From Diaphorobacter sp. HDW4B (GTDB taxonomy: Bacteria > Pseudomonadota > Gammaproteobacteria > Burkholderiales > Burkholderiaceae_C), in assembly GCF_011305535.1 (NCBI RefSeq), contig NZ_CP049905.1, forward strand, positions 4,090,001 through 4,154,000: DNA of 64,000 bases, given 5' to 3'. Position numbers and translations under genes: made by a program. Below are positions 1 through 64,000 of this stretch, in pieces; position 1 is the first letter of the stretch; the number at the start of each line of letters is the position of its first letter. The notes under the pieces are model-generated. The model saw nothing but the letters and a program-made list of their open reading frames with translations, was not told the origin of the DNA and did not search any database.

Positions 1-2
1 TG

Positions 3-1142
3 GCGCTGGGCGCGTTCATCTTCAACACGACGGAGTTCGTGCCCGTCGGCTTGCTCAGCGACATCGGCGGCAGCTTCGACATGCGCACCGAGCAGATCGG
101 CTTGATGCTCACCATCTACGCATGGGTGGTCGCGCTGACTTCCTTGCCCTTGATGCTGGCGACCAGCCAGTTCGAGCGGCGGCGTCTGCTCATGGGCGTG
201 TTTCTGCTGTTCATCGCGAGCCATGCGCTGTCGGCTGTGGCATGGAGCTACACGGCGCTCTTGGTCAGCCGCATCGGCATTGCGCTGGCGCATGCGGTGT
301 TCTGGTCGATCACGGCCGCGTTGGCGGTACGGGTGGCACCTGAAGGCAAACGTGCACAGGCGCTCGGCTTGCTGGCGACGGGAACCACGCTGGCCATGGT
401 GCTCGGCATTCCGCTGGGCCGGATCGTCGGCGAAGCGCTCGGCTGGCGCACGACCTTCGGTGCCATCGGCTTTGTGGCATTTGTCGTGATGCTCACGCTG
501 TGGCGCTTGCTGCCGCAACTGCCCAGCGAAAACGCGGGCTCGGCCAGCAGCATTCCGATGCTGTTCAAGCGACCAGCGCTGGTGGCTACCTACGCTTTGC
601 TGATCGTGATGGTGACTGCGCAGTTCACGGTCTACAGCTACATCGAACCGCTGGTGCAGCAGGTGGCGGGTCTCACCAGTGAAGTGACTACCTGGGTGCT
701 GCTGCTGTACGGCGGCATGGGCGTCGTGGGCAGTATCTGCTTCAGCGCTTTCGGTCTGCGTTGGCCGCGCGCCTTCTTGCTGCTTGCCATCGCCATGGTG
801 ACCGCTTGCCTGTGGCTGCTCCTGCCCAGCGCGCAGTCGCATGCTGCGCTGTATGTCGTGTGCTCGGTGTGGGGCATTGCGATGCTGTGCATGGTGCTGC
901 CATTGCAAGCCAAGGTGCTGCGTCTGGCGTCCGACGCCACCGATGTGGGGATGTCGCTGTTCTCGGGCATCTTCAACATCGGCATTGGCGCGGGCGCGCT
1001 GCTGGGCAGCCAGGTCGGCACGCACGCGGGGCTTGAACATCTGGGCATCGTGGGCGGATCGCTTGCGGTGATCGGTCTGCTCTGGTGCGTGTTTGCGACG
1101 TGGAAGTGGACCGGCACGTTCACGCCAGCACCGCAGAAGTGA
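3..1142 (+). CDS. sotB: Sugar efflux transporter SotB (MFS), 5' end missing
   Basis: Inner-membrane major facilitator that exports sugars such as arabinose or IPTG-like compounds by proton antiport. The open frame runs in from the window edge, and the first visible residues ([20 protein letters not shown]) match the start of TM1 of the E. coli SotB/YdeA family. About 20 N-terminal residues are therefore missing and the GTG at 39 is not the real start. The body follows SotB closely: the TIYAWVVAL segment, the [20 protein letters not shown] helix, GKRAQALGL, and the late [17 protein letters not shown] helix. About 12 hydrophobic segments are expected. It converges on the minus-strand secreted-protein gene. 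The family call is strong; the physiological substrate is inferred from the family only. Confidence 0.9.
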
Positions 1143-1152
1143 AGCTCTGACG

Positions 1153-1185
1153 CCATCAGACATGCGTCAGTTGCATGTCTGATGG
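1153..1185. terminator. Perfect inverted repeat between convergent genes
   Basis: A 13-bp perfect stem (CCATCAGACATGC, 1153-1165, pairs with 1173-1185) encloses a 7-nt loop between the stops of sotB and the convergent secreted-protein gene. There is no clear T-tract on either side, so it may be a weak bidirectional terminator or a transcript-stabilising hairpin. Confidence 0.5.
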
Positions 1186-1192
1186 ACGATTC

Positions 1193-2968
1193 TCATGAGC
1201 GCGGTTTTCGTCGCCGCAGCCATGGCAGGCCCAGTGCAGCAAGCAGCGCGCTCAACGGCCACGCAACCCAGCCACTCACCATCGGCACGGGTGTGACTGC
1301 CTGAGGCACGACGGGCGCGATCACCTTGAAGCTTCCCGTTGCGGACTTGCCGTTCGCCGTGGCCGTCACGTTGTAGCTGCCCGGCGGCAGCGCGTCGGTC
1401 GTGACGGTGTAGGTGCCATCGGGTGCAATCGGCACGGTGAACGGGCCATAGCTCTGATTGTTGGTTGGATTGACGATGGTGATGACCACCGTGGTGGCCG
1501 AGCCGGGGTTGGTCACGGTGCCGTTGATGATTGGCTTTTCCTCGGGCGTGAGCGTGGGTGGCGGCGTGACGGTGATGCTGGTGACGGGCAGTGCCGTGAC
1601 CACGAAGTTGCCGGTGGCCTGCACGCCCGCTGCGCCCGGAATCGTCGCCGTGGCCGTGTAGTTGCCAGCGGGCAGCAGTTCGGTGGGCACGCTGTAGCTG
1701 CCGTCGGGTTGAATGGTGGCGGCGTATGGGCCGGAGGTCTGCGAGGTGGCGGTGTTGGTCAGCGTGATGTTCACCGTGGTGGCGACGCCGGGGTTCTGCA
1801 CGGTGCCGGAGATCGTCTGAATGGTTGCGTCATCGATGTTGGGCGGCGGGGTCATCGTGAGTCCGATGACGACGAAGCTGTTCAGCACGGATTGCACGGT
1901 GACCGCTTGTCCTTCGGGCGTCGGCGGCGGGACGGTGATCATCGCGATCGTGATGTAGGTGCCGGTCGGCAGACTGGGCGCGTTGAGCGCGGAATATGCG
2001 CCAGTGATCGGGTCGATATTGGCCGTGTAGGGGCCGTAGAGCTGCGACGTCACGCTGTTGGCCACATAGACGCTCACGGTGGTGGCAGCGCCCCATTGGG
2101 TGACCGTGCCGGTGTACGACATGACGGTGGTCGGCGTGAGAATTCCGGGTGGCACGGCCGGTGGCGTGATGGTGGGTTGTGGCGTGCAATCATTGACGAA
2201 GGCATTGCCGATGCGCAGGCCCGTGATGCTGGGGTTGTTGAACTGTGCGTTGTAGCTGGGCGGATTGGTGGGATCGCCGATGTTCAGCACTGCCCAGACG
2301 ATTTCGTTGAGGCCTGCCTGAAAGTGCGTGTCGGAAGGTGCGAGCGAGGTGTCTGCCAGTCCGGCATAGAGGTCATTGGCGTTGCCGGTGGTGCGCACCC
2401 GTTGACCGTTGACGTAGACGCCCTTGACACGGTCGTCGCCGTCCACGTTGCTGAACCACAGCCCGAACTGGCTCGGGTCCGCCATCGGGTCCATCATGAA
2501 CTGGAAGCGCACGTAGTACATGACGTTGGGGTTCATGTTGGGTTTGAAGTTGCCGTCGAGCCCGACCATGTAGTCGGCGTTCAGTCCATTCGTCGCGAAG
2601 TTGCCCAATGGAATCCAGCCACTGGCCAGACTGGGAATGGTGGGCGGTGCGTTGTAGCCGTTGGGGCTGGCAGGTGAGAGCACGCCGGTCGTGCCATCGG
2701 CCGGTTTGGCCAGTATCTCGGTGCCGATTTCCCAGCGGCGCTGGTTGTCGTTGACATAGGTGTAGCCGTTTTCCACGCGACCGGCGGCGTAGGTATTGAG
2801 CGTTTCCCGGAGCTGGCTTGGGTAAATGACCGATGGCGTCGTGCTTTGACCATTGCAGGTCAATATGGGCGGGGGCAGCAATTGGGCATGGCTGGACATG
2901 CTGGAGAAAATGCCCAGTGCAGCCATCAGGCAGCCAATAAGGATTCGACGAAGCATCATGAAAATCAC
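1193..2968 (-). CDS. Secreted protein with three tandem Ig-like repeats and IPTL-CTERM-like tail
   Basis: 591-residue exported protein of unknown role. Residues 1-29 form a signal peptide ending SSHAQ. Residues about 30-265 have no domain I recognise. From about 270 to 560 there are three tandem repeats of about 90 residues sharing the pattern GTV-NPG-ATTV-ITN-SGPY-I-PDGSY-LP-GNYT, an Ig/bacterial-adhesin-like fold. The last 35 residues are PVPMVSGW, a hydrophobic stretch, then WLRRRKPRS. This has the shape of an IPTL-CTERM sorting tail (IPTLSEWG, TM, basic end) but with VPMVSGWV in place of the motif. The ATG at 2968 is followed by a good signal peptide. No sorting enzyme is encoded in the window. 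Likely surface-displayed; ligand and function unknown. Confidence 0.75.
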   Translation of the reverse strand: MIFMMLRRILIGCLMAALGIFSSMSSHAQLLPPPILTCNGQSTTPSVIYPSQLRETLNTYAAGRVENGYTYVNDNQRRWEIGTEILAKPADGTTGVLSPASPNGYNAPPTIPSLASGWIPLGNFATNGLNADYMVGLDGNFKPNMNPNVMYYVRFQFMMDPMADPSQFGLWFSNVDGDDRVKGVYVNGQRVRTTGNANDLYAGLADTSLAPSDTHFQAGLNEIVWAVLNIGDPTNPPSYNAQFNNPSITGLRIGNAFVNDCTPQPTITPPAVPPGILTPTTVMSYTGTVTQWGAATTVSVYVANSVTSQLYGPYTANIDPITGAYSALNAPSLPTGTYITIAMITVPPPTPEGQAVTVQSVLNSFVVIGLTMTPPPNIDDATIQTISGTVQNPGVATTVNITLTNTATSQTSGPYAATIQPDGSYSVPTELLPAGNYTATATIPGAAGVQATGNFVVTALPVTSITVTPPPTLTPEEKPIINGTVTNPGSATTVVITIVNPTNNQSYGPFTVPIAPDGTYTVTTDALPPGSYNVTATANGKSATGSFKVIAPVVPQAVTPVPMVSGWVAWPLSALLAALGLPWLRRRKPRS

Positions 2969-3246
2969 CGCATGAGTGAATAAGGGTTCGGTTACCTCCC
3001 TCCGAACTGATGGCGGTGAGAATCCTCACGGCTCAGGCCTCCATTGCCGCTTTTGTGCATTTGCGGTGTCAATGGATGGGAATTTTATGGAGCCGATGTG
3101 AGAAATTGATACGAATCAAGAAAGATCATGAGCGCGATTTGGCGATTGCTGTGGGTGGCTATTGCTGGGCGCTGGTTGTTGGTTTTGGCGGTTATCGGGT
3201 TTTGATATTTGATTGATTAATCGCTTGGGTTTTTTCGATAAACAAA
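2969..3246. other. Intergenic region upstream of the secreted-protein gene
   Basis: With the terminator that follows, this gap is about 350 bp. It should carry the promoter of the minus-strand secreted-protein gene. A 68-codon plus-strand frame at 3010-3216 shows no domain and no ribosome site. No RNA gene or repeat was seen. Confidence 0.5.
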
Positions 3247-3281
3247 AAGCCCCTGCGCGATTTTTCTTCGCGCAGGGGCTT
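3247..3281 (-). terminator. Intrinsic terminator of the Bug receptor gene
   Basis: A 14-bp perfect stem (3247-3260 with 3268-3281, core GCCCCTGCGCGA) with a 7-nt loop. Read on the minus strand it is followed by TTTTTGTTT. It lies about 35 bp after the stop of the Bug gene. Confidence 0.85.
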
Positions 3282-3316
3282 GGTGCTTTGAAAAACAGCT
3301 TGGCTTTTCTCGTCGC

Positions 3317-4303
3317 TTATTGCGAATCCATCGTCAGCTTCTGCTTGACCACCACGTCCTTGTAGACCGTGTATTCCTCTTTCATCTGCTTGGCGAATTC
3401 TTCGGGGGTGCCGGCCATGACGATGGAGCCGGTTTCCTCGATCTTCTTGCGGATGGCGGGGTCTTGCATGACCTTGCGGGTGGCGGCGTTGATCTTGTCG
3501 ACGATGGGGCGCGGCAGGTTCTTGGGGCCGACGATGCCGTAGTAGGCCATGCGGTTCACGGGCTCCAGACCCAGTTCCTTGAACGTGGGCACGTCGGGCA
3601 TGGCGGGCACGCGCTGCGGAGCCGCCACGACGATGGCCGTGAGGCGCTTTTCCTTGATGAACGGGAATGCCGAGGGCAGGTTGTCGAAGATCACCGGCAC
3701 TTGTCCGGCGACGGCGTCATTGAGCGCCGGGCCGCTGCCGCGGTAGGGCACGTGCACGATGTCCAGGCCCGTGGAGAGCTTGTACATCTCCATCATCAAA
3801 TGCGTGATGCTGCCGTTGCCGGGCGATGCGTAGGAGAACTTGCCGGGGTTCTTCTTCACGGCTTCGACAAAGCCCTTGTAGTCGGTGAACGGCTGCTTGG
3901 GGTTGGCCGCGATCACGTTGGGCGTGGCGGCGATGTTGATGATGGGCGTGAAGTCGGTGGCGACGTTGTACGGGATCTTAGGGTTGATCGCCGGGTTGGT
4001 GGCCGTGGTGGACACGGTGGCGATGCCGAGGCTGTAGCCGTCGGCCACGGCGCGTGCGGTTTCTGCCGCGCCGATGCTGCCGCCGCCGCCGCCCTTGTTG
4101 TCCACGACAACGGGCTGGCCCAGCTCGCGGCTCAGGGGCTCGGCCACGATGCGGGCGATCAGGTCGGTGGTGCCGCCTGCCGCAAACGGCACGAGCAGCT
4201 TGATGGGCTTGCTGGGGTAGCGGTCTTCGGCATGGGCTGCCGTGCCGGCGAGTGCGGCCAGAACTCCGAGCGCGAGTGCGCTGCGACGAACAATCATCAT
4301 CAT
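3317..4303 (-). CDS. Bug-family (TctC-like) periplasmic solute receptor
   Basis: 328-residue periplasmic binding protein of the tripartite tricarboxylate transporter family. A signal peptide occupies residues 1-26 (cleavage after AHA), followed by the family start YPSKPIKLLVPFAAGGTTD, the ligand-contacting GGGGGSIGA loop and the VPYRGSGPAL segment. The first of three ATGs is preferred because GGAGA lies 8 nt upstream. It is the third gene after gcdH and the CoA-transferase on the same strand (159-nt gap), so glutarate or a related dicarboxylate is a reasonable but untested ligand. No TctA/TctB membrane genes are present, so it must use membrane partners encoded elsewhere or act as an orphan receptor. 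Confidence 0.88.
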   Translation of the reverse strand: MMMIVRRSALALGVLAALAGTAAHAEDRYPSKPIKLLVPFAAGGTTDLIARIVAEPLSRELGQPVVVDNKGGGGGSIGAAETARAVADGYSLGIATVSTTATNPAINPKIPYNVATDFTPIINIAATPNVIAANPKQPFTDYKGFVEAVKKNPGKFSYASPGNGSITHLMMEMYKLSTGLDIVHVPYRGSGPALNDAVAGQVPVIFDNLPSAFPFIKEKRLTAIVVAAPQRVPAMPDVPTFKELGLEPVNRMAYYGIVGPKNLPRPIVDKINAATRKVMQDPAIRKKIEETGSIVMAGTPEEFAKQMKEEYTVYKDVVVKQKLTMDSQ

Positions 4304-4462
4304 GAGTTTGTCTCCATTGTGTGGATGGGTTGGTGCCGGGCGGCTTGATGGCGTCCGCCCGGCGCTTGGGTTGCGCAGTGAAGCACTGCAGTGCGACCGG
4401 TTTTTATCTGGTGTGTGGGCGCACTGGGTTACGCTGAATCAAATCGCTGAATCGTTGTACTC

Positions 4463-5719
4463 TCAAATACTTTTGTTGGCGCGCAGCTTGGCGATGGCGG
4501 CATCGTCCAGGCCCAATTCGTGCAGAACTTCGTCGGTGTGCTGGCCAAGCGCTGGCGCTGCATTGCGGTAGCTGATCGGCGTGCCCGACATGCGGATCGG
4601 ATTGGCCACGCCCGGCACCTTGCTGACGTGATCGGGTGCGGCCGCAGCATCGGCGTCGTTGCCCCAGCGTGGCAGGTCCACGCGCAGACCGCGTGCCTTG
4701 ACTTGCGGGTCTTCAAACGCCTCGGCCAGCGTGTTGATCGGGCCGCAGGGAACGGCCTTGTCTTCAAACAGCGTGACCCAGTCGCTGGTATTGCGCGTCT
4801 TCATCACGGGCTTCATCAGATCGAGCAGCGCGGTGCGGTGCTTCACGCGATTCGAGTTGGTCGCAAAGCGTTCGTCAGCCGACCATTCCGGATGGCCGAC
4901 CGTGGCGCAGAAACGCGCGAACTGCCCGTCGTTGCCGATGGCGAGCAGCACGTTGCCGTCCGCCGATGGGAAGTCCTGATACGGCGCGAGGCTGGGGTGC
5001 AGATTGCCCGCGCGGCTCGGTGCCTTGCCGGTGGCGAGGTAGCCCGACGCCTGATTGCACTGGATCGCCATCGCCACGTCGAGCAGCGCCATGTCGATGT
5101 GCTGACCTTCGCCGGTGGCATTGCGTGCATGTAGCGCAGCCTGCACGGCGTTGGCCGCATAGAGGCCGGTGAACACGTCGATCACCGCAACGCCCACTTT
5201 CAGCGGACCGCCGCCGGGCTCACCATCGGCATGGCCGGTGATGCTCATGAGGCCGCTCATCGCTTGCACCATCAGGTCGTAACCTGCGCGCTCGGCATAG
5301 GGGCCGGTCTGGCCGAAACCGGTGACCGAGCAGTAGATCAGGCGTGGATTGACGGCCTTGAGGCTGTCGTAATCGAGGCCGTATTGCTTGAGACCGCCGA
5401 CCTTGAAGTTCTCGACCAGCACGTCGGCTTCGGCTGCCATCTTGCGGATCAGCGCTTGGCCATCGGGCGTTGCCATGTCGATGGTGATGGAGCGCTTGTT
5501 GCGGTTGCAGGAGGTGTAGTAGCTGGCTTGTTGCGTGGCGTTTCCGTCGTCGTCGCGCAGGAAGGGAGGGCCCCAGTGGCGGGTGTCGTCGCCTGCTTCG
5601 GGGCGTTCGACCTTGACGACGTCGGCTCCCAAGTCAGCCAGCATCTGAGTACACCAAGGACCCGCCAGAACGCGAGACAGATCGAGAACCTTGATTCCGG
5701 AAAGAGCGCTGCGGGTCAT
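4463..5719 (-). CDS. gcdG: Class III CoA-transferase, GcdG/SUGCT-like (glutarate activation)
   Basis: 418-residue CaiB/BaiF (formyl-CoA transferase) family enzyme. Such enzymes move CoA between carboxylic acids through an aspartyl-CoA intermediate. The N-terminal ALSGIKVLDLSRVLAGPWCTQ motif is typical, and the nucleophilic Asp is expected at D181 (GVAVIDVFTG), aligning with Asp169 of oxalate formyl-CoA transferase. The C-terminus GQHTDEVLHELGLDDAAI also fits. I place the start at the ATG at 5719 (MTRSALSG) because upstream codons lie in an inverted repeat and begin with TTG. The position directly after gcdH matches Pseudomonas-type gcdHG loci and human SUGCT, which make glutaryl-CoA from glutarate using succinyl-CoA. 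Family certain; substrate inferred from neighbours. Confidence 0.85.
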   Translation of the reverse strand: MTRSALSGIKVLDLSRVLAGPWCTQMLADLGADVVKVERPEAGDDTRHWGPPFLRDDDGNATQQASYYTSCNRNKRSITIDMATPDGQALIRKMAAEADVLVENFKVGGLKQYGLDYDSLKAVNPRLIYCSVTGFGQTGPYAERAGYDLMVQAMSGLMSITGHADGEPGGGPLKVGVAVIDVFTGLYAANAVQAALHARNATGEGQHIDMALLDVAMAIQCNQASGYLATGKAPSRAGNLHPSLAPYQDFPSADGNVLLAIGNDGQFARFCATVGHPEWSADERFATNSNRVKHRTALLDLMKPVMKTRNTSDWVTLFEDKAVPCGPINTLAEAFEDPQVKARGLRVDLPRWGNDADAAAAPDHVSKVPGVANPIRMSGTPISYRNAAPALGQHTDEVLHELGLDDAAIAKLRANKSI

Positions 5720-5773
5720 ATATTTTTGTTTATACGAAGCCTTGGCGGCTTCGATTGGTGGGTCGTTTTGAGG

Positions 5774-5866
5774 CGCCAATACAGCCCCTCATGCGTCGTT
5801 GCGAAGCCTGGCCGTATGAACATACTGTCTGCGGCTTCGCGTCGCGCCTGAGGGGCTGTCTTGGCG
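5774..5866. repeat. Long imperfect inverted repeat between gcdH and gcdG
   Basis: Arms 5774-5807 and 5834-5866 are nearly complementary over about 33 bp (shared cores ACAGCCCCTCA and GCGAAGC) around a 26-nt loop. The element fills much of the 230-bp gap between two co-directional genes. It could be a dispersed palindromic repeat or an mRNA hairpin that adjusts gcdG relative to gcdH. There is no T-tract, so it is not a standard terminator. Confidence 0.7.
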
Positions 5867-5949
5867 TTGTGGTGGTTGATCGTGACGCGGCTTTCGCTGC
5901 GTTGATCGCTGGCGCTTCGCGCGGGGAGCGCCAGTTTTTGCTTGCTTGT

Positions 5950-7146
5950 TTAGTTTGCGAAGGCTGCCAGGCCGGTCTGTGCGCGGCCGAGGATCAGGGC
6001 GTGGACGTCGTGCGTGCCTTCGTAGGTGTTCACCACTTCCAGATTCACCAGGTGGCGGGCCACGCCGAATTCGTCGCTGATGCCGTTGCCGCCCATCATG
6101 TCGCGGGCCAGACGTGCGATGTCGAGGGCTTTGCCGCAGTTGTTGCGCTTGATGAGCGAGGTGCCTTCGACCGATGCGATGCCTTCATCCTTCATGCGGC
6201 CGAAGCGCAGGGCGGCTTGCAGGCCGAGGGCGATTTCGGTCTGCATGTCGGCCAGCTTTTTCTGGATGAGCTGGTTGGCGGCGAGTGGGCGGCCGAACTG
6301 CTTGCGGTCCATGGTGTACTGGCGGGCGGTGTGCCAGCAGAATTCTGCGGCACCCATCGCACCCCAGGCGATGCCGTAACGGGCGCTGTTCAGGCAGGTG
6401 AACGGGCCTTTCAGACCTTGCACTTCGGGGAAGGCGTTTTCTTCGGGAACGAACACGTCGTCCATCACGATTTCGCCGGTGATCGAGGCGCGCAGGCCGA
6501 CTTTGCCGTGGATGGCCGGAGCGGTCAGGCCCTTCATGCCCTTGTCCAGAATGAAGCCGCGAATCGGGCCGACAGCGCCGCCTTCGCTCACTTCCTTGGC
6601 CCAGACGACGAACACGTCGGCGATGGGGCTGTTGGTGATCCACATCTTGTTGCCCTTGAGCTTGTAGCCGCCGTCGACCTTGTAGGCGCGAGTGGACATG
6701 CTGCCGGGGTCGGAGCCGTGGTCGGGTTCGGTCAGGCCGAAGCAGCCGATGAATTCACCGCTGGCCAGCTTGGGCAGGTACTTCTGCTTTTGCGCTTCGG
6801 TGCCGAATTCGTAGATCGGCACCATCACCAGCGAGCTTTGCACGCTGGCCATCGAACGGTAGCCGGAATCGACACGTTCGACTTCGCGGGCGATCAGGCC
6901 GTAGGCCACGTAGTTCAGACCGGGGCCGCCGTATTGTTCTGGGATGGTGGGGCCGAGCAAGCCGAGTTCGCCCATCTCGCGGAAGATGGCCACGTCGGTC
7001 TTTTCATGGCGGAACTGCTCCAGCACGCGCGGAGCCAGCTTGTCCTGGCAGTAGGCGGCGGCCGCATCGCGGATCGCGCGCTCGTCGTCGGTGAGTTGCT
7101 GTTCGATCAGGAAAGGATCGTCCCATTGAAAACGTGCGTTGGCCAT
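5950..7146 (-). CDS. gcdH: Glutaryl-CoA dehydrogenase
   Basis: 398-residue FAD-dependent acyl-CoA dehydrogenase that oxidises and decarboxylates glutaryl-CoA to crotonyl-CoA in lysine, tryptophan and glutarate breakdown. The acyl-CoA dehydrogenase N, M and C domains appear in order: [15 protein letters not shown] (FAD/substrate binding), [17 protein letters not shown], the C-domain helices, then [19 protein letters not shown]. This last motif is characteristic of GcdH and holds the catalytic base E376. The start at 7146 is chosen because AGGAGA lies 8 nt upstream and the protein begins [11 protein letters not shown]; a longer open frame to 7365 is not supported. A LysR gene diverges upstream and a CoA-transferase follows. 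Confidence 0.95.
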
Positions 7147-7220
7147 GTGCTGTCTCCTGTGTGTGAAGGTGGTGGGTTGGAGGGGAAATCGAAAGTTTGA
7201 CTGATTGAATCTGCTCCGAA

Positions 7221-7278
7221 CCATGAATGCCTGCATTGCATGGCTCGAAGAATGATTGCATGTTATGCCGCTACATGC
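7221..7278. promoter_or_regulatory. Candidate LysR operators between gcdH and its divergent regulator
   Basis: Two dyads lie in the 200-bp divergent gap. 7221-7243 begins CCATG and ends CATGG around an AATGC/GCATT core. 7258-7278 is GCATGT-N9-ACATGC, which contains a T-N11-A LysR-box spacing (T7261, A7273). Both are placed where a LysR-type activator of gcdH would bind. Inference from pattern and position only. Confidence 0.45.
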
Positions 7279-7346
7279 CATCAACGCAAACGAGTAGTTT
7301 TCATCCAGAAATGCGGATTGCTCATACTTGAATAGAATCCCGCCAC

Positions 7347-8282
7347 ATGCGCAGACATATTCCATCCACTCAGGCGCTGGCCTGTTTCGAGGCCGCCGCC
7401 CGGCATGAGAGCTACACGCGCGCGGCGCAGGAACTGGCGCTCACGCAAAGCGCGGTGTCGCGACAGATCCTTGCATTGGAGGATCAGTTGCGGGTGCAGC
7501 TCTTTCGCAGAACGCGCCACGGCGTGACGCTGACGGAGGCGGGGCGGCACTACAGCAAGCAGGTCGCCCGCTGGCTGCAGGGGCTGGAGCGCGACACGCT
7601 GGACGTGATGGCGCATCAGGGCCATGGCGGATCGCTGTCGCTCGCGGCTGTGCCGACCTTCGCCACGCGCTGGCTGATTCCGCGTCTGCCGCTGCTCGCC
7701 AAGGAGCATCCCGACATCGTCGTGCACATCGAAACCCGCACGCGGCCGTTTCTGTTTTCGGACACGGGCTTTGATGCGGCGCTCTACGCGGGCACGCCCG
7801 ATCAGGTCGCCAACTGGCCCGGCGTGCAGGTGCAGATGCTCATGCAGGAAGACGTGGTACCCGTCTGCAGCCCGGGCTTGCTGGAGCAAGCTGCGCCGCG
7901 CGGAAGAGGGCGCGCGCACCAACCTGTCACGCCCAAGGTGCTTGCACAAATGCCATTGCTGCAGCAAAGCACGCGGCCCTACGCCTGGCAGCAGTGGTTT
8001 CATGCCTTGGAGGTGGATGCGCCGCGCGCGCTCGACGGACCACGTTATGAGCTTTTCTCAATGATCGCCGTGGCCGCGACCATGGGTCTCGGCGTGGCGC
8101 TGATGCCGCCCATGCTCATCGAGGCCGAAATGGAGCGCGGCGATCTCGTCATCGCTTGCCCGCGTCCACAGCGCGGCGAGCGCGCCTACTATCTGGTGAC
8201 ACCCGCACAGCCCGCCGCCCCCGTGCTGACCGCCTTCAGCAACTGGCTGGGTCGCGTGGCCGGAGATCAGGACTTACCCTGA
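7347..8282 (+). CDS. gcdR: LysR-type regulator, GcdR/GcvA-like
   Basis: 311-residue LysR transcription factor. The N-terminal winged helix (residues about 5-65: [35 protein letters not shown]) carries the typical recognition helix, and the GcvA-like effector domain follows ([17 protein letters not shown], then a [10 protein letters not shown] segment). It diverges from gcdH across about 200 bp containing two dyads, the usual layout of a LysR activator with its target. In pseudomonads GcdR activates gcdHG in response to glutarate; applying that here is inference from gene order. The start ATG at 7347 has no strong ribosome site. GcvA-type regulators of other pathways look alike, so the symbol is tentative. 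Confidence 0.8.
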
Positions 8283-8461
8283 TGGTCGTCTCAGGGCCAA
8301 GGAATAAGCTGATCGCTGACGGCTGGATTGGAAGCTGACAGCCGCCCTTTGTTCAGGTCCCTTTCAGGATTTGTAGGAAAACTTCCATTGTTGTGTGCTT
8401 GCCGGAACCGCTCCTGATCGCTCCGGTCGAATCAGCACTCACAACACAAAGGAGTACTGCC

Positions 8462-8686
8462 ATGGCATCGGACGCTGTCTATCACGCAAGCATTTTTGAA
8501 CCCACCGTGGACGAGCTCACCATGCTCAAGCGCCTCGAAATGGGCGAGCTGGTCAGCCTCACGGACGCCATCAAGAGACACCTTTCGGGCCGCTTGCTGG
8601 AATGGGGCATGGTCGGCAAAACCTACGAAGGCAATTTCATGATCACCGATCTGGGAAGACAGCAGGTGCGGCGCAGCGCGCCATGA
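8462..8686 (+). CDS. Small conserved-looking hypothetical protein
   Basis: 74-residue protein beginning MASDAVYHASIFEP. The start at 8462 is chosen because AAAGGAG lies 8 nt upstream; the open frame extends further upstream without support. Residues about 20-70 read as helix-rich with a possible winged-helix-like ending (LVSLTDAIKRHLSGRLLEWGMV, GNFMITDLGRQQVRR). That would fit a small DNA-binding or regulatory protein, but no family is recognised. It has no signal peptide or membrane segment. It stands alone between two LysR genes on the same strand, with a roughly 180-bp gap upstream that could hold its own promoter. A good ribosome site and clean codons make it likely real. Confidence 0.6.
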   Translation: MASDAVYHASIFEPTVDELTMLKRLEMGELVSLTDAIKRHLSGRLLEWGMVGKTYEGNFMITDLGRQQVRRSAP

Positions 8687-8849
8687 GGCTTTCCCTGATG
8701 CGTTAAGCAGCGGCAAGTGCTGCCGTCGCCTGAATATGGAGCGAAAATTGCTGGCGTAGCAAGCGCCTGTCATTTTTCGCCCCGCCCAGGCCCACTCATG
8801 CATCACCACGGTGCCTTGTTCGTCATGTGCGGGACGAATCTCTCATGCC

Positions 8850-9758
8850 ATGGCACGACAACTAGGCTTTCGCCACATCGAAACCATCCACGCCATCGTT
8901 CTGACCGGCTCGGTGACGGGCGCGGCAACGCGTCTGCATGTCACGCAGCCTGCGATCAGCAACGTCTTGCGCGATGCCGAGGAACGGCTCGGATTGGCCC
9001 TGTTCGAGCGCAGGGGCGGACGGCTTATTCCCACTGCGCATGCGGAAGCGCTGTTTTCGGAAATCGAGCGCTCGTTCGTGGGATTGGAATCCATCAACTC
9101 ATTTGCCGCGCGGCTGAACGATGATCAGCATCGTGCATTGTCGGTAGCGTGCACGCCTGCATTCGGTGCGTCGATTCTTCCGCAGATCACTGCCGAGTAT
9201 TCCAAGCGTTCGCAGAAGACGATGCTCTTCGTGCACTCGCGCGTGGCGCACCATGTGGCGGCACAGGTCAGCTCGGGTAAATGCGATCTGGGCTTTGGCC
9301 TGGAAGTGCCGCCCGTACCCGGCGTGGAATGCGAAGTGATCGGTGAGCTGCCCATCATGTGCTATCTGCCGCGTGGACATAAGCTTGCGAGCGAAAAGCG
9401 TATTCATCCCGAGCAATTGCTGGATGAACCCATGATTTCGCTGAGCAGCGTGGAGGGCGTCGATGTGCTCGCCACGGCCGCTTTTCGCGGTTGCGAGCGC
9501 ATGCCCGAATCGGTGATCGAATGCCCTGCGGCGATTCTGGCTTGCTCGATGGTGGCTGCGGGACTTGGCTTTGTGCTCTTCGATGCGTTGCCTTCGCTGA
9601 TCTACGATCCTGCGCGCCTGGTGGTGCGGCCATTCGATACGGAGAGCCGACTCAGATATTGCGCTTATCGGCTCAAGAGCAAGGCTGCGAATCCTGAGTT
9701 GGAGCACTTGATCGAACTGGCGCGCACGGCTATGGAAAAAGTAGCCGCCATGCGTTGA
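8850..9758 (+). CDS. LysR-type transcriptional regulator
   Basis: 302-residue LysR regulator. The helix-turn-helix spans about residues 5-65 (GFRHIETIHAIVLTGSVTGAATRLHVTQPAISNVLRDAEERLGLALFER). A substrate-binding domain follows with the ACTPAFGASILPQI strand and the GLGFVLFDALPS segment, closest in style to regulators of amino-acid or aromatic uptake genes. The ATG at 8850 gives the canonical MARQLGFRHIETI start; a GTG at 8811 is in frame but adds a Cys-rich unlikely stretch. It converges on the DadA-like oxidoreductase gene, and a Bug receptor follows further on, so it may control either. Effector unknown. Confidence 0.85.
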   Translation: MARQLGFRHIETIHAIVLTGSVTGAATRLHVTQPAISNVLRDAEERLGLALFERRGGRLIPTAHAEALFSEIERSFVGLESINSFAARLNDDQHRALSVACTPAFGASILPQITAEYSKRSQKTMLFVHSRVAHHVAAQVSSGKCDLGFGLEVPPVPGVECEVIGELPIMCYLPRGHKLASEKRIHPEQLLDEPMISLSSVEGVDVLATAAFRGCERMPESVIECPAAILACSMVAAGLGFVLFDALPSLIYDPARLVVRPFDTESRLRYCAYRLKSKAANPELEHLIELARTAMEKVAAMR

Positions 9759-9779
9759 GCGCGACGCGTCGTTTTTTGC

Positions 9780-11084
9780 TTAGCCAAATCTCTGCAGGCT
9801 GTACGAATCTGCACGCAAGTCGCAACCTTTGCCGGTGACGAGTTGCGCAATCAATTCCCCTGTCATTGGCGCGCCGGTCATCCCGGTATGCCCGTGACCG
9901 CAGGCCAGATAGAGGCCGGGAAGATGCGCCATCTCGTCGATGATCGGCACGCTGTCGGGAGTGGAGGGACGCAGCCCGAACCAACTGCTTGCCCCTTCGG
10001 TGTGGATGCCCGGAAACAGATCCCGTGCGGTGTTCAGTATCGACTCCACACGGCGTGATTGCGGGGCATGCCGCAGTCCCGCGATCTCCACCGTGCCTGC
10101 AAAACGCAAGCCGTTTTGCATAGGAGTGACGGCCACGGCCTTGTCCTTGTAGATGAAGGGTTGTGCAACGGTGACGCCGGGGTTGGGCAGTTCGACGTGA
10201 TAACCGCGCTCGAACTCGAGTGGAATGTGCACGCCGAGTGGCTTGACCAACTCTGCCGTGTACGCGCCAGCCGCCACCACGACTTTGGGCGTTGTTACAT
10301 CGCCCACGCTGGTCCACAAGCGGTATCCCTGTGCCAGGCGCTCGATTTTCTGAACGCTGCGGGCTTGCAGTTCCCCGCCTTCTTCCATGAAGCGCGCAAG
10401 CAGAGCGTGCGTCAACGCCTGCGGGCTGACGGTATTGGCATGCTCGGTGAAGCAAATGCCTGCGCGGACATGGCTTGCAATGTCCGGCATGCGGGCTCGC
10501 AACTGCTGCTGATCGAGCGGCTCTGTCGGTACCTGGTGCTGACGCCGCAGATCGGCCACCAGTTGATCCGCGCGGCTCGGCTTGCTGGCTTGCGACCAGA
10601 TATGCAACTGACCTTGCTGCTTGATCAACGCATGGAATCGCTCGTCACCCAGCAGCTCGCGGTAGCGTTGCAGCGCGGGAGAATGCAGGGCATGAAGCGC
10701 CGCACTGGCGCGGGTGACATTGGCTGTGGACGAGGAACGCAGCCATTTCACGACCCACGGAAGCGCCTTGAGCGCATAGGCCGGGCGCAGCGCGAGCGGA
10801 CCCTCCGGATCGAGCAGCCAGCGTGGCACTTGCCAGACCATGCCGGGCAACGAGATCGGAATGCAACTGCCCGTGCTGATCAACCCGGCATTGCCGAACG
10901 ATGCGCCACTGCCCGCGCCAGTCGCGTCCAGCAGCGCCACTTTGAGACCCGCGCGCTGCAGCGACAACGCTGTGCAAAGGCCGACAATGCCCGCGCCGAT
11001 CACGGTGATGTCTGCGGAAGTGGGGGATTCGATGAACGATGAAGAACGAGGCATGGGCAAAAGTGGGGAGCGGTATGCACCCAT
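9780..11084 (-). CDS. FAD-dependent oxidoreductase, D-amino-acid dehydrogenase (DadA)-like
   Basis: 434-residue DAO-fold flavoenzyme. The Rossmann FAD motif sits near the N-terminus (ITVIGAGIVGLCTALSLQRAG), followed by ATGAGSGASFGNAGLIS, which is typical of DadA-like proteins. The C-terminal end has GLRPSTPDSVPIIDE and LYLACGHGHTGMTGAPMTGELIAQLV, the second FAD-contacting segment. The likely reaction is oxidative deamination of a D-amino or imino acid with electrons passed to the respiratory chain. An alternative start at 11054 (MPRSSSFIES) is equally plausible; neither has a strong ribosome site. A Bug receptor gene diverges upstream and a LysR gene converges downstream, suggesting an uptake-and-oxidation unit. 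Substrate unknown. Confidence 0.82.
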   Translation of the reverse strand: MGAYRSPLLPMPRSSSFIESPTSADITVIGAGIVGLCTALSLQRAGLKVALLDATGAGSGASFGNAGLISTGSCIPISLPGMVWQVPRWLLDPEGPLALRPAYALKALPWVVKWLRSSSTANVTRASAALHALHSPALQRYRELLGDERFHALIKQQGQLHIWSQASKPSRADQLVADLRRQHQVPTEPLDQQQLRARMPDIASHVRAGICFTEHANTVSPQALTHALLARFMEEGGELQARSVQKIERLAQGYRLWTSVGDVTTPKVVVAAGAYTAELVKPLGVHIPLEFERGYHVELPNPGVTVAQPFIYKDKAVAVTPMQNGLRFAGTVEIAGLRHAPQSRRVESILNTARDLFPGIHTEGASSWFGLRPSTPDSVPIIDEMAHLPGLYLACGHGHTGMTGAPMTGELIAQLVTGKGCDLRADSYSLQRFG

Positions 11085-11312
11085 CTTGCCCAGTGATTTC
11101 AGTCTGCGCCAATTCGATTTGCTGATAGGCTATTTCCAAACATGATTCGACATTCCCCAGGCCTTTGCAGATGATCGACTTGCAGTTTTCCAAAGTGCCA
11201 TCCGTGCAGTAGTGCGGTGTGTAGTGACAGGCCAATCCTTTTGTTTTTCATTTGAATGTCCGGGCGTTCGCTGCCCGCACCGGACGCAGCACAGCAAGTC
11301 CTGGAGTCATCA

Positions 11313-12302
11313 ATGTCCCATCCGTCATTTCACTTGAATCGCCGCAAGGCCATTGCCCTGAGCGCCGCGGCCTTGGCGGCAGCGCAGGCACCGTTGGCGC
11401 TGGCGTCGAATGTTCCCGCGCGATTCATCGTTCCGTTTCCGGCAGGTGGCGCGGCCGATGTCATGGCCCGCGTGATCGTCGATGCGCTCAAGGACGAATT
11501 CACCCAGCCGGTGATCGTGGACAACCGCCCCGGTGCCAGCACGCGTGTGGCCGCCGAAACCTTGAAGAACGCCGCACCTGACGGCAACACGGTGCTGATG
11601 ACTTTGATGGACACCATGGTCATCGCACCACTGGTCTACAACAACCTGCGCTACAACCCCGAGAAGGATTTCACGCCCATCACCTCGGTGGCCGAGCTTA
11701 CCTACGGCATCGCGGTCAACGCCAGCTCGCCATACAAAACGCTGGCCGATTACGTGAAGGCAGCCAAGGCTGATCGCCAGGTGGCGGCGCTGGGTGTATC
11801 GGGCCTCGGATCGGTGCTGCACTTTGTCGCCTACGACTTCACCCGCCAATCCGGCGCGGACATGTCGATCATTCCATTCCAGGGCGGCCCGGTGATGGTC
11901 ACCAATCTGATGGGCAACCAGATCGGCTCGGCGGTCGATGGCATTGGCGTCTTCCTCGAACACCATCGCAACAAGAAACTGCGCATTCTGGCGGTGTCGA
12001 GCAAACAGCGCGTAAGCCAGTTGCCCGATGTGCCGACCTTCACGGAGAGCGGCTATCCATCGCTTGTGGTCGAATCCGGTTACTCGCTCTACGCACCTGC
12101 GAACACAGCTGCAAACCACATCAACCGTTGGAATGCAGCCATCCGCAAGGTGCTCGCACGCCCTGAAGTGCGCCAGAAAATCGAGACCATCGGCTACGTG
12201 CCGCTCGCTGGCACGACGCCTGAAGAAGTGATGCAATTGCGCCAACGCTTGAGCGCGCACTGGACGCCTATCGTGAAGGCGACGGGGTACAAGAGCGATT
12301 GA
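11313..12302 (+). CDS. Bug-family (TctC-like) solute receptor
   Basis: 329-residue periplasmic receptor. The N-terminus (HLNRRKAIALSAAALAAAQAP) holds a twin arginine before the hydrophobic region, so export could be by Tat or Sec; cleavage is likely after ALA. The mature protein has the family features VPARFIVPFPAGGAADVMARV, VDNRPGASTRVAAE and the PDVPTFTESGYPSL segment near the C-terminus. The start at 11313 follows GGAG by 9 nt, whereas the longer frame from 11256 lacks a signal peptide. It is divergent from the DadA-like gene (about 230 bp apart) and convergent with another Bug gene. Ligand unknown; a D-amino acid or imino acid is a guess from the neighbour. Confidence 0.86.
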   Translation: MSHPSFHLNRRKAIALSAAALAAAQAPLALASNVPARFIVPFPAGGAADVMARVIVDALKDEFTQPVIVDNRPGASTRVAAETLKNAAPDGNTVLMTLMDTMVIAPLVYNNLRYNPEKDFTPITSVAELTYGIAVNASSPYKTLADYVKAAKADRQVAALGVSGLGSVLHFVAYDFTRQSGADMSIIPFQGGPVMVTNLMGNQIGSAVDGIGVFLEHHRNKKLRILAVSSKQRVSQLPDVPTFTESGYPSLVVESGYSLYAPANTAANHINRWNAAIRKVLARPEVRQKIETIGYVPLAGTTPEEVMQLRQRLSAHWTPIVKATGYKSD

Positions 12303-12341
12303 ATGAACGATGGAGCAACAAGGCAAGCGGTATGGGCCCGT

Positions 12342-13346
12342 TTACCTCAGGCGCAGCCCGGCTGCCCGAATCGCACTCGCATACTTCGGCCGTTCGGTGC
12401 GCAGGCTTTCCGCAAGCGCGTCCGAACTGCCTGCATCGACCTTGTAGCCCAGTCCTTCCAATTGCACACGCACGTCTTCGGACTGCAGAACGCGCTGCAT
12501 GTCGCGGTTGATCTTGTGGACGATGGTGGACGGTGTTCCGGCCGGTGCGAAGTAGCCTTGCCAACTTTCGACTGCGTAGTTGGCGGGGCCGCCGGCTTCC
12601 GCCATGGTGGGGACTTGCGGCAGGCTGGGAGAGCGGTACGACGTCGTCACGGCGAGCGCTTTCAGCTTGCCTGCGCGCACGTACTCGGTGACGGCAGCCA
12701 GCGTGATCAGCGTGGCGTCCGTGTGACCAGCGAGCACGTCCAACGCGGCAGGTGCGCCACCGGGATAGGGGATGTAGTTCACCTTCGCACCGGTTGCCTG
12801 CGTGAGGATTTCATGGGCTACGTGGGCAATGCCGCCATTGGTTGGCAAGCCAAGGCTGATGCTTTCGGGCTTGGCGTTGGCTCGCGCAAGATAGTCCTTG
12901 AAATCGCGAATTCCAGTGGCTGGATTCACCACCAGAATCTGCGGATTCACGACGGCCTTGATGATGGGCGTGAAGGCTTTTTGCGAGTCGAACGGCAGTT
13001 GCGGCTGCAGCAGCGCGTTCAGCGTCAGACTCTCGCCTTGCTGAAGCAGCGTGTAGCCATCCGCCTGCGCCTTGGCCACCTTGGCCGCACCGATCACACC
13101 GCTTGCGCCCGCCACGTTTTCCACGATCACGGATTGCTTCCACAACTCACCGAGCTTCTCGGCCAGGATGCGCGTGAGCTTGTCCGCGCTGCCACCTGCA
13201 GAGACCGGAACAATGATGTGCACCGGCTTGCGCGGAAACTCGCTGGGATCGTTGGACGTGGCGTGGGCAGCAGTCCACGAGGTGAGCGTTGCGGAGGTCG
13301 CCAGCAGTGCGGCGAGCGAGCGAATCCAAATGCGTTTGGTGGGCAT
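12342..13346 (-). CDS. Bug-family (TctC-like) solute receptor
   Basis: 334-residue periplasmic receptor. Residues 1-29 form a Sec signal (MPTKRIWIRSLAALLATSATL, cleavage after AHA). The mature part begins with the usual FPRKPVHIIVPVSAGGSADKLTRI, and IVENVAGASGVIGAAKVA and YIPYPGGAPAALDVLAGHTD follow. It is convergent with the preceding Bug gene (39 bp between stops) and divergent from the cupin-rhodanese gene (213 bp). No tctAB genes are nearby. If the divergent gene is a functional partner, a sulfur-containing acid is a possible ligand, but nothing in the sequence shows this. Confidence 0.86.
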   Translation of the reverse strand: MPTKRIWIRSLAALLATSATLTSWTAAHATSNDPSEFPRKPVHIIVPVSAGGSADKLTRILAEKLGELWKQSVIVENVAGASGVIGAAKVAKAQADGYTLLQQGESLTLNALLQPQLPFDSQKAFTPIIKAVVNPQILVVNPATGIRDFKDYLARANAKPESISLGLPTNGGIAHVAHEILTQATGAKVNYIPYPGGAPAALDVLAGHTDATLITLAAVTEYVRAGKLKALAVTTSYRSPSLPQVPTMAEAGGPANYAVESWQGYFAPAGTPSTIVHKINRDMQRVLQSEDVRVQLEGLGYKVDAGSSDALAESLRTERPKYASAIRAAGLRLR

Positions 13347-13559
13347 GGTGGTACGCGTTGACGGCGAATCTGAAAGACTCGAAATCTACGCAGTGGCCGC
13401 TGTGGAGAGAACGAAGGTTTGCGGATATGGATAGTTGGTTTTCTGGTATCCGAAGCGACGCATTCGCGCATATGAATAGCTGAAATTCTTCCTTGGTGAA
13501 GCCGTGTCGATGTTCTAACTTTCAAGGCATCGCAGAACTTCACTCCGTCCGAGAATTTC

Positions 13560-15776
13560 ATGACAACGACCCATCTCTCCATCGATTTCAGTGGCGCGGA
13601 CATCGCCAGCCGCCGAGCCAATGCCGTCGCAAGTTTCATTGCTGTGGCGCGCAGGTTGGTGCCTGATCCGGAAAACGCGCAGAAGGCGGCGCTGCAATCG
13701 GTGGCACGAGCGCTGGAGGCCTTGGCTGCACAGACGGATCTTTTTCCGATCGAGCAATTCCCTGTGTCTGCAGAAACCCCGGCTGCGGTGTTTCGGCTGA
13801 GCGAGGATGTCGATGGCCGCTATGCGCTGTATGCGACCGTGGGGTTGCCGGGCAAGGCGCAGCCTCCGCACGATCACACGACCTGGGCCATCATTGCCGG
13901 GTCTTCGGGTGTGGAGCGCAATGTGTTTTTCAGGCGTGAGAAAACCAAGGATCCGGAGCGCGACATTCTGACGAGTACTTCGACGGTGGATGTGGGTTTG
14001 GGCAATTCGGTATTGCTCGGTCCGGAGGATGTGCACACGATCGAACTCATCGGCGAGGCCACGGGCATTCATCTGCATTTCTACGGTCGTGGTCTGGATC
14101 GACTGCCTGAGCGCGTGGTGTTTGAAAACACGGCAGGCGGCAAGTTCCGTACGTTCGCGCCCCCGAAGCTGATTCGCCATGCGACGGTCAGCGCCGAGCA
14201 ACTGAAGCAGGCCATTGCAGCGGGTGACGAGATCGCGGTGCTGGATGTGCGCGAGGCGGGCGTGTTCGCGCGTCGGCATATTCTGTTTGCGGCACCGACG
14301 CCGCTGTGGCGCTTGGAAGTGCAGATCGACCGCTTGGTGCCGCGTCGCAATACGCGCATCGTTCTGGTGGATGCGGACGAGTCGCTGGTGCATGCGGCTG
14401 CGCACAAGTTGATTCGTCTGGGCTACACCAATGTGTCGGTGCTGGCGGGTGGAACGAATGGATGGGAAGCCGCTGGCTTCGAAATATTTCGCGGAACGAA
14501 TGTGCCTACCAAAGCGTTTGGCGAAGTCATCGAGCATGAGAAGGACACGCCCTGGATCACGTCCGAAGAGCTGGATGAACGCGTGAAGAAGGGCGACAAC
14601 ATCGTGGTGGTCGACAGCCGAACGACCGAGGAGTTCACTGCCTTCACGCTGCCGTTCTCGTACAGCTTGCCGGGTGCGGAGCTGGTGTATCGCATCGGCG
14701 AGATCGCGCCTGATCCGCAGACGCTTGTGGTGGTGAACTGCGCGGGGCGCACGCGCAGCATTGTGGGTGCGCAGACTTTGATCGACGCGGGCATACCCAA
14801 TCGCGTGGTGTCGCTTCGCAATGGCACGATGGACTGGTTGCTGACGGGCCGCGAGTTGGCGTATGGGCGCAAGCCGCAGTTGCCCGAGCCGAGTGCCGAG
14901 CAAGCGGCGATTGCGCGTGTGCGGGCCGCGCAGGTGGCGCAGCGTGCGGGCGTCAGGCGCATTGACGAAGCAGAGCTGGCGCGTTTTCAGGACGAGGACA
15001 AGGAACGCACGCTGTATCTGTTCGACGTACGCACGCGTGCCGAGTACCAGGTGGGCCATCTCGACGGCTGGCGTTGGGCTTCGGGTGGACAACTGGTGCA
15101 GGCCACCGACGAATATGCGGCCACACGCGGTGCGCGCATTGTGTTGGCGGATTGGGATGGTGTGCGTGCGTTGACCACCGCTGCCTGGCTTGCGCAGTTG
15201 GGCGGTTGGGAGGTGTACGTGTATGCCCCGCCGCAGCGCGCACCGCGTGTGACGGGTGCAGAGCCGGTGCGCGTGTTGTCGCTGCATGCAGTGCGGCATC
15301 AGGTCTCGCCAGCGCAGGCCAACGCGTTGCTTTCAGCGGGAGCTGCGACCCACGTGTTTGATGTGGACAGCCGCACGGCATACGTGCGTCAGCATGTTGC
15401 GGGAGCCGCGTTTGTTGCGCCGGATCGCTTGCGTGAGTTTGTCGAGCCTTTGCCTGAGCAGCAGACGGTCATTCTTTTGACATCGCCGGATGGCGTGCTC
15501 GCGCAGACTGTTGCCGAGGAACTGCGCGCGCAGACCGGGCGTGATGTGCGCTCGATTGCGGGCGGTACGGCGGCCTGGGTCGCTGCGGGTTTGCCGGTGG
15601 GAAACGCGGCTGATGCGCAGGTGCTGACCGAGGACGATGATCAGGCCTACAGCCCGTATGCGTTCAGCGATCTGACAAAGCGCGATGCCGGGTTTGTGGA
15701 CTATCTCGATTGGGAACTGGGTTTGGTGGGGCAACTGCAGAAGGAAGGGCACACAGGGATTGGACTGATCTCCTGA
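13560..15776 (+). CDS. Fusion of cysteine-dioxygenase-like cupin with four rhodanese domains
   Basis: 738-residue cytoplasmic protein without signal or membrane segments. Residues 1-190 are a cupin like cysteine or mercaptopropionate dioxygenase, with a possible 3-His iron site H104/H106 (PPHDHTTWAI) and H171 or H173 (HLHF). Four rhodanese (sulfurtransferase) domains follow at about 200-305, 335-445, 485-570 and 585-690. Only the second has the catalytic Cys, C394 in VNCAGRTRS. The equivalent positions of the others are D271, D531 and T641/S642, so they are probably structural. This suggests oxidation of a thiol or persulfide coupled to sulfur transfer. Multi-rhodanese proteins exist in this family of bacteria; the cupin fusion is less usual. 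Reaction not established. The start at 13560 is the only good ATG. Confidence 0.85.
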   Translation: MTTTHLSIDFSGADIASRRANAVASFIAVARRLVPDPENAQKAALQSVARALEALAAQTDLFPIEQFPVSAETPAAVFRLSEDVDGRYALYATVGLPGKAQPPHDHTTWAIIAGSSGVERNVFFRREKTKDPERDILTSTSTVDVGLGNSVLLGPEDVHTIELIGEATGIHLHFYGRGLDRLPERVVFENTAGGKFRTFAPPKLIRHATVSAEQLKQAIAAGDEIAVLDVREAGVFARRHILFAAPTPLWRLEVQIDRLVPRRNTRIVLVDADESLVHAAAHKLIRLGYTNVSVLAGGTNGWEAAGFEIFRGTNVPTKAFGEVIEHEKDTPWITSEELDERVKKGDNIVVVDSRTTEEFTAFTLPFSYSLPGAELVYRIGEIAPDPQTLVVVNCAGRTRSIVGAQTLIDAGIPNRVVSLRNGTMDWLLTGRELAYGRKPQLPEPSAEQAAIARVRAAQVAQRAGVRRIDEAELARFQDEDKERTLYLFDVRTRAEYQVGHLDGWRWASGGQLVQATDEYAATRGARIVLADWDGVRALTTAAWLAQLGGWEVYVYAPPQRAPRVTGAEPVRVLSLHAVRHQVSPAQANALLSAGAATHVFDVDSRTAYVRQHVAGAAFVAPDRLREFVEPLPEQQTVILLTSPDGVLAQTVAEELRAQTGRDVRSIAGGTAAWVAAGLPVGNAADAQVLTEDDDQAYSPYAFSDLTKRDAGFVDYLDWELGLVGQLQKEGHTGIGLIS

Positions 15777-15801
15777 ACCGGGCGTGCGCCTCGGTCCCTT
15801 T

Positions 15802-15825
15802 GCCCCGCCTCGGCGGGGCTTTTTT
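15802..15825 (+). terminator. Intrinsic terminator after the cupin-rhodanese gene
   Basis: GCCCCGCC (15802-15809) pairs with GGCGGGGC (15812-15819), giving a compact stem with a CTCG tetraloop, and six T follow. It lies 25 bp after the stop codon. Confidence 0.9.
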
Positions 15826-15982
15826 GTATGCGTTCCCACTGTCTGCGAAGGGGGGTGAGGACTTGCCTGTTTGCAGTTCCTGACCTTGCATTCCAAGCAC
15901 TGCGCTCAGGCCGCCGGGGTGCGGCCGAGTGGAGGCGCGAATGCCGGCGAGCGTTCTGAGCGGTGAAGTCAGTGGGTTGCGG

Positions 15983-16720
15983 TCAAAGCGATTCCCAGGT
16001 GGACACGCGTGCCTGTCCGCTTGCGTCCGGCGGCTCGAAAGCGAAGCCCACGCCGTACACCGAACGGATCCAGTCGTGGCCGCTGCGGTCGGCGCTGCGC
16101 AGCTTCTTGCGCAGGTTCTTGATGTGGCTGTCGACCGAGCGCTCGTTCAGATCCTGCGTGTCTTCGTCGTACGAAAACTCCAGCATCTGCGCGCGCGAGA
16201 GGATGCGGTCACGGTTCTGGATCAGCGTCTGCAGCAGGCGGTATTCGCGGTGCGTGAGCGGCACGGGCTTGCCGTACAGCGTGACCTGCGAGAGGTTGTC
16301 GTCGAGCTGCAGTGCGCCGGTATCGGCCGATGCGCTGCCCGCCGTGGGTTTGCGGCGGCGCAGCACGGTCTTGACGCGGGCGACCACTTCACGCGGCGAG
16401 AAGGGCTTGCAGATGTAGTCGTCCGCGCCGAGTTCGAGGCCGATGAGCCGGTCCACTTCTTCCACGCGGGCGGTCAGCAGAATGATCGGCGCGTCGCTGG
16501 AGCGGCGGGTCTGGCGCAGCACTTCGAGGCCGTCCATGCCGGGCAGCATCACGTCGAGCACGGTGAGGTCGGGCGGGTTGGGGCCGAGCAGTCGCTCCAC
16601 TGCCGCGTTGCCGTTGTCGACATGCTCGGCGTCGAAGCCCGCGTGGCGCAGGTAGTCGAGCACGACGTTGGCGATGTCCAGTTCGTCTTCGACGATGAGA
16701 ATTCTGAGGTTGTTGTTCAT
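15983..16720 (-). CDS. OmpR-family response regulator (BaeR-like)
   Basis: 245-residue two-component regulator. The receiver domain (residues about 5-120) has the acidic pair E11/D12, the phospho-acceptor D56 in VLDVMLPG, the conserved Thr in LLTARVEE and Lys in ICKPFSPRE. The C-terminal winged helix (about 140-235) has the typical ending VDSHIKNLRKKL and SVYGVGFAFE. It starts 4 nt after the stop of the sensor kinase gene, so the two are translated together. The pair resembles BaeSR, which responds to envelope stress, but no known target gene lies next to it. The specific signal is not determinable here. Confidence 0.88.
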   Translation of the reverse strand: MNNNLRILIVEDELDIANVVLDYLRHAGFDAEHVDNGNAAVERLLGPNPPDLTVLDVMLPGMDGLEVLRQTRRSSDAPIILLTARVEEVDRLIGLELGADDYICKPFSPREVVARVKTVLRRRKPTAGSASADTGALQLDDNLSQVTLYGKPVPLTHREYRLLQTLIQNRDRILSRAQMLEFSYDEDTQDLNERSVDSHIKNLRKKLRSADRSGHDWIRSVYGVGFAFEPPDASGQARVSTWESL

Positions 16721-16724
16721 GATT

Positions 16725-18305
16725 TCACTTCTCCATCAAAGGCAGTGTGAGCGTGACGCGAAGGCCGCCCAGCGGTGATTGCGCCGCATCGATCTGTCCG
16801 CCATGGGCCTGAACGATGGAGCGGCAGATGGCAAGGCCCAGGCCCGATCCGCCGAGATCGCCGGTTGCGCGCTGGCGCGATGATTCGGTGCGATACAGGC
16901 GCTCGAACAGATGCGGCAGTTCCTGCTCGGTGACGCCCGGTTTGGTGTCGTCGAACACCAGCAGCAAGTGCGCGTGGGCCTTGTCGCGATGCGTCGACGC
17001 GATGATTCGGAGCAGGCCACCGCGGTCTGTGTAGCGCAGGCTGTTTTCCAGCAGGTTGAGGAACACGCGGTGCAACTGCTGCGCGTTGCCGTGCACGCGC
17101 GGCGCGTGTGCAGCGAGCGCCCACTCGCGTGGCTCGTTGAGTTCAATGCGCACCCTGGATTGATCGAAACGGGTCTGCATGGATGCCACCGCCTCGCTCA
17201 ACTGGGCCATCGGCAGCATGGTTTCCATCTTCGTGGGAGCGACCTCGTTGGAGTCCACGCTGGCACGCAGATCGCCCACCAGTTGAACCAGCCGCATGAG
17301 CTGGCGGTGCAGGCGTTCGGCGGTCTTGGCGTCGAACTGGCGCACGCCATCCTGCACGGCTTCGATCTCCGCGCGCATGGCGGTGAGCGGCGTGCGCAGC
17401 TCATGCGCCATGTCGCCGATCCACTGGCGGCGCGAAGTCTCCATGCTGTCGAGCTGCTGCGCCATGTCGTTGAAGGTGTGGATCAGCCGCGAGAATTCTT
17501 CGCTCTCGGTCTGTTCGGGGATGCGCGTATCGAGGTGCCCGGCAGCGAGATTCCTGGCGCCTGTGACCAGCACGCCGATGGGGCGCAGCCAGCGGTGCGT
17601 GAGCCACACGGACAGGAGCAGGGCGAGCAGCAGGCCTGCTGCGCCAGTCCACAGCACAAAGCCCAGTTGTTTTTCGAGGAAGGCCTTGTCGGCCTCGCGC
17701 TCCAGCCCTTCCGGCGGGTTCATGACGAGGTAGCCGATGGTACGGCCGTTGTCGTCCTTGAGCGGGCTGCGGGCGTTTCCGGGAAGAACGGGCGTGCCTG
17801 CGATCAGGGTGTTGTCCACATCGAGCAGCGCCAGACGGCGGGCCAATCCGTCAGTGGATTGTGCGGGAGACGGTGGTGGTGGCGGCGGCGCGGATGCCGA
17901 TGCCGATGCAGGCGTTGCCGGTTGGAGCTGCGCGCCCGGGCCGGAATGACTGATGTTGCCGGACGGCCGCGAACCGAGCGTCTCGGGCTGGACATTCATG
18001 AGCGGCCTGCGAATGGCGCGCCACATGGCGGGGTTTTCCTTGAGCGGCGTCCAGCTTCCGTATTGCAGATAGACGCCCTGCAAGCGGTAGGCCAGCCAGT
18101 CCATGCGCGCCAGCTCGATTTCGGCCACATACGGCCCCAGCCCGCGCTGCAGGCCCACGCGCGAGAAACCCACAAACATCATCATCATCACTGCAAGCAG
18201 GATGCTCAGCGTGATGAATGCTTTGGTTTGAAGGGACAGGCGGTGCATGGGTGGCAGATCGGCGATACGGTTGTGAGCGCGCGTGAATGTTTCGAATAGC
18301 TTCAC
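16725..18305 (-). CDS. Sensor histidine kinase (BaeS-like)
   Basis: 526-residue membrane sensor. TM1 is at about 28-50 (TKAFITLSILLAVMMMMFVGF) and a second TM at about 215-238. Between them is a periplasmic domain containing a low-complexity Ala/Ser/Pro segment with six Pro in a row. HAMP then HisKA follow, with the phospho-acceptor H301 in GDMAHELRTPL. The C-terminal ATPase has the N box (NLLENSLRYTD), a G1-like DDTKPGV that is slightly altered from the usual DxGxG, and the G2 box GGSGLGLAIC. The start is GTG at 18305 with GAGG 9 nt upstream. It is the first gene of the pair with the response regulator. Signal unknown. Confidence 0.87.
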   Translation of the reverse strand: MKLFETFTRAHNRIADLPPMHRLSLQTKAFITLSILLAVMMMMFVGFSRVGLQRGLGPYVAEIELARMDWLAYRLQGVYLQYGSWTPLKENPAMWRAIRRPLMNVQPETLGSRPSGNISHSGPGAQLQPATPASASASAPPPPPPSPAQSTDGLARRLALLDVDNTLIAGTPVLPGNARSPLKDDNGRTIGYLVMNPPEGLEREADKAFLEKQLGFVLWTGAAGLLLALLLSVWLTHRWLRPIGVLVTGARNLAAGHLDTRIPEQTESEEFSRLIHTFNDMAQQLDSMETSRRQWIGDMAHELRTPLTAMRAEIEAVQDGVRQFDAKTAERLHRQLMRLVQLVGDLRASVDSNEVAPTKMETMLPMAQLSEAVASMQTRFDQSRVRIELNEPREWALAAHAPRVHGNAQQLHRVFLNLLENSLRYTDRGGLLRIIASTHRDKAHAHLLLVFDDTKPGVTEQELPHLFERLYRTESSRQRATGDLGGSGLGLAICRSIVQAHGGQIDAAQSPLGGLRVTLTLPLMEK

Positions 18306-18344
18306 ATGCTAAAGCCTCATCGAAAACATGGAGCCCGAAAAGCG

Positions 18345-18371
18345 AACAGGCACCGGGTTGCGGTGCCTGTT
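18345..18371 (-). terminator. Hairpin after proX
   Basis: AACAGGCACC (18345-18354) pairs perfectly with GGTGCCTGTT (18362-18371) around a 7-nt loop. Flanking AGCCC and GGGCT can extend the stem. On the minus strand a short run of T follows a few bases later. It separates proX from the kinase gene. Confidence 0.7.
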
Positions 18372-18405
18372 TGGGCTATTTGTTAGCACTGCGTAGCAAT
18401 TTAGG

Positions 18406-19470
18406 TCACTTTGTGGCGATCTCGGCAGCTTTGGTCCCGGCTTCCTTCGCCAACGTGATCCACGCATCGAACGTGCGCTGATGCGCCGCGATCCACGCAT
18501 TCGTGTGGCGTTCGATGTCGGTCTGCGAGCCCTGGCCCTGGCTCATCAGAAAGTTCTGCGCGTTGATGTCGCCCACCGGCAGCTTGATGATCTCGAACAG
18601 CTTGGCGGCAGCGGGGTTCTGCTCGGCCCAGGCCTTGTTGGCGACGATCTGCTGATTGTTGGCGATGAAGCCGTAGTTTTTGCCGTTGGCAAGCTGGGTG
18701 TCCGTACCGGCCTGTTCGCCGGGCAGCGACGAGAACGGCACCTGCAGCCACACGACATCCTGCCCCGGCTTGAGCACGTTGCTCACCCAGTAGGGCGTCC
18801 ATGTGTAGTAGAGGATCGGCTTGCCCGCCTTGTAGCGCGTGATGGTGTCGGCGATCAGCGCGGAGTAGGTGCCTTGCTTGTGCGAGACCGTGCCGCGCAG
18901 CTTGTAGGCGGTGAGCTGGTGCTCGATCATCGCCTCGCAACCCCAGCCCGGCGTGCAACCGGTGAGGTCGGCCTTGCCGTCGTCATCGGCATCGAACAGC
19001 GCGGCGATCTTCGGGTCCTTGAGCTGGCCGATGTGGGTGATCTTGTATTCGTCGGCGGTCTTCTTGTCGATCAGATAGCCCTGCGCCGCATTCGCTGAAA
19101 AGATGCCGCGGCGATACAGCTTGGCGTCGCCACCGGCGTTCTTGTAATAGTCGGCATGCAGCGGATTCCAGTGATCGGCCATGAAGGTGGCGTCACCATT
19201 CGCGAGCGCGATGTGCGCGGTCGGGTACTCCACTTCCTTGATCGGCTGGACGTCGTAGCCCAGCTTTTCGAGCGCCTTCATCACGAGCAAGGTCTGGAAA
19301 GTTTCTTCCGCAATCGAACTCTTGAGCGGCTGCACCTTCACGCCCTTGCCGGGCAGGTCTGCGGCGAGGGCCGATGCGCCGATCAGCGCAAAAGCCGTGG
19401 CGGCAACGCTTGCGCGCAGGAAATGGGAAAGAGGCGAAAGTGGCGAAAGAGGATTTGTGCCTTGGAACAT
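18406..19470 (-). CDS. proX: Glycine betaine/proline ABC transporter substrate-binding protein ProX
   Basis: 354-residue periplasmic binding protein for glycine betaine and related osmoprotectants. A signal peptide covers residues 1-36 (cleavage after ALA). The mature protein begins [21 protein letters not shown] as in E. coli ProX. Aromatic residues that cage the quaternary amine are visible in [19 protein letters not shown] and [10 protein letters not shown]. The start at 19470 follows AGGAGA. It is the last gene of the proVWX operon, 36 nt after proW, with a hairpin beyond it. Confidence 0.94.
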
Positions 19471-19506
19471 GCGTGTTTTCTCCTTTGTTTTGATGTGAAC
19501 GATCGA

Positions 19507-20784
19507 TCAGGCCGCGCGCTTGCCGACGGCTTGTTGCAGCGTGGCTGGTTGCGGTGCGGGTTCGGCAACAGGGGCAGAGGATTTGCCGGAGCGCATCAGC
19601 TTGAGCGCGAGACCGACCGGCCCCGTCTGCCACCAGCGAGCGCTGCCGCGTTGTGTCTGGCCCAGGGCTTGGGTGATGCGATCGAGAACGATGGCGAGCA
19701 GCACAATGCCCAGACCGCCGACCGTCGCGAGACCCATGTCCAGGCGGCCAATGCCGCGCAGCACCATCTGGCCCAGACCACCGACGGCGATCATCGACGC
19801 GATCACCACCATGGACAGCGACAGCATCAGCGCCTGGTTGATGCCCGCCATGATCGACGGCATGGCAAGCGGCAACTGCACCTTCCACAGCAGTTGCATG
19901 GGCGACGCGCCGTAAGCGCGGCTGGCTTCGATCAGGTCGGGGCGCACTTGGCGAATGCCGAGATGGGTCAGGCGAATCAGCGGTGGCAGCGCGAACACGA
20001 TGGTCACGATCACGCCGGGCACGTTGCCGATGCCGAACAGCATCACCACCGGAACGAGATACACGAACGCGGGCGTGGTCTGCATGGCGTCGAGGAAGGG
20101 CCGTGTGATGCGCTGCGCGCGGTCGCTCGACGCCAGCGCAATGCCGACGGGCAAGCCGATGATCACGCAGAACAGCAACGAAGTCAGTACCAGCGCCAGC
20201 GTCACCATCGCATCGGGCCAGATGCCGAGCATGGCCACAAGCAGCAGCGACACAGCCGTGCCGATGGCCAACGCGCGGCCCGCAAACTGCCATGCGACCA
20301 GCGCCATCATCACCAGCAGCACGGGCCATGGCACGGCGAGCAGTGCATCGGTGACGCCGTTCAGCGTGGCGTCGATGGGCATGCGAACGCCTTGAAAAAA
20401 CGGGCGGAAATGCGCGACCGTCCAGGTCAGGCCGTCGTTGATCCAGCCTTGAACCTGCGGGCCGCCCGAGGTGATCTGGCTCCATAGATGCGTGACGCCC
20501 GCATCATCCGTGGGCAGCGGCGTGGTGCCTGCGGCGGCGTCCAGCCAGTCGGCTCCGGCCATGGGATCGGCAGCGCCGGTGTCGGGCGTGGCCCATGGAT
20601 CGACCGTTGCTGCTGCATCCATGGTTGTGTCTGTTGGCGCAGCGCTGTCCGCCCAAGGGTCTACGGATGTGCTTGAGGTGCTTGCGGTGGCTGCATCGAC
20701 TGGCGTGGTTTCCGTGGCGGTAGCCCACGGATCGGTCGCGCTGGGCTCGATGGTGTTCTGTGCGATGGTGGTTGGCTCACTCAT
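19507..20784 (-). CDS. proW: Glycine betaine/proline ABC transporter permease ProW
   Basis: 425-residue inner-membrane permease that pairs with ProV and ProX. The first 100 or so residues form an acidic, Ala/Thr/Pro-rich cytoplasmic tail with repeated DPWA motifs (TDPWATATE, VDPWADSAA, VDPWATPDT, ADPMAGADW); E. coli ProW has a similar but shorter tail. The core then begins WTVAHFRPFFQGVRMPIDATLNG and has about seven TM segments. The EAA loop that docks to ProV reads EASRAYGASPMQLLWKVQLPLAMPSI. The start at 20784 follows AAGGAGAAC. It lies 15 nt after the stop of proV. Confidence 0.94.
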   Translation of the reverse strand: MSEPTTIAQNTIEPSATDPWATATETTPVDAATASTSSTSVDPWADSAAPTDTTMDAAATVDPWATPDTGAADPMAGADWLDAAAGTTPLPTDDAGVTHLWSQITSGGPQVQGWINDGLTWTVAHFRPFFQGVRMPIDATLNGVTDALLAVPWPVLLVMMALVAWQFAGRALAIGTAVSLLLVAMLGIWPDAMVTLALVLTSLLFCVIIGLPVGIALASSDRAQRITRPFLDAMQTTPAFVYLVPVVMLFGIGNVPGVIVTIVFALPPLIRLTHLGIRQVRPDLIEASRAYGASPMQLLWKVQLPLAMPSIMAGINQALMLSLSMVVIASMIAVGGLGQMVLRGIGRLDMGLATVGGLGIVLLAIVLDRITQALGQTQRGSARWWQTGPVGLALKLMRSGKSSAPVAEPAPQPATLQQAVGKRAA

Positions 20785-20799
20785 GTTTTGTTCTCCTTC

Positions 20800-22077
20800 T
20801 TATGCGTGTGTGTGGGCGGACGCAGGCAGCTGCGTGTTCAGCGTGATCGGTGGAATTTCCTTTTGCGGTGGCGGCACGGGCGGCGTGTCGCGGTCGAGGA
20901 ACTTCAGCATCGTTGTGCGGCTGACGACGCCCAGATACTTGCCGTCGTCGTCCACCACTGGCAGCGCAAACGGCTTGGCCGCGACGGGGCCGAACAGTTC
21001 GGCGACCGGCGTGCTGTGCGACAGCGGTTGCACCTCGGGCAGAAACGCGTGCTTCAGGCCCAGCATGCCCTGATGACCATGCAGCGCATCGCGCAGCGAC
21101 TGCGACGACACGACGCCGAGAAAACGCTTGCGTGCATTGAGCACATAGGCGTAGTCGCGGTCGGAGTCTTCGAGCAGCCGCAGCGCGGCGCGGCAGCCAC
21201 GGTCGTCATGCTCGGAGACCACGGTGAGCGCCTGGCGCGCGATGTCGGCGGCCTTGAACACGGCAGCCGCATCCACACCGCGCACGAACTCGCGAACGTA
21301 GTCGTTGGCGGGGCTGCGCAGAATCTCGTCGGGCGTGCCGACCTGCACGACATGGCCGTCCTTCATGATGGCGATGTGGTCGCCGATGCGCATGGCTTCA
21401 TCCAGATCGTGCGAGATGAAGACGATGGTGCGGCGCTTGATCTGCTGAAGGCGCAGCAGCTCCGATTGCATCTCGGTGCGAATGATCGGATCGAGCGCGG
21501 AGAAGGCTTCATCCATCAGCAGAATCGACGGATCGGAAGCGAGTGCGCGTGCCAGACCGACGCGCTGCTGCATGCCGCCGGAAAGCTCATCGGGATAGCT
21601 CGCACCCCATGCGCCGAGGCCCACTTGTTCAAGCGCTTCCTGCGCAGCGCGCTGGCGCTCGGCGCGGTCGATGCCTGCGAGTTCGAGGCCGAACGCGGTG
21701 TTGTCGAGCACCGTCATGTGCGGCATCAGGGCGAAGGACTGGAACACCATCGAGATGTCCTTGCGGCGCAATGCTCGCAGGTCCCGATCGCTCAATGCAT
21801 TGATGTCCTGGCCCTCGACCAGAATGCGGCCCGCCGTGGGTTCGATCAACCGGTTGAGCATGCGCACCAGCGTCGATTTGCCCGAGCCCGACAGGCCCAT
21901 GACGACGAAGATCTCGCCCGCTTCGATGGTGAAGTTCGCATCGAACACGCCGATGGATTGGCCCGTGCGGGCAAGAATGTCCTGCTTGCTCAGGCCTTGC
22001 TGGACAAGGGTGAGCGCGGCTTTCGGATCTTCTCCGAATACCTTGAACACATGATCGATGATGATTTGTTTGGCCAC
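20800..22077 (-). CDS. proV: Glycine betaine/proline ABC transporter ATPase ProV
   Basis: 425-residue ATPase energising betaine uptake. Walker A is [14 protein letters not shown], the signature is [15 protein letters not shown] and Walker B is [12 protein letters not shown] with a following switch His in FISHDLDEA. The C-terminal third (about 280-400) holds two CBS domains, which in this family sense osmotic strength. The start is GTG at 22077 with GGGAGG 9 nt upstream. It is the first gene of proVWX. A near-consensus promoter at 22624-22652 would give a leader of about 540 nt. Confidence 0.94.
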
Positions 22078-22623
22078 GTTGTGGTTCCTCCCGATGGGGG
22101 CCTGCTTTCAGACGAAAGAAGGCGCATGGTTGAACTCACCCCGGTCGCGTGCTGCAACCAAGGTACGAAAGACCGAAATGACGGCAATGCCCGAACTGAA
22201 ACGGCATTGCCTGAAACCGCGATTCCCTGATGCTGACGGCTGGCGGACGATGCAAACGCACCAAAGCGCGGAGCCCAAAAAGCCCCGCGCCCGCTCCAGC
22301 CTGAGAGGGGCGGACAACAACTCAAAAGAGCATGTGACCAAGATCGGCCCGAATGGCGGCGGTCAAGCGCTGCGCAAGGGCCTGTGTCGTGCGGTTGGCG
22401 ATGTGCCGGACAGAACCGGCAGGGCAAAGAACTTTCTCGCCGCTCGTTCAACTCGCACGTGCGTCCGATTGCTGCGTGGCAGCGGGACGCGAAAGGGCAT
22501 CAGGGCCGGAAATTCGGCCGAGGTGCCGGAAGAAGTTCACAAGGAATGCAAACGCTATCCGACAGGGAGATTCACTGCAAAAACAGCGAATTACCTGCGA
22601 GGCAGGTGGTGAAACATGCCTTA
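22078..22623 (-). other. Probable long 5' leader of proVWX
   Basis: About 545 bp separate the proV start from the predicted promoter. Plus-strand open frames here have no ribosome sites and no family resemblance. A G-C-rich hairpin (22267-22274 with 22282-22289, one G-U pair) lies in the leader. CTCTCAGG appears once on the minus strand but the rest of a glycine riboswitch is absent. Function of the leader unknown. Confidence 0.5.
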
Positions 22624-22652
22624 ATTATAACCATTGCATATGTAGAAGTCAA
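22624..22652 (-). promoter_or_regulatory. Near-consensus sigma-70 promoter for proVWX
   Basis: Read on the minus strand: TTGACT (22652-22647), 17-nt spacer, TATAAT (22629-22624). Transcription would start near 22617 and run toward proV. It is the best promoter match seen in the window, in an AT-rich island. Confidence 0.75.
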
Positions 22653-22734
22653 TAATCGGATCGCTTTGTGTCTATGGGCGGGTGCGCCACGCGTGTTCCG
22701 GGAGTCGCGCCAAGCGCGCTTTTCGCATGTGCTT

Positions 22735-22749
22735 ATCTGGAATCCAGAT
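22735..22749. promoter_or_regulatory. Palindrome upstream of the CoA-transferase promoter
   Basis: ATCTGG-AAT-CCAGAT, perfect dyad, located about 30 bp upstream of the -35 box of the plus-strand promoter, where an activator would bind. It shares TGGAAT with the second palindrome at 22826. Confidence 0.5.
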
Positions 22750-22779
22750 GGGCGCAGGGAAAACACGGTGCTCCATCTG

Positions 22780-22807
22780 TTGACTCGATCAGCATGGGAT
22801 TTAGAAT
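22780..22807 (+). promoter_or_regulatory. Sigma-70 promoter of the CoA-transferase/Bug/PrdB-like operon
   Basis: TTGACT (22780-22785), 16-nt spacer, TAGAAT (22802-22807). The predicted start near 22814 is about 60 nt before the ATG of the CoA-transferase. A palindrome lies on each side. Confidence 0.65.
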
Positions 22808-22825
22808 GAAAAATATGAAATGACG

Positions 22826-22840
22826 TTCCAATATTTGGAA
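22826..22840. promoter_or_regulatory. Palindrome just downstream of the predicted start site
   Basis: TTCCAA-TAT-TTGGAA, perfect dyad centred about 20 nt after the predicted transcription start, a repressor-type position. The form resembles sites of IclR-family regulators, but no regulator gene is adjacent. Confidence 0.55.
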
Positions 22841-22874
22841 TAAAACCGATTCATTCCTCAACACCCCTGAAGCC

Positions 22875-24080
22875 ATGTCGAAACCGTTCGAGAACATCCG
22901 CATTCTGGATTTCACGCGCTTTCTGTCCGGTCCATTCGGCACGCACCAGTTCGCGCTGCAGGGCGCGGAGGTCATCAAGTTCGAGCCGCCGGCGGGCGAT
23001 GATTCGCGCACCATCACCGTGAACCGCGAGTTGGCCGCAGAGAAGATGGCACCGGCCTTCATGGCGGTGAACAGCAACAAGAAAAGCGTGGTGCTCGATC
23101 TCAAGCAGCCAGCGGCCATCGAGATCATTCGGCGCATGGTGCAGGATGCGGACATCGTCTGGGAGAACTTCCGTCCTGGCGTGATGGACAAGCTGGGGCT
23201 GGGCTACGAGGCGCTCAAAGCGATCAACCCGCGTCTCATCTATTGCTCGATCTCGGGCTTTGGTCACACGGGCCCGGAGAAGAACACGCCCGCGTTCGAC
23301 GGCAAGATTCAGGCCATGTCGGGGATCATGTCGATCACCGGTGATGCCGATCAGGGCCCCATGCGCGCGGGTTTTGCGCTGTGCGATGTGCTCAGCGGAA
23401 TGACCTCGGCCTTCGCCGTGGCGACGGCGCTTTTTCAGCGTTCGCAGACGGGCGTGGGTCAGCATGTGGATGTGTCGATGCTGGACGCAAGCCTCAGTTT
23501 CCTGTCCACGCAGGTGGCCGATTACACCGTCACCCAAACGCCGCAGCAGCAGTTCGGCAATCTCTCGATGAGCCGCAAGCCGACGGCAGATCGCTTTCGT
23601 TGCGGCGACGGTTTCATCGTGCTGGCGGCGATGACCGAGCCGCAGTTTCAGCGACTGTTTGCGGTGCTGGGTCGCGAAGATGTGTTGGCGGACGAACGTT
23701 TCAAGGACTGGTTCACGCGCTTCGAGCATCGCCATGCGCTGCGCGACATCATCGAGTCGGCATTCGGTGACCGCTCGCCCGAGCATTGGGAGTCGCTGCT
23801 CAATCACGCCGATGTGCCGTGCGCCCGCGTGTTCCGCATCGAAGAGATCGTCGAGCATCCGCAACTGCAGTCACGTCAGGTCCTGCAGCAGGTGGATTCG
23901 CCCTGGGGCACGCACGCGATGGTCGGGCCGGGTTTTCATCTGGGCGATGAGGAAGAGGGCGGCGGCGTGATCCACAGCGCCGCGCCAAGGCTCGGCGAGC
24001 ACACGCACGAGGTGCTGCGCGCGCTGGGAATTTCGGATCAGGAAATCAGGGTGTTGAGCGGCTGCACGCAGCGTGCGTGA
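22875..24080 (+). CDS. Class III CoA-transferase (CaiB/BaiF family)
   Basis: 401-residue enzyme of the formyl-CoA transferase family. The N-terminal FENIRILDFTRFLSGPFGTHQFALQGAEVIKFE is typical, and the catalytic Asp is expected at D171 (AGFALCDVLSGM). The C-terminal APRLGEHTHEVLRALGISDQEI closes the fold. It would activate or transfer CoA to a carboxylic acid taken up by the Bug receptor encoded next (63-nt gap). It is first in an operon with that receptor and a PrdB/GrdB-like protein. No substrate can be named: the family includes oxalate, succinate, carnitine and aromatic-acid enzymes. The start ATG has only a weak ribosome site. Confidence 0.87.
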   Translation: MSKPFENIRILDFTRFLSGPFGTHQFALQGAEVIKFEPPAGDDSRTITVNRELAAEKMAPAFMAVNSNKKSVVLDLKQPAAIEIIRRMVQDADIVWENFRPGVMDKLGLGYEALKAINPRLIYCSISGFGHTGPEKNTPAFDGKIQAMSGIMSITGDADQGPMRAGFALCDVLSGMTSAFAVATALFQRSQTGVGQHVDVSMLDASLSFLSTQVADYTVTQTPQQQFGNLSMSRKPTADRFRCGDGFIVLAAMTEPQFQRLFAVLGREDVLADERFKDWFTRFEHRHALRDIIESAFGDRSPEHWESLLNHADVPCARVFRIEEIVEHPQLQSRQVLQQVDSPWGTHAMVGPGFHLGDEEEGGGVIHSAAPRLGEHTHEVLRALGISDQEIRVLSGCTQRA

Positions 24081-24143
24081 AGCGGCTTTTTTGAACAATC
24101 GCACATTCGTTTTGTCTGCATTCACGAGCAAGGAGCGCTGGTC

Positions 24144-25148
24144 ATGGAACATGAATTTCAGATGTCGCCGAATTTGGTTTCCCGTCGCGACATGCTTCGC
24201 ACGGCGGCGCTTGCCACGCTGGGAGCGGGCCTGCTGCAGAACGTGTTTGCGCAAGGCGAGTTGGCAGGCAAGCCGGTGCGGGTGATCGTGCCGTTCACGC
24301 CGGGCAGCGGATCGGACACGGCAGCGCGCTTCTTCGGCGAACGTGCAGGCAAGTTGCTGGGCGCAAATTTTGTGGTGGAGAACAAGCCGGGCGGCAATGG
24401 GCTGATCACCATCAGCACCGTGAAAAACGCTCCAGCCGATGGCTTCACGATTCTGCTGGGCAACATTTCGCTGATGGTGGTGAATCCGGTCATGCTCAAG
24501 GACATTCCGTATGACTCGGTCAACGACTTCACGCCCGTGTCGGGGCTGTATCGCGGGCCTGCGGTGTATGCAGTGGCGCCGGATTCGCCGTTCAACACGC
24601 TCGAAGAATTGATCGCGCATTCCAAGAAGGAGTCGGTCAGCGTGGGCACTTATTCGCAGGGCTACCAGTTGGGCGTGGCTTATCTTGCGAGCCTGTCGGG
24701 CGCGAAATTCCAGGACATTCCGTACAAGGGGCAGGCTCCGTTGATGTCGGATCTGATGGGCAATCAGGTGCAGGCCGGGTTGCTGGATTGGGGTGGCGCG
24801 ACTTCGGCGATCAAGGCCGGAAAGATCAAGGCTTTGGCCATCACGAGCGTGGAGCGTCATCACGCCGTGCCGCAGCTTCGAACCGTGCGCGAATGCGGCT
24901 ATCCTGAATACGACCATTACAGCTGGGTGGGATTTTTCGTGCGCAAGGGCACACCCGACGCCGTGCGTCAAACTCTGACGCAGGCCGTGGACAAAATCAA
25001 GCAGACCGACGAGGCCAAGCGCTTTGCCGACGAGAGTCTGGGCGGTGAGTTGATGCTGCAGACGCCTGCGGAAATCACTGCGCAGATCCAGCAGCAGATC
25101 CAGCGTTTCAAGGCCATCGCCAAGCAGGCGGGCATGAGCCAAGTATGA
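24144..25148 (+). CDS. Bug-family (TctC-like) solute receptor with Tat-like signal
   Basis: 334-residue periplasmic receptor. The N-terminus has VSRRDMLRTAALATLGAGLL, a twin-arginine type signal with likely cleavage after VFA. The mature part follows the family: KPVRVIVPFTPGSGSDTAARFF, VENKPGGNGLITIS, and IPYKGQAPLMSDLMGNQVQAG. The start at 24144 has AAGGAG 8-9 nt upstream. It sits between a CoA-transferase and a PrdB/GrdB-like gene (25 bp to the latter), and the three are almost certainly one transcript. It probably captures the compound that the two enzymes process. Ligand unknown. Confidence 0.88.
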   Translation: MEHEFQMSPNLVSRRDMLRTAALATLGAGLLQNVFAQGELAGKPVRVIVPFTPGSGSDTAARFFGERAGKLLGANFVVENKPGGNGLITISTVKNAPADGFTILLGNISLMVVNPVMLKDIPYDSVNDFTPVSGLYRGPAVYAVAPDSPFNTLEELIAHSKKESVSVGTYSQGYQLGVAYLASLSGAKFQDIPYKGQAPLMSDLMGNQVQAGLLDWGGATSAIKAGKIKALAITSVERHHAVPQLRTVRECGYPEYDHYSWVGFFVRKGTPDAVRQTLTQAVDKIKQTDEAKRFADESLGGELMLQTPAEITAQIQQQIQRFKAIAKQAGMSQV

Positions 25149-25173
25149 ATTTCAATTTGTGGAGATGACAGCA

Positions 25174-26157
25174 ATGAACAGCACCGCCACCAAGCTGGCC
25201 AGCGTGGAAGAGGCCAACGCGGAATCCAGCGACGGCCTCGGCATGGTCCATTCCGGCGATGTGCCCGTGCCCTACATGCAACGCACGCGCGACTGGTATC
25301 TGGCGCTGGGCTACAACAATCCATACCGCTATTCGCACTACGCTCAGGTGCCGTTCACCGCGTTGAAAAAACCGCTGTCCGAATGCACGGTGGCCTTGCT
25401 CACGACCGCCGCACCGTATCAGCCGGACAAGGGCCCGCAAGGCCCCGGTGCGCCCTACAACGCGGTGGCGAAGTTCTACGAGCCCTTCACGGGCGACACC
25501 AACGTGGACCACGACCTGCGCATTTCGCATGTGGGCATCGATCGCAAGCACACGTCGATGGAAGACGGCAACGCGTGGTTTCCGCTGCCGTTGATGCGCC
25601 AATTTGTGGAGCAGGGCCGCATCGGTCGCTTGACGAAACACTTCCACGGCGTGCCGACCAATCGCAGCCAGCGGCACACGCTGGATGTGGACATCCCGCT
25701 CATCATCGAGCGCTGCAAAGCCGACGGCGCGGACGTGGCGGTGCTGGTGCCCAACTGCCCCATCTGCCACCAGACCATGTCGCTGACTGCGCGCGCGCTG
25801 GAGGCTGTAGGCATTCCGACGGTGATCATGGGTTGCGCCAAGGACATCGTTGAATACGTGGGCGTGCCGCGCTTTCTGTTCTCCGATTTTCCGCTCGGCA
25901 ACGGGGCAGGAAAACCGCATGATGCGCAGTCGCAGCGCGACACGTTGGAGCTTGCGTTGCGTGTGCTGGAGACCGCGCCCGCTGCGCGCACCACGGTGCA
26001 GTCACCCCAGGTGTGGAGCGACAACTGGGAGTGGAAGCTCGACTATTCCAACCCGGAGCGCGTGAGCCCCGAAGAGATCGCCCGTCTCAAGGCCGAGAAC
26101 GACAAGGCCAAGGACACGGCCAAGGCGCTGCGCGAGAAGCTGCCAGCGTCTGCCTGA
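25174..26157 (+). CDS. Glycine/sarcosine/betaine or D-proline reductase selenoprotein-B-family protein (Cys form)
   Basis: 327-residue cytoplasmic protein related to the GrdB/PrdB family of anaerobic reductases. The diagnostic stretch is DLRISHVGIDRKHTSMEDGN followed by FPLPLMRQFVEQGRIGRL. The redox motif is C195-P-I-C198-H in VPNCPICHQTMSLTARALEAVGIPTV; in the anaerobic enzymes this area carries selenocysteine. The C-terminal 30 residues are a charged helix. The start at 25174 is chosen because GGAG lies 9 nt upstream; the ATG at 25165 touches that site. It is last in the operon with a CoA-transferase and a Bug receptor. The reaction in an apparently aerobic organism is not known. Family assignment moderate to good; function open. 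Confidence 0.72.
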   Translation: MNSTATKLASVEEANAESSDGLGMVHSGDVPVPYMQRTRDWYLALGYNNPYRYSHYAQVPFTALKKPLSECTVALLTTAAPYQPDKGPQGPGAPYNAVAKFYEPFTGDTNVDHDLRISHVGIDRKHTSMEDGNAWFPLPLMRQFVEQGRIGRLTKHFHGVPTNRSQRHTLDVDIPLIIERCKADGADVAVLVPNCPICHQTMSLTARALEAVGIPTVIMGCAKDIVEYVGVPRFLFSDFPLGNGAGKPHDAQSQRDTLELALRVLETAPAARTTVQSPQVWSDNWEWKLDYSNPERVSPEEIARLKAENDKAKDTAKALREKLPASA

Positions 26158-26184
26158 TCCGCAAGCACGCTGCCAGAAGCAAAA

Positions 26185-26211
26185 AAGCCAGACGGCGCAA
26201 CCGTCTGGCTT
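26185..26211 (-). terminator. Intrinsic terminator of the UPF0114 gene
   Basis: AAGCCAGACGG (26185-26195) pairs with CCGTCTGGCTT (26201-26211) around CGCAA. On the minus strand the stem runs into TTTTTT. It lies between convergent stops and may also act on the operon arriving from the left, though without a T-tract on that strand. Confidence 0.85.
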
Positions 26212-26247
26212 GGGGTGTGAAGTGGTCAGCGCGGTTGGCGCGGGGTC

Positions 26248-26850
26248 TCAGTGGCCCTTGGCGTGCCCATTGCCGCCACTGTGGCTGCTGCTCAGCAGGC
26301 GGTCGGTCAGCGCAATCGCCAGTGCGCTCAGCAGGAAGGTGATGTGGATGGCGGTCTGCGCGATCAGCACGCGGTCGGAGTAGTTGTCCGCGTTGATGAA
26401 GGTCTTGAGCAGATGGATGGAGCTGATGCCGATGATGGCGGTGGCCAGCTTCACCTTGAGCACCGACGCGTTCACATGGCTCAGCCATTCGGGCTGGTCG
26501 GGGTGGCCTTCCAGATTCAGGCGCGACACGAAGGTCTCGTAGCCGCCCACGATCACCATGATCAGCAGGTTGGAGATCATCACCACGTCGATCAGCGCCA
26601 GCACCACCAGCATGATCACGGTCTCGTTGAGCGAGGTGATGGGCGCGGAGGTCTTGTAGCCGATGCTGGTGACCAGCTTGTCCAGCGCTGCGGTGCTGCC
26701 GAAGGCGGCTTCGACGAGGTGAACCAGTTCCACCCAGAAGTGGAAGACGTAGATGCCCTGAGCGACGATGAGGCCGAGGTACAGGGGCAGTTGGAGCCAG
26801 CGGCTCGCGAAGATCAACGCGGGGAGGGGGCGCAACGGTGCGGTGTTCAT
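26248..26850 (-). CDS. UPF0114 (YqhA-like) membrane protein
   Basis: 200-residue inner-membrane protein of the YqhA/TIGR00645 family, function unknown. About four hydrophobic segments are visible: 20-40 ([20 protein letters not shown]), 76-105 ([20 protein letters not shown]), 130-150 and 165-188. The stretch [26 protein letters not shown] between the second and third is characteristic. The last 15 residues are rich in Ser, Gly and His ([14 protein letters not shown]). It stands alone, convergent with the PrdB-like gene and followed by a terminator. Translation start at 26850 lacks a strong ribosome site. Confidence 0.85.
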
Positions 26851-26991
26851 GAGGGTGTTTGGATAGAACGAAGCAAGGGGCGCTTTTGCTGGCGTGGCAT
26901 TTGTTCAGGAACAGCAAAGCCGCCAGGACGGGAAGGCCGGGCGGCATGTGTTGATGTGCGTGTCAGTCAGCATCGGCTGCAATGGAGCTGC

Positions 26992-27006
26992 TGGCATGAA
27001 ACTTGC
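26992..27006 (+). promoter_or_regulatory. Sigma-54-like -24/-12 site upstream of acs
   Basis: TGGCATG-N4-TTGC matches the sigma-54 consensus TGGCACG-N4-TTGC at all but one defined base, with GG and GC at the required spacing. It lies about 220 nt before the acs ATG in a gap of 375 bp (26851-27225) that otherwise shows no gene. Prediction from pattern only. Confidence 0.5.
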
Positions 27007-27225
27007 CGCAGACTCGCATCCCGAAGTATCTCAGCCCGCGTATTTTCATGATTCATCGCAGGGGCTTTGGGACCAAAGACGGCTAGTCAACCGGACTTGT
27101 TCCAGGTGGTGCTCCAAAAAGTCACAGGGAAAACCTGAGGCATGCACCAATACCTGAGTCAGGGTCGCGTAAGAGCCACGTTCGATATTATCAACAACAA
27201 GCCAAGTAACCTAGGAGACAGAGAT

Positions 27226-29208
27226 ATGAGCGCCATTGAGTCCGTGCTGGTGGAAAACCGAGTGTTCCCACCCGCCGAAAGTTTTGTGAAGGCTGCCCGC
27301 GTGTCTGGCATGGCCGGATACCAGGCCCTTTGCGACGAAGCCGAAAAAGACTTCGAAGGCTTCTGGGCTCGACTGGCGCGCGAGAACGTTCAGTGGAGCA
27401 AACCCTTCACGCAGACGCTGGACGAGTCCAATGCGCCGTTCTTCAAGTGGTTTGCCGACGGCGAACTCAACGCAAGCGCCAACTGTCTCGACAAGCACAT
27501 CGGCACCCCCACCGAAAACAAGACCGCCATCATCTTCGAAGGTGATGACGGCACCGTCACCAAAGTCACCTTCAAGGAACTGCTGGCCCGCGTGAGCCAG
27601 TTCGCCAACGCGCTCAAGGCGCACGGCATCAAGAAGGGCGACCGGGTTCTGATCTACATGCCGATGACCATCGAGGGCGTGGTCGCCATGCAGGCGTGCG
27701 CTCGCATCGGTGCCACACACAGCGTGGTGTTCGGTGGCTTCTCGGCCAAGGCGGTGAACGAGCGCATTGTGGACGTGGGCGCGGTGGCCGTGGTCACTGC
27801 CAACTACCAGCTGCGCGGTGGCAAGGAACTGCCGCTGAAAGCCATCGTCGATGAAGCCATCGACGCAGGCGGCTGCGAAGGCGTGAAGAACGTCTTCGTG
27901 TTCGAGCGCACCAAGAACGCCTGCAAGATGGTCGCCGGTCGCGACAAGACTTTCGGCGAGATGCTGGCCGGCCAGAGCACCGAATGCGCACCCGTGCCGG
28001 TGGAAGCCGAGCACCCGCTGTTCATCCTCTACACCAGCGGCTCCACTGGCAAGCCCAAGGGCGTGCAGCACGCCACAGGCGGCTATGTGCTGTGGTCCAA
28101 GGTGACGATGGACTGGACCTTCGACGCCAAGCCCGACGACGTGTTCTGGTGCACGGCCGACATCGGCTGGATCACCGGCCACACCTATGTCTGCTACGGC
28201 CCGCTGGCCGCCGGCATCACGCAGGTGGTGTTCGAAGGCATTCCCACATTCCCGCATGCCGGTCGTTTCTGGGAAATGATCCAGCGCCACAAGGTCACCA
28301 CGTTCTACACCGCGCCAACCGCCATCCGCTCGCTGATCAAGGCGGCGGATTCGGACGAAAAGGTGCATCCCAAGAATTGGGATCTGTCCTCTTTGCGCAT
28401 TCTGGGAAGTGTGGGCGAGCCAATCAATCCTGAAGCGTGGATGTGGTACTACCGCAATATCGGCCACGAGCGTTGCCCCATCGTTGATACCTTCTGGCAG
28501 ACAGAAACCGGCGGCCATGTGATCACGCCGCTGCCTGGTGCGACGCCGCTGGTGCCGGGCTCGTGCACGCTGCCGCTGCCGGGCATCACCACCGCCATCG
28601 TCGATGAATCGGGCAACGACATGCCCAATGGTTCGGGTGGCATTCTTGTGATCAAGCGACCTTGGCCGTCCATGATCCGCAACATCTGGAATGATCCAGA
28701 GCGCTTCAAGAAGAGCTACTTCCCCGAAGAGCTCAAAGGCTACTACCTTGCGGGCGACGGCGCGGTGCGCAATGCCGACAACGGTTATTTCCGCATCACG
28801 GGCCGCATCGACGACGTGCTGAACGTCTCCGGTCACCGCATGGGCACGATGGAAATCGAATCCGCGCTGGTCGCCAAGACCGATCTGGTGGCCGAAGCCG
28901 CCGTGGTCGGCCGTCCCGACGACGTGACTGGCGAAGCGATCTGCGCGTTCGTCGTTCTGAAGCGCGGCCGTCCGACAGGCGACGAAGCCAAGGCGATTGC
29001 CACCGAACTGCGCAACTGGGTGGCCAAGGAAATCGGCCCCATCGCCAAGCCCAAGGACATCCGCTTCGGCGACAACCTGCCCAAGACCCGCAGCGGCAAG
29101 ATCATGCGCCGCCTGCTGCGCTCGCTGGCCAAGGGCGAGGAGATCACGCAAGATACGAGCACGCTGGAGAACCCGGCAATTCTGGATCAATTGGCTGAAA
29201 CCAATTGA
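27226..29208 (+). CDS. acs: Acetyl-CoA synthetase (AMP-forming)
   Basis: 660-residue acyl-adenylate-forming enzyme converting acetate, ATP and CoA to acetyl-CoA. Motifs in order: [12 protein letters not shown] (ATP loop), [20 protein letters not shown], the [13 protein letters not shown] core motif, YLAGDGAV, the hinge [19 protein letters not shown], and C-terminal [11 protein letters not shown], whose K625 is the lysine controlled by reversible acetylation. The start at 27226 follows AGGAGA by 8 nt; the frame to 27142 is not needed. A sigma-54-like site lies upstream and a row of hairpins follows the stop. PrpE-like propionyl specificity cannot be excluded but the sequence fits Acs. Confidence 0.95.
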
Positions 29209-29337
29209 TCAAGAACGCGCCGAAAGGCGCGATGCGCAAGGCGCATTGCCGGATTCGGGGAACACTCCTATCGCGCAGCGATGTGATGTGTTCACCAGAG
29301 CTTTTTCTTGCAGATCAATTGGCTGAAACCAACTGAT
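29185..29337. repeat. Direct repeat of the acs 3' end and tandem hairpins
   Basis: The last 25 bases around the acs stop (29185-29209) recur at 29313-29337 with one mismatch. Each copy is itself a hairpin (ATCAATTGG, CTGAAA loop, CCAATTGAT). Between them lie two perfect small hairpins: CGCGCC-GAAA-GGCGCG (29216-29231) and ATGCGC-AAG-GCGCAT (29232-29246). The array probably shapes the acs mRNA 3' end or records a small duplication. Confidence 0.7.
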
Positions 29338-29354
29338 ATTCGGTAGTCGAATGA

Positions 29355-29386
29355 AAGCCCGCAGTTTCACGACTGCGGGCTTTTCT
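29355..29386 (+). terminator. Intrinsic terminator downstream of acs
   Basis: AAGCCCGCAGT (29355-29365) pairs with ACTGCGGGCTT (29372-29382), loop TTCACG, followed by TTTTCT. It is about 150 nt after the acs stop. With the repeats it fills the 333-bp gap before the next gene. Confidence 0.9.
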
Positions 29387-29541
29387 CATTCTGAGCGCTG
29401 GTATTTGTATAGCTTTGTCAAAAATCTGTAGGACTTGGCCGTAAATCTCGGGCAATTCCACAGTCGGTGCTTGGCATCGGATACAAACAAGGTTTCCCAT
29501 ACCTGTTTGTCGAAACTCTGCTTCGAGGGAGTTTGCTTTCC

Positions 29542-30066
29542 ATGAATATCAGAACCATCATTCTTTTGCTGATTTCCATCGCCATTGCGGCTCTGGCCGT
29601 TTTGAACTGGAACACGCTGATCACACCAACCACCGTCTCGCTCGGCGTGACGGACATCGAAGCGCCGCTGGGCGCGATCATGCTGGGCCTGACGATTCTG
29701 CTGAGTGTGTTCTTTCTGGCCTACGTGCTCACGCTGCACGGCTCGGTGTTGTTGGAGACGCGCCGCCACGTCAAGGACATGAACGCCCAGCGTGATCTGG
29801 CAGACAAGGCCGAGATGTCGCGCTTCACCGAACTGCGCCAGTTTCTGGAAACCCAGCAGCGCCAGTCGCAGGACCTGTTCAACGCCCGCATGGACGCGAT
29901 GGAAGCCCGCGTGACGGCCCGCACCGCCGAGTCCGAGAACGTGACCGCAGCCTTCATGGGCCAGTTGGAGGACCAACTGCGTGGCCGGGCATCCTCAGCC
30001 TCCGGGGTCCAGCGGGTGGCCGATGTGGACGTGGGCGCATTCAAGCCCTCCGGCGAGCGTTTCTGA
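29542..30066 (+). CDS. LapA-domain-like membrane protein with coiled coil
   Basis: 174-residue protein. It begins MNIRTIILLLISIAIAALAVLNW, a first TM, and a second TM follows at about 45-65 (AIMLGLTILLSVFFLAYVL). This two-helix layout is that of LapA/DUF1049 proteins. The remaining 100 residues are soluble, charged and predicted helical (RHVKDMNAQRDLADKAEMSRFTELRQFL), likely a coiled coil facing the cytoplasm. In E. coli LapA takes part in regulating lipopolysaccharide assembly; whether this protein does so is inference. The start at 29542 gives a clean membrane start with GAGGGA upstream. It converges on the cytochrome c gene. Confidence 0.7.
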   Translation: MNIRTIILLLISIAIAALAVLNWNTLITPTTVSLGVTDIEAPLGAIMLGLTILLSVFFLAYVLTLHGSVLLETRRHVKDMNAQRDLADKAEMSRFTELRQFLETQQRQSQDLFNARMDAMEARVTARTAESENVTAAFMGQLEDQLRGRASSASGVQRVADVDVGAFKPSGERF

Positions 30067-30094
30067 CAACCGACATCACCCGGTTCCTCCCATG

Positions 30095-30133
30095 AAAAAC
30101 GCCGCGCTGCAGAGATTGCAGCGCGGCGTTTTT
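30095..30133. terminator. Bidirectional intrinsic terminator
   Basis: A 17-bp perfect stem (30095-30111 with 30117-30133, core ACGCCGCGCTGCA) with a GAGAT loop, bounded by five A on one side and five T on the other. It serves the convergent LapA-like and cytochrome c genes. Confidence 0.93.
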
Positions 30134-30158
30134 GTTGGGATTTTTGAAGGAGCGATGC

Positions 30159-30464
30159 TTACTTCAGGGTCAGCACCCAGTCAGCCAGCTTCTTGGCATC
30201 GGCGTCGTTCACCTGGGCGTTGGCAGGCATGGGCACGGGGCCCCACACGCCGGAGCCGCCCTTGATGATCTTGCCAGCCAGCGTTTCGGATGCGCCGGCC
30301 TTGCCTGCGTACTTGGCGGCCACTTCCTTGAAAGCAGGGCCCACCAGCTTCTTGTCCACTGCGTGGCAGGCCATGCAGTTCTTCGAGGTGGCAAGAGCCT
30401 GGTCAGCGAAGGCTGGGGCTGCCACTGCGAGCGTCATTGCGAGTGTGATCAGGGAGCGCTTCAT
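30159..30464 (-). CDS. Periplasmic class I cytochrome c (c551/c552 type)
   Basis: 101-residue electron carrier. Residues 1-20 are a signal peptide (cleavage after AFA). Heme c attaches at C30-M-A-C33-H34, and the sixth ligand is M79 in [11 protein letters not shown]. The remainder ([35 protein letters not shown]) is the classic c551/c552 pattern. It shuttles electrons between the bc1 complex or nitrite/oxygen reductases in the periplasm; the exact partner is not evident because the gene is alone. The start at 30464 follows AGGAAAAGAAG. A strong terminator lies beyond it. Confidence 0.92.
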
Positions 30465-30662
30465 CTTCTTTTCCTATCTTCCGTGGGTTACAGTTACTGG
30501 TACTTAATGCGATTGTAGTGATCGGGGTTGACCGGAAACGATGATCCGGTTCAAGAATTTCCGGTTTGCGCGTCGGATCAGTTTTTACTTATCCGGCGCA
30601 ATCCACCGCCGTCACATCGCAGCATTCGAACAATTCAACAAGGCATTTTGGAGGAATCAACC

Positions 30663-30899
30663 GTGTACACATTGGGTTTGGGGATTCTGCTGGTTCTGCT
30701 CAAGTATCTGGAAGTCGGCCCGGTGGCCAATTGGTCCTGGTGGGTGGTTCTTTCTCCATTTGCTGTCACGGCGATCTGGTGGACCTGGGCGGATGCATCC
30801 GGTTACAGCAAGCGCAAGGCCATGGAAAAGATGGACAAGCGCCGTCAAGACCGTATCGACCGCGCCAAGCAGGCGATTGGCCGCAGCGACCGTCGCTGA
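30663..30899 (+). CDS. Small Trp-rich membrane protein (TIGR04438-like)
   Basis: 78-residue protein starting with GTG at 30663, supported by a perfect GGAGG 8 nt upstream; the longer open frame from 30528 has no such site. The N-terminal half is hydrophobic (LGLGILLVLLKYLEVGPVANWSWWVVLSPFAV) and contains a Trp cluster (WSWW, then IWWTW). The C-terminal half is strongly basic (KRKAMEKMDKRRQDRIDRAKQAIGR). This matches the small Trp-rich protein family of Burkholderiales, whose function is unknown. It probably sits in the inner membrane with the basic helix in the cytoplasm. Confidence 0.8.
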   Translation: MYTLGLGILLVLLKYLEVGPVANWSWWVVLSPFAVTAIWWTWADASGYSKRKAMEKMDKRRQDRIDRAKQAIGRSDRR

Positions 30900-31069
30900 A
30901 TTCCGGTTGAGCAAGGCTTTGTGCATGGGCGCATATTGCGTGCGCGCATCGTCAATGCCGATGTCGCGCACGTAAAGCCGCTGCAAACACCTGTCACTGA
31001 AATCTTTCACAGCAGAAGTCTCGCATCTCCTATGGCGAGGGTAGGGCTAAGCCCTGTCGGCTGATGAGG

Positions 31070-31197
31070 CGCGGGGGCTGCGGGATAATGGCGGAGTTCT
31101 GTCCGGAGCGCCGCCGCAGGAGCCCAAAAGGCTTCCCAACCCAGCGAATCGGGCACATGACCCGGTTTACCCTGCGGGCCCCCGAAGCTTTTTTGAT
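31070..31197 (+). promoter_or_regulatory. Structured leader upstream of ilvD
   Basis: The 369-bp gap 30900-31268 contains several dyads. GCGGGGGC at 31071 can pair with GCCCCCG ending at 31184, which is followed by AAGCTTTTTTG; inside lie smaller stems such as CGGG-CACATGA-CCCG (31150-31164). This could be an attenuator or an intrinsic terminator for an upstream transcript. The pairing is imperfect and spans about 100 nt, so the call is tentative. Confidence 0.35.
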
Positions 31198-31268
31198 AAA
31201 TTGGCAGCCCCGCTTGGGTGACTGCCCAAAAGAGTGTTTCTGTTTCCGTTTCCTATTCAGTAACCACG

Positions 31269-33137
31269 ATGCCCGCATACCGTTCCAAAACATCCACCGC
31301 CGGTCGCAACATGGCTGGTGCCCGCTCGCTGTGGCGCGCCACCGGCATGAAAGATGACGACTTCTCCAAGCCGATCGTCGCGGTGGTCAACTCGTTCACC
31401 CAGTTCGTGCCCGGCCACGTTCACCTGAAGGATCTGGGCCAGCTCGTCGCGCGCGAGATCGAAGCCGCTGGCGGCGTCGCCAAGGAATTCAACACCATCG
31501 CCGTGGACGACGGCATCGCCATGGGCCACGATGGCATGCTGTATTCGCTGCCCAGCCGCGAAATCATTGCCGACTCGGTCGAGTACATGGTGAACGCGCA
31601 CTGCGCCGACGCGATGGTCTGCATCAGCAACTGCGACAAAATCACCCCCGGCATGCTGATGGCCGCCATGCGCCTGAACATTCCGGTCGTGTTCGTCTCG
31701 GGTGGCCCGATGGAGGCCGGCAAGGTCAAGCTGGCCGTGCCCGGTGTTGATGGCGTGAAAACCATCCAGATCAAGAAGCTCGACCTGATCGACGCCATGG
31801 TGATGGCCGCCGACGACAAGGTGAGCGATGCAGAGGTGGCCGAAGTGGAGCGCTCCGCTTGCCCGACCTGCGGTTCGTGCTCGGGCATGTTCACCGCCAA
31901 CTCCATGAACTGCCTGGCCGAAGCGCTGGGCCTGGCGCTGCCGGGCAACGGCACCGTGGTGGCCACGCACTCGGACCGTGAACAGCTGTTCAAGCGCGCC
32001 GGTCGTCTGGCCGTGGAACTGTGCAAGCGCTACTACGAACAGGAAGACGCGAGCATCCTGCCGCGCTCGGTGGGCTTCAAGGCGTTCGAGAACGCCATCA
32101 CGCTCGACATCGCGATGGGCGGCTCCACCAACACCATCCTGCACTTGCTGGCGATTGCGCAAGAAGCCGAAATCGACTTCGGCATGACCGACATCGACCG
32201 CCTCTCGCGCACCGTGCCGCAGCTGTGCAAGGTGGCTCCCAACACCAACAAATACCACATCGAAGACGTGCACCGCGCAGGCGGCATCATGGCCATCCTT
32301 GGTGAACTCGATCGCGCAGGCAAGCTGCACACCGATGTGCCCACCGTGCACGCCAAGACCATGAAGGACGCGCTCGCGCAGTGGGACATCACCCGCACCA
32401 CTGACGAAGCCGTCAAGACCTTCTACATGGCGGGTCCTGCCGGTATCCCCACGCAAGTGGCGTTCAGCCAGAGCACCCGTTGGCCCAGCCTCGATCTGGA
32501 TCGCGCCGAAGGCTGCATCCGCTCGTATGACCACGCTTTCTCCAAGGAAGGCGGCTTGGCCGTGCTCAAGGGCAATATCGCGCTCGACGGCTGCGTGGTG
32601 AAGACGGCGGGCGTGGATGACTCCATCCTCGTGTTCGAAGGCCCGGCGCACGTCGTCGAGTCGCAGGACGAAGCCGTGGAGAACATCCTGGCCGACAAGG
32701 TCAAGGCGGGCGACGTGGTCGTCGTGCGCTACGAAGGCCCCAAGGGCGGCCCCGGCATGCAGGAAATGCTGTACCCGACCAGCTACATCAAGTCCAAGGG
32801 CTTGGGCAAGGCCTGCGCGCTGCTCACCGACGGTCGTTTCTCGGGCGGCACATCGGGCCTGTCGATCGGCCACTGCTCGCCCGAAGCGGCCGCTGGCGGC
32901 AACATTGGCCTCGTGCGCAACGGCGACAAGATCCGCATCGACATCCCCAACCGTACCATCGACGTGCTGGTGAGCGACGAAGAACTCGCCCGCCGCCGCG
33001 AAGAGCAGAACGCCAAGGGCTGGAAGCCCAGCAAGCCACGCCCACGCAAGGTGTCCACCGCGCTCAAGGCCTACGCCAAGCTGGTGACCTCTGCCGACAA
33101 GGGCGCGGTGCGCGACACGTCGCTGCTGGACGATTGA
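31269..33137 (+). CDS. ilvD: Dihydroxy-acid dehydratase
   Basis: 622-residue iron-sulfur enzyme of valine, leucine and isoleucine synthesis, dehydrating 2,3-dihydroxy acids to 2-keto acids. It aligns from the first residue with E. coli IlvD ([20 protein letters not shown]). Cluster-binding cysteines lie in [11 protein letters not shown] and [19 protein letters not shown]; the Mg site [12 protein letters not shown] and the C-terminal [15 protein letters not shown] are intact. The start at 31269 matches the family although no clear ribosome site precedes it; the frame to 31218 adds a repetitive Ser/Val stretch. A terminator follows at once. Confidence 0.97.
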
Positions 33138-33160
33138 GCGCGCCTCATGCCTCGATGACC

Positions 33161-33186
33161 AAGCCGCTCCTCGTGAGCGGCTTTTT
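33161..33186 (+). terminator. Intrinsic terminator of ilvD
   Basis: AAGCCGCTC (33161-33169) pairs with GAGCGGCTT (33175-33183), loop CTCGT, and five T follow. It lies 24 bp after the ilvD stop. Confidence 0.9.
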
Positions 33187-33293
33187 CTTGGGCTCCGTAT
33201 CCGCATTGCAGCGGCGCGTGCTGTGAGGGATGCCTCTTTCACACTCGTGGACAACACGGAATGAGCGATGTCCGGGTTTGGTCGAGTGCAATG

Positions 33294-33331
33294 AAAAACG
33301 CACCCCGGCAGCAAGCCATGGGTGCGTTTTT
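33294..33331. terminator. Bidirectional terminator after the large secreted-protein gene
   Basis: AAAAACGCACCC (33294-33305) pairs with GGGTGCGTTTTT (33320-33331), 14-nt loop. A and T runs on the two flanks allow function on both strands. It ends 20 bp from the stop of the minus-strand gene. Confidence 0.8.
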
Positions 33332-33350
33332 GTTGGACGGCTTTATCGCT

Positions 33351-35201
33351 TTATGGTTTGCGGCGACGCAAATTCCGCATGCCCCATGCCGCCATCAGCG
33401 TGACCATCAGGCCGCCAAACAAACTGCCGCCCACGGGGACTGGTGTGGGAGCTGCGGTGCTGCCGTTCACGGTAACGGTCACGTTCGCGGTTTCCTTCAC
33501 TCCGCCCGCTGACACGGTATAGGTGAACTGGGCAGTGCCCGTGTAGTCCTTGTCGGGCGTGAAGATCACCGTGTTGTCCGCCTGAACCGTGACAGTGCCA
33601 TTGGTTACGGTGATCGGCGTGCCGACTGTCACGGCCTGCCCATTGATTTCCGAAATGACCCGGGCGGGATTTTCGAAACTGTCGTTGGCCAGCACAGGAA
33701 TCGTCACGGGCGTGTTCAGCGGCGTGGTGCGAGCGTCGTCGGTGACATCGACGACAGGCGTCACGGGGATGGGGACAGTCTGCGGTGCGGCTCCGTTGTC
33801 CGGCGTGATAGTGACCGATGCGGGGCCGTTGTAGTCCGGCGTGTTGGTGAAGGTCAAACCACTCAGGGCAGCGTTCACCTGTGCGGGTGTGCCGGTGATC
33901 GTGATGGTGCTGGTGCCGTTGCCTGTCACGGTCGCACCGCCGGTGGAGACGGTGGCAGTCCCATTCGTCACCGTGACTGTCGTGGTGACTGTCGCTCCCG
34001 CAGGCGGAATCGTGACGCCAGTGACGGGGACTGGTGTGTCTTCCGGAGTGCTGGCAGGTGCTGCCGGAACATGCGGGGTGATCGTGATGTCGAGCGTGGA
34101 CGTGTCCACTCCGCCATGCCCGTCGCTGACCGTGTAGGTTGCTTGCGGAACGGCACCTGTGTAAGTGACCAAAGGCGTGAACACATAGCTGCCATCGGCA
34201 TTGATCAGCAACGTTCCGACGCCCGGGAGTGTGGCCGTGTCGCCCGGGTTGTATGGCGTACCGCCAACGACGAAGCCGGTGATGCTCAACGGGTCGTTCT
34301 GTGGGTCGGTCGCATTGCTCAGCACGTTCTTGCTGATGGGAGTGCCCTGCGGCGTGGTCTCCACTTCGTTGCCATCGATGGGCGGATCGTTGTTGGCCAT
34401 CGTGATGGTGAGCGTCGAGGTGTCGAGCCCGCCATTGCCATCGGTCACCGTATAGGTGGAAACCGGAACGGGACCGACGTAGTTGGCGGCAGGCGTGAAC
34501 ACGTAGCTGCCATCGGCGTTGATCTGCAGCGTGCCAACGCCTGCAATGTTGGCGGTTTGACCTGCAGCGTAGACCGTCGTGTCACCGGGAAGCTGGAACC
34601 AGAGAATGCTGAGAATGTCGCCCGTGTCCGGGTCGCTCGCACCGTTGAGAACACCATTGGCTGCGCTCACGGTCAACGTGGCGTTCTTGTAGGCCGTATT
34701 CGTGTCGTCGGGGTCCACGGGAGGATTGTTGACGAGGGGCTGAACCGCCAATTGCACCCCTGAGACCTGCTGAGCGTTGGTGTAGATGACGGTCTTGTGA
34801 TGCACGAGCACGCCATCGACGGCTTGATTCGTGAAGACTTCGTAGGCCACCTTGGGGCCTGTGTTGTGGTTTGGTGCCGCCCCATAGATGGTGATGGTGT
34901 CGTTCGCCACGGTGGTTGTGGATCGGACGATGCGCTGAATGCCGTAGAGTGCAGACGCATTCGTCAGCGGGTCATTGGTCTGGTCCAGGTAGATGCTGGG
35001 AATGATCCAGTCAAATCCTGCTGCTGCCCCTTTGGCCGTGAAGGAGACGACTTCGGTGCCAACCTGTTTGCTGTTGACATGGGTGGGAGGTGTTGTGGGG
35101 GGGCGACGAGCGTAGACAGCCGTGCCACGGTTTTTTTGGCAAAAGCCATCTCGAAATCGAAGCTGGGGCCCAGCGGGCCGAAGGATGGGTTGGTTCCCCA
35201 T
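33351..35201 (-). CDS. Large secreted cadherin/Ig-like repeat protein, C-terminal part after a frameshift
   Basis: The true coding part of this frame begins near 35100-35135, where it takes over from the upstream frame; the ATG at 35201 lies in the overlap and would not give a secreted product. The C-terminal part (about 580 residues) has serial beta-sandwich repeats: two copies of GVGTLLINADGSYVFTP followed by YTV-DG-GG-DTSTL-IT, then TPEDTPVPVTGVTIPPAG, then a VLANDSF repeat ending FTPDKDYTGTAQFTYTV. The final residues (PTPVPVGG, hydrophobic helix, MRNLRRRKP) form an IPTL-CTERM-like sorting tail similar to that of the protein at 1193-2968. Likely a surface adhesin or matrix protein. As written the gene is broken. 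Confidence 0.72.
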   Translation of the reverse strand: MGNQPILRPAGPQLRFRDGFCQKNRGTAVYARRPPTTPPTHVNSKQVGTEVVSFTAKGAAAGFDWIIPSIYLDQTNDPLTNASALYGIQRIVRSTTTVANDTITIYGAAPNHNTGPKVAYEVFTNQAVDGVLVHHKTVIYTNAQQVSGVQLAVQPLVNNPPVDPDDTNTAYKNATLTVSAANGVLNGASDPDTGDILSILWFQLPGDTTVYAAGQTANIAGVGTLQINADGSYVFTPAANYVGPVPVSTYTVTDGNGGLDTSTLTITMANNDPPIDGNEVETTPQGTPISKNVLSNATDPQNDPLSITGFVVGGTPYNPGDTATLPGVGTLLINADGSYVFTPLVTYTGAVPQATYTVSDGHGGVDTSTLDITITPHVPAAPASTPEDTPVPVTGVTIPPAGATVTTTVTVTNGTATVSTGGATVTGNGTSTITITGTPAQVNAALSGLTFTNTPDYNGPASVTITPDNGAAPQTVPIPVTPVVDVTDDARTTPLNTPVTIPVLANDSFENPARVISEINGQAVTVGTPITVTNGTVTVQADNTVIFTPDKDYTGTAQFTYTVSAGGVKETANVTVTVNGSTAAPTPVPVGGSLFGGLMVTLMAAWGMRNLRRRKP

Positions 35202-36391
35202 TCGCCATAGTCCATCATGGAGGTTGCTGCTGCCAAGCTGGGTTGCAACCAGCCTCCGCCGGGGTTGTTGGTGCTGAGACCGCGAATCGTGACCGGCACG
35301 ATGTTCACGCCGTCGATGTCCTTGGTGTACGTTCCCCCGGCCAGCGAAAGATTATTGGGCGTGGAGATGTTGACGTAATTGGCCACCCCCGCTCTTGCTT
35401 CTGCCTCGTCAATGATTCCATCCCCACTGGTGTCGGCCTTCATCGCCTGCGACGCATCGGGTGCATTGATGTCGGCTGTGCCACTGACTCTGGTGACCGG
35501 CAGCATGGTCAACCACAGGCTGGAGTTGGTCGTGTAAGGCGAGGTGTCTGTTGCGGTATAGGCAATCTCGGGGATGGGGCCGAGATAGTTGGCGGCAGGC
35601 TTGAAGGTGTAGGCACCAGTGGACGCCAGATTGAATACGCCGACGCCTGCGATGGGAAAGTCGGTGCCGACGGTACCTGCCACTCCGCCGACCGTGAACG
35701 CTGTGACCGCCAATCCGGGGCCGGGATTGAGGTCGTTGCTCAGGACGTTGCCGGAGGCGGTCTGATTTTGCGTCACTCCATTAAAGTCGTTGAGTGCCAC
35801 TTTGCGTTGATTGGCAGTGGTTGCGGCAACAGAAATGCTCGCTGTGGCTGTCGCAAGCGGCGTCGCGGTGGCATCGAAAACGGCAGGCAAACCCGGATTG
35901 AAGACCTCGATTTTCAGTACGTCGCTGCCGTTGTAGTAGATGTTGGGCGTGTAGACGAGATTCGTCAGCGCAGTATTGATTGCAGCAAAAGTGCCTTGGA
36001 CAGTGATGGAGTCGATATTTGTGCTGGGCCCATGATTGAGCATAGGTCCGACGGGTGCGTTCGTCGCGGCGTCAAACAAAGTCCCCCCAGCCGCCGCCAG
36101 ACCCGCTGTGGTACTGAGGTACACCGCACCATGGGTCACAGAAAGTCTGACCTTGAACGTCGAAGTTGAATCGGCGGGGGATGACGCCACCAGTTGAATG
36201 AAACTGGCGAAATTCAACTGCGTTCGCGTAGCGTTGGTGAGTGCCAGATTTTCGTTGACCGTCTGTGTGCCAGCCGGGATTGAGATGGTGGGCGCAGCAA
36301 ACGCTGTTGAGCAAAGCCCTGCTGCAGTCAGAAAAATCGAGCCGGAAATCAGGCGCGCAACAACATGTTGGGCAAAAGGCGGCGGCAGCAT
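34964..36391 (-). CDS. Large secreted cadherin/Ig-like repeat protein, N-terminal part before a frameshift
   Basis: The start at 36391 (MLPPPFAQHVVARLISG) has GGGAGA 6 nt upstream and a clear signal peptide ending TAFA; the longer frame to 36427 does not. The mature part begins TISIPAGTQTVNENLALTN, followed by cadherin-like or beta-sandwich repeats (VLSNDLNPGPGLAVTAFTVGG, GVGVFNLASTGAYTFKPAANYLGPI) and one EF-hand-like or dockerin-like loop (DTSGDGIIDEAEA). The meaningful reading ends near 35100; beyond that the frame continues only as out-of-frame sequence to 34964. Joined with the downstream part it would be about 1,010 residues. Confidence 0.75.
   Translation of the reverse strand: MLPPPFAQHVVARLISGSIFLTAAGLCSTAFAAPTISIPAGTQTVNENLALTNATRTQLNFASFIQLVASSPADSTSTFKVRLSVTHGAVYLSTTAGLAAAGGTLFDAATNAPVGPMLNHGPSTNIDSITVQGTFAAINTALTNLVYTPNIYYNGSDVLKIEVFNPGLPAVFDATATPLATATASISVAATTANQRKVALNDFNGVTQNQTASGNVLSNDLNPGPGLAVTAFTVGGVAGTVGTDFPIAGVGVFNLASTGAYTFKPAANYLGPIPEIAYTATDTSPYTTNSSLWLTMLPVTRVSGTADINAPDASQAMKADTSGDGIIDEAEARAGVANYVNISTPNNLSLAGGTYTKDIDGVNIVPVTIRGLSTNNPGGGWLQPSLAAATSMMDYGEWGTNPSFGPLGPSFDFEMAFAKKTVARLSTLVAPPQHLPPMSTANRLAPKSSPSRPKGQQQDLTGSFPASTWTRPMTR
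35097..35103 (-). other. Homopolymer run of seven G (C on the coding strand) at a frameshift
   Basis: Seven G in the plus strand sit where the reading frame of the large secreted protein is lost. Eight would join the two frames (ARLSTLVAPPTTPPTHVNS). A run of seven T (A on the coding strand) 30 bp away is an alternative site. It may be a sequencing error, a real mutation or a slipped-strand switch. Confidence 0.7.
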
Positions 36392-36657
36392 GAAGTCTCC
36401 CAAAACTTGAAAATCAGATTCGGACACAAGCGAACATGCGCCGCGTTGGAGCGCATGTCAGCCCAGAGGAATGGACAACTGAACCAGTCGAACAGGCTGC
36501 GTGACGTTGTTGTTTTTTTCGGGCTTATCTTTGCAATTCATTTTTTGCACGATAGGGAGCGTCTGGATCACAGCTATTTCTGCATCGTTGCATCGTTTTG
36601 ATGAATGCAATTGTTAAAACTTGTTAATACTGATGAAAAGCCGCGAGTAATAGAGAA

Positions 36658-36677
36658 AAGGGCACCGAAGTGCCCTT
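36658..36677 (-). terminator. Intrinsic terminator of the pirin gene
   Basis: On the minus strand AAGGGCAC-TTCG-GTGCCCTT is followed by TTCTC, a classic UUCG-capped hairpin with a T-rich tail. It lies 33 bp after the pirin stop. The rest of the 318-bp gap to 36392 is AT-rich and should hold the promoter of the large secreted protein. Confidence 0.85.
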
Positions 36678-36709
36678 GATATGCTCAATTGATAACTGAG
36701 TTGACTGCT

Positions 36710-37636
36710 TCAATTCGCCGGAGCATGCGCCGGGTCCGACGCTTCGACCAGCGCTGATGGCGCTTGGGATGCCGCCATCCGCCCAAACTCCCCACTGCGC
36801 ATGTCCTCCATCGCCTGAACGATTTCGGTCTGTGTGTTCATCACGAACGGACCGTAGCCGACCACAGGCTCGTCGATCGGCTCGCCTGCGAGCCACAGCA
36901 GGGTCACGTCGTTGTTGGCCTCCAGCGTCACGGTGTCGCCTTCGCGTTCCATGCGCACGAGTTGGCCTTCGCGGACGATTTCCTCGCCGTTGACCAGCAG
37001 CGTGCCGCGCAGCACCACCAGCGCCAGCGTGTGGCCGGAGACGGTGGGCAGTTCGGCTGTGGCACCTGCGTTCAGTCGCACGTCCCATACGTTGATGGGC
37101 GTGAAGGTGCGGGCAGGGCCCTTGCCTCCATCGAAGTCACCGGCAATCACGCGCACGCGGCCTGCGCCGTTGGGCAGATCGACGCTCGGGATGTCCTTGT
37201 TCAGCAGGTTCTGATAGCCGGGCGCGGCGCTCTTGTCCTTGGCGGGCAGGTTCACCCAGAGCTGCACCATTTCCAGCATGCCGCCGGTCTGGGTGAAGGC
37301 TTCGGAGTGGAACTCTTCGTGCAGGATGCCGGACGCGGCCGTCATCCACTGCACGTCGCCGGGGCCGATGGTGCCGCCTGCGCCGGTGGAGTCGCGGTGC
37401 GCCACTTCGCCTTCGTAGACGATGGTGACGGTCTCGAATCCACGGTGCGGATGCACGCCGACGCCGCGTGGCTTGTTGGCGGGGTCAAAGCGTTGCGGAC
37501 CGGCATGGTCGAGCAGCAGGAACGGGCTCAGCGAGCGGCCGTGGTCGTTGTAGCTGAACAGCGAACGCACGGGAAAGCCGTTGCCCACCCAATGGCGGGC
37601 AGGGGCTTCGTGGACACCCAGTACTTTCTTCAGCAT
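36710..37636 (-). CDS. Pirin-family protein
   Basis: 308-residue double-cupin protein. The metal-binding N-terminal cupin has GVGVHPHRGFETVTIVYEGE and ASGILHEEFHSE, giving the His/His/His/Glu set seen in pirins. The C-terminal cupin (about 180-280) includes GHTLALVVLRGTLLVNGEEI. Bacterial pirins such as YhhW have quercetinase activity or act as redox-sensing partners, but physiological roles are mostly undefined. The start at 37636 follows AAGGAGAAA; upstream codons in the open frame are not supported. It is divergent from the P450 gene across about 230 bp. Confidence 0.88.
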   Translation of the reverse strand: MLKKVLGVHEAPARHWVGNGFPVRSLFSYNDHGRSLSPFLLLDHAGPQRFDPANKPRGVGVHPHRGFETVTIVYEGEVAHRDSTGAGGTIGPGDVQWMTAASGILHEEFHSEAFTQTGGMLEMVQLWVNLPAKDKSAAPGYQNLLNKDIPSVDLPNGAGRVRVIAGDFDGGKGPARTFTPINVWDVRLNAGATAELPTVSGHTLALVVLRGTLLVNGEEIVREGQLVRMEREGDTVTLEANNDVTLLWLAGEPIDEPVVGYGPFVMNTQTEIVQAMEDMRSGEFGRMAASQAPSALVEASDPAHAPAN

Positions 37637-37866
37637 GACGTTTCTCCTTGGCGGGGCGCTCCTGTTTGATCGGAGCACCGTTGAACATGTTCATAGTATG
37701 GGGATGAAACAATGCGCTGAGTAGTGGGCGAAATTCAGCTTCAACGTTCTGTTTCTGGAACAATGAATGAAGCATGCAGGACCACCCCACCTGCGTGGGA
37801 TTGCCGGAGTCGGGGAGTGCGGTGTACTGTGGGCATATTTCTGCATCGGCATTCGGAGAAATGGCA

Positions 37867-39360
37867 ATGGTTCGCACGGAGAACGACTCGGCAGTGAACG
37901 GGGGCTGTCCCATGGCGGGGCGCTCGGCTGCGGAGCCTGCGTCCCGTCCGCAGGGCGCTTGGCCGCCCGGTCCCAGGGTCTGGCTGACCGGCTGGGGCTT
38001 GCTGCACCAGATGTCGGGCGATCCGCTCGGGCAGTTTCGGCGCTGGCATGCACAGTTCGGCGATCTGGTGCATCTGCACATCCGGCCACAGCATCTGGTG
38101 CTGGTAATGCATCCGTCGCTGGCGCGCGAGTTGCTGGTGAATCACCATGATCAACTGACGCGCTGGGAGCGTGCGCGTTCGGTGTTTGCGCAGATGCATG
38201 GCAACAGCGTGCTGGTGGCCGAGGGCGAGGACTGGAAACGCAAACGCAAGGCGCTGAATCCGGCCTTCAGTCCTGCGGCTGTGCAGTCGCTTTTGCCGAG
38301 CATGGCGGCCGTCACGCAGGAGGCTTTGCAGCGTTGGCCCAAGGCGAATGCGGGCGAGCAGCGCTGGCCGGTGGAAGAGGAACTCACGGCGCTCACCATG
38401 GACGTCATCGCGCGGGTGATGTTCTCGTGCGCGATGGGCGAGGAGTCGCGGCAGGCCCAGCATGATCTGCGCGTGATCACCGAGGCCGCGAATCGCGAGT
38501 TCTATATTCCGTCGCGGTTTTTTCCGTCTTGGCTACCGAGCCAGATGCGCAAGCGGCAAGCGATCGGGCAGCTCAATGCCTTCATCGACAAGCACATCGA
38601 GGCGCGGCTGCGCGTGGCTGATTCGGAATGGCCCGATGACCTGCTCGCGCGTCTGCTGCATCTGCATCGTTCGGCTCCCGATGCGTGGCCGATTTCTGCG
38701 GTGCATGAGGAATGCACGACGGCGTTTCAGGCCGGACATGAAACCGTGGCGTCGACGCTCACCTGGTGGACCTGGTGCATGGCCAGCAATCCGCATTGGC
38801 AAGAGCGCATCGCGCAGGAGGTGCGCAGCATCTTGCCGGATGCGCGGTCGCTGGAAGGCTTGAAAGACGAGTCGCAATGGCAGTCGTTGTTGTCCGCGAT
38901 GCCGTTGCTCGGCGCAAGCATTCAGGAAAGCATGCGCCTTTATCCCGCCGCGCCCATGCTGATGAGCCGCGTGAATCAGCAGCCGATTGCGCTGGGCGGA
39001 TATGTGTTTCCGGCAGGCACGCAGTTCATGATTCCGCTGCATGTGGGGCAGAAGGATGAGCGCTGGTTTGCGCAGCCCGAAGCCTTCAATCCCGAGCGGT
39101 TTCTGTCGTCAGATGGTGAGGCGAGCGAACTGTCCAGAGCACCGCGCGGCGCGTGGATGGCTTTCGGCACCGGGCCGCGCGTCTGTCTGGGTCAGCATCT
39201 GGCGACGGCGGAGATGAGTCTGGTGGCTGCGCTGCTGCTGCAGCGTTGGCGGCTGACTGCGCCGGAGGGAATGCGCGCGCCCGTGCCGCTCCTGCATGTG
39301 ACGCTGCGGCCGCAAAAGCCGCAAAAGCCGCTGGAGCTGTCGATCTCGGCGCGCGACTGA
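37867..39360 (+). CDS. Cytochrome P450
   Basis: 497-residue heme monooxygenase. The I-helix oxygen-binding motif is QAGHETVASTLTWW, the ExxR is ESMR, the PERF-like segment is FNPERFLSS and the heme loop is FGTGPRVCLGQ with axial C440. The overall pattern (HHDQLTRWERARSVFAQMHGNSVLVAEGEDWKRKRK) resembles class E P450s of the fatty-acid/terpene hydroxylase type. The start at 37867 is chosen because GGAG lies 8 nt upstream. No ferredoxin or reductase gene is nearby, so redox partners must be encoded elsewhere. It lacks a reductase domain and a signal peptide. Substrate unknown. Confidence 0.9.
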   Translation: MVRTENDSAVNGGCPMAGRSAAEPASRPQGAWPPGPRVWLTGWGLLHQMSGDPLGQFRRWHAQFGDLVHLHIRPQHLVLVMHPSLARELLVNHHDQLTRWERARSVFAQMHGNSVLVAEGEDWKRKRKALNPAFSPAAVQSLLPSMAAVTQEALQRWPKANAGEQRWPVEEELTALTMDVIARVMFSCAMGEESRQAQHDLRVITEAANREFYIPSRFFPSWLPSQMRKRQAIGQLNAFIDKHIEARLRVADSEWPDDLLARLLHLHRSAPDAWPISAVHEECTTAFQAGHETVASTLTWWTWCMASNPHWQERIAQEVRSILPDARSLEGLKDESQWQSLLSAMPLLGASIQESMRLYPAAPMLMSRVNQQPIALGGYVFPAGTQFMIPLHVGQKDERWFAQPEAFNPERFLSSDGEASELSRAPRGAWMAFGTGPRVCLGQHLATAEMSLVAALLLQRWRLTAPEGMRAPVPLLHVTLRPQKPQKPLELSISARD

Positions 39361-39378
39361 AAGCTTGAAAGCCCGAAA

Positions 39379-39867
39379 TCAGGCGTCGGCGGACGACGAA
39401 GGCGCGGATTGAGTCTGCAGATAGTTCTGCAGGCCGATCTGGTCGATCAGGCGGATCTGCTTTTCCAGCCAGTAGGCGTGGTCCATTTCGGTGTCGCCCA
39501 GTTGCGCGAGCAGGATGTCGCGGCTGACGTAGTCGCGGTGGGTTTCGCACAGCGCCATCGCGTCCTTCAAGTTGGCGCGCACGGTGTATTCGGTGTCCAG
39601 ATCCTTCTTGAGCATCTCGACCACGGTGTCGCCGGGCTCGAACGCGTGGGGGCGCATGTCGGGCTTGCCGTTCAGCATCAGAATGCGGCGCAGGATGGCG
39701 TCGGCGTGCGCGGTTTCCTCTTCCATCTCGTGGCTGATGCGCTCGTACAGACGCACAAAGCCCTGATCTTCGTAGTTGCGCGAGTGGATGAAGTACTGGT
39801 CGCGGGCGGCAAGCTCGCCGCGCAGCAGTTCCTTCAGGCTTTCGATGACTTCAGGCTGGCCTTGCAT
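39379..39867 (-). CDS. bfr: Bacterioferritin-like iron-storage protein without the heme Met
   Basis: 162-residue four-helix ferritin of the bacterioferritin branch. Ferroxidase ligands are present: E18, E51, H54 (EEETAHAD), E93 and E127/H130 ([14 protein letters not shown]). The residue that binds heme between subunits in E. coli Bfr, Met52, is Thr52 here, so this subunit should not bind that heme, as in the Pseudomonas protein now called FtnA. The start at 39867 ([10 protein letters not shown]) is the family start; an open frame to 39987 is not needed. It is convergent with the P450 gene, 18 bp between stops. The symbol reflects usual annotation. Confidence 0.9.
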
Positions 39868-39949
39868 GGTCGGATTCTTTCTTTTTTGGATTTCGTATGG
39901 CCTGAAGTATCGCGCGCTTTGCCGCTCGCCTGCAAATCGAGCTGGCAAT

Positions 39950-41143
39950 TCACAGAGCCTGCTGGGCAGCCTGATTCTTAGTCGCATTCATCGGCCTGCT
40001 CAGCCACCATGCCACCGCCAGCAGCACGACGAGCGCGAAGATGTTGATCGCCTGCCAACCCAGCGTCTGCATGAGCGCGCCGCAACTGAACGACATGATG
40101 GCCGCGACCGCGCTGTTGGTCCACTCCATCATCGGCTGCGCGGTGGAGCGTTCTTCGGCCGAATGGGCGAGCGTGAGCAGGGTCGTGCCCGCCAGCAGCA
40201 TGAGATTCCAGCCCGCGCCCAGCAGCAGCGAGCTGACCAGAAACAGCGTGGCCGACAGGCCGCTCAACGCGATAGCGGAACTCGCTGCGAGCAGCAGCGC
40301 ACCGATCCATGCCACCGGTCTGGCACCCCAGCGATCAACCAGCGAGCCCGCCACCAGCGACGGCAGAAACATGCCCAGCACATGCCACTGGATCACATGC
40401 GTGGAGGTACCGAGCGCATGGCCGTGATCGTGCATGGCCAGCGGCGTGGCGTTCATCACCAGAATCATCAGACCATGCCCGCAAGCCGTGATGCACAAAG
40501 CCTGACGCACAGCGGGGCGCGACCAGAGTTCTTTGCGCAGCGCTTTGCTTGAAGCGGCTTTGCCGGGCTGTGCCGATTCGCTGGACGGCAGCCAGTTCAA
40601 CAGAACCAAGGCGCACAGCGACAGCACCGCGATGAAGACATAGGCTCCTGCCATCGGCGTGGCAAGCCAGTTCACGGCATGCAGTGCGGCGCTGGGGGCG
40701 AGCAGGGCAGCGGCGATTCCGCCCGCCACCACCCACGCGGCGGCGCGGCCCTTGTGCAGGGTGTCCACGCCATCGAGCGCAGCAAAGCGGTAAAAGCCCG
40801 CCGATGCCTGATAAGCGCCAAGCAGCAGCATCGATCCGCAGAACAGCCAGTAGCTTTGCGCATGCACGGCAAACGCTGCCAGCAGTCCCGCTGCAATGCC
40901 GAACACCGCGCCCCGCTGCAGTCCGCGACGTCGGCCGGATTGTTGCATCCAGCGCGCGAGCGCACCCACGGCCAGCAGATTGCCGAGCACCAGCAGGGCG
41001 AGCGGCAAGGTCGCCAGCAGCGGCGAGGGTGCAAGGCGCTGGCCGACCAGAGCCGTCAGCGCAATGCCGATGATCGAGCAGGACCAGTACAGGGCCTGCG
41101 CCGCGCTGAGCACGGCAAGTTGGGGATAGCGACGCAGCATCAT
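39950..41143 (-). CDS. MFS transporter
   Basis: 397-residue inner-membrane transporter with about 12 hydrophobic segments. The N-terminal half begins [34 protein letters not shown], and a helix ([26 protein letters not shown]) carries the usual central TM pattern of the YcaD/permease-like MFS group. The second half is marked by [11 protein letters not shown]-type features ([23 protein letters not shown]). The start with two ATGs at 41143 has GAGGAG about 10 nt upstream. It follows a GlxA-like regulator on the same strand (118-nt gap), which probably controls it. Substrate unknown. Confidence 0.85.
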
Positions 41144-41260
41144 GATGGAAGGACTCCTCTCGAAAACGGATGGCGCAGGAACGCCCGGCCGCTGCTCTGA
41201 TGGAGCCAGCGGGCGAAGGTTGCGAATAAAAAAGTGGAAGGCCGGACTTCAGCCCGTACT

Positions 41261-42301
41261 TCAGCCCGTGCCGAATCGCTCGGCAAAGGCCTGCGGGCTC
41301 ACGGCCAGATGCTTGTGAAAACTGCGGCGCAGGTTCTCTGGATGGCCAAAGCCGCACAGCCGCGCGACGGTCGACACGGATGCTTGCTGTTGCCCGAGCA
41401 GCGCAGAAGCCGCTTCGACGCGCACCCGCTCCACGTATTTCGCGGGCGTCGTTCCCAACTCTTTCTGGAACACGCGCGCCAATGTGCGCGGCGGCAGGCA
41501 GGCTTGTTCGGCAAGCCGGTCCACACTCAGGTCGGTACCGATCTGGCCGGGTATCCAGTCAAGCAGCGTCGCCAGACGCGGCGCATGCGTGGTCTCCGCC
41601 GCAAGCAGCGGGCTGAACTGCGCCTGTCCACCGGGTCTGCGCATGAACATCACCAATTGCCGCGCCACGGCCAGCGCAGTGGCGCGGCCCAGATCGGCCT
41701 CGACCAAAGCCAGCGCAAGGTCGATGCCCGCCGTCACGCCCGCTGAGGTGAACAGATGGCTGTAGACAGGGTGATCGGCGTCGAAGGTGTGCAGCCTGTC
41801 GCTGTCCACCACGATGTCCGGATTCATCTCGCGCAGTTGATCCACGCGGCACCAGTGCGTGGTCGCCGCGCATCCATCCAGCAACCCGGCCCGTGCGAGC
41901 ACCAAGGCACCGGAACACACGGAGCCCAGACGCATCACCTGCGGCTCGATGCGCTGCAGCCACGCGCGCAGCGCTTCATCGTGCTGGACCACGTTGATGC
42001 CATCACCGCCCGGAATCAGCACCGTGCAGTTGGTGGGCAAGGTCAGATCACGCCAACCGGCTTCGGCCAGCATCTTGAGTCCGCTTGACGTGTTCACGAC
42101 GCCCGCCTTTTTTGCGACCAACTGCGGCAGATACCAAGGCTTCAAGCCTTGCTTGATCCGCACATCATTGGCCGTCGCAAACACCTGCAGCGGTCCGGCG
42201 ATGTCGAGGCTCATCGCATTGTCATATCCCACGCAGACCACGAGATGGCCCTCGCTGGCGCGACGTGCTTTGTTGGCGGCGGTGGAAGATTTCCTTGGCA
42301 T
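41261..42301 (-). CDS. GlxA-like AraC-family regulator with DJ-1/PfpI domain
   Basis: 346-residue transcription regulator. Residues about 15-185 form a DJ-1/PfpI-like amidotransferase fold ([22 protein letters not shown], the [13 protein letters not shown] loop, then the nucleophile-elbow Cys in [17 protein letters not shown]). Residues about 235-340 are the AraC double helix-turn-helix ([24 protein letters not shown] and [28 protein letters not shown]). Relatives control amine, arginine or nitrile catabolism. The start at 42301 ([14 protein letters not shown]) is chosen over the longer frame because it gives the usual spacing to the domain. It is divergent from lgt and precedes an MFS gene. 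Confidence 0.86.
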
Positions 42302-42444
42302 GGATGCAAGTGTGCGCGCGTTCTGGCGTGGCAGCAAGGACATTGATCGCACAAATTCTGCCACTCTCGCAAATGATTCCATTCGAGCGCGCAAACCCGT
42401 TTGTCTCCGTGCGGACAGACGCATGCGGCAAAATGCCGCCCATC

Positions 42445-43269
42445 ATGCTGATGTACCCGCATATCAATCCCGTCGCCCTGCAACTCGGCCCGCTCGCCAT
42501 CCACTGGTATGGCATCACCTACCTGGTGGCGTTTGGCCTGTTCATGTTCCTTGGCACCCGCCGTCTCAAGCACGAGCCCTATGCGTCGATGACAGGCAAC
42601 CGCGCCTGGACGCGCAAGGACGTCGAAGACATCCTGTTCCTTGGCGTCGTCGGCGTCGTTGTCGGCGGGCGACTCGGCTACTGCCTGTTCTACAAACCAG
42701 GCCACTACCTGTCGCACCCGCTGGAAATCTTTTTTGTCTGGCAAGGCGGCATGAGCTTTCACGGCGGCATGCTGGGCGTGATCGCTTCGATGATCTGGTT
42801 CGCCCATTCCCGCAAGCGTCCATGGCTGGAAGTGACCGACTTCATCGCACCCTGCGTTCCAACGGGCCTGGCGGCTGGTCGCATCGGCAACTTCATCAAC
42901 GGCGAACTCTGGGGCCGTTTCTCCAGCCCCGATCTGCCATGGGGCATGGTGTTCCCCCAAAGCGGCTCCATGCTGCCGCGCCATCCATCGCAGATCTATC
43001 AGTTTCTGATGGAAGGTCTGCTGCTGTTCGTGCTGCTGTGGCTGTACGCGCGCAAGCCCCGCAAACTGGGCGAGGTGTCGGCCGCGTTCCTCGTGGGGTA
43101 TGGCGTGTTCCGATTCATCGCGGAGTACTTCCGCGAGCCGGATGATTTTCTGGGCATTCTGTCCATGGGGCTGAGCATGGGGCAGTGGTTGTGTTTGCCT
43201 ATGATTTTGGCGGGGGCTGCCATGTGGGGATGGGCGCATAGGCAACGTGGCGCGGTTGCTGCGCGCTGA
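42445..43269 (+). CDS. lgt: Prolipoprotein diacylglyceryl transferase
   Basis: 274-residue inner-membrane enzyme moving diacylglycerol from phosphatidylglycerol to the lipobox Cys of prolipoproteins. The family signature is intact: [14 protein letters not shown], with [12 protein letters not shown] (catalytic His region) before it and the terminal [17 protein letters not shown]. About seven TM segments are visible. The start is set at 42445 ([23 protein letters not shown]), though the ATG at 42433 four codons earlier is also possible. It is divergent from the GlxA-like regulator across about 140 bp. A large inverted-repeat element follows the gene. Confidence 0.95.
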
Positions 43270-43333
43270 GTGGTCTTTTTTTGCTCCTGCTGGGGGTTTG
43301 TTTACGGAGGCCGGGAGTTCCGCTCGGCGGCGG

Positions 43334-43726
43334 AGTAACTTTTCGCTGGCGCGCGAAAAGTCACCAAAAGCGCGCTTTTGAATACCCACGATAGCACTCA
43401 CTTTGCGCCGTAGGCGCTCCGTTCGGGCAACTATCGTGAGTCAGACCAAAACTGGGGAGGGCGCTGCTGCACTCTGCGGTGCAGCAGCGGAGGCGCGAGT
43501 ATCGCGACGAAATGAGTTTCTTCACCGCACCTATGCCCAGGCATCTCGCGACGTCGCGAGATGCAGCACGAGCAACGCGAAGTGCCGTGACACACCTCTT
43601 ATGAAACCACTGACTCGCGGCGGTTGCCCGAACGGAGAGCCCTTCGGGGCTCGCTGTGAGTTCTGCCGCGTGCCCCCGAATTCAAAGCGATTTTTGGTGA
43701 CTTTTTGGCGCAAGCAAAAAATTACT
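43334..43726. repeat. Nested long inverted-repeat element after lgt
   Basis: Outer arms 43334-43373 and 43687-43726 are imperfect reverse complements of about 40 bp (shared AAAAGTCACCAAAA core) and pairing can extend inward to about 43381 and 43679. Inner arms near 43410-43431 and 43623-43643 share CTCCGTTCGGGCAAC. The 619-bp gap between lgt and the next gene thus holds a fold-back element. A 152-codon frame across it (43403-43861) looks spurious. It resembles short non-coding dispersed repeats; no transposase is present. Confidence 0.75.
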
Positions 43727-43888
43727 GCCCAGCCGGGGGCAGTCCCGGCACCCGTAAGAAAACCCCTGACAGGAGCAAAAAACGAACCTTACACGCCCCA
43801 AAAGGGGAAAAGGCAAGTGCCAGATAGTCACGAAACTGCCCCATATCCGTCACGAGCCTGACTCGTCAGCCCCCCAACATGCAGGCTC

Positions 43889-44815
43889 ATGAAACGCGAT
43901 GACGCCCTGCTGAACGCTTTTATCCAAACCCCTCCAGCGGAGGACGTGCCGCCCGACTTGGTCGACGACATGCTCGATGCGTCCAGACCCCCCAAGCGGT
44001 ATCGAACGCTGTGGATCTCCGATCTGCATCTGGGCACGCCCGGTTGTCAGGCCAAGGCGTTGCTCGATTTTCTCAAGCACACGGAATGCGAGACGCTGTT
44101 TCTCGTGGGCGACATCATCGATGGCTGGCAATTGCGCCGTCAGTGGTACTGGCCACAGGCGCACAACGATGTCGTGCAGAAGCTGCTGCGCAAGGCGCGC
44201 AAGGGCACGCGGGTGATCTTCATTCCGGGCAACCATGACGAGTTTGCTCGGCGTTATCTGCAGCTTGATTTTGGCGGCGTGCATGTGGCCGAAGACTGGA
44301 TTCACGAAACGGCGGACGGTCGCAAGCTGTGGGTGATTCATGGTGATCTGTTCGATGGCGTGATCCAGTGTGCCAAGTGGCTGGCTTATGTGGGCGACTC
44401 GCTCTATGAATTCACGCTCAAGCTCAACCGCCATCTCAACTCGATGCGCGCACGCATGGGGCTGCCTTACTGGTCGCTCTCCAAGTACCTGAAGCTCAAG
44501 GTCAAGCGTGCCGTCAACTATGTGGGTGATTTTGAAAACGCCGTCGCGCGAGAGGCCGGAAAGCGCGGTTTGCAGGGCGTTATCTGCGGCCATATTCACC
44601 ATGCCGAGATGCGCGATATCGATGGCATTCTGTATGCCAACGATGGCGACTGGGTGGAGAGCCTGACGGCGCTTGCCGAGCATGCGGATGGCACGTTGGA
44701 AATCATTCAGTGGGCCGATGAAATGAAGTCTGCAACGTCGGTGCGCAAGAGCCAGACGACGACTGCGGGGGAGGTGATGAATGAAGATGAATCTGCAACA
44801 GTCTCCACGGTCTGA
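43889..44815 (+). CDS. Calcineurin-like phosphoesterase (LpxH/PlcP-like)
   Basis: 308-residue metallophosphoesterase. All motifs of the family are present: WISDLHLG, VGDIIDGW, PGNHDE, IHGDLFDG and GHIHHAEM, forming a two-metal site. It resembles the LpxH-related group often annotated as UDP-2,3-diacylglucosamine diphosphatase. That group also includes PlcP, which hydrolyses phospholipid head groups during phosphorus starvation. No signal peptide. The first 35 residues are an unstructured acidic lead. Its last 35 bases overlap the start of a glycosyltransferase gene, so the two are coupled. The pairing favours a lipid-remodelling role (inference); a true lpxH is expected elsewhere. Confidence 0.85.
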   Translation: MKRDDALLNAFIQTPPAEDVPPDLVDDMLDASRPPKRYRTLWISDLHLGTPGCQAKALLDFLKHTECETLFLVGDIIDGWQLRRQWYWPQAHNDVVQKLLRKARKGTRVIFIPGNHDEFARRYLQLDFGGVHVAEDWIHETADGRKLWVIHGDLFDGVIQCAKWLAYVGDSLYEFTLKLNRHLNSMRARMGLPYWSLSKYLKLKVKRAVNYVGDFENAVAREAGKRGLQGVICGHIHHAEMRDIDGILYANDGDWVESLTALAEHADGTLEIIQWADEMKSATSVRKSQTTTAGEVMNEDESATVSTV

Positions 44816-45968
44816 CATGCCGGTGATCGAACTGGTGTACTTCAATGCGGGCGGGGGCCATCGTGCTTCGTCGTTGGCGCTGGAATCGGCGATTGCACGC
44901 GCAGGTTTGGATTGGCAGGTCAAGCGCACGCATCTGTTCGAGGTGCTTGATCCCAACGCGCGTTTTCGTCACTGGACGGGCATGGAGCCCGAAGATGTCT
45001 ACAACAAGCGACTGGCGCGCGGTTGGACGCTGGGACTGTCGCAGGAGTTGCGGGTGCTGCAGCAGATGATCCGCTTTGGTCATCGCTCGCTGGTGCAGTC
45101 GCTTACCAGGCATTGGAGCGAAACGGCCCCGGCGATGGTTGTGTCGCTGATTCCCAATTTCAACCGCGCGATGGCGGATGCGCTCGCAGTCGCGCAACCT
45201 GCCAGTCCGTTCGTCACCGTGATGACCGATCTGGCCGATTGCCCGCCGCGCTTCTGGACCGAGCCGCAGACGCAGCAGATTCTGGTGTGCGGCTCGCCTT
45301 ACGCATTGGCGCAGGCGCGTGCGTCAGGCATTGCACCGCACCGAGCCTGGGGCGTATCGGGCATGTTGTTGGGCGAGCAGTTCCATCAGGTTCAACCATT
45401 GGATCGCGACAGGGAGCGGGCGGCTTTGGGGCTCGATCCATCCAAGCCCGTGGGGCTGATTCTGTTTGGCTCCGAAGGCTCCAAGGCCATGTTGCCGATG
45501 GCCCAGCGTTTGAGCGGCACGCAGCTCATCGTCGCCTGTGGCCGCAATGCGGCGCTTGCCACGGCCATGCGTGCGATGAAGCGCAACGCGCCGACCGTGG
45601 TGCTCGATTACACACGCGAGATGGCGCGTTATATGCAGCTTGCGGATTTCTTCATCGGCAAACCGGGCAGCGGAAGTTTGAGCGAAGCCGTGCACATGGG
45701 CCTGCCGCCCATCGTGGTGCGCAATGCCTTCACCATGCCGCAGGAGCGTTATTGCACAGACTGGGTGCGCGACAACAAGCTCGGCCTGGTGCTGCCGAGC
45801 TACAAGCGCATTGACCTTGCTGTGGACAAGCTGCTGCGGCAATTGGATCAGCACAAGCGCGCCACGCTTCGTGTGCAGAGCAAGGCGGCAGAGCAGGTGC
45901 CGCAGGTGCTGGCGCAGATACTGGAAAGCAGCCAGCGCATGGGCATCGGCATGAAAAAAGCGGCTTGA
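44781..45968 (+). CDS. MGDG-synthase-like glycosyltransferase (GT28 type)
   Basis: 395-residue glycosyltransferase. The N-terminal loop LVYFNAGGGHRASSLALESAI is the glycine-rich motif of monogalactosyldiacylglycerol synthase and MurG-type enzymes. The C-terminal Rossmann half has LILFGSEGSKAMLPMAQRL and the nucleotide-sugar binding segment FFIGKPGSGSLSEAVHMGLPPIV. It would transfer a sugar, probably to diacylglycerol, on the inner face of the membrane. The start at 44781 is supported by GGAGG 6 nt upstream, inside the preceding phosphoesterase gene. Donor and acceptor are inferred from family and partner. Confidence 0.83.
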   Translation: MKMNLQQSPRSDMPVIELVYFNAGGGHRASSLALESAIARAGLDWQVKRTHLFEVLDPNARFRHWTGMEPEDVYNKRLARGWTLGLSQELRVLQQMIRFGHRSLVQSLTRHWSETAPAMVVSLIPNFNRAMADALAVAQPASPFVTVMTDLADCPPRFWTEPQTQQILVCGSPYALAQARASGIAPHRAWGVSGMLLGEQFHQVQPLDRDRERAALGLDPSKPVGLILFGSEGSKAMLPMAQRLSGTQLIVACGRNAALATAMRAMKRNAPTVVLDYTREMARYMQLADFFIGKPGSGSLSEAVHMGLPPIVVRNAFTMPQERYCTDWVRDNKLGLVLPSYKRIDLAVDKLLRQLDQHKRATLRVQSKAAEQVPQVLAQILESSQRMGIGMKKAA

Positions 45969-45987
45969 ACCGCAGTTCAGCCGCTTC
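45958..45987. terminator. Hairpin at the end of the glycosyltransferase gene
   Basis: AGCGGCTTGAAC and GTTCAGCCGCTT pair with one bulged T around CGCA. The stop codon lies inside the stem. On the minus strand a run of T follows, so it likely also ends the solute-binding-protein gene arriving from the right. Confidence 0.65.
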
Positions 45988-46011
45988 TTTTGCAAACCCG
46001 ATTTCAGCGGA

Positions 46012-46998
46012 TCAGCGTGCCTTGCTTACTGCGATATTCCACAGCGCGACGAGCTGTTCGTATTCAGCCGAAGCGGCGTCCTGGTTCAGCGGGAAGATCT
46101 TGATCGACTTCAGATCGGGCAGCGTCGTGAGCTTGGAGACCTGGATGTCGGTGCGTGTCGGGCGGCGGAAATTCTTGGTGAGTTCGGCCTCCTGCACTTC
46201 CTTGCTCATGAGCGCGTTGTACAGCGTCTTGGCGGCGTCCATGTTCTTCGCGCCCTTCACGATGAACATGCCTTCGGGCGCGAGGTAGCTGCCTTCGCTG
46301 GGGTAGACCAGTTTGATTTCCTTTTGGCCGCCTGCCACGTATTCCTGCGCGGCGTATTCAATCGTCAGGCCCACGGCGTACTCACCCGAGGCCACGCCCT
46401 TGTAGGTGGTGCCGGACGACGAGGTGACCACCGCGTTGGCGGCGATCTTTTCCAAGCCGTCCTTGCCGAATTGCTTGAGCAGGCCGTAGACCAGCATGTA
46501 GGCCGTGGCGCTCTTGCTCGGATCGGTGATCGCGAACTTGCCCTTCCATTCGGGCTTCATCAGGTCGGACCAGGTCTTGGGCGCGGCGTTGCCCTTGAGC
46601 TGGCGCTCGTTGACCATCATGACCATGACGTGCACGTTCGTGCCGACCCACAGATCATTCGGGCCGCGGAACTCGGGCGGAATGCTTTCCAGGCCCGGGC
46701 CCTTGTAGGGCTGCAGCAGGTCCTTGTATGCGCCGAGCGTGCCGAAGCCGCCGCTCCACAGCACATCGCCGCGCGGGTTCTTGGCTTCGGCCTGAATGCG
46801 CTTCATGAGCGAGCCCGTGCCGCCGGTGACCTGCTGCACCTTGAGGTTGGGCGCGCTCTTCTTCACCACGTCGAGCGCGGTTTCGATGGTCTCGGTGTTG
46901 TTGGACGAGTACAGCACCACGGTCTGCGCGTGGGCCATGGTGGCCACGAGACCGATGGCGGCGAAGGTGGTCTGGATGAGGGCTTTTTTGAGTTTCAT
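46012..46998 (-). CDS. ABC transporter substrate-binding protein (FbpA/AfuA-like)
   Basis: 328-residue periplasmic binding protein. The signal peptide is residues 1-24 (cleavage after AHA). The mature start QTVVLYSSNNTETIETALDVV, the GTGSLMKRIQAEAKNPRGDVLW stretch and the late VYPSEGSYLAPEGMFIV are typical of the iron/2-aminoethylphosphonate/polyamine-like group. The double Tyr used for Fe(III) by FbpA is not evident, so iron as ligand is doubtful. The start at 46998 follows AGGAG. It is the last gene of an operon with a fused permease and an ATPase. Ligand not determined. Confidence 0.85.
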   Translation of the reverse strand: MKLKKALIQTTFAAIGLVATMAHAQTVVLYSSNNTETIETALDVVKKSAPNLKVQQVTGGTGSLMKRIQAEAKNPRGDVLWSGGFGTLGAYKDLLQPYKGPGLESIPPEFRGPNDLWVGTNVHVMVMMVNERQLKGNAAPKTWSDLMKPEWKGKFAITDPSKSATAYMLVYGLLKQFGKDGLEKIAANAVVTSSSGTTYKGVASGEYAVGLTIEYAAQEYVAGGQKEIKLVYPSEGSYLAPEGMFIVKGAKNMDAAKTLYNALMSKEVQEAELTKNFRRPTRTDIQVSKLTTLPDLKSIKIFPLNQDAASAEYEQLVALWNIAVSKAR

Positions 46999-47029
46999 GG
47001 TCTCGCTCCTGGTGTGAAAAAAATAGGGC

Positions 47030-48676
47030 TTACTTGCTTGAAAAGAGGTTGATGCGGAAGACTTTGATCGACACAAAGATCGGCACCAGAATCACCGTGA
47101 CCAGCGCTGCGCCGTAGGCCGATGCGAGGCCCAGACGACCGCCGTCCACTTGTCGGAAGATCGCGATCGGCATGGTTTCCAGACCGCCGCTGTAGACCAC
47201 CACGGAGGCGGACAACTCGGAGATGGTCGTGACCCACATGAGGATGGCCGCCGAGATCAGCGAGGCTTTCATCGCGGGCAGGATCACCTTGAAGAAGGTC
47301 ATCAGCGGCGACACGCCGAGGCTGATCGATGCCTCTTCGATGGACTCGGGGATGTTGAACAGCGTCGACGTCGCATTGCGCACCGCGAACGGCAGTCGGC
47401 GCACGGCGTAGGCCAGCACCATGATGCCCGAGGTGCCCGCGAGCACCAGCCAGCCGGTGTTGAAGGTCTGCACCAGTGCGATGCCGAGCACCGTGCCGGA
47501 GATGGTCAGCGGCAGCACGACGATGTAGTCGAGCAGTTGCGTGGCGGCGTTGCGCTTCTTGATGGTCAGATAGCTCACCAGCACCGCAAAGGCGACGCCG
47601 ACGACGGTCGCAATCGACGAGAACTGCAGCGAGTTGATGATGGGCTCGGGCGCATGGCGAATCGCGCGCGTGAGGCTGTCGAGCGACCACGAGCCCCATT
47701 GCATGACCGGTCCGCTGGTGGCAGTGAAAGCGGCGATGAACACCACGATCAGCGGCAGCAGCGACGCCAGAATGACGATGCCGACCGTGCTGGTGAACAG
47801 CGCCGATGCCCATGATTTCACGCGCTCCGGCGCGGGTGCGCGGCCTTGCGTCATCGTGTAGATCTTGCGTTCGACGACGCGCTTTTGCACGAACAGCACG
47901 ATGGCGACGATGACGATGGAGACCACCGACATCGCGCTTTGCAGGGCAGGGCTGCCGCCCATTTCGCTCACGAAGGTGTTGTACGTCATCACCGAGAGCA
48001 GCGGTACGCGGCTGCCCAGCAGCATCGACAGCGCGAAGTTGCCGACCACCAGCGTGAACACGACGAGCGCGTTCACCAGCACCGCAGGCAGCATCACCGG
48101 CACCAGCACGCGCCACTTGGTGACGAGCGGCGATGTGCCGAGACTCAGGCCTGCTTCTTCGAGCGATCCGTCAAAGCCGCGCAGGGCGGCCAGCACGCCG
48201 AGATAGATGTAGGTGTAGTACACCAGCGTCATCGAGAAGACCATGCCCGTCCAGCCGTAGAACGAGGGCAGTTCGATGCCGCGATCGGCGAAGAAATTGG
48301 TGACGATGCCGTTGTTGCCCAGCACCAGCAGCCACGATTGGCCGACGATGATTTCGGGAATCACGATGGTGAGAATCGGCAGCACAGCCACCAGATTCTT
48401 GAGCGGAAACTCGTAGCGCGCGACCATGTACGCGAACGGCACGCCGATGAGCACGGTGCACAGAGTGACGCTGAATCCGAGGATCAGCGTGTTCCAGAAA
48501 GCCTTCACGTATTCGCTGTCCTGCAGCAGTTGCACAAAGGCTTGCAGCGAGAAGCTGCCTTCGTCATTGAGCACGCTGTTGCTGAACAGCGTGGCGAGCG
48601 GATACAGCACGAAGAAGCCCAGCAGCACGAGGCAGATGAGCGTCAGAAACCCCCAGGGCCACCATTTGATTTTCAT
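47030..48676 (-). CDS. ABC transporter permease, two fused membrane domains
   Basis: 548-residue permease with two BPD-transport (FbpB-like) domains fused in one chain, about 12 TM segments in total. The first EAA loop reads EEAGLSLGTSPLVTKWRVLVPVMLPA and the second EEASISLGVSPLMTFFKVILPAMKAS; these dock to the ATPase. A hydrophilic linker of about 30 residues (QGRAPAPERVKSWAS) joins the halves. Fusion of both halves is normal for the iron/thiamin/phosphonate type. The start follows AGGAG. It lies between the ATPase (15 nt) and the binding protein (31 nt). Confidence 0.92.
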   Translation of the reverse strand: MKIKWWPWGFLTLICLVLLGFFVLYPLATLFSNSVLNDEGSFSLQAFVQLLQDSEYVKAFWNTLILGFSVTLCTVLIGVPFAYMVARYEFPLKNLVAVLPILTIVIPEIIVGQSWLLVLGNNGIVTNFFADRGIELPSFYGWTGMVFSMTLVYYTYIYLGVLAALRGFDGSLEEAGLSLGTSPLVTKWRVLVPVMLPAVLVNALVVFTLVVGNFALSMLLGSRVPLLSVMTYNTFVSEMGGSPALQSAMSVVSIVIVAIVLFVQKRVVERKIYTMTQGRAPAPERVKSWASALFTSTVGIVILASLLPLIVVFIAAFTATSGPVMQWGSWSLDSLTRAIRHAPEPIINSLQFSSIATVVGVAFAVLVSYLTIKKRNAATQLLDYIVVLPLTISGTVLGIALVQTFNTGWLVLAGTSGIMVLAYAVRRLPFAVRNATSTLFNIPESIEEASISLGVSPLMTFFKVILPAMKASLISAAILMWVTTISELSASVVVYSGGLETMPIAIFRQVDGGRLGLASAYGAALVTVILVPIFVSIKVFRINLFSSK

Positions 48677-48691
48677 GATGCAGCTCCTGAA

Positions 48692-49768
48692 TCAGGCCGC
48701 CACGACGCGGCAGTCGATGGGCACGAGCACCTGCACCTTGTCGCCCGCGTGGAAGTCGGCCACGGTGTTGCCCGCATGCAGTTCCACGCGGATTTCGGGG
48801 CCTGCGTCGAGCTGGATGCGGTAGGCCGTTTTGAAGCCCAGGTACTGGCGACGGATCACCTGACCGAGCACGGCGTTGGGCACATGCGGTGCGGGCGACA
48901 TGAGCGAGAGATCTTCGGGGCGCGCAATCAGCACGCCCTTGGCGCCGACTTGCTGGCCGTTGTCGGTCACGCCGTCGAGCGTGCGGCCCGCGAGTTCGTA
49001 GCGCACATGCGACGGGGTGGCCGACGCCACGGTCTGCGTGCTCACCGGCAGCACGTTGGCCGAGCCGATGAAGTCCGCCACGTAGGAATTGACGGGCGTG
49101 CCGTAGAGTTCTTCCGGCGTGCCGAGCTGCGCGATGCGGCCGCGATCCATGATGGCGATGCGGTCGGACATGGCGAGCGCCTCTTCCTGATCGTGCGTGA
49201 CGAAGACCGTGGTGATGCCCGCTTCGCGCACCAGATCGAGAATCACGTCGCGCATCTGCAGGCGCATCTTGGCGTCGAGGTTGGACAGCGGCTCGTCCAT
49301 CAGCAGCACGCGCGGGCGAATCACCAGTGCGCGGGCAAGGGCCACGCGCTGGCGCTGGCCGCCGCTCATCTGCGCGGGGTAGCGGTCGGCGAGCTGACCG
49401 AGGCCCACTTTTTCGAGCGCCTCGGTCACGCGGCGGGTGATCTCGGGCTTGGCGACCTTGCGGGCGCGCAGGCCATAGGCCACGTTGTCGAAGGCCGTCT
49501 TGTCGGGGAAGAGGGCGTAGTCCTGGAACACCATGCCGATGTCGCGGTGGTGGGTGGACACGCGGGTCACGTCGTCCTTGTCGAACAGCAGCTTGCCCGC
49601 ATCGGGTTCGTAGAAGCCCGCAATGCAGCGCAGCAGCGTGGTCTTGCCGCAGCCGCTGGGGCCGAGCAGCGTGTAGAACGCGCCGTCGGGAATATGCAGG
49701 GAAAGGTTCTGCAGCACGGTGTTGCCGCTGAACTGTTTGACGATGCCGTCGATGGTGATGGATGCCAT
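48692..49768 (-). CDS. ABC transporter ATPase (FbpC/PotA-like)
   Basis: 358-residue ATPase. Walker A GPSGCGKTTLLRCIAG, signature MSGGQRQRVALARAL, Walker B VLLMDEPLSNLD and switch His in FVTHDQEEALAMSD are all present. The C-terminal third (about 240-355) is a TOBE/OB-type regulatory domain (GVLIARPEDLSLMSP, LGQVIRRQYLGFKTAYRIQLDAG). It is first in the operon with the permease and binding protein. The start is at 49768 (MASITIDGIVKQF) although its ribosome site is weak. A LysR gene diverges upstream. Confidence 0.92.
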   Translation of the reverse strand: MASITIDGIVKQFSGNTVLQNLSLHIPDGAFYTLLGPSGCGKTTLLRCIAGFYEPDAGKLLFDKDDVTRVSTHHRDIGMVFQDYALFPDKTAFDNVAYGLRARKVAKPEITRRVTEALEKVGLGQLADRYPAQMSGGQRQRVALARALVIRPRVLLMDEPLSNLDAKMRLQMRDVILDLVREAGITTVFVTHDQEEALAMSDRIAIMDRGRIAQLGTPEELYGTPVNSYVADFIGSANVLPVSTQTVASATPSHVRYELAGRTLDGVTDNGQQVGAKGVLIARPEDLSLMSPAPHVPNAVLGQVIRRQYLGFKTAYRIQLDAGPEIRVELHAGNTVADFHAGDKVQVLVPIDCRVVAA

Positions 49769-49894
49769 GTGTCTAACCAACTGTTCTCGGGATGGGTCCC
49801 GCGAATCGATGATAGGAAGGCATGCCCTGATGGGCCAGCGCTAATTTTTAAGGGTTGCCGTTAGTTTTTCTTATGGCTTGGTCAACTAAGATGG

Positions 49895-49910
49895 TTTGAT
49901 TGCAATCAAA
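49895..49910. promoter_or_regulatory. Perfect 16-bp palindrome in the ABC/LysR divergent promoter
   Basis: TTTGATTGCAATCAAA lies 15 bp before the LysR start and on the minus strand just upstream of a TTGACC -35-like box facing the ABC operon. It has the symmetry of a LysR-type operator and may serve both autoregulation and control of the transporter. Confidence 0.6.
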
Positions 49911-49925
49911 TTGTCACATTCGTGA

Positions 49926-50831
49926 ATGGTCAAACGCACGCTGCCACCGCTCAAAGCGCTTCGAGCCTTCGAAGCGGCGGCGCGCCATGCCAATTTCACG
50001 GCGGCTGCCGATGAGTTGAGCATCACCCACAGCGCGGTGAGCCAGCAGATCCGTCTGCTGGAGGAATATCTGGACGGCCCGCTGTTCGCGCGCGAGGCGC
50101 GCGGCGTGGTGCTGCTGCCGCACGCACGCGAGTATTTTCTGGAGGTGCAGGCCTGCCTCGACCGCATCTCGACCGCCACGCAGACCGTCAAGTCGCCGCA
50201 CGCGCCGCGCATTCTGCGGGTGTGCACCACGCCGTCGCTCGCGATGAAGTGGCTGATTCCGCGTCTGGCCGATTTTCAGGACTGGGCACCGCGCGTCGAT
50301 GTGCAGCTTGCCACGGTGAACAGCCGCTTCATCGAACAGGCCGATGCGTCCAACGATGTGGTGGTGATGCGCTGGCCGCTACAGCGTGCCGAGCACACCT
50401 GTGTGCGTTTTCTCGATGACTATCTGCTGCCGGTGGCTTCGCCGCGCTTCATCAAGAAGCACGGGGTGAAAAAGCCTGCGGACTGCCTCGGCTTGCCGCT
50501 GTTGCAAGTGAGCGGTTGCATGGCCGACTGGCCGCACTGGTTTGGCCTCACGGGGCTGGCCGTGCCCAAGCAGTTGCCGGGGCCGGTGTTCGATCACCAC
50601 TTCCTGAGCGCGCAGGCGGCGATGAACGATCTGGGCATTGCGCTTGCGCCGTGGTGTCTGGTGGAAGAAGACATTCAAAGCGGGCGCTTGCAGCCGCTGT
50701 TCGATCAGCCCCGGCTGACCGGCGCGGGGCTGTATGCGCTCTACAAGACCGAGAACCCGGTGGCCGAGACCGCGCGCCGGTTTGTCGATTGGCTGGGCAG
50801 CGCTGCGGCGCAAAAAGGTGGGCAGACGTGA
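49926..50831 (+). CDS. LysR-type regulator, GcvA-like
   Basis: 301-residue LysR regulator. The helix-turn-helix occupies about residues 8-68 (LPPLKALRAFEAAARHANFTAAADELSITHSAVSQQIRLLEE). The effector domain has the GcvA-type TTPSLAMKWLIPRLADFQ and LPVASPRFIKKHG. It is divergent from the ABC importer operon, with a palindrome in the shared 157-bp region, and probably controls it. Its stop codon overlaps the GTG start of serB, so serB may be co-expressed. A proven effector cannot be stated. Confidence 0.87.
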   Translation: MVKRTLPPLKALRAFEAAARHANFTAAADELSITHSAVSQQIRLLEEYLDGPLFAREARGVVLLPHAREYFLEVQACLDRISTATQTVKSPHAPRILRVCTTPSLAMKWLIPRLADFQDWAPRVDVQLATVNSRFIEQADASNDVVVMRWPLQRAEHTCVRFLDDYLLPVASPRFIKKHGVKKPADCLGLPLLQVSGCMADWPHWFGLTGLAVPKQLPGPVFDHHFLSAQAAMNDLGIALAPWCLVEEDIQSGRLQPLFDQPRLTGAGLYALYKTENPVAETARRFVDWLGSAAAQKGGQT

Positions 50832-51559
50832 GAGTTCAGAGTGATGCGCTTTGGGCGCAAGTGGCCGATGGCTTGCATGTGCGCGGCGTGAATCTGCCGC
50901 TCGCTTGGAGCGACTTTCGCGTGATCGCGTTCGACATGGATTCGACGCTGATCGCATCGGAGACCGTGAACGAACTGGCCGAACTCACCGGCAAGAAAGA
51001 GCAGATCGAAGCCATGACGCGCGCGGCCATGCAGGGCGCGAATGTCGAGTTTGCGCAGAACCTGCGTGCGCGGCTCGCGTTGCTCGAAGGCGTGCCCGAG
51101 AGCCTGCTGGCCAAGGTGCGCGACGAGCATATGCCGCTCACCGACGGCGTCGAGGCGCTGCTGGCGGCATGTCGTTCGCATGGCTTGCATGGCGTGGCGA
51201 TCACGGGCGGGTTCACCTTTTTTGCGGACTCGCTGATAGCGCGATTGGGGCTCGATGAAATACACGCGAACGTGCTGGAGTTGAACGACGGCGTCTTCAC
51301 CGGCAAGGTGCTGACGCAGCCTGGCAAGCCGTTTGTGGATGCCGAGGGAAAGCGTCAGCGGCTTGAGGAAGTGTGCGCGAGGCTGGGCGTTTCCATGCTG
51401 CAGGCGATTGCCGTGGGCGACGGTGCGAACGACGTGCCGATGCTCGCGGCTGCAGGGCTGGGCGTGGCGTTTGGCGGCAAGCCCGTGCTGCACGATGCGG
51501 CGAATGTGCGCATCGACAGCGGCGGGCTGGATCGGTTGCTTGAACTGTTTGCCGACTGA
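50828..51559 (+). CDS. serB: Phosphoserine phosphatase
   Basis: 243-residue HAD-family enzyme making L-serine from O-phosphoserine. The catalytic motif FDMDSTLIASETVNELAELTG gives nucleophile D36 and acid/base D38. Motif II is ITGGFTFFAD, and motif III/IV is the terminal AVGDGANDVPMLAAAGLGVAFGGKP. The start is GTG at 50828, overlapping the LysR stop in a GTGA arrangement, with AGGTGG 6 nt upstream; the open frame extends far upstream but that is antisense to nothing and overlaps LysR coding. It lacks the N-terminal ACT-like half of E. coli SerB, a normal variation. Confidence 0.93.
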   Translation: MRVQSDALWAQVADGLHVRGVNLPLAWSDFRVIAFDMDSTLIASETVNELAELTGKKEQIEAMTRAAMQGANVEFAQNLRARLALLEGVPESLLAKVRDEHMPLTDGVEALLAACRSHGLHGVAITGGFTFFADSLIARLGLDEIHANVLELNDGVFTGKVLTQPGKPFVDAEGKRQRLEEVCARLGVSMLQAIAVGDGANDVPMLAAAGLGVAFGGKPVLHDAANVRIDSGGLDRLLELFAD

Positions 51560-51580
51560 TTGACTGACTGAGCGATCAGC

Positions 51581-52540
51581 TCACATCCACGCCGCGCGCC
51601 ACAGCATCAACGGCGCATCCCACGGCCTGATGGTCGCACGCTGCGTGAGGCTGCCGCCGTTCTGCGCTTCCACCTTGTCGAGAATGCGCAGCCCGCCTTG
51701 CACGACCATGCGCAACTCCCAGCCGATGCGGCCCTTGAGCGTGTGGACCAGCGGCGCGCCGGACATCATCAGCGCGCGTGCGGTGGCGGCGTTGTGCATG
51801 ACGAGGCGGTCGGTGTCGGCGCTGCGGTGCTGGCCCGCGATGGTCTTGCGCGTCACGTTGAAGCGCTCGCAGTCTTCGTCGGTCAGATAGTGACGGCCAC
51901 GCGGCAGGTCCACGCTCAGGTCCTGCCAGAAATTGATGAGCTGCAGGGCAGAGCAGATCGCGTCGCTTTGTTCGAGCGAGCGCGCATCGTTCACGCCATA
52001 CAGATGCAGCAGCAGCCGACCGACCGGGTTGGCCGAGCGGCGGCAGTAGTCCAGCAGTTCGCGCTGGTTCAAATACGTGCAGCCGTCGCGCGTGAAGACG
52101 ATGTCCTGCATGAAGGCGTCGAGCAGATCGTCGAGCAACTGCACGGGCAGCTTGTGCTCGCGGATCTGCACCTGTAACGGGCCAAAGACCTTTTGCCAGC
52201 AGGGCTTTGGCGCATTTCCGGCGGCGATGTGTTGCAGTTCGGCACGGTACTCGGCCAGATCGTGCAGGCGCTGCTCGGGCAGCACGTCGCCCTCGTCGGC
52301 CAGATCGTCGGCCGTGCGGGCAAAGCCGTAGATGGCGGCAATCGGCTGGCGCAGATGGGGCGGGCACAGCCACGACGCCACGGGAAAGTTCTCGTAGTGC
52401 GTGACGGCTTCGGCCAAGGCTGGTGCAGAAGTCACCGTGGTTGCTGATGAGGAGGGAGGGTGCTGGTGCGGGTTCACCCCCCTATTGTGGAGCTTGACAG
52501 GCTGATAGCTCTTCTCATAGATTACTAACCAGTCAGTCAT
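51581..52540 (-). CDS. hpnC: Squalene/hydroxysqualene synthase HpnC-like
   Basis: 319-residue isoprenoid synthase of the squalene/phytoene synthase family. HpnC hydrolyses presqualene diphosphate to hydroxysqualene for hopanoid synthesis together with HpnD and HpnE. The entry HYENFPVASWLCPPHLRQPIAAIYGFARTADDLADEGD is specific for HpnC, and the second Asp-rich motif is NFWQDLSVDLPRGRHYL. The first 40 residues are poorly conserved in type, and the ATG at 52540 lies on a promoter-operator region of the divergent efflux operon, so the real start may be further in, such as GTG at 52477. hpnD and hpnE are not in the window. It converges on serB. Confidence 0.87.
   Translation of the reverse strand: MTDWLVIYEKSYQPVKLHNRGVNPHQHPPSSSATTVTSAPALAEAVTHYENFPVASWLCPPHLRQPIAAIYGFARTADDLADEGDVLPEQRLHDLAEYRAELQHIAAGNAPKPCWQKVFGPLQVQIREHKLPVQLLDDLLDAFMQDIVFTRDGCTYLNQRELLDYCRRSANPVGRLLLHLYGVNDARSLEQSDAICSALQLINFWQDLSVDLPRGRHYLTDEDCERFNVTRKTIAGQHRSADTDRLVMHNAATARALMMSGAPLVHTLKGRIGWELRMVVQGGLRILDKVEAQNGGSLTQRATIRPWDAPLMLWRAAWM
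52494..52523 (+). promoter_or_regulatory. Sigma-70 promoter of the RND efflux operon
   Basis: TTGACA (52494-52499), 18-nt spacer, TAGATT (52518-52523). The predicted start near 52530 is about 30 nt before the ATG of the fusion protein. It overlaps the putative 5' codons of hpnC on the other strand. Confidence 0.65.
52524..52537. promoter_or_regulatory. TetR-type operator-like dyad at the RND promoter
   Basis: ACTAACCAGTCAGT is an imperfect dyad (10 of 14 positions symmetric) directly after the -10 box and over the predicted transcription start, the usual place for a repressor of an efflux pump. No TetR gene is adjacent, so the regulator is unknown. Confidence 0.45.
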
Positions 52541-52561
52541 TAATTATTTTTGGATGCTGCC

Positions 52562-53806
52562 ATGAGCATGTGCACCAGCGATTCCCCGGTTGGCGAGCCA
52601 AACCGGACCGATTTCACACCCCGGACACCCCTGTACGGGGTTTTTTCTTGGGTGCGTCCGCTCCCTCTGGCTATCTCGCTGATCGCTGCGACAGCGCTCG
52701 TGGGTTGCTCCCGCAAGGAGCCCGCGCCCGAGCCGATTCGTGCCGTCAAGCTGCTGACTGTCGGGGCTTCGCCGCTGCAGGCGCAGCTCGAATATTCGGC
52801 CGAGGTGCGCGCGCGTGTCGAATCGCGCATCGGCTTTCGCGTGCCGGGCAAGATCGTGCAGCGGCAGGCCGAACTGGGTCAGCATGTGAGCGCGGGCCAG
52901 GTGCTCGCGCAGCTCGATCCGCGCGACTACCAGCTCTCCGCACAGGCTGCGCAGGCGCAGGTGAACGCGGCCAAGACGCAGCGTGATCTGGCCTCGGCCG
53001 ACTTCAAGCGCTACGAAAAGCTCAAGGAGCAAAGCTTCATCAGCGGCGCGGAACTGGAGCGCCGCGAGGCCTCGCTCAAGGCCGCGCAGGCATCGCTCGA
53101 TCAGGCCAACGCGCAGCTTTCGTCGCAGGGCAATCAAGCCAGCTACACGCGCTTGGTGGCCGATGTGTCGGGCGTGGTCACCAGCATCGACGCCGAGCCG
53201 GGGCAGGTGGTTTCGGCGGGCACGCCGGTCGTTCGCATCGCACAGGATGGCTCGCGCGACGCGGTGTTCTCGGTGCCGGAAGACAAGGTTGCCCAACTGC
53301 GCGTGGGGCAGGAAGTGTCCGTGCGTCCGTGGGCGGAAGGCGCATCGCTCTCGGGCAAGGTGCGCGAAGTGGCGGCCAGTGCTGATCCGGTCACGCGCAC
53401 GTTTCTGGTGAAGGTCGCCATCGAAGGCGCGCAAGTGCCGCCGCTCGGCGCAACGGTCTACGTCGCGCCCAAGGTGCTGGGCCGTGAAGGCATGGTGGCC
53501 ATGTCGCTGCCGACCACGGCGCTGCGCCAGGAAGGCGGTCAGACGGCGGTCTGGGTGTATGACGCAGCAACCGGCACGGTCAAGTCGCAGGTGGTGCAGG
53601 TCGCCACGGCGGACGGCAATCAGGCGGTGATTGCGGCGGGTCTGCAGCCCGGCATGCAGGTGGTGTCGACCGGCGTGCATGTGCTGGCTCCGGGCCAGAA
53701 GGTCACCGTGTACAAGCAGAAGGGCACGGTGGAAAACGCTGCTGCTGCGCCTTCCGCAACTCCCGCCGCCGCACAGCCTGCAGCCTCCGCTGCAAGCGGC
53801 AACTGA
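52562..53806 (+). CDS. RND efflux periplasmic adaptor (membrane fusion lipoprotein)
   Basis: 414-residue adaptor linking an inner-membrane RND pump to an outer-membrane channel. A lipoprotein signal ends AATALVGC-SRKEP. The lipoyl-like barrel halves flank a coiled-coil hairpin at about 100-180 (QLSAQAAQAQVNAAKTQRDLASADFKRYEKLKEQS). After this come GVVTSIDAEPGQVVSAGTPVVRI and a beta-barrel. The C-terminal 30 residues are Ala/Pro-rich. The ATG at 52562 is used; TTG at 52550 is in frame but less likely. It is 16 nt ahead of the pump gene. Substrates unknown. No outer-membrane factor gene is next to them. Confidence 0.9.
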   Translation: MSMCTSDSPVGEPNRTDFTPRTPLYGVFSWVRPLPLAISLIAATALVGCSRKEPAPEPIRAVKLLTVGASPLQAQLEYSAEVRARVESRIGFRVPGKIVQRQAELGQHVSAGQVLAQLDPRDYQLSAQAAQAQVNAAKTQRDLASADFKRYEKLKEQSFISGAELERREASLKAAQASLDQANAQLSSQGNQASYTRLVADVSGVVTSIDAEPGQVVSAGTPVVRIAQDGSRDAVFSVPEDKVAQLRVGQEVSVRPWAEGASLSGKVREVAASADPVTRTFLVKVAIEGAQVPPLGATVYVAPKVLGREGMVAMSLPTTALRQEGGQTAVWVYDAATGTVKSQVVQVATADGNQAVIAAGLQPGMQVVSTGVHVLAPGQKVTVYKQKGTVENAAAAPSATPAAAQPAASAASGN

Positions 53807-53822
53807 CGGATAGGGGCGCTGC

Positions 53823-56800
53823 ATGTCCTCCGAAAACTCCACGGGAAATCCGTTGCCGGACTTCGAGCCGAAGAAGCATTTCAACCTCTCCAAATGGGCG
53901 CTCGATCATTCGGCGCTCACGCGCTACCTGATGGTGGTGCTGATGCTGCTGGGCTTTGCCGCCTATTTCCAGCTCGGGCAGGATGAAGACCCACCATTCA
54001 CTTTCCGCGCGATGGTGGTGCGCACCTACTGGCCGGGCGCGACCGCGCAGCAGGTGGCCGAGCAGGTCACCGACAAGCTCGAACGCACGCTGCAGGAAGT
54101 GCCGTTTGCGGACAAGATCCGCAGCTATTCCAAACCCGGCGAGTCGCAGATCATCTTTGAAATCAAGGACTCGTCCAAGCCCGCCGAGGTGGCGAACGTC
54201 TGGTACCAGGTGCGCAAGAAGATCGGCGACATGCGCTACACCTTGCCGGGCAATATCCAGGGGCCGTTCTTCAACGACGACTTCGGCGATGTGTATGGCG
54301 TGATCTACGCGATCCACGGCGACGGCTACAGCTACGCCGAAATCAAGGACTTTGCCGACGATGTGCGCCAGCGCCTGCTGCGCGTGAAGGATGTCGCCAA
54401 GGTCGAGCAGTTCGGCGTGCAGGACGAGAAGATCTGGGTCGAGGTTTCGCAAAAGCGCCTCGCGCAGATGGGGCTTGATTTCAACAGCGTGCTGCAGCAA
54501 CTCGGCGCGCAGAACGCCGTGGAAAGCGCGGGCGCGGTCAACACGCCGCAGGACGTTGTGCAGGTGCGCGTGGGTGGCCAGTTCAACAATGTGGAGCAAC
54601 TGCGCGCCATGCCGATTCGCGGCGGCAACGGTAACCAGATCCGTCTGGGCGACATCGCCGAAGTGCATCGCGGCTATGTCGATCCGGCCTCGGTGAAGAT
54701 GCGTTTTGACGGCCACGACGTCATCGGCTTGGGCATTTCCATGACCAAGGGCGGCGACATCATTGCGCTGGGCAAGGCGCTGCGCGCGACCGTGGACCAG
54801 ATCCAGACCACGCTGCCCGCAGGCGTGACGCTGTCGCAGGTACAGGACCAGCCCGCGTCGGTCGCCAGTTCGGTCAACGAGTTCGTGAAGGTGCTGATCG
54901 AGGCCGTGGTCATCGTGCTTGCGGTGAGCTTCATCGCGCTGGGCCTGCACAAGGGCGGGCGCTTTGGTTGGTACATCGACTACCGCCCGGGGCTGGTGGT
55001 GGCGATCACCATTCCGCTGGTGCTGGCCGTGACGTTTCTCGCCATGAATTACTTCGGCATCGGGCTGCACAAGGTGTCGCTCGGCTCGCTGATCATTGCG
55101 CTCGGCCTGCTGGTGGATGATGCCATCATCGCCGTCGAAATGATGGTGCGAAAGATGGAAGAGGGCTACGACAAGGTCACCGCTGCGACCTACGCCTACG
55201 ACGTGACCGCCAAGCCCATGCTGACCGGCACGCTGATCACGGCGGCGGGCTTTCTGCCCATCGGCATCGCCAAGTCGGTGACGGGCGAGTACACGTTCGC
55301 GATCTTCGCTGTGACCGTGATCGCGCTCGTGCTGTCGTGGCTGGTGTCGGTGTATTTCGTGCCTTATCTCGGCACCTTGCTGCTCAAGGTGAAGCCGCAT
55401 GATCCGAACGCGCCTCCGCACGAACTGTTCGATTCGCCGTTCTACATGCGCTTCAGAAAGGCCGTGGGCTGGTGCGTCGATCACCGTTGGATCACCATCC
55501 TCGCGACGATTCTGATCTTCGCGGCCGGCATCATGGGCATGGGCAAGGTGCAGCAGCAGTTCTTCCCCGATTCGAGCCGCCCGGAAATCATGGTCGATAT
55601 CTGGTTCCCGGAAGGCACTTCGTTCGCCGCGAACGAGGAAGTCACCAAGCGCCTTGAAACGCGTCTGATGAAGGAAGAAGGCGTTGCCAGCGTGGCCACC
55701 TGGGTGGGCTCGGGCACGCCGCGTTTCTATCTGCCGCTCGATCAGGTGTTCCCGCAGACCAACGTGTCGCAGTTCATCGTGCTGGCCAAGGATCTGAAGC
55801 AGCGCGAGCTGATTCGCCTGCGTCTGCCCAAGTTGCTGGCAGAGGACTTTCCTGAAGTGCGCGGCCGCGTCAAGCTGCTGCCCAACGGCCCGCCGGTGCC
55901 TTATCCGGTGCAGTTCCGCGTGGTCGGCAGCGACCCGGACCATCTGCGCAAGCGCGCCGACGAGGTCAAGGCCATCATGCGCGCCAACACCAACATGCTG
56001 GGCGTGAACGACAACTGGAACGAGTCGGTCAAGGTCGTGCGTCTGGAAGTCGATCAGGCCAAGGCGCGCGCGCTCGGCGTGACCAGCCAGGCCATCGCGC
56101 AGGCCTCGCGCACCATGTTCAGCGGCACGACCATCGGCCAGTACCGCGAGAACGACAAGCTCATCGAGATCGTGCTGCGCCAGTCGCCCGACGAGCGCGA
56201 AGCGATCTCCGACATCGCCAACGCCTACCTGCCCACAGCCAGCGGCAAGTCGATTCCGCTCACGCAGATCGCCAAGCCCGTGTTCACCTGGGAGCCCGGC
56301 GTGATGTGGCGCTGGAACCGCGACTACGCCATCACCGTGCAAGGCGAAATCGTCGAAGGCTTGCAGGGCGCGACGGTCACCGCGCAACTGGAGCCGCAGC
56401 TGAAGGAACTCGAAGCCAAATGGAAGGCCGAGGGTGACACGGGCGTGCTGATTCAGGTGGCCGGTGCCGTCGAGGAAAGCAGCAAGGGCTCGGCCTCCAT
56501 CGTCGCGGGCGTGCCCATCATGCTGTTCCTCGTGTTCACGCTGCTGATGTTGCAATTGCACAGCTTCAGCCGCTCGGTGCTGGTGTTCCTCACGGGGCCG
56601 CTCGGCATTGCGGGTGTGGCGGCGGCGCTGCTGCTGCTCAACCGTCCGTTCGGCTTTGTCGCGCTGCTCGGCGTGATCGCGCTGATGGGCATGATCCAGC
56701 GGAACTCGGTGATCCTGATCGATCAGATCGAACTTGACCGCGAAAAGGGCGTGCCTGCCCGCACGGCGATCATCGAGTCCGCCGTGCGTCGCATGCGCCC

Positions 56801-56981
56801 CATCGTGCTGACCGCCGCCGCTGCCGTGCTCGCCATGATCCCGCTGTCGCGCAGCGTGTTCTGGGGCCCGATGGCCGTGGCCATCATGGGCGGCCTGATC
56901 GTCGCCACCGTGCTCACGCTGCTGGCCTTGCCAGCCATGTACGCCGCCTGGTTCCGGGTGCCGAAACCTCAGCCGGAATAA
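53823..56981 (+). CDS. RND-family efflux pump, inner-membrane permease
   Basis: 1,052-residue proton-driven exporter with 12 TM segments and two large periplasmic loops. It begins LSKWALDHSALTRYLMVVLMLLGF. The central TM4 motif is LLVDDAIIAVEMMVRKMEEG, whose Asp pair is part of the proton relay, and the later ALMGMIQRNSVILIDQIE is the equivalent region of the second half. Loop features such as WPGATAQQVAEQVTDKLERTLQEV are typical of AcrB-like pumps. The closest type is the hydrophobe/amphiphile group rather than a heavy-metal pump. It works with the adaptor encoded just upstream. Substrate range not predictable. Confidence 0.92.
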   Translation: MSSENSTGNPLPDFEPKKHFNLSKWALDHSALTRYLMVVLMLLGFAAYFQLGQDEDPPFTFRAMVVRTYWPGATAQQVAEQVTDKLERTLQEVPFADKIRSYSKPGESQIIFEIKDSSKPAEVANVWYQVRKKIGDMRYTLPGNIQGPFFNDDFGDVYGVIYAIHGDGYSYAEIKDFADDVRQRLLRVKDVAKVEQFGVQDEKIWVEVSQKRLAQMGLDFNSVLQQLGAQNAVESAGAVNTPQDVVQVRVGGQFNNVEQLRAMPIRGGNGNQIRLGDIAEVHRGYVDPASVKMRFDGHDVIGLGISMTKGGDIIALGKALRATVDQIQTTLPAGVTLSQVQDQPASVASSVNEFVKVLIEAVVIVLAVSFIALGLHKGGRFGWYIDYRPGLVVAITIPLVLAVTFLAMNYFGIGLHKVSLGSLIIALGLLVDDAIIAVEMMVRKMEEGYDKVTAATYAYDVTAKPMLTGTLITAAGFLPIGIAKSVTGEYTFAIFAVTVIALVLSWLVSVYFVPYLGTLLLKVKPHDPNAPPHELFDSPFYMRFRKAVGWCVDHRWITILATILIFAAGIMGMGKVQQQFFPDSSRPEIMVDIWFPEGTSFAANEEVTKRLETRLMKEEGVASVATWVGSGTPRFYLPLDQVFPQTNVSQFIVLAKDLKQRELIRLRLPKLLAEDFPEVRGRVKLLPNGPPVPYPVQFRVVGSDPDHLRKRADEVKAIMRANTNMLGVNDNWNESVKVVRLEVDQAKARALGVTSQAIAQASRTMFSGTTIGQYRENDKLIEIVLRQSPDEREAISDIANAYLPTASGKSIPLTQIAKPVFTWEPGVMWRWNRDYAITVQGEIVEGLQGATVTAQLEPQLKELEAKWKAEGDTGVLIQVAGAVEESSKGSASIVAGVPIMLFLVFTLLMLQLHSFSRSVLVFLTGPLGIAGVAAALLLLNRPFGFVALLGVIALMGMIQRNSVILIDQIELDREKGVPARTAIIESAVRRMRPIVLTAAAAVLAMIPLSRSVFWGPMAVAIMGGLIVATVLTLLALPAMYAAWFRVPKPQPE

Positions 56982-57095
56982 AGCAAGGATCTGACGAAAA
57001 AATCGTACCCAACTCCGGCTAGAATCCCCGATTCACCAATTTCCGGTGTCTCGGGGAATCAACTTCTCCGGCGGCACCGAACGACAGACAGACCC

Positions 57096-57182
57096 GCGCG
57101 GGTGGCGAAATTGGTAGACGCACCAGGTTTAGGTCCTGACGGTGGCAACACTGTGGGGGTTCGAGTCCCCCCCCGCGCACCA
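57096..57182 (+). tRNA. tRNA-Leu (UAG anticodon)
   Basis: 87-nt tRNA including an encoded CCA. The acceptor stem GCGCGGG pairs with CCCGCGC; the D-arm holds AATTGGTAGACGC; the anticodon loop TTTAGGT gives TAG at 57130-57132; a long variable arm (typical of Leu) and the T-loop GGTTCGAGTCC are present. It lies between the RND pump and the HxlR gene. A hairpin with CCCCGA/TCGGGG arms (57026-57056) precedes it. Confidence 0.97.
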
Positions 57183-57240
57183 GGTTGGCATGGCTTCAAA
57201 AATGGCATGCGAAACCGGGATGAGTCTCTCGGCAAGAACA

Positions 57241-57278
57241 AAGCCCGTCATCTGCAGAAGATGACGGGCTTTTGTTTT
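57241..57278 (+). terminator. Intrinsic terminator after tRNA-Leu
   Basis: AAGCCCGTCATCT (57241-57253) pairs with AGATGACGGGCTT (57259-57271), loop GCAGA, followed by TTTGTTTT. It also faces the convergent HxlR gene. Confidence 0.9.
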
Positions 57279-57296
57279 GTGCCCTGCTGTTTGCAC

Positions 57297-57743
57297 TCAA
57301 TCGACTTTGCGCACCTCTGCCTCGGTTGCAGACAGCACCCCGCCATCGCTCGCTTGCGGCGACATCACCGGCACGGGTCTGCCGGAGCGTTTGTCCACCA
57401 GCACGGAGTGCGGCTCGTCCTTGGCGAACAGGTGTTTTTCTCCCCACTGGCGCAGCGCGACGACGACCGGGAACAGGCTCTGGCCCTTGCGGGTCAGCAC
57501 GTATTCCTGATACGAGGTGCCGTCGGAGGCGGTCTGCAATTCCAGAATTCCGGCCTCGACCAGCTTGCGCAGGCGGTCGGAGAGGATGTTGCGCGCCATG
57601 CCCAGACTGCGCTGGAAATCGCTGAAGCGCCGCACGCCGTCAAAGGCGTCGCGAATGATCAGCAGCGACCAGCGGTCGCCGATGCTGTCCACCGAGCGGG
57701 CGACGGGGCAGGGTTCTGCTTGGAGGGACTTGCGGCTGGGCAC
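57297..57743 (-). CDS. HxlR-family transcriptional regulator
   Basis: 148-residue winged-helix regulator. The HxlR core is clear: PVARSVDSIGDRWSLLIIRDAFDGVRRFSDFQRSLGMARNILSDRLRKLVEAGIL, including the N-terminal Cys (CPVARS) used by some members to sense electrophiles or aldehydes. The C-terminal half is a short dimerisation extension (YVLTRKGQSLFPVVVALRQWGEKH). It is divergent from an MFS transporter across about 90 bp containing repeated AAACTGA sites, so it probably represses that transporter. Inducer unknown. Confidence 0.9.
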   Translation of the reverse strand: MPSRKSLQAEPCPVARSVDSIGDRWSLLIIRDAFDGVRRFSDFQRSLGMARNILSDRLRKLVEAGILELQTASDGTSYQEYVLTRKGQSLFPVVVALRQWGEKHLFAKDEPHSVLVDKRSGRPVPVMSPQASDGGVLSATEAEVRKVD

Positions 57744-57785
57744 GATGGGTTTCCCTGTTCGGTGAATTGGTGTGGTTGCATTTTA

Positions 57786-57829
57786 AAACTGAGTCGTCTA
57801 GCATTCAATCGGTTTTGTTTTGAAACTGA
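57786..57829. promoter_or_regulatory. Repeated AAACTGA sites in the HxlR/MFS divergent region
   Basis: AAACTGA occurs at 57786-57792 and 57823-57829, and the related inverted TCGGTTTT at 57809-57816. Spacing and position suit a dimeric or tetrameric HxlR operator that controls both divergent genes. Pattern-based inference. Confidence 0.45.
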
Positions 57830-57836
57830 TTTGATC

Positions 57837-59036
57837 ATGCAAATGAATGACACATCAACGCAGTTGCCGGATTGCCCGACGGGCATGTCCAGCGGATTGG
57901 TATTCATGTTCGCCATCGCAAGCGGCTTGAGCGTGGCCAACGTGTACTACGCGCTGCCGCTGCTCGATGCACTGGCCCGAGACTTCGGGATCAGCCACGC
58001 GGCCGTGGGTGGCGTGGTCACGGCGACGCAATTGGGTTGCGGGCTGGCCTTGCTGCTGGTGGTGCCGCTGGGGGATCTGGTGGATCGGCGTCGCCTGATG
58101 GGCGTGCAACTTGTCGCTTTGGTGGCTGCGCTGCTGATGGTGGGTGTTGCGCCATCGACCGTGTGGTTGCTCGCGGGCATGCTTCTGGTCGGCCTGCTGG
58201 GCACCGCGATGACGCAGGGACTGATCGCCTACGCCGCCAGCGCTGCCTCACCCGAGGAGCGCGGACGGGTGGTGGGCGGCACGCAGAGCGGGGTCTTCAT
58301 TGGGCTCTTGATGGCGCGCGTGTTCTCCGGTGCCGTGAGCGATCTGGCAGGGTGGCGGGGCGTGTATTTCTGTGCGGCGTTGTTGATGCTGGCGGTTGCG
58401 TTTCCGCTTTGGCGGCGACTTCCTGCATTGCCCAGAACGGCGGGCGCAACGGACTATTGGGCGCTGATTGCGTCGATGCTCATCTTGCTGATGCAAGACC
58501 GCGTGCTCCAGATTCGCGGCGTGCTGGCGCTGTTGATGTTTGCCGCCTTCAACATCTTCTGGAGCGCCCTCGTGCTGCCCTTGAGCGCTCCGCCGTTTGC
58601 GTTCTCGCATACGGCGATTGGCGCGTTCGGGCTGGTGGGTGTCGTCGGCGCCCTGGCAGCAGCGCGGGCGGGCCGGTGGGCGGACCAAGGGCGCGGGCAG
58701 GTCGTCAGTGGGGCGGCGCTGGTGATTCTGTTGCTGTCCTGGTTGCCGTTGTCATGGATGCATTCGTCTCTGATCGCGCTGGTGGTCGGCATCGTGCTGC
58801 TGGATCTGGGTGGGCAGGCGCTGCATGTGACCAACCAGAGCATGATTTTTCGCTCGCGACCCGAGGCGCACAGCCGGCTCGTGGGGCTGTACATGCTGTT
58901 CTATGCCGTGGGCAGCGGGCTCGGCGCGATCGGCACGACGGCCATGTATGCGTGGGCAGGCTGGTCAGGCGTTTGCTGGTTGGGTGCTGGAGTGAGTTTG
59001 CTGGCGTTGCTGTTCTGGTGGGCCACGCGGCGATGA
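57837..59036 (+). CDS. MFS transporter (YgaY/NepI-like)
   Basis: 399-residue, 12-TM inner-membrane transporter. Typical MFS loop motifs are visible: GDLVDRRRLMGVQL after TM2 and a PEERGRVVGGTQSGVFIGLLMAR segment near TM5. It begins MQMNDTSTQLPDCPTGMSSGLVFMFAIASGLSVANVYY. The start is taken at 57837; the open frame reaching back to 57102 runs through the tRNA and is not real. A second ATG at 57843 is possible. It is divergent from an HxlR regulator and is likely induced by a small toxic molecule, though the substrate is unknown. Confidence 0.88.
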   Translation: MQMNDTSTQLPDCPTGMSSGLVFMFAIASGLSVANVYYALPLLDALARDFGISHAAVGGVVTATQLGCGLALLLVVPLGDLVDRRRLMGVQLVALVAALLMVGVAPSTVWLLAGMLLVGLLGTAMTQGLIAYAASAASPEERGRVVGGTQSGVFIGLLMARVFSGAVSDLAGWRGVYFCAALLMLAVAFPLWRRLPALPRTAGATDYWALIASMLILLMQDRVLQIRGVLALLMFAAFNIFWSALVLPLSAPPFAFSHTAIGAFGLVGVVGALAAARAGRWADQGRGQVVSGAALVILLLSWLPLSWMHSSLIALVVGIVLLDLGGQALHVTNQSMIFRSRPEAHSRLVGLYMLFYAVGSGLGAIGTTAMYAWAGWSGVCWLGAGVSLLALLFWWATRR

Positions 59037-59119
59037 ATGCCGCGGCGGTTTGCCTGAGTACAATCCGCCCACTTTTTCTCTCACCAACCCTCCAGCCACC
59101 CGTCGACAGGTCGTTTTGC

Positions 59120-60286
59120 ATGCAGCTTGTGAAGTCCGTCGGAGGTCAACGATTCGCGTCGCTCGATGGCTTGCGAGGCATTGCTTGTGTGGTGGTGGTG
59201 ATCTGCCACTACCTGCAGATCTATGTTCCGGCTGCGTTCGAGCGCAATTATCCTGATCTGTTCGGCGAGAAGTGGCTGGTCAATTCGCCGCTGAATCTGC
59301 TGTTCAACGGACATGCGGCGGTGATTCTGTTTTTTGTGCTGAGCGGCTTTGTGCTGTCTGCGCCGTTCTTTCGCGGCGTTGGATGGGGCTGGTATGCGCG
59401 CTCGATCATCAAGCGCTACCCGCGACTGGCGATCCCGGCGCTGGTGTCGTCGCTGCTCGCCTGCGGCCTGATCGCCGTCTTCGGGGTGCGCTATGTGGAG
59501 CTGAATGCCTATTCCGGCTCCAACGTGACGACGTTTTTGCCCACTGCGGTGGATTTCCGGCTGGCGGCGTGGGAAGGCGCGATTGGCTCGTTCTTTGACG
59601 GCAAGTTCAGCTACAACCCGGTGCTCTGGACGATCAGGGCGGAATTGTTCGGGTCACTGCTGGTTCTGGTTTTGACTCCGTTGGTCGGCAGGTTGCCTGC
59701 GTGGGTGCGGTATGCCGTCTACGCTGCGGTGATCTGGCGGTTTGCAGACAACAACATGGTGGCGTTTGCCTTTGGCGTGCTGGCGAGCGATCTGCTGCTG
59801 CGGCAGCCGCGCATGCAGGTGGTGCTCTCGCGGAGCTGGGCGAGTGCGCTGGTTTTCGTGCTCGGCCTGTATTTGCTGTCCAAGCCCTACTACATTCCCT
59901 ATGTGAATTTCTGGTGGCCGGTGGATTGGCTGATGCCCGATCCGACCATGCTCAAGCCGCATGTCACGGGGGCTTTTCTGTTGATTTTGAGCATTGCCTC
60001 GATGGCACCGGTGCGTGGCCTGCTGGAGGGGCGTGCCGCTCAGTTCCTCGGGCGGCAGTCTTATTCGCTGTATCTGGTGCACTTTCCTTTGCTGGGCACG
60101 CTCGGAGCGCTGGTGATTCTGCCGCTGGTGGCGCGGGTGGGGTATGGCTGGGCGCTGCTGCTGGCGTTTCCGGTCGTGATGGCGCTGTGCTTGGGGTTGT
60201 CGGTGATTTTCAACCGCTGGGTCGATGAGAAAGCCGTGTCCTTTTCCTCTTGGCTTGCCGGGGCTTTGTGGCGAGAGCGGCGTTGA
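59120..60286 (+). CDS. Acyltransferase family 3 membrane protein (OafA-like)
   Basis: 388-residue membrane acyltransferase of the acyltransferase-3 family, which adds acetyl or other acyl groups to surface sugars, peptidoglycan or small molecules. The entry motif is RFASLDGLRGIACVVVVICHY with the conserved His; ILFFVLSGFVLSAPFFRG and IRAELFGSLLVLVLTPLV follow, and about ten TM segments are visible. The last domain has QFLGRQSYSLYLVHFPLLGTL, also typical. The ATG at 59120 gives the family-like start and the open frame upstream overlaps the MFS gene. Target unknown. Confidence 0.9.
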   Translation: MQLVKSVGGQRFASLDGLRGIACVVVVICHYLQIYVPAAFERNYPDLFGEKWLVNSPLNLLFNGHAAVILFFVLSGFVLSAPFFRGVGWGWYARSIIKRYPRLAIPALVSSLLACGLIAVFGVRYVELNAYSGSNVTTFLPTAVDFRLAAWEGAIGSFFDGKFSYNPVLWTIRAELFGSLLVLVLTPLVGRLPAWVRYAVYAAVIWRFADNNMVAFAFGVLASDLLLRQPRMQVVLSRSWASALVFVLGLYLLSKPYYIPYVNFWWPVDWLMPDPTMLKPHVTGAFLLILSIASMAPVRGLLEGRAAQFLGRQSYSLYLVHFPLLGTLGALVILPLVARVGYGWALLLAFPVVMALCLGLSVIFNRWVDEKAVSFSSWLAGALWRERR

Positions 60287-60498
60287 CCGGCTTGCCGGAC
60301 GCCCGCCCAGTCCTAAGATTGGTGACATTTTGTTTGCGAAGCCGTGACAGGCGCTCCTCCCGAATTTCCTCTCCGAAAAGCCGACAGGGCACGGAACAGG
60401 GCCTCGGCCGGGCCTGCGGCCTCGTTTTTCAGTCGATCAGGGCGTTTGTGCAGCAGGGCAGTCGGGAGTCCCCGAGGGCTACCCCCGTGCGTGCTGGG

Positions 60499-60557
60499 TA
60501 TAATCTTTGGTTTCGCGCATTCCTTGGCCGGATTTCGTCCGGCTTTTTGCGCGCGAA
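60499..60557 (+). promoter_or_regulatory. TATAAT box followed by a nested hairpin, upstream of tig
   Basis: In the 426-bp gap 60287-60712, TATAAT at 60499-60504 is followed within about 25 nt by GCCGGA-TTTCG-TCCGGC and TTTTT, nested within TTTCGCGC/GCGCGAAA arms (60511-60518 and 60550-60557). It looks like a promoter running into an attenuator or a very short RNA. No good -35 box is seen. The tig ribosome site AGGA is 6 nt before its ATG. Confidence 0.45.
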
Positions 60558-60712
60558 ATAAATCTAAGTTTTAGATATTGATGTGGGCGAGGCACCAGCT
60601 TTTCGACGGCTTGGCACCTCGTGCACGAGACACGTGAGACTTTGGCGGAACACGGTGCAGACTGCTTGCACTGCAGTCGGCTCGGTCCACAGCCCTGATA
60701 CTAGGAACTACC

Positions 60713-62026
60713 ATGGCCGTAACAGTTGAAAATCTTGAAAAGCTCGAGCGCAAAATCACGCTGAGCCTGCCCGTTGCCTCGATTCAGAGCGAAGTTGACT
60801 CGCGTCTGAAGCGCCTGGCTCGCACCGTGAAGATGGACGGCTTCCGTCCAGGCAAGGTGCCGATGAGCGTTGTGGCCCAGCGTTATGGCTATTCCGTTCA
60901 GTACGAAGTGATGAACGACAAGGTTGGCGAAGCTTTCGCTCAAGCCGCCAATGAAGCCAACCTGCGTGTTGCTGGCCAGCCCCGCATCACTGAAAAAGAT
61001 GGCGCTCCTGAAGGCGAAGTGTCGTTCGACGCCGTGTTCGAAGTGTTCCCCGAAGTGAAGATCGGTGATCTGGCTTCCGCCGAAGTGGAAAAGGTTTCCG
61101 CCGAAGTGAACGACGCCGCCATCGACAAGACGCTGGACATCCTGCGCAAGCAACGCCGCACCTTCGCACAACGTGCCAAGGACGCTGGTGCTGAAGACGG
61201 CGACCGCGTGACCGTGGACTTCGAAGGCAAGATCGACGGCGAGACTTTCGCTGGCGGCAAGGCTGAAGAGTTCCAGTTCCTGGTCGGCGAAGGCCAGATG
61301 CTCAAGGAATTCGAAGACGCAGTGCGTGGCCTGAAGGCTGGCGAAAGCAAGACTTTCCCACTGGCTTTCCCAGAGGACTACCACGGCAAGGAAGTGGCCG
61401 GCAAGACCGCCGACTTCCTGGTGACCGTCAACAAGATCGAAGCCGCCCACCTGCCTGAAGTGAACGAACAGTTCGCCAAGTCTCTGGGCATCGCCGACGG
61501 TACTGTGGACGGCCTGCGTGGCGACATCCGCACCAACCTCGAGCGCGAAGTGAAGTTCCGCCTGCAGGCTCGCAACAAGCAAGCCGTGATGGACGCTCTG
61601 GTGTCCAAGGCCGAGCTGGAACTGCCCAACGCTTCCGTGCAAGCTGAAATCGGCCGTCTGCGCGACAGCGCTGTTGCCGATCTGAAGCAACGCGGCATCA
61701 AGGATGCCGACAAGGCGGAAATCCCTGAAGACGTGTTCCGCCCACAAGCCGAGCGCCGCGTGCGTCTGGGTCTGGTGGTGGCCGAGCTGGTCAAGGCCAA
61801 CAAGCTGGAAGCCACTCCTGAACAACTGAAGGCGCACATCGACGAGCTGGCTGCTTCCTATGAGAAGCCAGAAGACGTGGTGCGTTGGTACTTCAGCGAC
61901 CGCAACCGTCTGGCCGATGTGGAAGCCGTTGTGATCGAAAACAACGTGACCAACTTCGTGCTGGAAAAGGCCAAGGTCAACGACAAGGCGATCTCCTTCG
62001 ACGATCTGATGGGCGCTCAGGCCTGA
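60713..62026 (+). CDS. tig: Trigger factor
   Basis: 437-residue ribosome-bound chaperone. The ribosome-binding loop is MDGFRPGKVPMSVV in the N-terminal domain (1-115). The middle PPIase (FKBP-like) domain runs about 155-245 with GDRVTVDFEGKIDGETFAGGKAEEFQF and PLAFPEDYHGKEVAGK. The C-terminal helical arm follows (about 260-430). It binds nascent chains at the ribosome exit. The gene order tig-clpP-clpX is the usual one. Codon use is notably even and GC at third positions slightly lower than neighbours, as for a highly expressed gene. The ribosome site AGGA precedes the ATG. Confidence 0.97.
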   Translation: MAVTVENLEKLERKITLSLPVASIQSEVDSRLKRLARTVKMDGFRPGKVPMSVVAQRYGYSVQYEVMNDKVGEAFAQAANEANLRVAGQPRITEKDGAPEGEVSFDAVFEVFPEVKIGDLASAEVEKVSAEVNDAAIDKTLDILRKQRRTFAQRAKDAGAEDGDRVTVDFEGKIDGETFAGGKAEEFQFLVGEGQMLKEFEDAVRGLKAGESKTFPLAFPEDYHGKEVAGKTADFLVTVNKIEAAHLPEVNEQFAKSLGIADGTVDGLRGDIRTNLEREVKFRLQARNKQAVMDALVSKAELELPNASVQAEIGRLRDSAVADLKQRGIKDADKAEIPEDVFRPQAERRVRLGLVVAELVKANKLEATPEQLKAHIDELAASYEKPEDVVRWYFSDRNRLADVEAVVIENNVTNFVLEKAKVNDKAISFDDLMGAQA

Positions 62027-62089
62027 TTCTTTCAGGACGTGCCTGACTTGCCGCTATGATGGTTGGTGAGTCAAAGCCATGAATGGGGC

Positions 62090-62117
62090 TTGTACTTTGC
62101 TGTGCAAGCCCCATTTC
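62090..62117 (+). promoter_or_regulatory. Sigma-32-like heat-shock promoter before clpP
   Basis: CTTGTAC (62090-62096), 13-nt spacer, CCCCATTT (62110-62117), close to the CTTGAAA/CCCCATNT consensus. The same bases form a 11-bp stem (62083-62093 with 62106-62116), so a terminator or hairpin function for tig is an alternative. The clpP ATG is about 110 nt further on with GGAG 8 nt before it. Confidence 0.55.
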
Positions 62118-62228
62118 ATTTCTGGTGACCTGAATGGGTGGTGTGTTGGCCGAGTTCCAAGGAGCTCTCCGCCTGCCGATTCGGGACGGTTTGTACAAAT
62201 TTCGTACGGTATCTCTCTGGAGTAATAC

Positions 62229-62837
62229 ATGAGTGCACTGGAAACACAGGCCTTGGGCATGGTTCCCATGGTCATCGAGCAGTCGGGTCGTGGCGAGCGT
62301 TCCTACGACATCTACTCGCGTCTGCTCAAGGAGCGCGTGATTTTCCTGGTGGGCGAGGTCAACGACCAGACCGCCAACCTCGTCGTGGCGCAGTTGCTGT
62401 TCCTCGAGAGCGAAAATCCCGACAAGGACATTTCGTTCTACATCAACTCCCCCGGCGGCAGTGTGACGGCCGGCATGGCGATCTACGACACCATGCAGTT
62501 CATCAAGCCCGACGTGTCCACGCTGTGCTGCGGCTTCGCGGCGAGCATGGGTGCCTTCCTGTTGGCGGCCGGTGCCAAGGGCAAGCGTTTCTCGCTGCCC
62601 AACTCCAAGATCATGATCCACCAGGTTCTGGGTGGCGCTCGCGGTCAGGCAACCGACATCGAAATCCATGCGCGCGACATTCTTCGCACCAAGGAACAGA
62701 TGAACCGCATTCTGGCGGAGCGCACCGGTCAGCCCTATGAAAAGGTCAAGGCCGACACCGAGCGCGACTACTTCATGACGGCTCCGGAAGCCAAGGAATA
62801 TGGCCTCGTGGACGAGGTCATCTCCAAGCGTCCTTGA
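62229..62837 (+). CDS. clpP: ATP-dependent Clp protease proteolytic subunit
   Basis: 202-residue serine protease forming the 14-mer chamber that degrades proteins delivered by ClpX or ClpA. Catalytic Ser is S106 ([10 protein letters not shown]) and His is H131 ([10 protein letters not shown]); [19 protein letters not shown] is the handle region. The N-terminal 15 residues are the usual propeptide-like lead. It lies between tig and clpX, with a sigma-32-like site upstream. Start ATG 62229 follows GGAG by 8 nt. Confidence 0.97.
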
Positions 62838-63025
62838 TGGATGTAGGCGCCCACTGTGGTGCCGCAGTCACGCAAGGCATGGCGCTTTCTCTGATGCCAC
62901 TGTCAAGAATGGTGATTTCGACCGGTTTTTTGCCGCAAGAAAACCCATAAAAGGCATCAGGTGAAGCGCCGTTTTTTATTTCGTTATCATCAGACTACGT
63001 TCCTTGTCATAAGGCATTGTTTCCA

Positions 63026-64000
63026 TGGCCGAGAAAAAAGGCTCTTCCAGCGAAAAAAACCTCTATTGCACCTTCTGCGGCAAAAGCCAGCACGAGGTGA
63101 AGAAGTTGATCGCCGGTCCGTCTGTGTTTATTTGCGACGAGTGCATTGATCTGTGCAACGAGATCATCCGTGACGAACCGCAGGCGAGCGACAACGCTCG
63201 CGAAGGTCGCGGCGATCTGCCTGCGCCCGCAGAAATCAAGTCCAATCTCGACAATTACGTGATTGGTCAGGAGAAGGCCAAGCGCACGCTCGCCGTGGCC
63301 GTCTACAACCACTACAAGCGTCTGCGTCACAAGGACCGCGCCGGCAAGGATGACATCGAGCTCGCCAAGAGCAATATCCTGCTGATCGGCCCGACCGGCT
63401 CCGGCAAGACGCTGCTTGCACAAACGCTCGCACGCCAGCTCGACGTTCCGTTCGTGATGGCCGATGCCACCACGCTGACCGAAGCAGGGTATGTGGGTGA
63501 AGACGTCGAGAACATCGTCCAGAAGCTGCTGCAAAGCTGCAACTACGATGTGGAGCGCGCTCAGCGCGGCATCGTCTACATCGACGAAATCGACAAGATC
63601 TCGCGCAAGTCGGACAACCCCAGCATCACCCGCGACGTGTCGGGCGAGGGTGTGCAGCAGGCGCTGCTCAAGCTCATCGAAGGCACGATGGCGAGCGTTC
63701 CACCGCAAGGCGGCCGCAAGCACCCGAACCAGGACTTCCTGCAGATCGACACGACCAACATCCTGTTCATCTGTGGCGGTGCGTTCGCCGGTCTCGAGAA
63801 GGTGATCGAGAACCGCACGGAAGCGTCCGGCATCGGCTTCGGCGCGACGGTCAAGAGCAAGAAGCAGCGTTCGGTCTCCGAGGTGTTCCAGGAAATCGAG
63901 CCCGAAGATCTGATCAAGTTCGGTCTGATTCCCGAGCTGGTCGGCCGTATGCCCGTCGTCACGTCGCTGGCTGAACTGAGCGAAGACGCGCTGGTGCAGA
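63026..64000 (+). CDS. clpX: Clp protease ATPase subunit ClpX, 3' end missing
   Basis: The first 325 residues of ClpX, the hexameric AAA+ unfoldase partner of ClpP; the frame is open to the window edge. The N-terminal zinc domain has C15, C18, C37 and C40 (YCTFCGK and [10 protein letters not shown]). Walker A is [17 protein letters not shown], pore loop 1 lies around [12 protein letters not shown], Walker B is [14 protein letters not shown] and the RKH-type loop region follows later ([13 protein letters not shown]). E. coli ClpX is 424 residues, so about 100 are missing. It starts at 63026, 188 bp after clpP, probably in the same transcription unit. Confidence 0.97.

Follow-up and report, generated by a model that had tools for sequence, protein, structure and literature searches.

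Mercaptosuccinate dioxygenase (Msdo), described from Variovorax paradoxus B4 and Advenella mimigardefordensis and represented by the structure 8vni, oxidizes mercaptosuccinate to sulfinosuccinate, which yields succinate and sulfite (PMC5373536, in part). According to the same source, A. mimigardefordensis with an msdo deletion does not grow on mercaptosuccinate. Two functions have been proposed for the rhodanese encoded near msdo, namely detoxification of sulfite and supply of the molybdenum cofactor (PMC5373536, in part). A second thiol dioxygenase, 3-mercaptopropionate dioxygenase (3MDO), is represented by the structures 4tlf and 6xb9, and a stand-alone chain of four rhodanese folds from Pseudomonas aeruginosa was deposited as a thiosulfate sulfurtransferase (1yt8). 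Proteins that join a sulfur dioxygenase to a sulfurtransferase in one chain are also known: CstB and PRF are of this kind, and the persulfide dioxygenases of CstB, PRF and Blh adopt the metallo-beta-lactamase fold. For Blh, the combination of both activities in one chain is described in part of PMC5823870.

The gene described here, from Diaphorobacter sp. HDW4B, is a fused form of the known pair of dioxygenase and rhodanese genes. No published description of such a fusion was found in the openly licensed PMC literature that we searched, a collection to which most subscription journals do not belong.

Results and Discussion

Architecture of the Fusion Protein

The analyzed window is a stretch of 64,000 nucleotides, in which a single open frame runs from the ATG at 13560 to the stop at 15776. 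The features discussed below are the following.

13560..15776, plus strand: whole gene of the thiol dioxygenase–four-rhodanese fusion, 738 aa
13587..14180, plus strand: thiol-dioxygenase cupin domain, residues 10–207, delimited by the structural match to 8vni
14181..15773, plus strand: four-rhodanese module, residues 208–738, delimited by the match to 1yt8 and four Pfam Rhodanese matches
13869–13871, 13875–13877 and 14034–14036, plus strand: codons of the predicted Fe ligands H104, H106 and H159, present in 47/47 aligned fusions
14739..14756, plus strand: active-site loop of rhodanese domain 2, C394-A-G-R-T-R399, with the only cysteine of the protein
12342..13346, minus strand: divergent gene to the left of the fusion for a TctC/Bug-type tripartite-tricarboxylate-transporter receptor (PF03401, E 3.6e-55)
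15798..15819, plus strand: hairpin with T-run just past the stop codon, terminator-like, suggestive only

Pfam recognizes four rhodanese stretches in the 738-residue protein (E 1.2e-38) and gives no match to the CDO family at E ≤ 1. A match to PHB_acc_N at residues 331–364 (E 4e-4, under the cut-off) was set aside as a chance hit to an unrelated family. When the full protein is compared with the sequences of solved structures, residues 15–197 align with 8vni (E 2.5e-30) and residues 213–735 with 1yt8 (E 8.6e-121). The N-terminal 200 residues by themselves match 8vni with E 2.5e-31, and cysteine dioxygenase (CDO) and 3MDO structures weakly, with E 7e-4 to 7e-3.

An AlphaFold2 model calculated from an alignment of 47 fused proteins has a mean pLDDT of 91.7 and a pTM of 0.91. 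This model was compared with solved structures by Z score, and also by the Foldseek ordering. The N-terminal part superimposes on 8vni with Z 26.8 and an rmsd of 1.8 Å over 191 residues (10–207; 36% identity), and the remainder on 1yt8 with Z 59.3 and an rmsd of 2.1 Å over 522 residues (207–738; 43% identity). 3MDO-type structures score Z 21–22 and animal CDO about 19, with 3MDO and CDO together at about 17–22. Among the structure matches listed for the model, the longest alignment covers 522 residues, and thus none spans both halves. The main observation of the earlier note, a cupin and four rhodanese domains in one chain, is borne out. The note's description of the cupin as cysteine-dioxygenase-like holds for the thiol-dioxygenase fold; by affiliation the domain belongs on the mercaptosuccinate dioxygenase side of the family and is not a cysteine dioxygenase proper.

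A frame error or an assembly artifact can be eliminated as the origin of the fusion, since both parts share one frame in 40 of the best 80 of 569 relatives. The reading frame is real, and chance is well excluded by the common motifs of 47 fused proteins, the query included, and by the quality scores of the model.

Metal Site and Substrate Pocket

The alignment behind these comparisons has 47 rows: 44 Msdo-type fusions including the query, and three 3MDO-type fusions; the partial fusions L059/L127, L070 and L091 and the duplicate L063 were left out. H104, H106, H159, E119 and Y175 are invariant in all 47 proteins. The position of H173 is occupied by His in 46 rows and by Gln in one, that of H171 by His in 43, Ser in three and Gln in one. 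L070, a partial relative from a metagenome-assembled genome (MAG) outside this alignment, has Asp at the position of Y175. In the family alignment, the third metal histidine corresponds to H159 and the outer-sphere Ser-His-Tyr motif to H171-x-H173-x-Y175, with His in place of Ser as in 8vni. H104 and H106 are thus retained as predicted iron ligands, as first suggested, but the third ligand had been sought at H171 or H173. Since H159 is invariant and the other two vary within an outer-sphere motif, H171 and H173 were rejected as iron ligands.

The cupin fold, the HxH...H metal set and the His for the motif Ser are features that the fusion shares with Msdo. Cysteine dioxygenase proper was considered and rejected on the Z scores given above (about 19 for animal CDO vs 26.8 for 8vni). 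Animal CDO carries a Cys-Tyr cross-link, which is impossible here because C394 is the sole cysteine. The 3MDO motifs QQYLL and SISIHVYG correspond to YRL and HLHFYG in the fusion.

The substrate pocket appears to set the fusion apart from Msdo. The carboxylate-binding arginine is known to shift between thiol-dioxygenase lineages, from position 61 in the Arg-type enzymes to Arg168 in Av3MDO (PMC8050391, in part). In 8vni an arginine aligns with V77 of the fusion, and this arginine presumably binds the carboxylate. The 47 fused proteins have Ile (27), Val (15), Gln (3) or Leu (2) at this position, and 40 of the 47 carry an arginine two places further on (R79). This apparent displacement from 77 to 79 suggests a pocket different from that of Msdo, and with the 8vni arginine absent the substrate may be other than mercaptosuccinate.

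The Four-Rhodanese Module

The positions of the active cysteine in the four rhodanese domains are occupied by D271, C394, D531 and S642. The claim that only the second domain has a catalytic cysteine is therefore correct. This pattern extends to 95 four-rhodanese rows, of which 47 are fused and 48 unfused. All 95 keep the cysteine of domain 2; Asp stands at the domain-1 position in 88 rows and at the domain-3 position in 94, with Cys in the one remaining row. At the domain-4 position Ser (70 rows) is commonest, followed by Ala (15) and Cys (10), and all ten Cys rows are partners of 3MDO-type dioxygenases. As judged from these alignments, one active domain among otherwise degenerate ones is the usual state of the four-rhodanese family and not a peculiarity of the 738-residue protein. 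The fusion resembles 1yt8 in its four folds over residues 207–738 and in the domain-2 Cys loop; unlike the fusion, with Ser642 at this point, 1yt8 has a cysteine in domain 4 and stands alone.

The loop CAGRTR comprises six residues and ends in Arg399; C394, R397, T398 and R399 are present in 47/47 aligned fusions. In yeast RDL2, the loop-ending arginine is required for taking sulfur from thiosulfate, and glutathione persulfide (GSSH) and sulfite form thiosulfate even without enzyme (PMC8533005, in part).

Exactly one cysteine is found in 18 of the 47 fused proteins. The Burkholderiales clade has 19 rows, and 18 of these are of the single-cysteine kind, the exception being L069 with two. At the cysteine frequency of the window about 6 would be expected in 738 residues, and the Poisson probability of at most one is about 0.016. 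Among the 13 other called proteins of at least 400 residues in the window, five have one cysteine and one has none; with six of 13 large proteins at this level, the single-cysteine state is weaker as evidence by itself.

Gene Neighborhood

The fusion gene is flanked on the left by the divergent receptor gene and on the right by a gene for a response regulator. Sites with a hairpin and T-run such as the one past the stop number 3, vs 2.8 expected in shuffled sequences. About 70 kb away in the same genome, a second locus (L016) encodes a four-rhodanese protein, the PAAT solute-binding protein, two permeases and ATPase of an amino-acid ABC importer, an Msdo-type dioxygenase and a cystathionine beta-lyase-like protein. 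This is the set reported near msdo in A. mimigardefordensis (PMC5373536, in part). With a score of 390.5, the lyase of L016 lies above the TIGR01324 cut-off of 365.9; the best model for the ATPase is L-cystine TcyN, below the cut-off (309.5 vs 406).

Neighborhoods were counted with chosen identity thresholds and a division into close and other loci, over stretches of unequal length; gene calls beyond the anchors came from a codon-usage script instead of a standard gene finder, and L063, L127, L135, L061, L049, L051, L060 and L059 were left out. A lyase gene and a PAAT ATPase gene lie in the fetched stretch of 12 of the 19 close fused loci. Six of these 12 are from Achromobacter and are therefore not independent. 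A Bug receptor occurs at 10 of the 19 and a separate Msdo-type dioxygenase at nine. The other Msdo-type fused loci number 27. Contig ends truncate two of them, L070 and L091, whose genes belong to the close clade; the remaining 25 include an importer in no case and a lyase only in Stella (L079), directly after the fusion. In L045 of genome G003, the fusion lies by importer and lyase genes without a separate msdo or rhodanese gene in the stretch, and the msdo and four-rhodanese genes of this genome are found elsewhere (L060). Cupriavidus pauculus (L083) has the same arrangement as L045 as far as the stretch reaches.

The association with Msdo is also apparent across genomes. Of 9 genomes with an Msdo-type fusion, 7 also have a dioxygenase of the Msdo-cluster type (at least 60% identity), vs 3 of 290 others (Fisher 1e-10, treating genomes as independent); this count leaves out G109 (48%), matches of 40–44% and a 60-residue piece in G267 (65%). 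Together, these counts show at the level of sequence a linkage of the fusion in Burkholderiales to a putative thiol-catabolic gene set. As for Msdo, many fused loci have rhodanese, cystathionine beta-lyase and PAAT importer genes nearby.

In most of the loci read, the genes adjoining the fusion included none for sulfite handling. Two Mo-co_dimer matches in the Diaphorobacter genome lie far from the fusion gene, and a link to sulfite oxidase was set aside. In Achromobacter dolens (L066), the genes that follow the fusion are one resembling 3-mercaptopyruvate sulfurtransferase (143 bits, cut-off 250) and one for a YeeE-type sulfur transporter. Variovorax paradoxus VAI-C has a fusion 63% identical to the query; its neighbors are genes for a TTT receptor, a CysB-family regulator and luciferase-like monooxygenases.

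Distribution and Origin of the Fusion

Relatives were found with two conserved peptides in GTDB species genomes; at least 597 pattern stretches lie behind 569 confirmed relatives, of which the named loci are the best 80, and the proportions given here for fusions and separate genes are not population frequencies. Both parts are in one frame at 40 of these 80 loci (L070, L091 and L127 are cut by a contig end). Separate dioxygenase and rhodanese frames occur at 28, adjoining in 26 (the dioxygenase match in L115 is doubtful), and at the remaining 12 the fetched stretch contains a four-rhodanese gene but no dioxygenase. Three loci duplicate other records (L063 that of L050, L127 that of L059, L135 that of L055). 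Among the matches listed are fusions from Achromobacter, Cupriavidus, Bordetella, Pseudorhodoferax, Reyranella and Stella.

Within the family, 55 of 299 sampled genomes have a match at E ≤ 1e-30. Eight of the 299 encode a full-length Msdo-type fusion (G000, G003, G222, G291, G193, G255, G165 and G197), G072 has a copy cut by a contig end, and the fusions of G084, G187 and G262 are merely 36% identical to the query. In the wider class, 4 of 369 genomes match at E ≤ 1e-100, with an unbroken full-length frame only in G000; the match in G393 covers residues 18–731 and is interrupted by two stops.

A dioxygenase tree of 103 rows was calculated without L063, L127, L135, L061, L115, rows of at most 120 residues and the separate dioxygenase of L076. 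It unites 47 Msdo-type fused rows in one clade (100/95) and places the three 3MDO-type fused rows in another (98/99), on opposite sides of its longest, fully supported branch, which also divides 3MDO itself from the fusion described here. 8vni, 36% identical to the fusion, pairs with L060 of G003 instead (100/100). By clade and by the position of the arginine, sequence comparison indicates that the fusion is not Msdo, from which it also differs by the covalently joined rhodanese. 3MDO resembles the fusion in reaction type and in its four-rhodanese partner, either adjacent (L054, L055) or fused (L056–L058).

The fused label changes twice on the dioxygenase tree (5–95% range 2–2 over 200 bootstrap trees). 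On the rhodanese tree it changes eight times, with at least five changes forced; this tree holds 95 of 102 rows after removal of L063, L127, L135, L061, L059 and rows of at most 400 residues. Such counts are blind to gain vs loss. Two separate fusions, of an Msdo-type and a 3MDO-type dioxygenase, appear to have been made to the same four-rhodanese partner. Judged by the single supported clade of its fused domains, the Msdo-type fusion is old. Since the rhodanese tree is untidy, cupin loss or partner exchange may also have occurred; L072, from a Curvibacter MAG, has kept the rhodaneses and lacks the cupin in frame.

Proposed Function

We give an even chance to the reading that the fusion is a bifunctional enzyme of organosulfur catabolism that makes and removes sulfite in one chain, a reading in which activity, substrate and direction are what we infer. 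The cupin, with its fold and ligand set in place, would bind Fe(II) through H104, H106 and H159 and use O2 to convert a small thiol, probably one with a carboxylate group, to a sulfinic acid. By analogy with mercaptosuccinate, the sulfinate would release sulfite, enzymatically or spontaneously. At the rhodanese active site, Cys394 would hold sulfane sulfur as a persulfide and exchange it with sulfite. Most likely, toxic sulfite and a cellular persulfide would be converted to thiosulfate. The rhodanese domains 1, 3 and 4, without cysteine, may serve as framework or docking surface.

This bifunctional reading builds on the folds and on the residues H104, H106, H159, Y175, C394, R397, T398 and R399, which are invariant in 47/47 fusions. 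Further arguments are the two dioxygenase subfamilies with the same partner, the 26 of 28 separate pairs that adjoin among the best 80 of 569 relatives, the lyase and PAAT ATPase genes near the fusion, the co-occurrence with Msdo and the loop-ending arginine. The need for a sulfite trap is weakened by the nonenzymatic reaction of GSSH with sulfite (PMC8533005, in part). In Advenella, other enzymes were assumed to oxidize the sulfite, and for the Variovorax cluster a role of the rhodanese in molybdenum cofactor supply has been put forward (PMC5373536, in part). Against the bifunctional reading also count the absence of a sulfite-handling gene beside the fusion in most loci read, the missing 8vni arginine, the Achromobacter origin of six of the 12 loci with lyase and importer, the near absence of these two from the 25 other Msdo-type fused loci, and the less tidy rhodanese tree. 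The idea of a single-chain protein for thiol oxidation and sulfur transfer, as put forward in the earlier note, fits fold, family and neighborhood once the CDO assignment and the metal set are corrected. By analogy the fusion would work like the persulfide dioxygenase–rhodanese proteins CstB, PRF and Blh, but it is not one of them, its dioxygenase half being a cupin close to 8vni and its sulfurtransferase half four rhodanese folds, one with Cys.

Cystathionine beta-lyase-type enzymes make cysteine persulfide from cystine, and the order of events could be the reverse. The lyase would cleave an imported cystine-like disulfide to R-S-SH, Cys394 would take the outer sulfur, and the cupin would oxidize the freed thiol, so that the rhodanese feeds the dioxygenase. 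This sequence, which we hold to be rather unlikely, would account for the lyase-like gene and importer at 12 of the 19 close loci, the ATPase nearest an L-cystine model (below its cut-off), and the sulfurtransferase-like gene (also below cut-off) and YeeE-type transporter after the fusion in L066. However, lyase and importer are absent from view at most of the distant fused loci, and the substrate of the characterized relative is a plain thiol (PMC5373536, in part).

The two halves might also belong to unrelated reactions, with co-expression as all that the fusion fixes; the rhodanese could, for example, take part in sulfur trafficking or in the assembly of a cofactor. Rhodaneses without a dioxygenase in the stretch (12 of the best 80 of 569 loci), their persistence in L072 without an in-frame cupin, and the more frequent changes of the fused label in the rhodanese tree than in the dioxygenase tree all agree with this explanation. 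Yet fusion in two subfamilies and frequent adjacency are hard to explain without a common substrate or product, and in the model the two halves pack together as a single unit (pTM 0.91), so that we judge this explanation improbable. A regulatory or sensing cupin without dioxygenase turnover seems highly improbable: the presumed carboxylate-binding arginine is unlike that of Msdo and 3MDO, and the partial MAG sequence L070 has its Asp in place of Y175, but the three metal histidines and the tyrosine are conserved in 47/47 and the motif His in 46/47 aligned fusions, and the domain falls on the Msdo side of the dioxygenase tree.

The bifunctional reading can be extended, with considerable doubt, to a single-chain converter of thiol to thiosulfate. 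The cupin would act on a thiol carboxylate that no characterized thiol dioxygenase uses, and its sulfite-level product would be passed internally to the C394 persulfide, with the three cysteine-less folds as passage, an architecture that evolution would have reached twice.

Conclusions

From sequence and model, the fusion is probably a real enzyme for the breakdown of organic sulfur compounds. In the one annotated fusion record examined, that of V. paradoxus VAI-C, the product is named just "sulfurtransferase", and the dioxygenase half is therefore easily overlooked. The role of the rhodanese beside Msdo and 3MDO and the removal of sulfite look unsettled, with more than one proposal (PMC5373536, in part). 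A natural fusion with a single cysteine makes the question testable with one protein and one mutation.

Dioxygenase-rhodanese genes in the same genome and related loci

Besides the fused gene of the window, the genome of Diaphorobacter sp. HDW4B carries, some 70 kb away, a full cluster of the unfused type (locus L016), consisting of a four-rhodanese gene, a PAAT-class amino-acid importer, an Msdo-type (mercaptosuccinate) dioxygenase and a cystathionine beta-lyase-like gene. Within the window, two other features were assigned:

18406-22077, minus strand: ProX, ProW and ProV genes, encoding a glycine betaine/proline importer, each exceeding its NCBIfam cut-off
9780-11084, minus strand: D-amino-acid-dehydrogenase-like FAD enzyme, scoring under the NCBIfam cut-offs

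LysR genes lie close to the latter gene, for which no counterpart was found among the related loci compared.

In Achromobacter dolens (L066), downstream of the fusion (8387-10663) come a 3-mercaptopyruvate-sulfurtransferase-like gene and one for a YeeE-type (Sulf_transp) sulfur transporter. The fused gene of Variovorax paradoxus VAI-C (L142), annotated solely as a sulfurtransferase, adjoins a tripartite-tricarboxylate-transporter receptor, a CysB-family regulator, two luciferase-like monooxygenases and alkylhydroperoxidase-domain genes.

Variation in the dioxygenase domain

A protein of the fused clade from a Curvibacter metagenome-assembled genome (L072, 5857-7602) contains no cupin in frame and retains the N-terminal tail and the rhodaneses. 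Eight loci of a Reyranella-like clade (L090, L095-L099, L101 and L103) encode the Msdo-type fusion together with a separate 3-mercaptopropionate dioxygenase (3MDO)-type gene no more than a few kb away on the opposite strand. At three further loci, 3MDO-type dioxygenases are themselves joined to the four-rhodanese module:

L056, 7401-9593: 3MDO-type dioxygenase and four-rhodanese fusion
L057, 6875-9067: 3MDO-type dioxygenase and four-rhodanese fusion
L058, 8038-10239: 3MDO-type dioxygenase and four-rhodanese fusion

Judging from the starts of their sequences, neighbouring genes are putatively DsbB-like, YggX-like and chromate-transporter-like. This 3MDO-type architecture appears to be a second fusion, separate from the Msdo-type.
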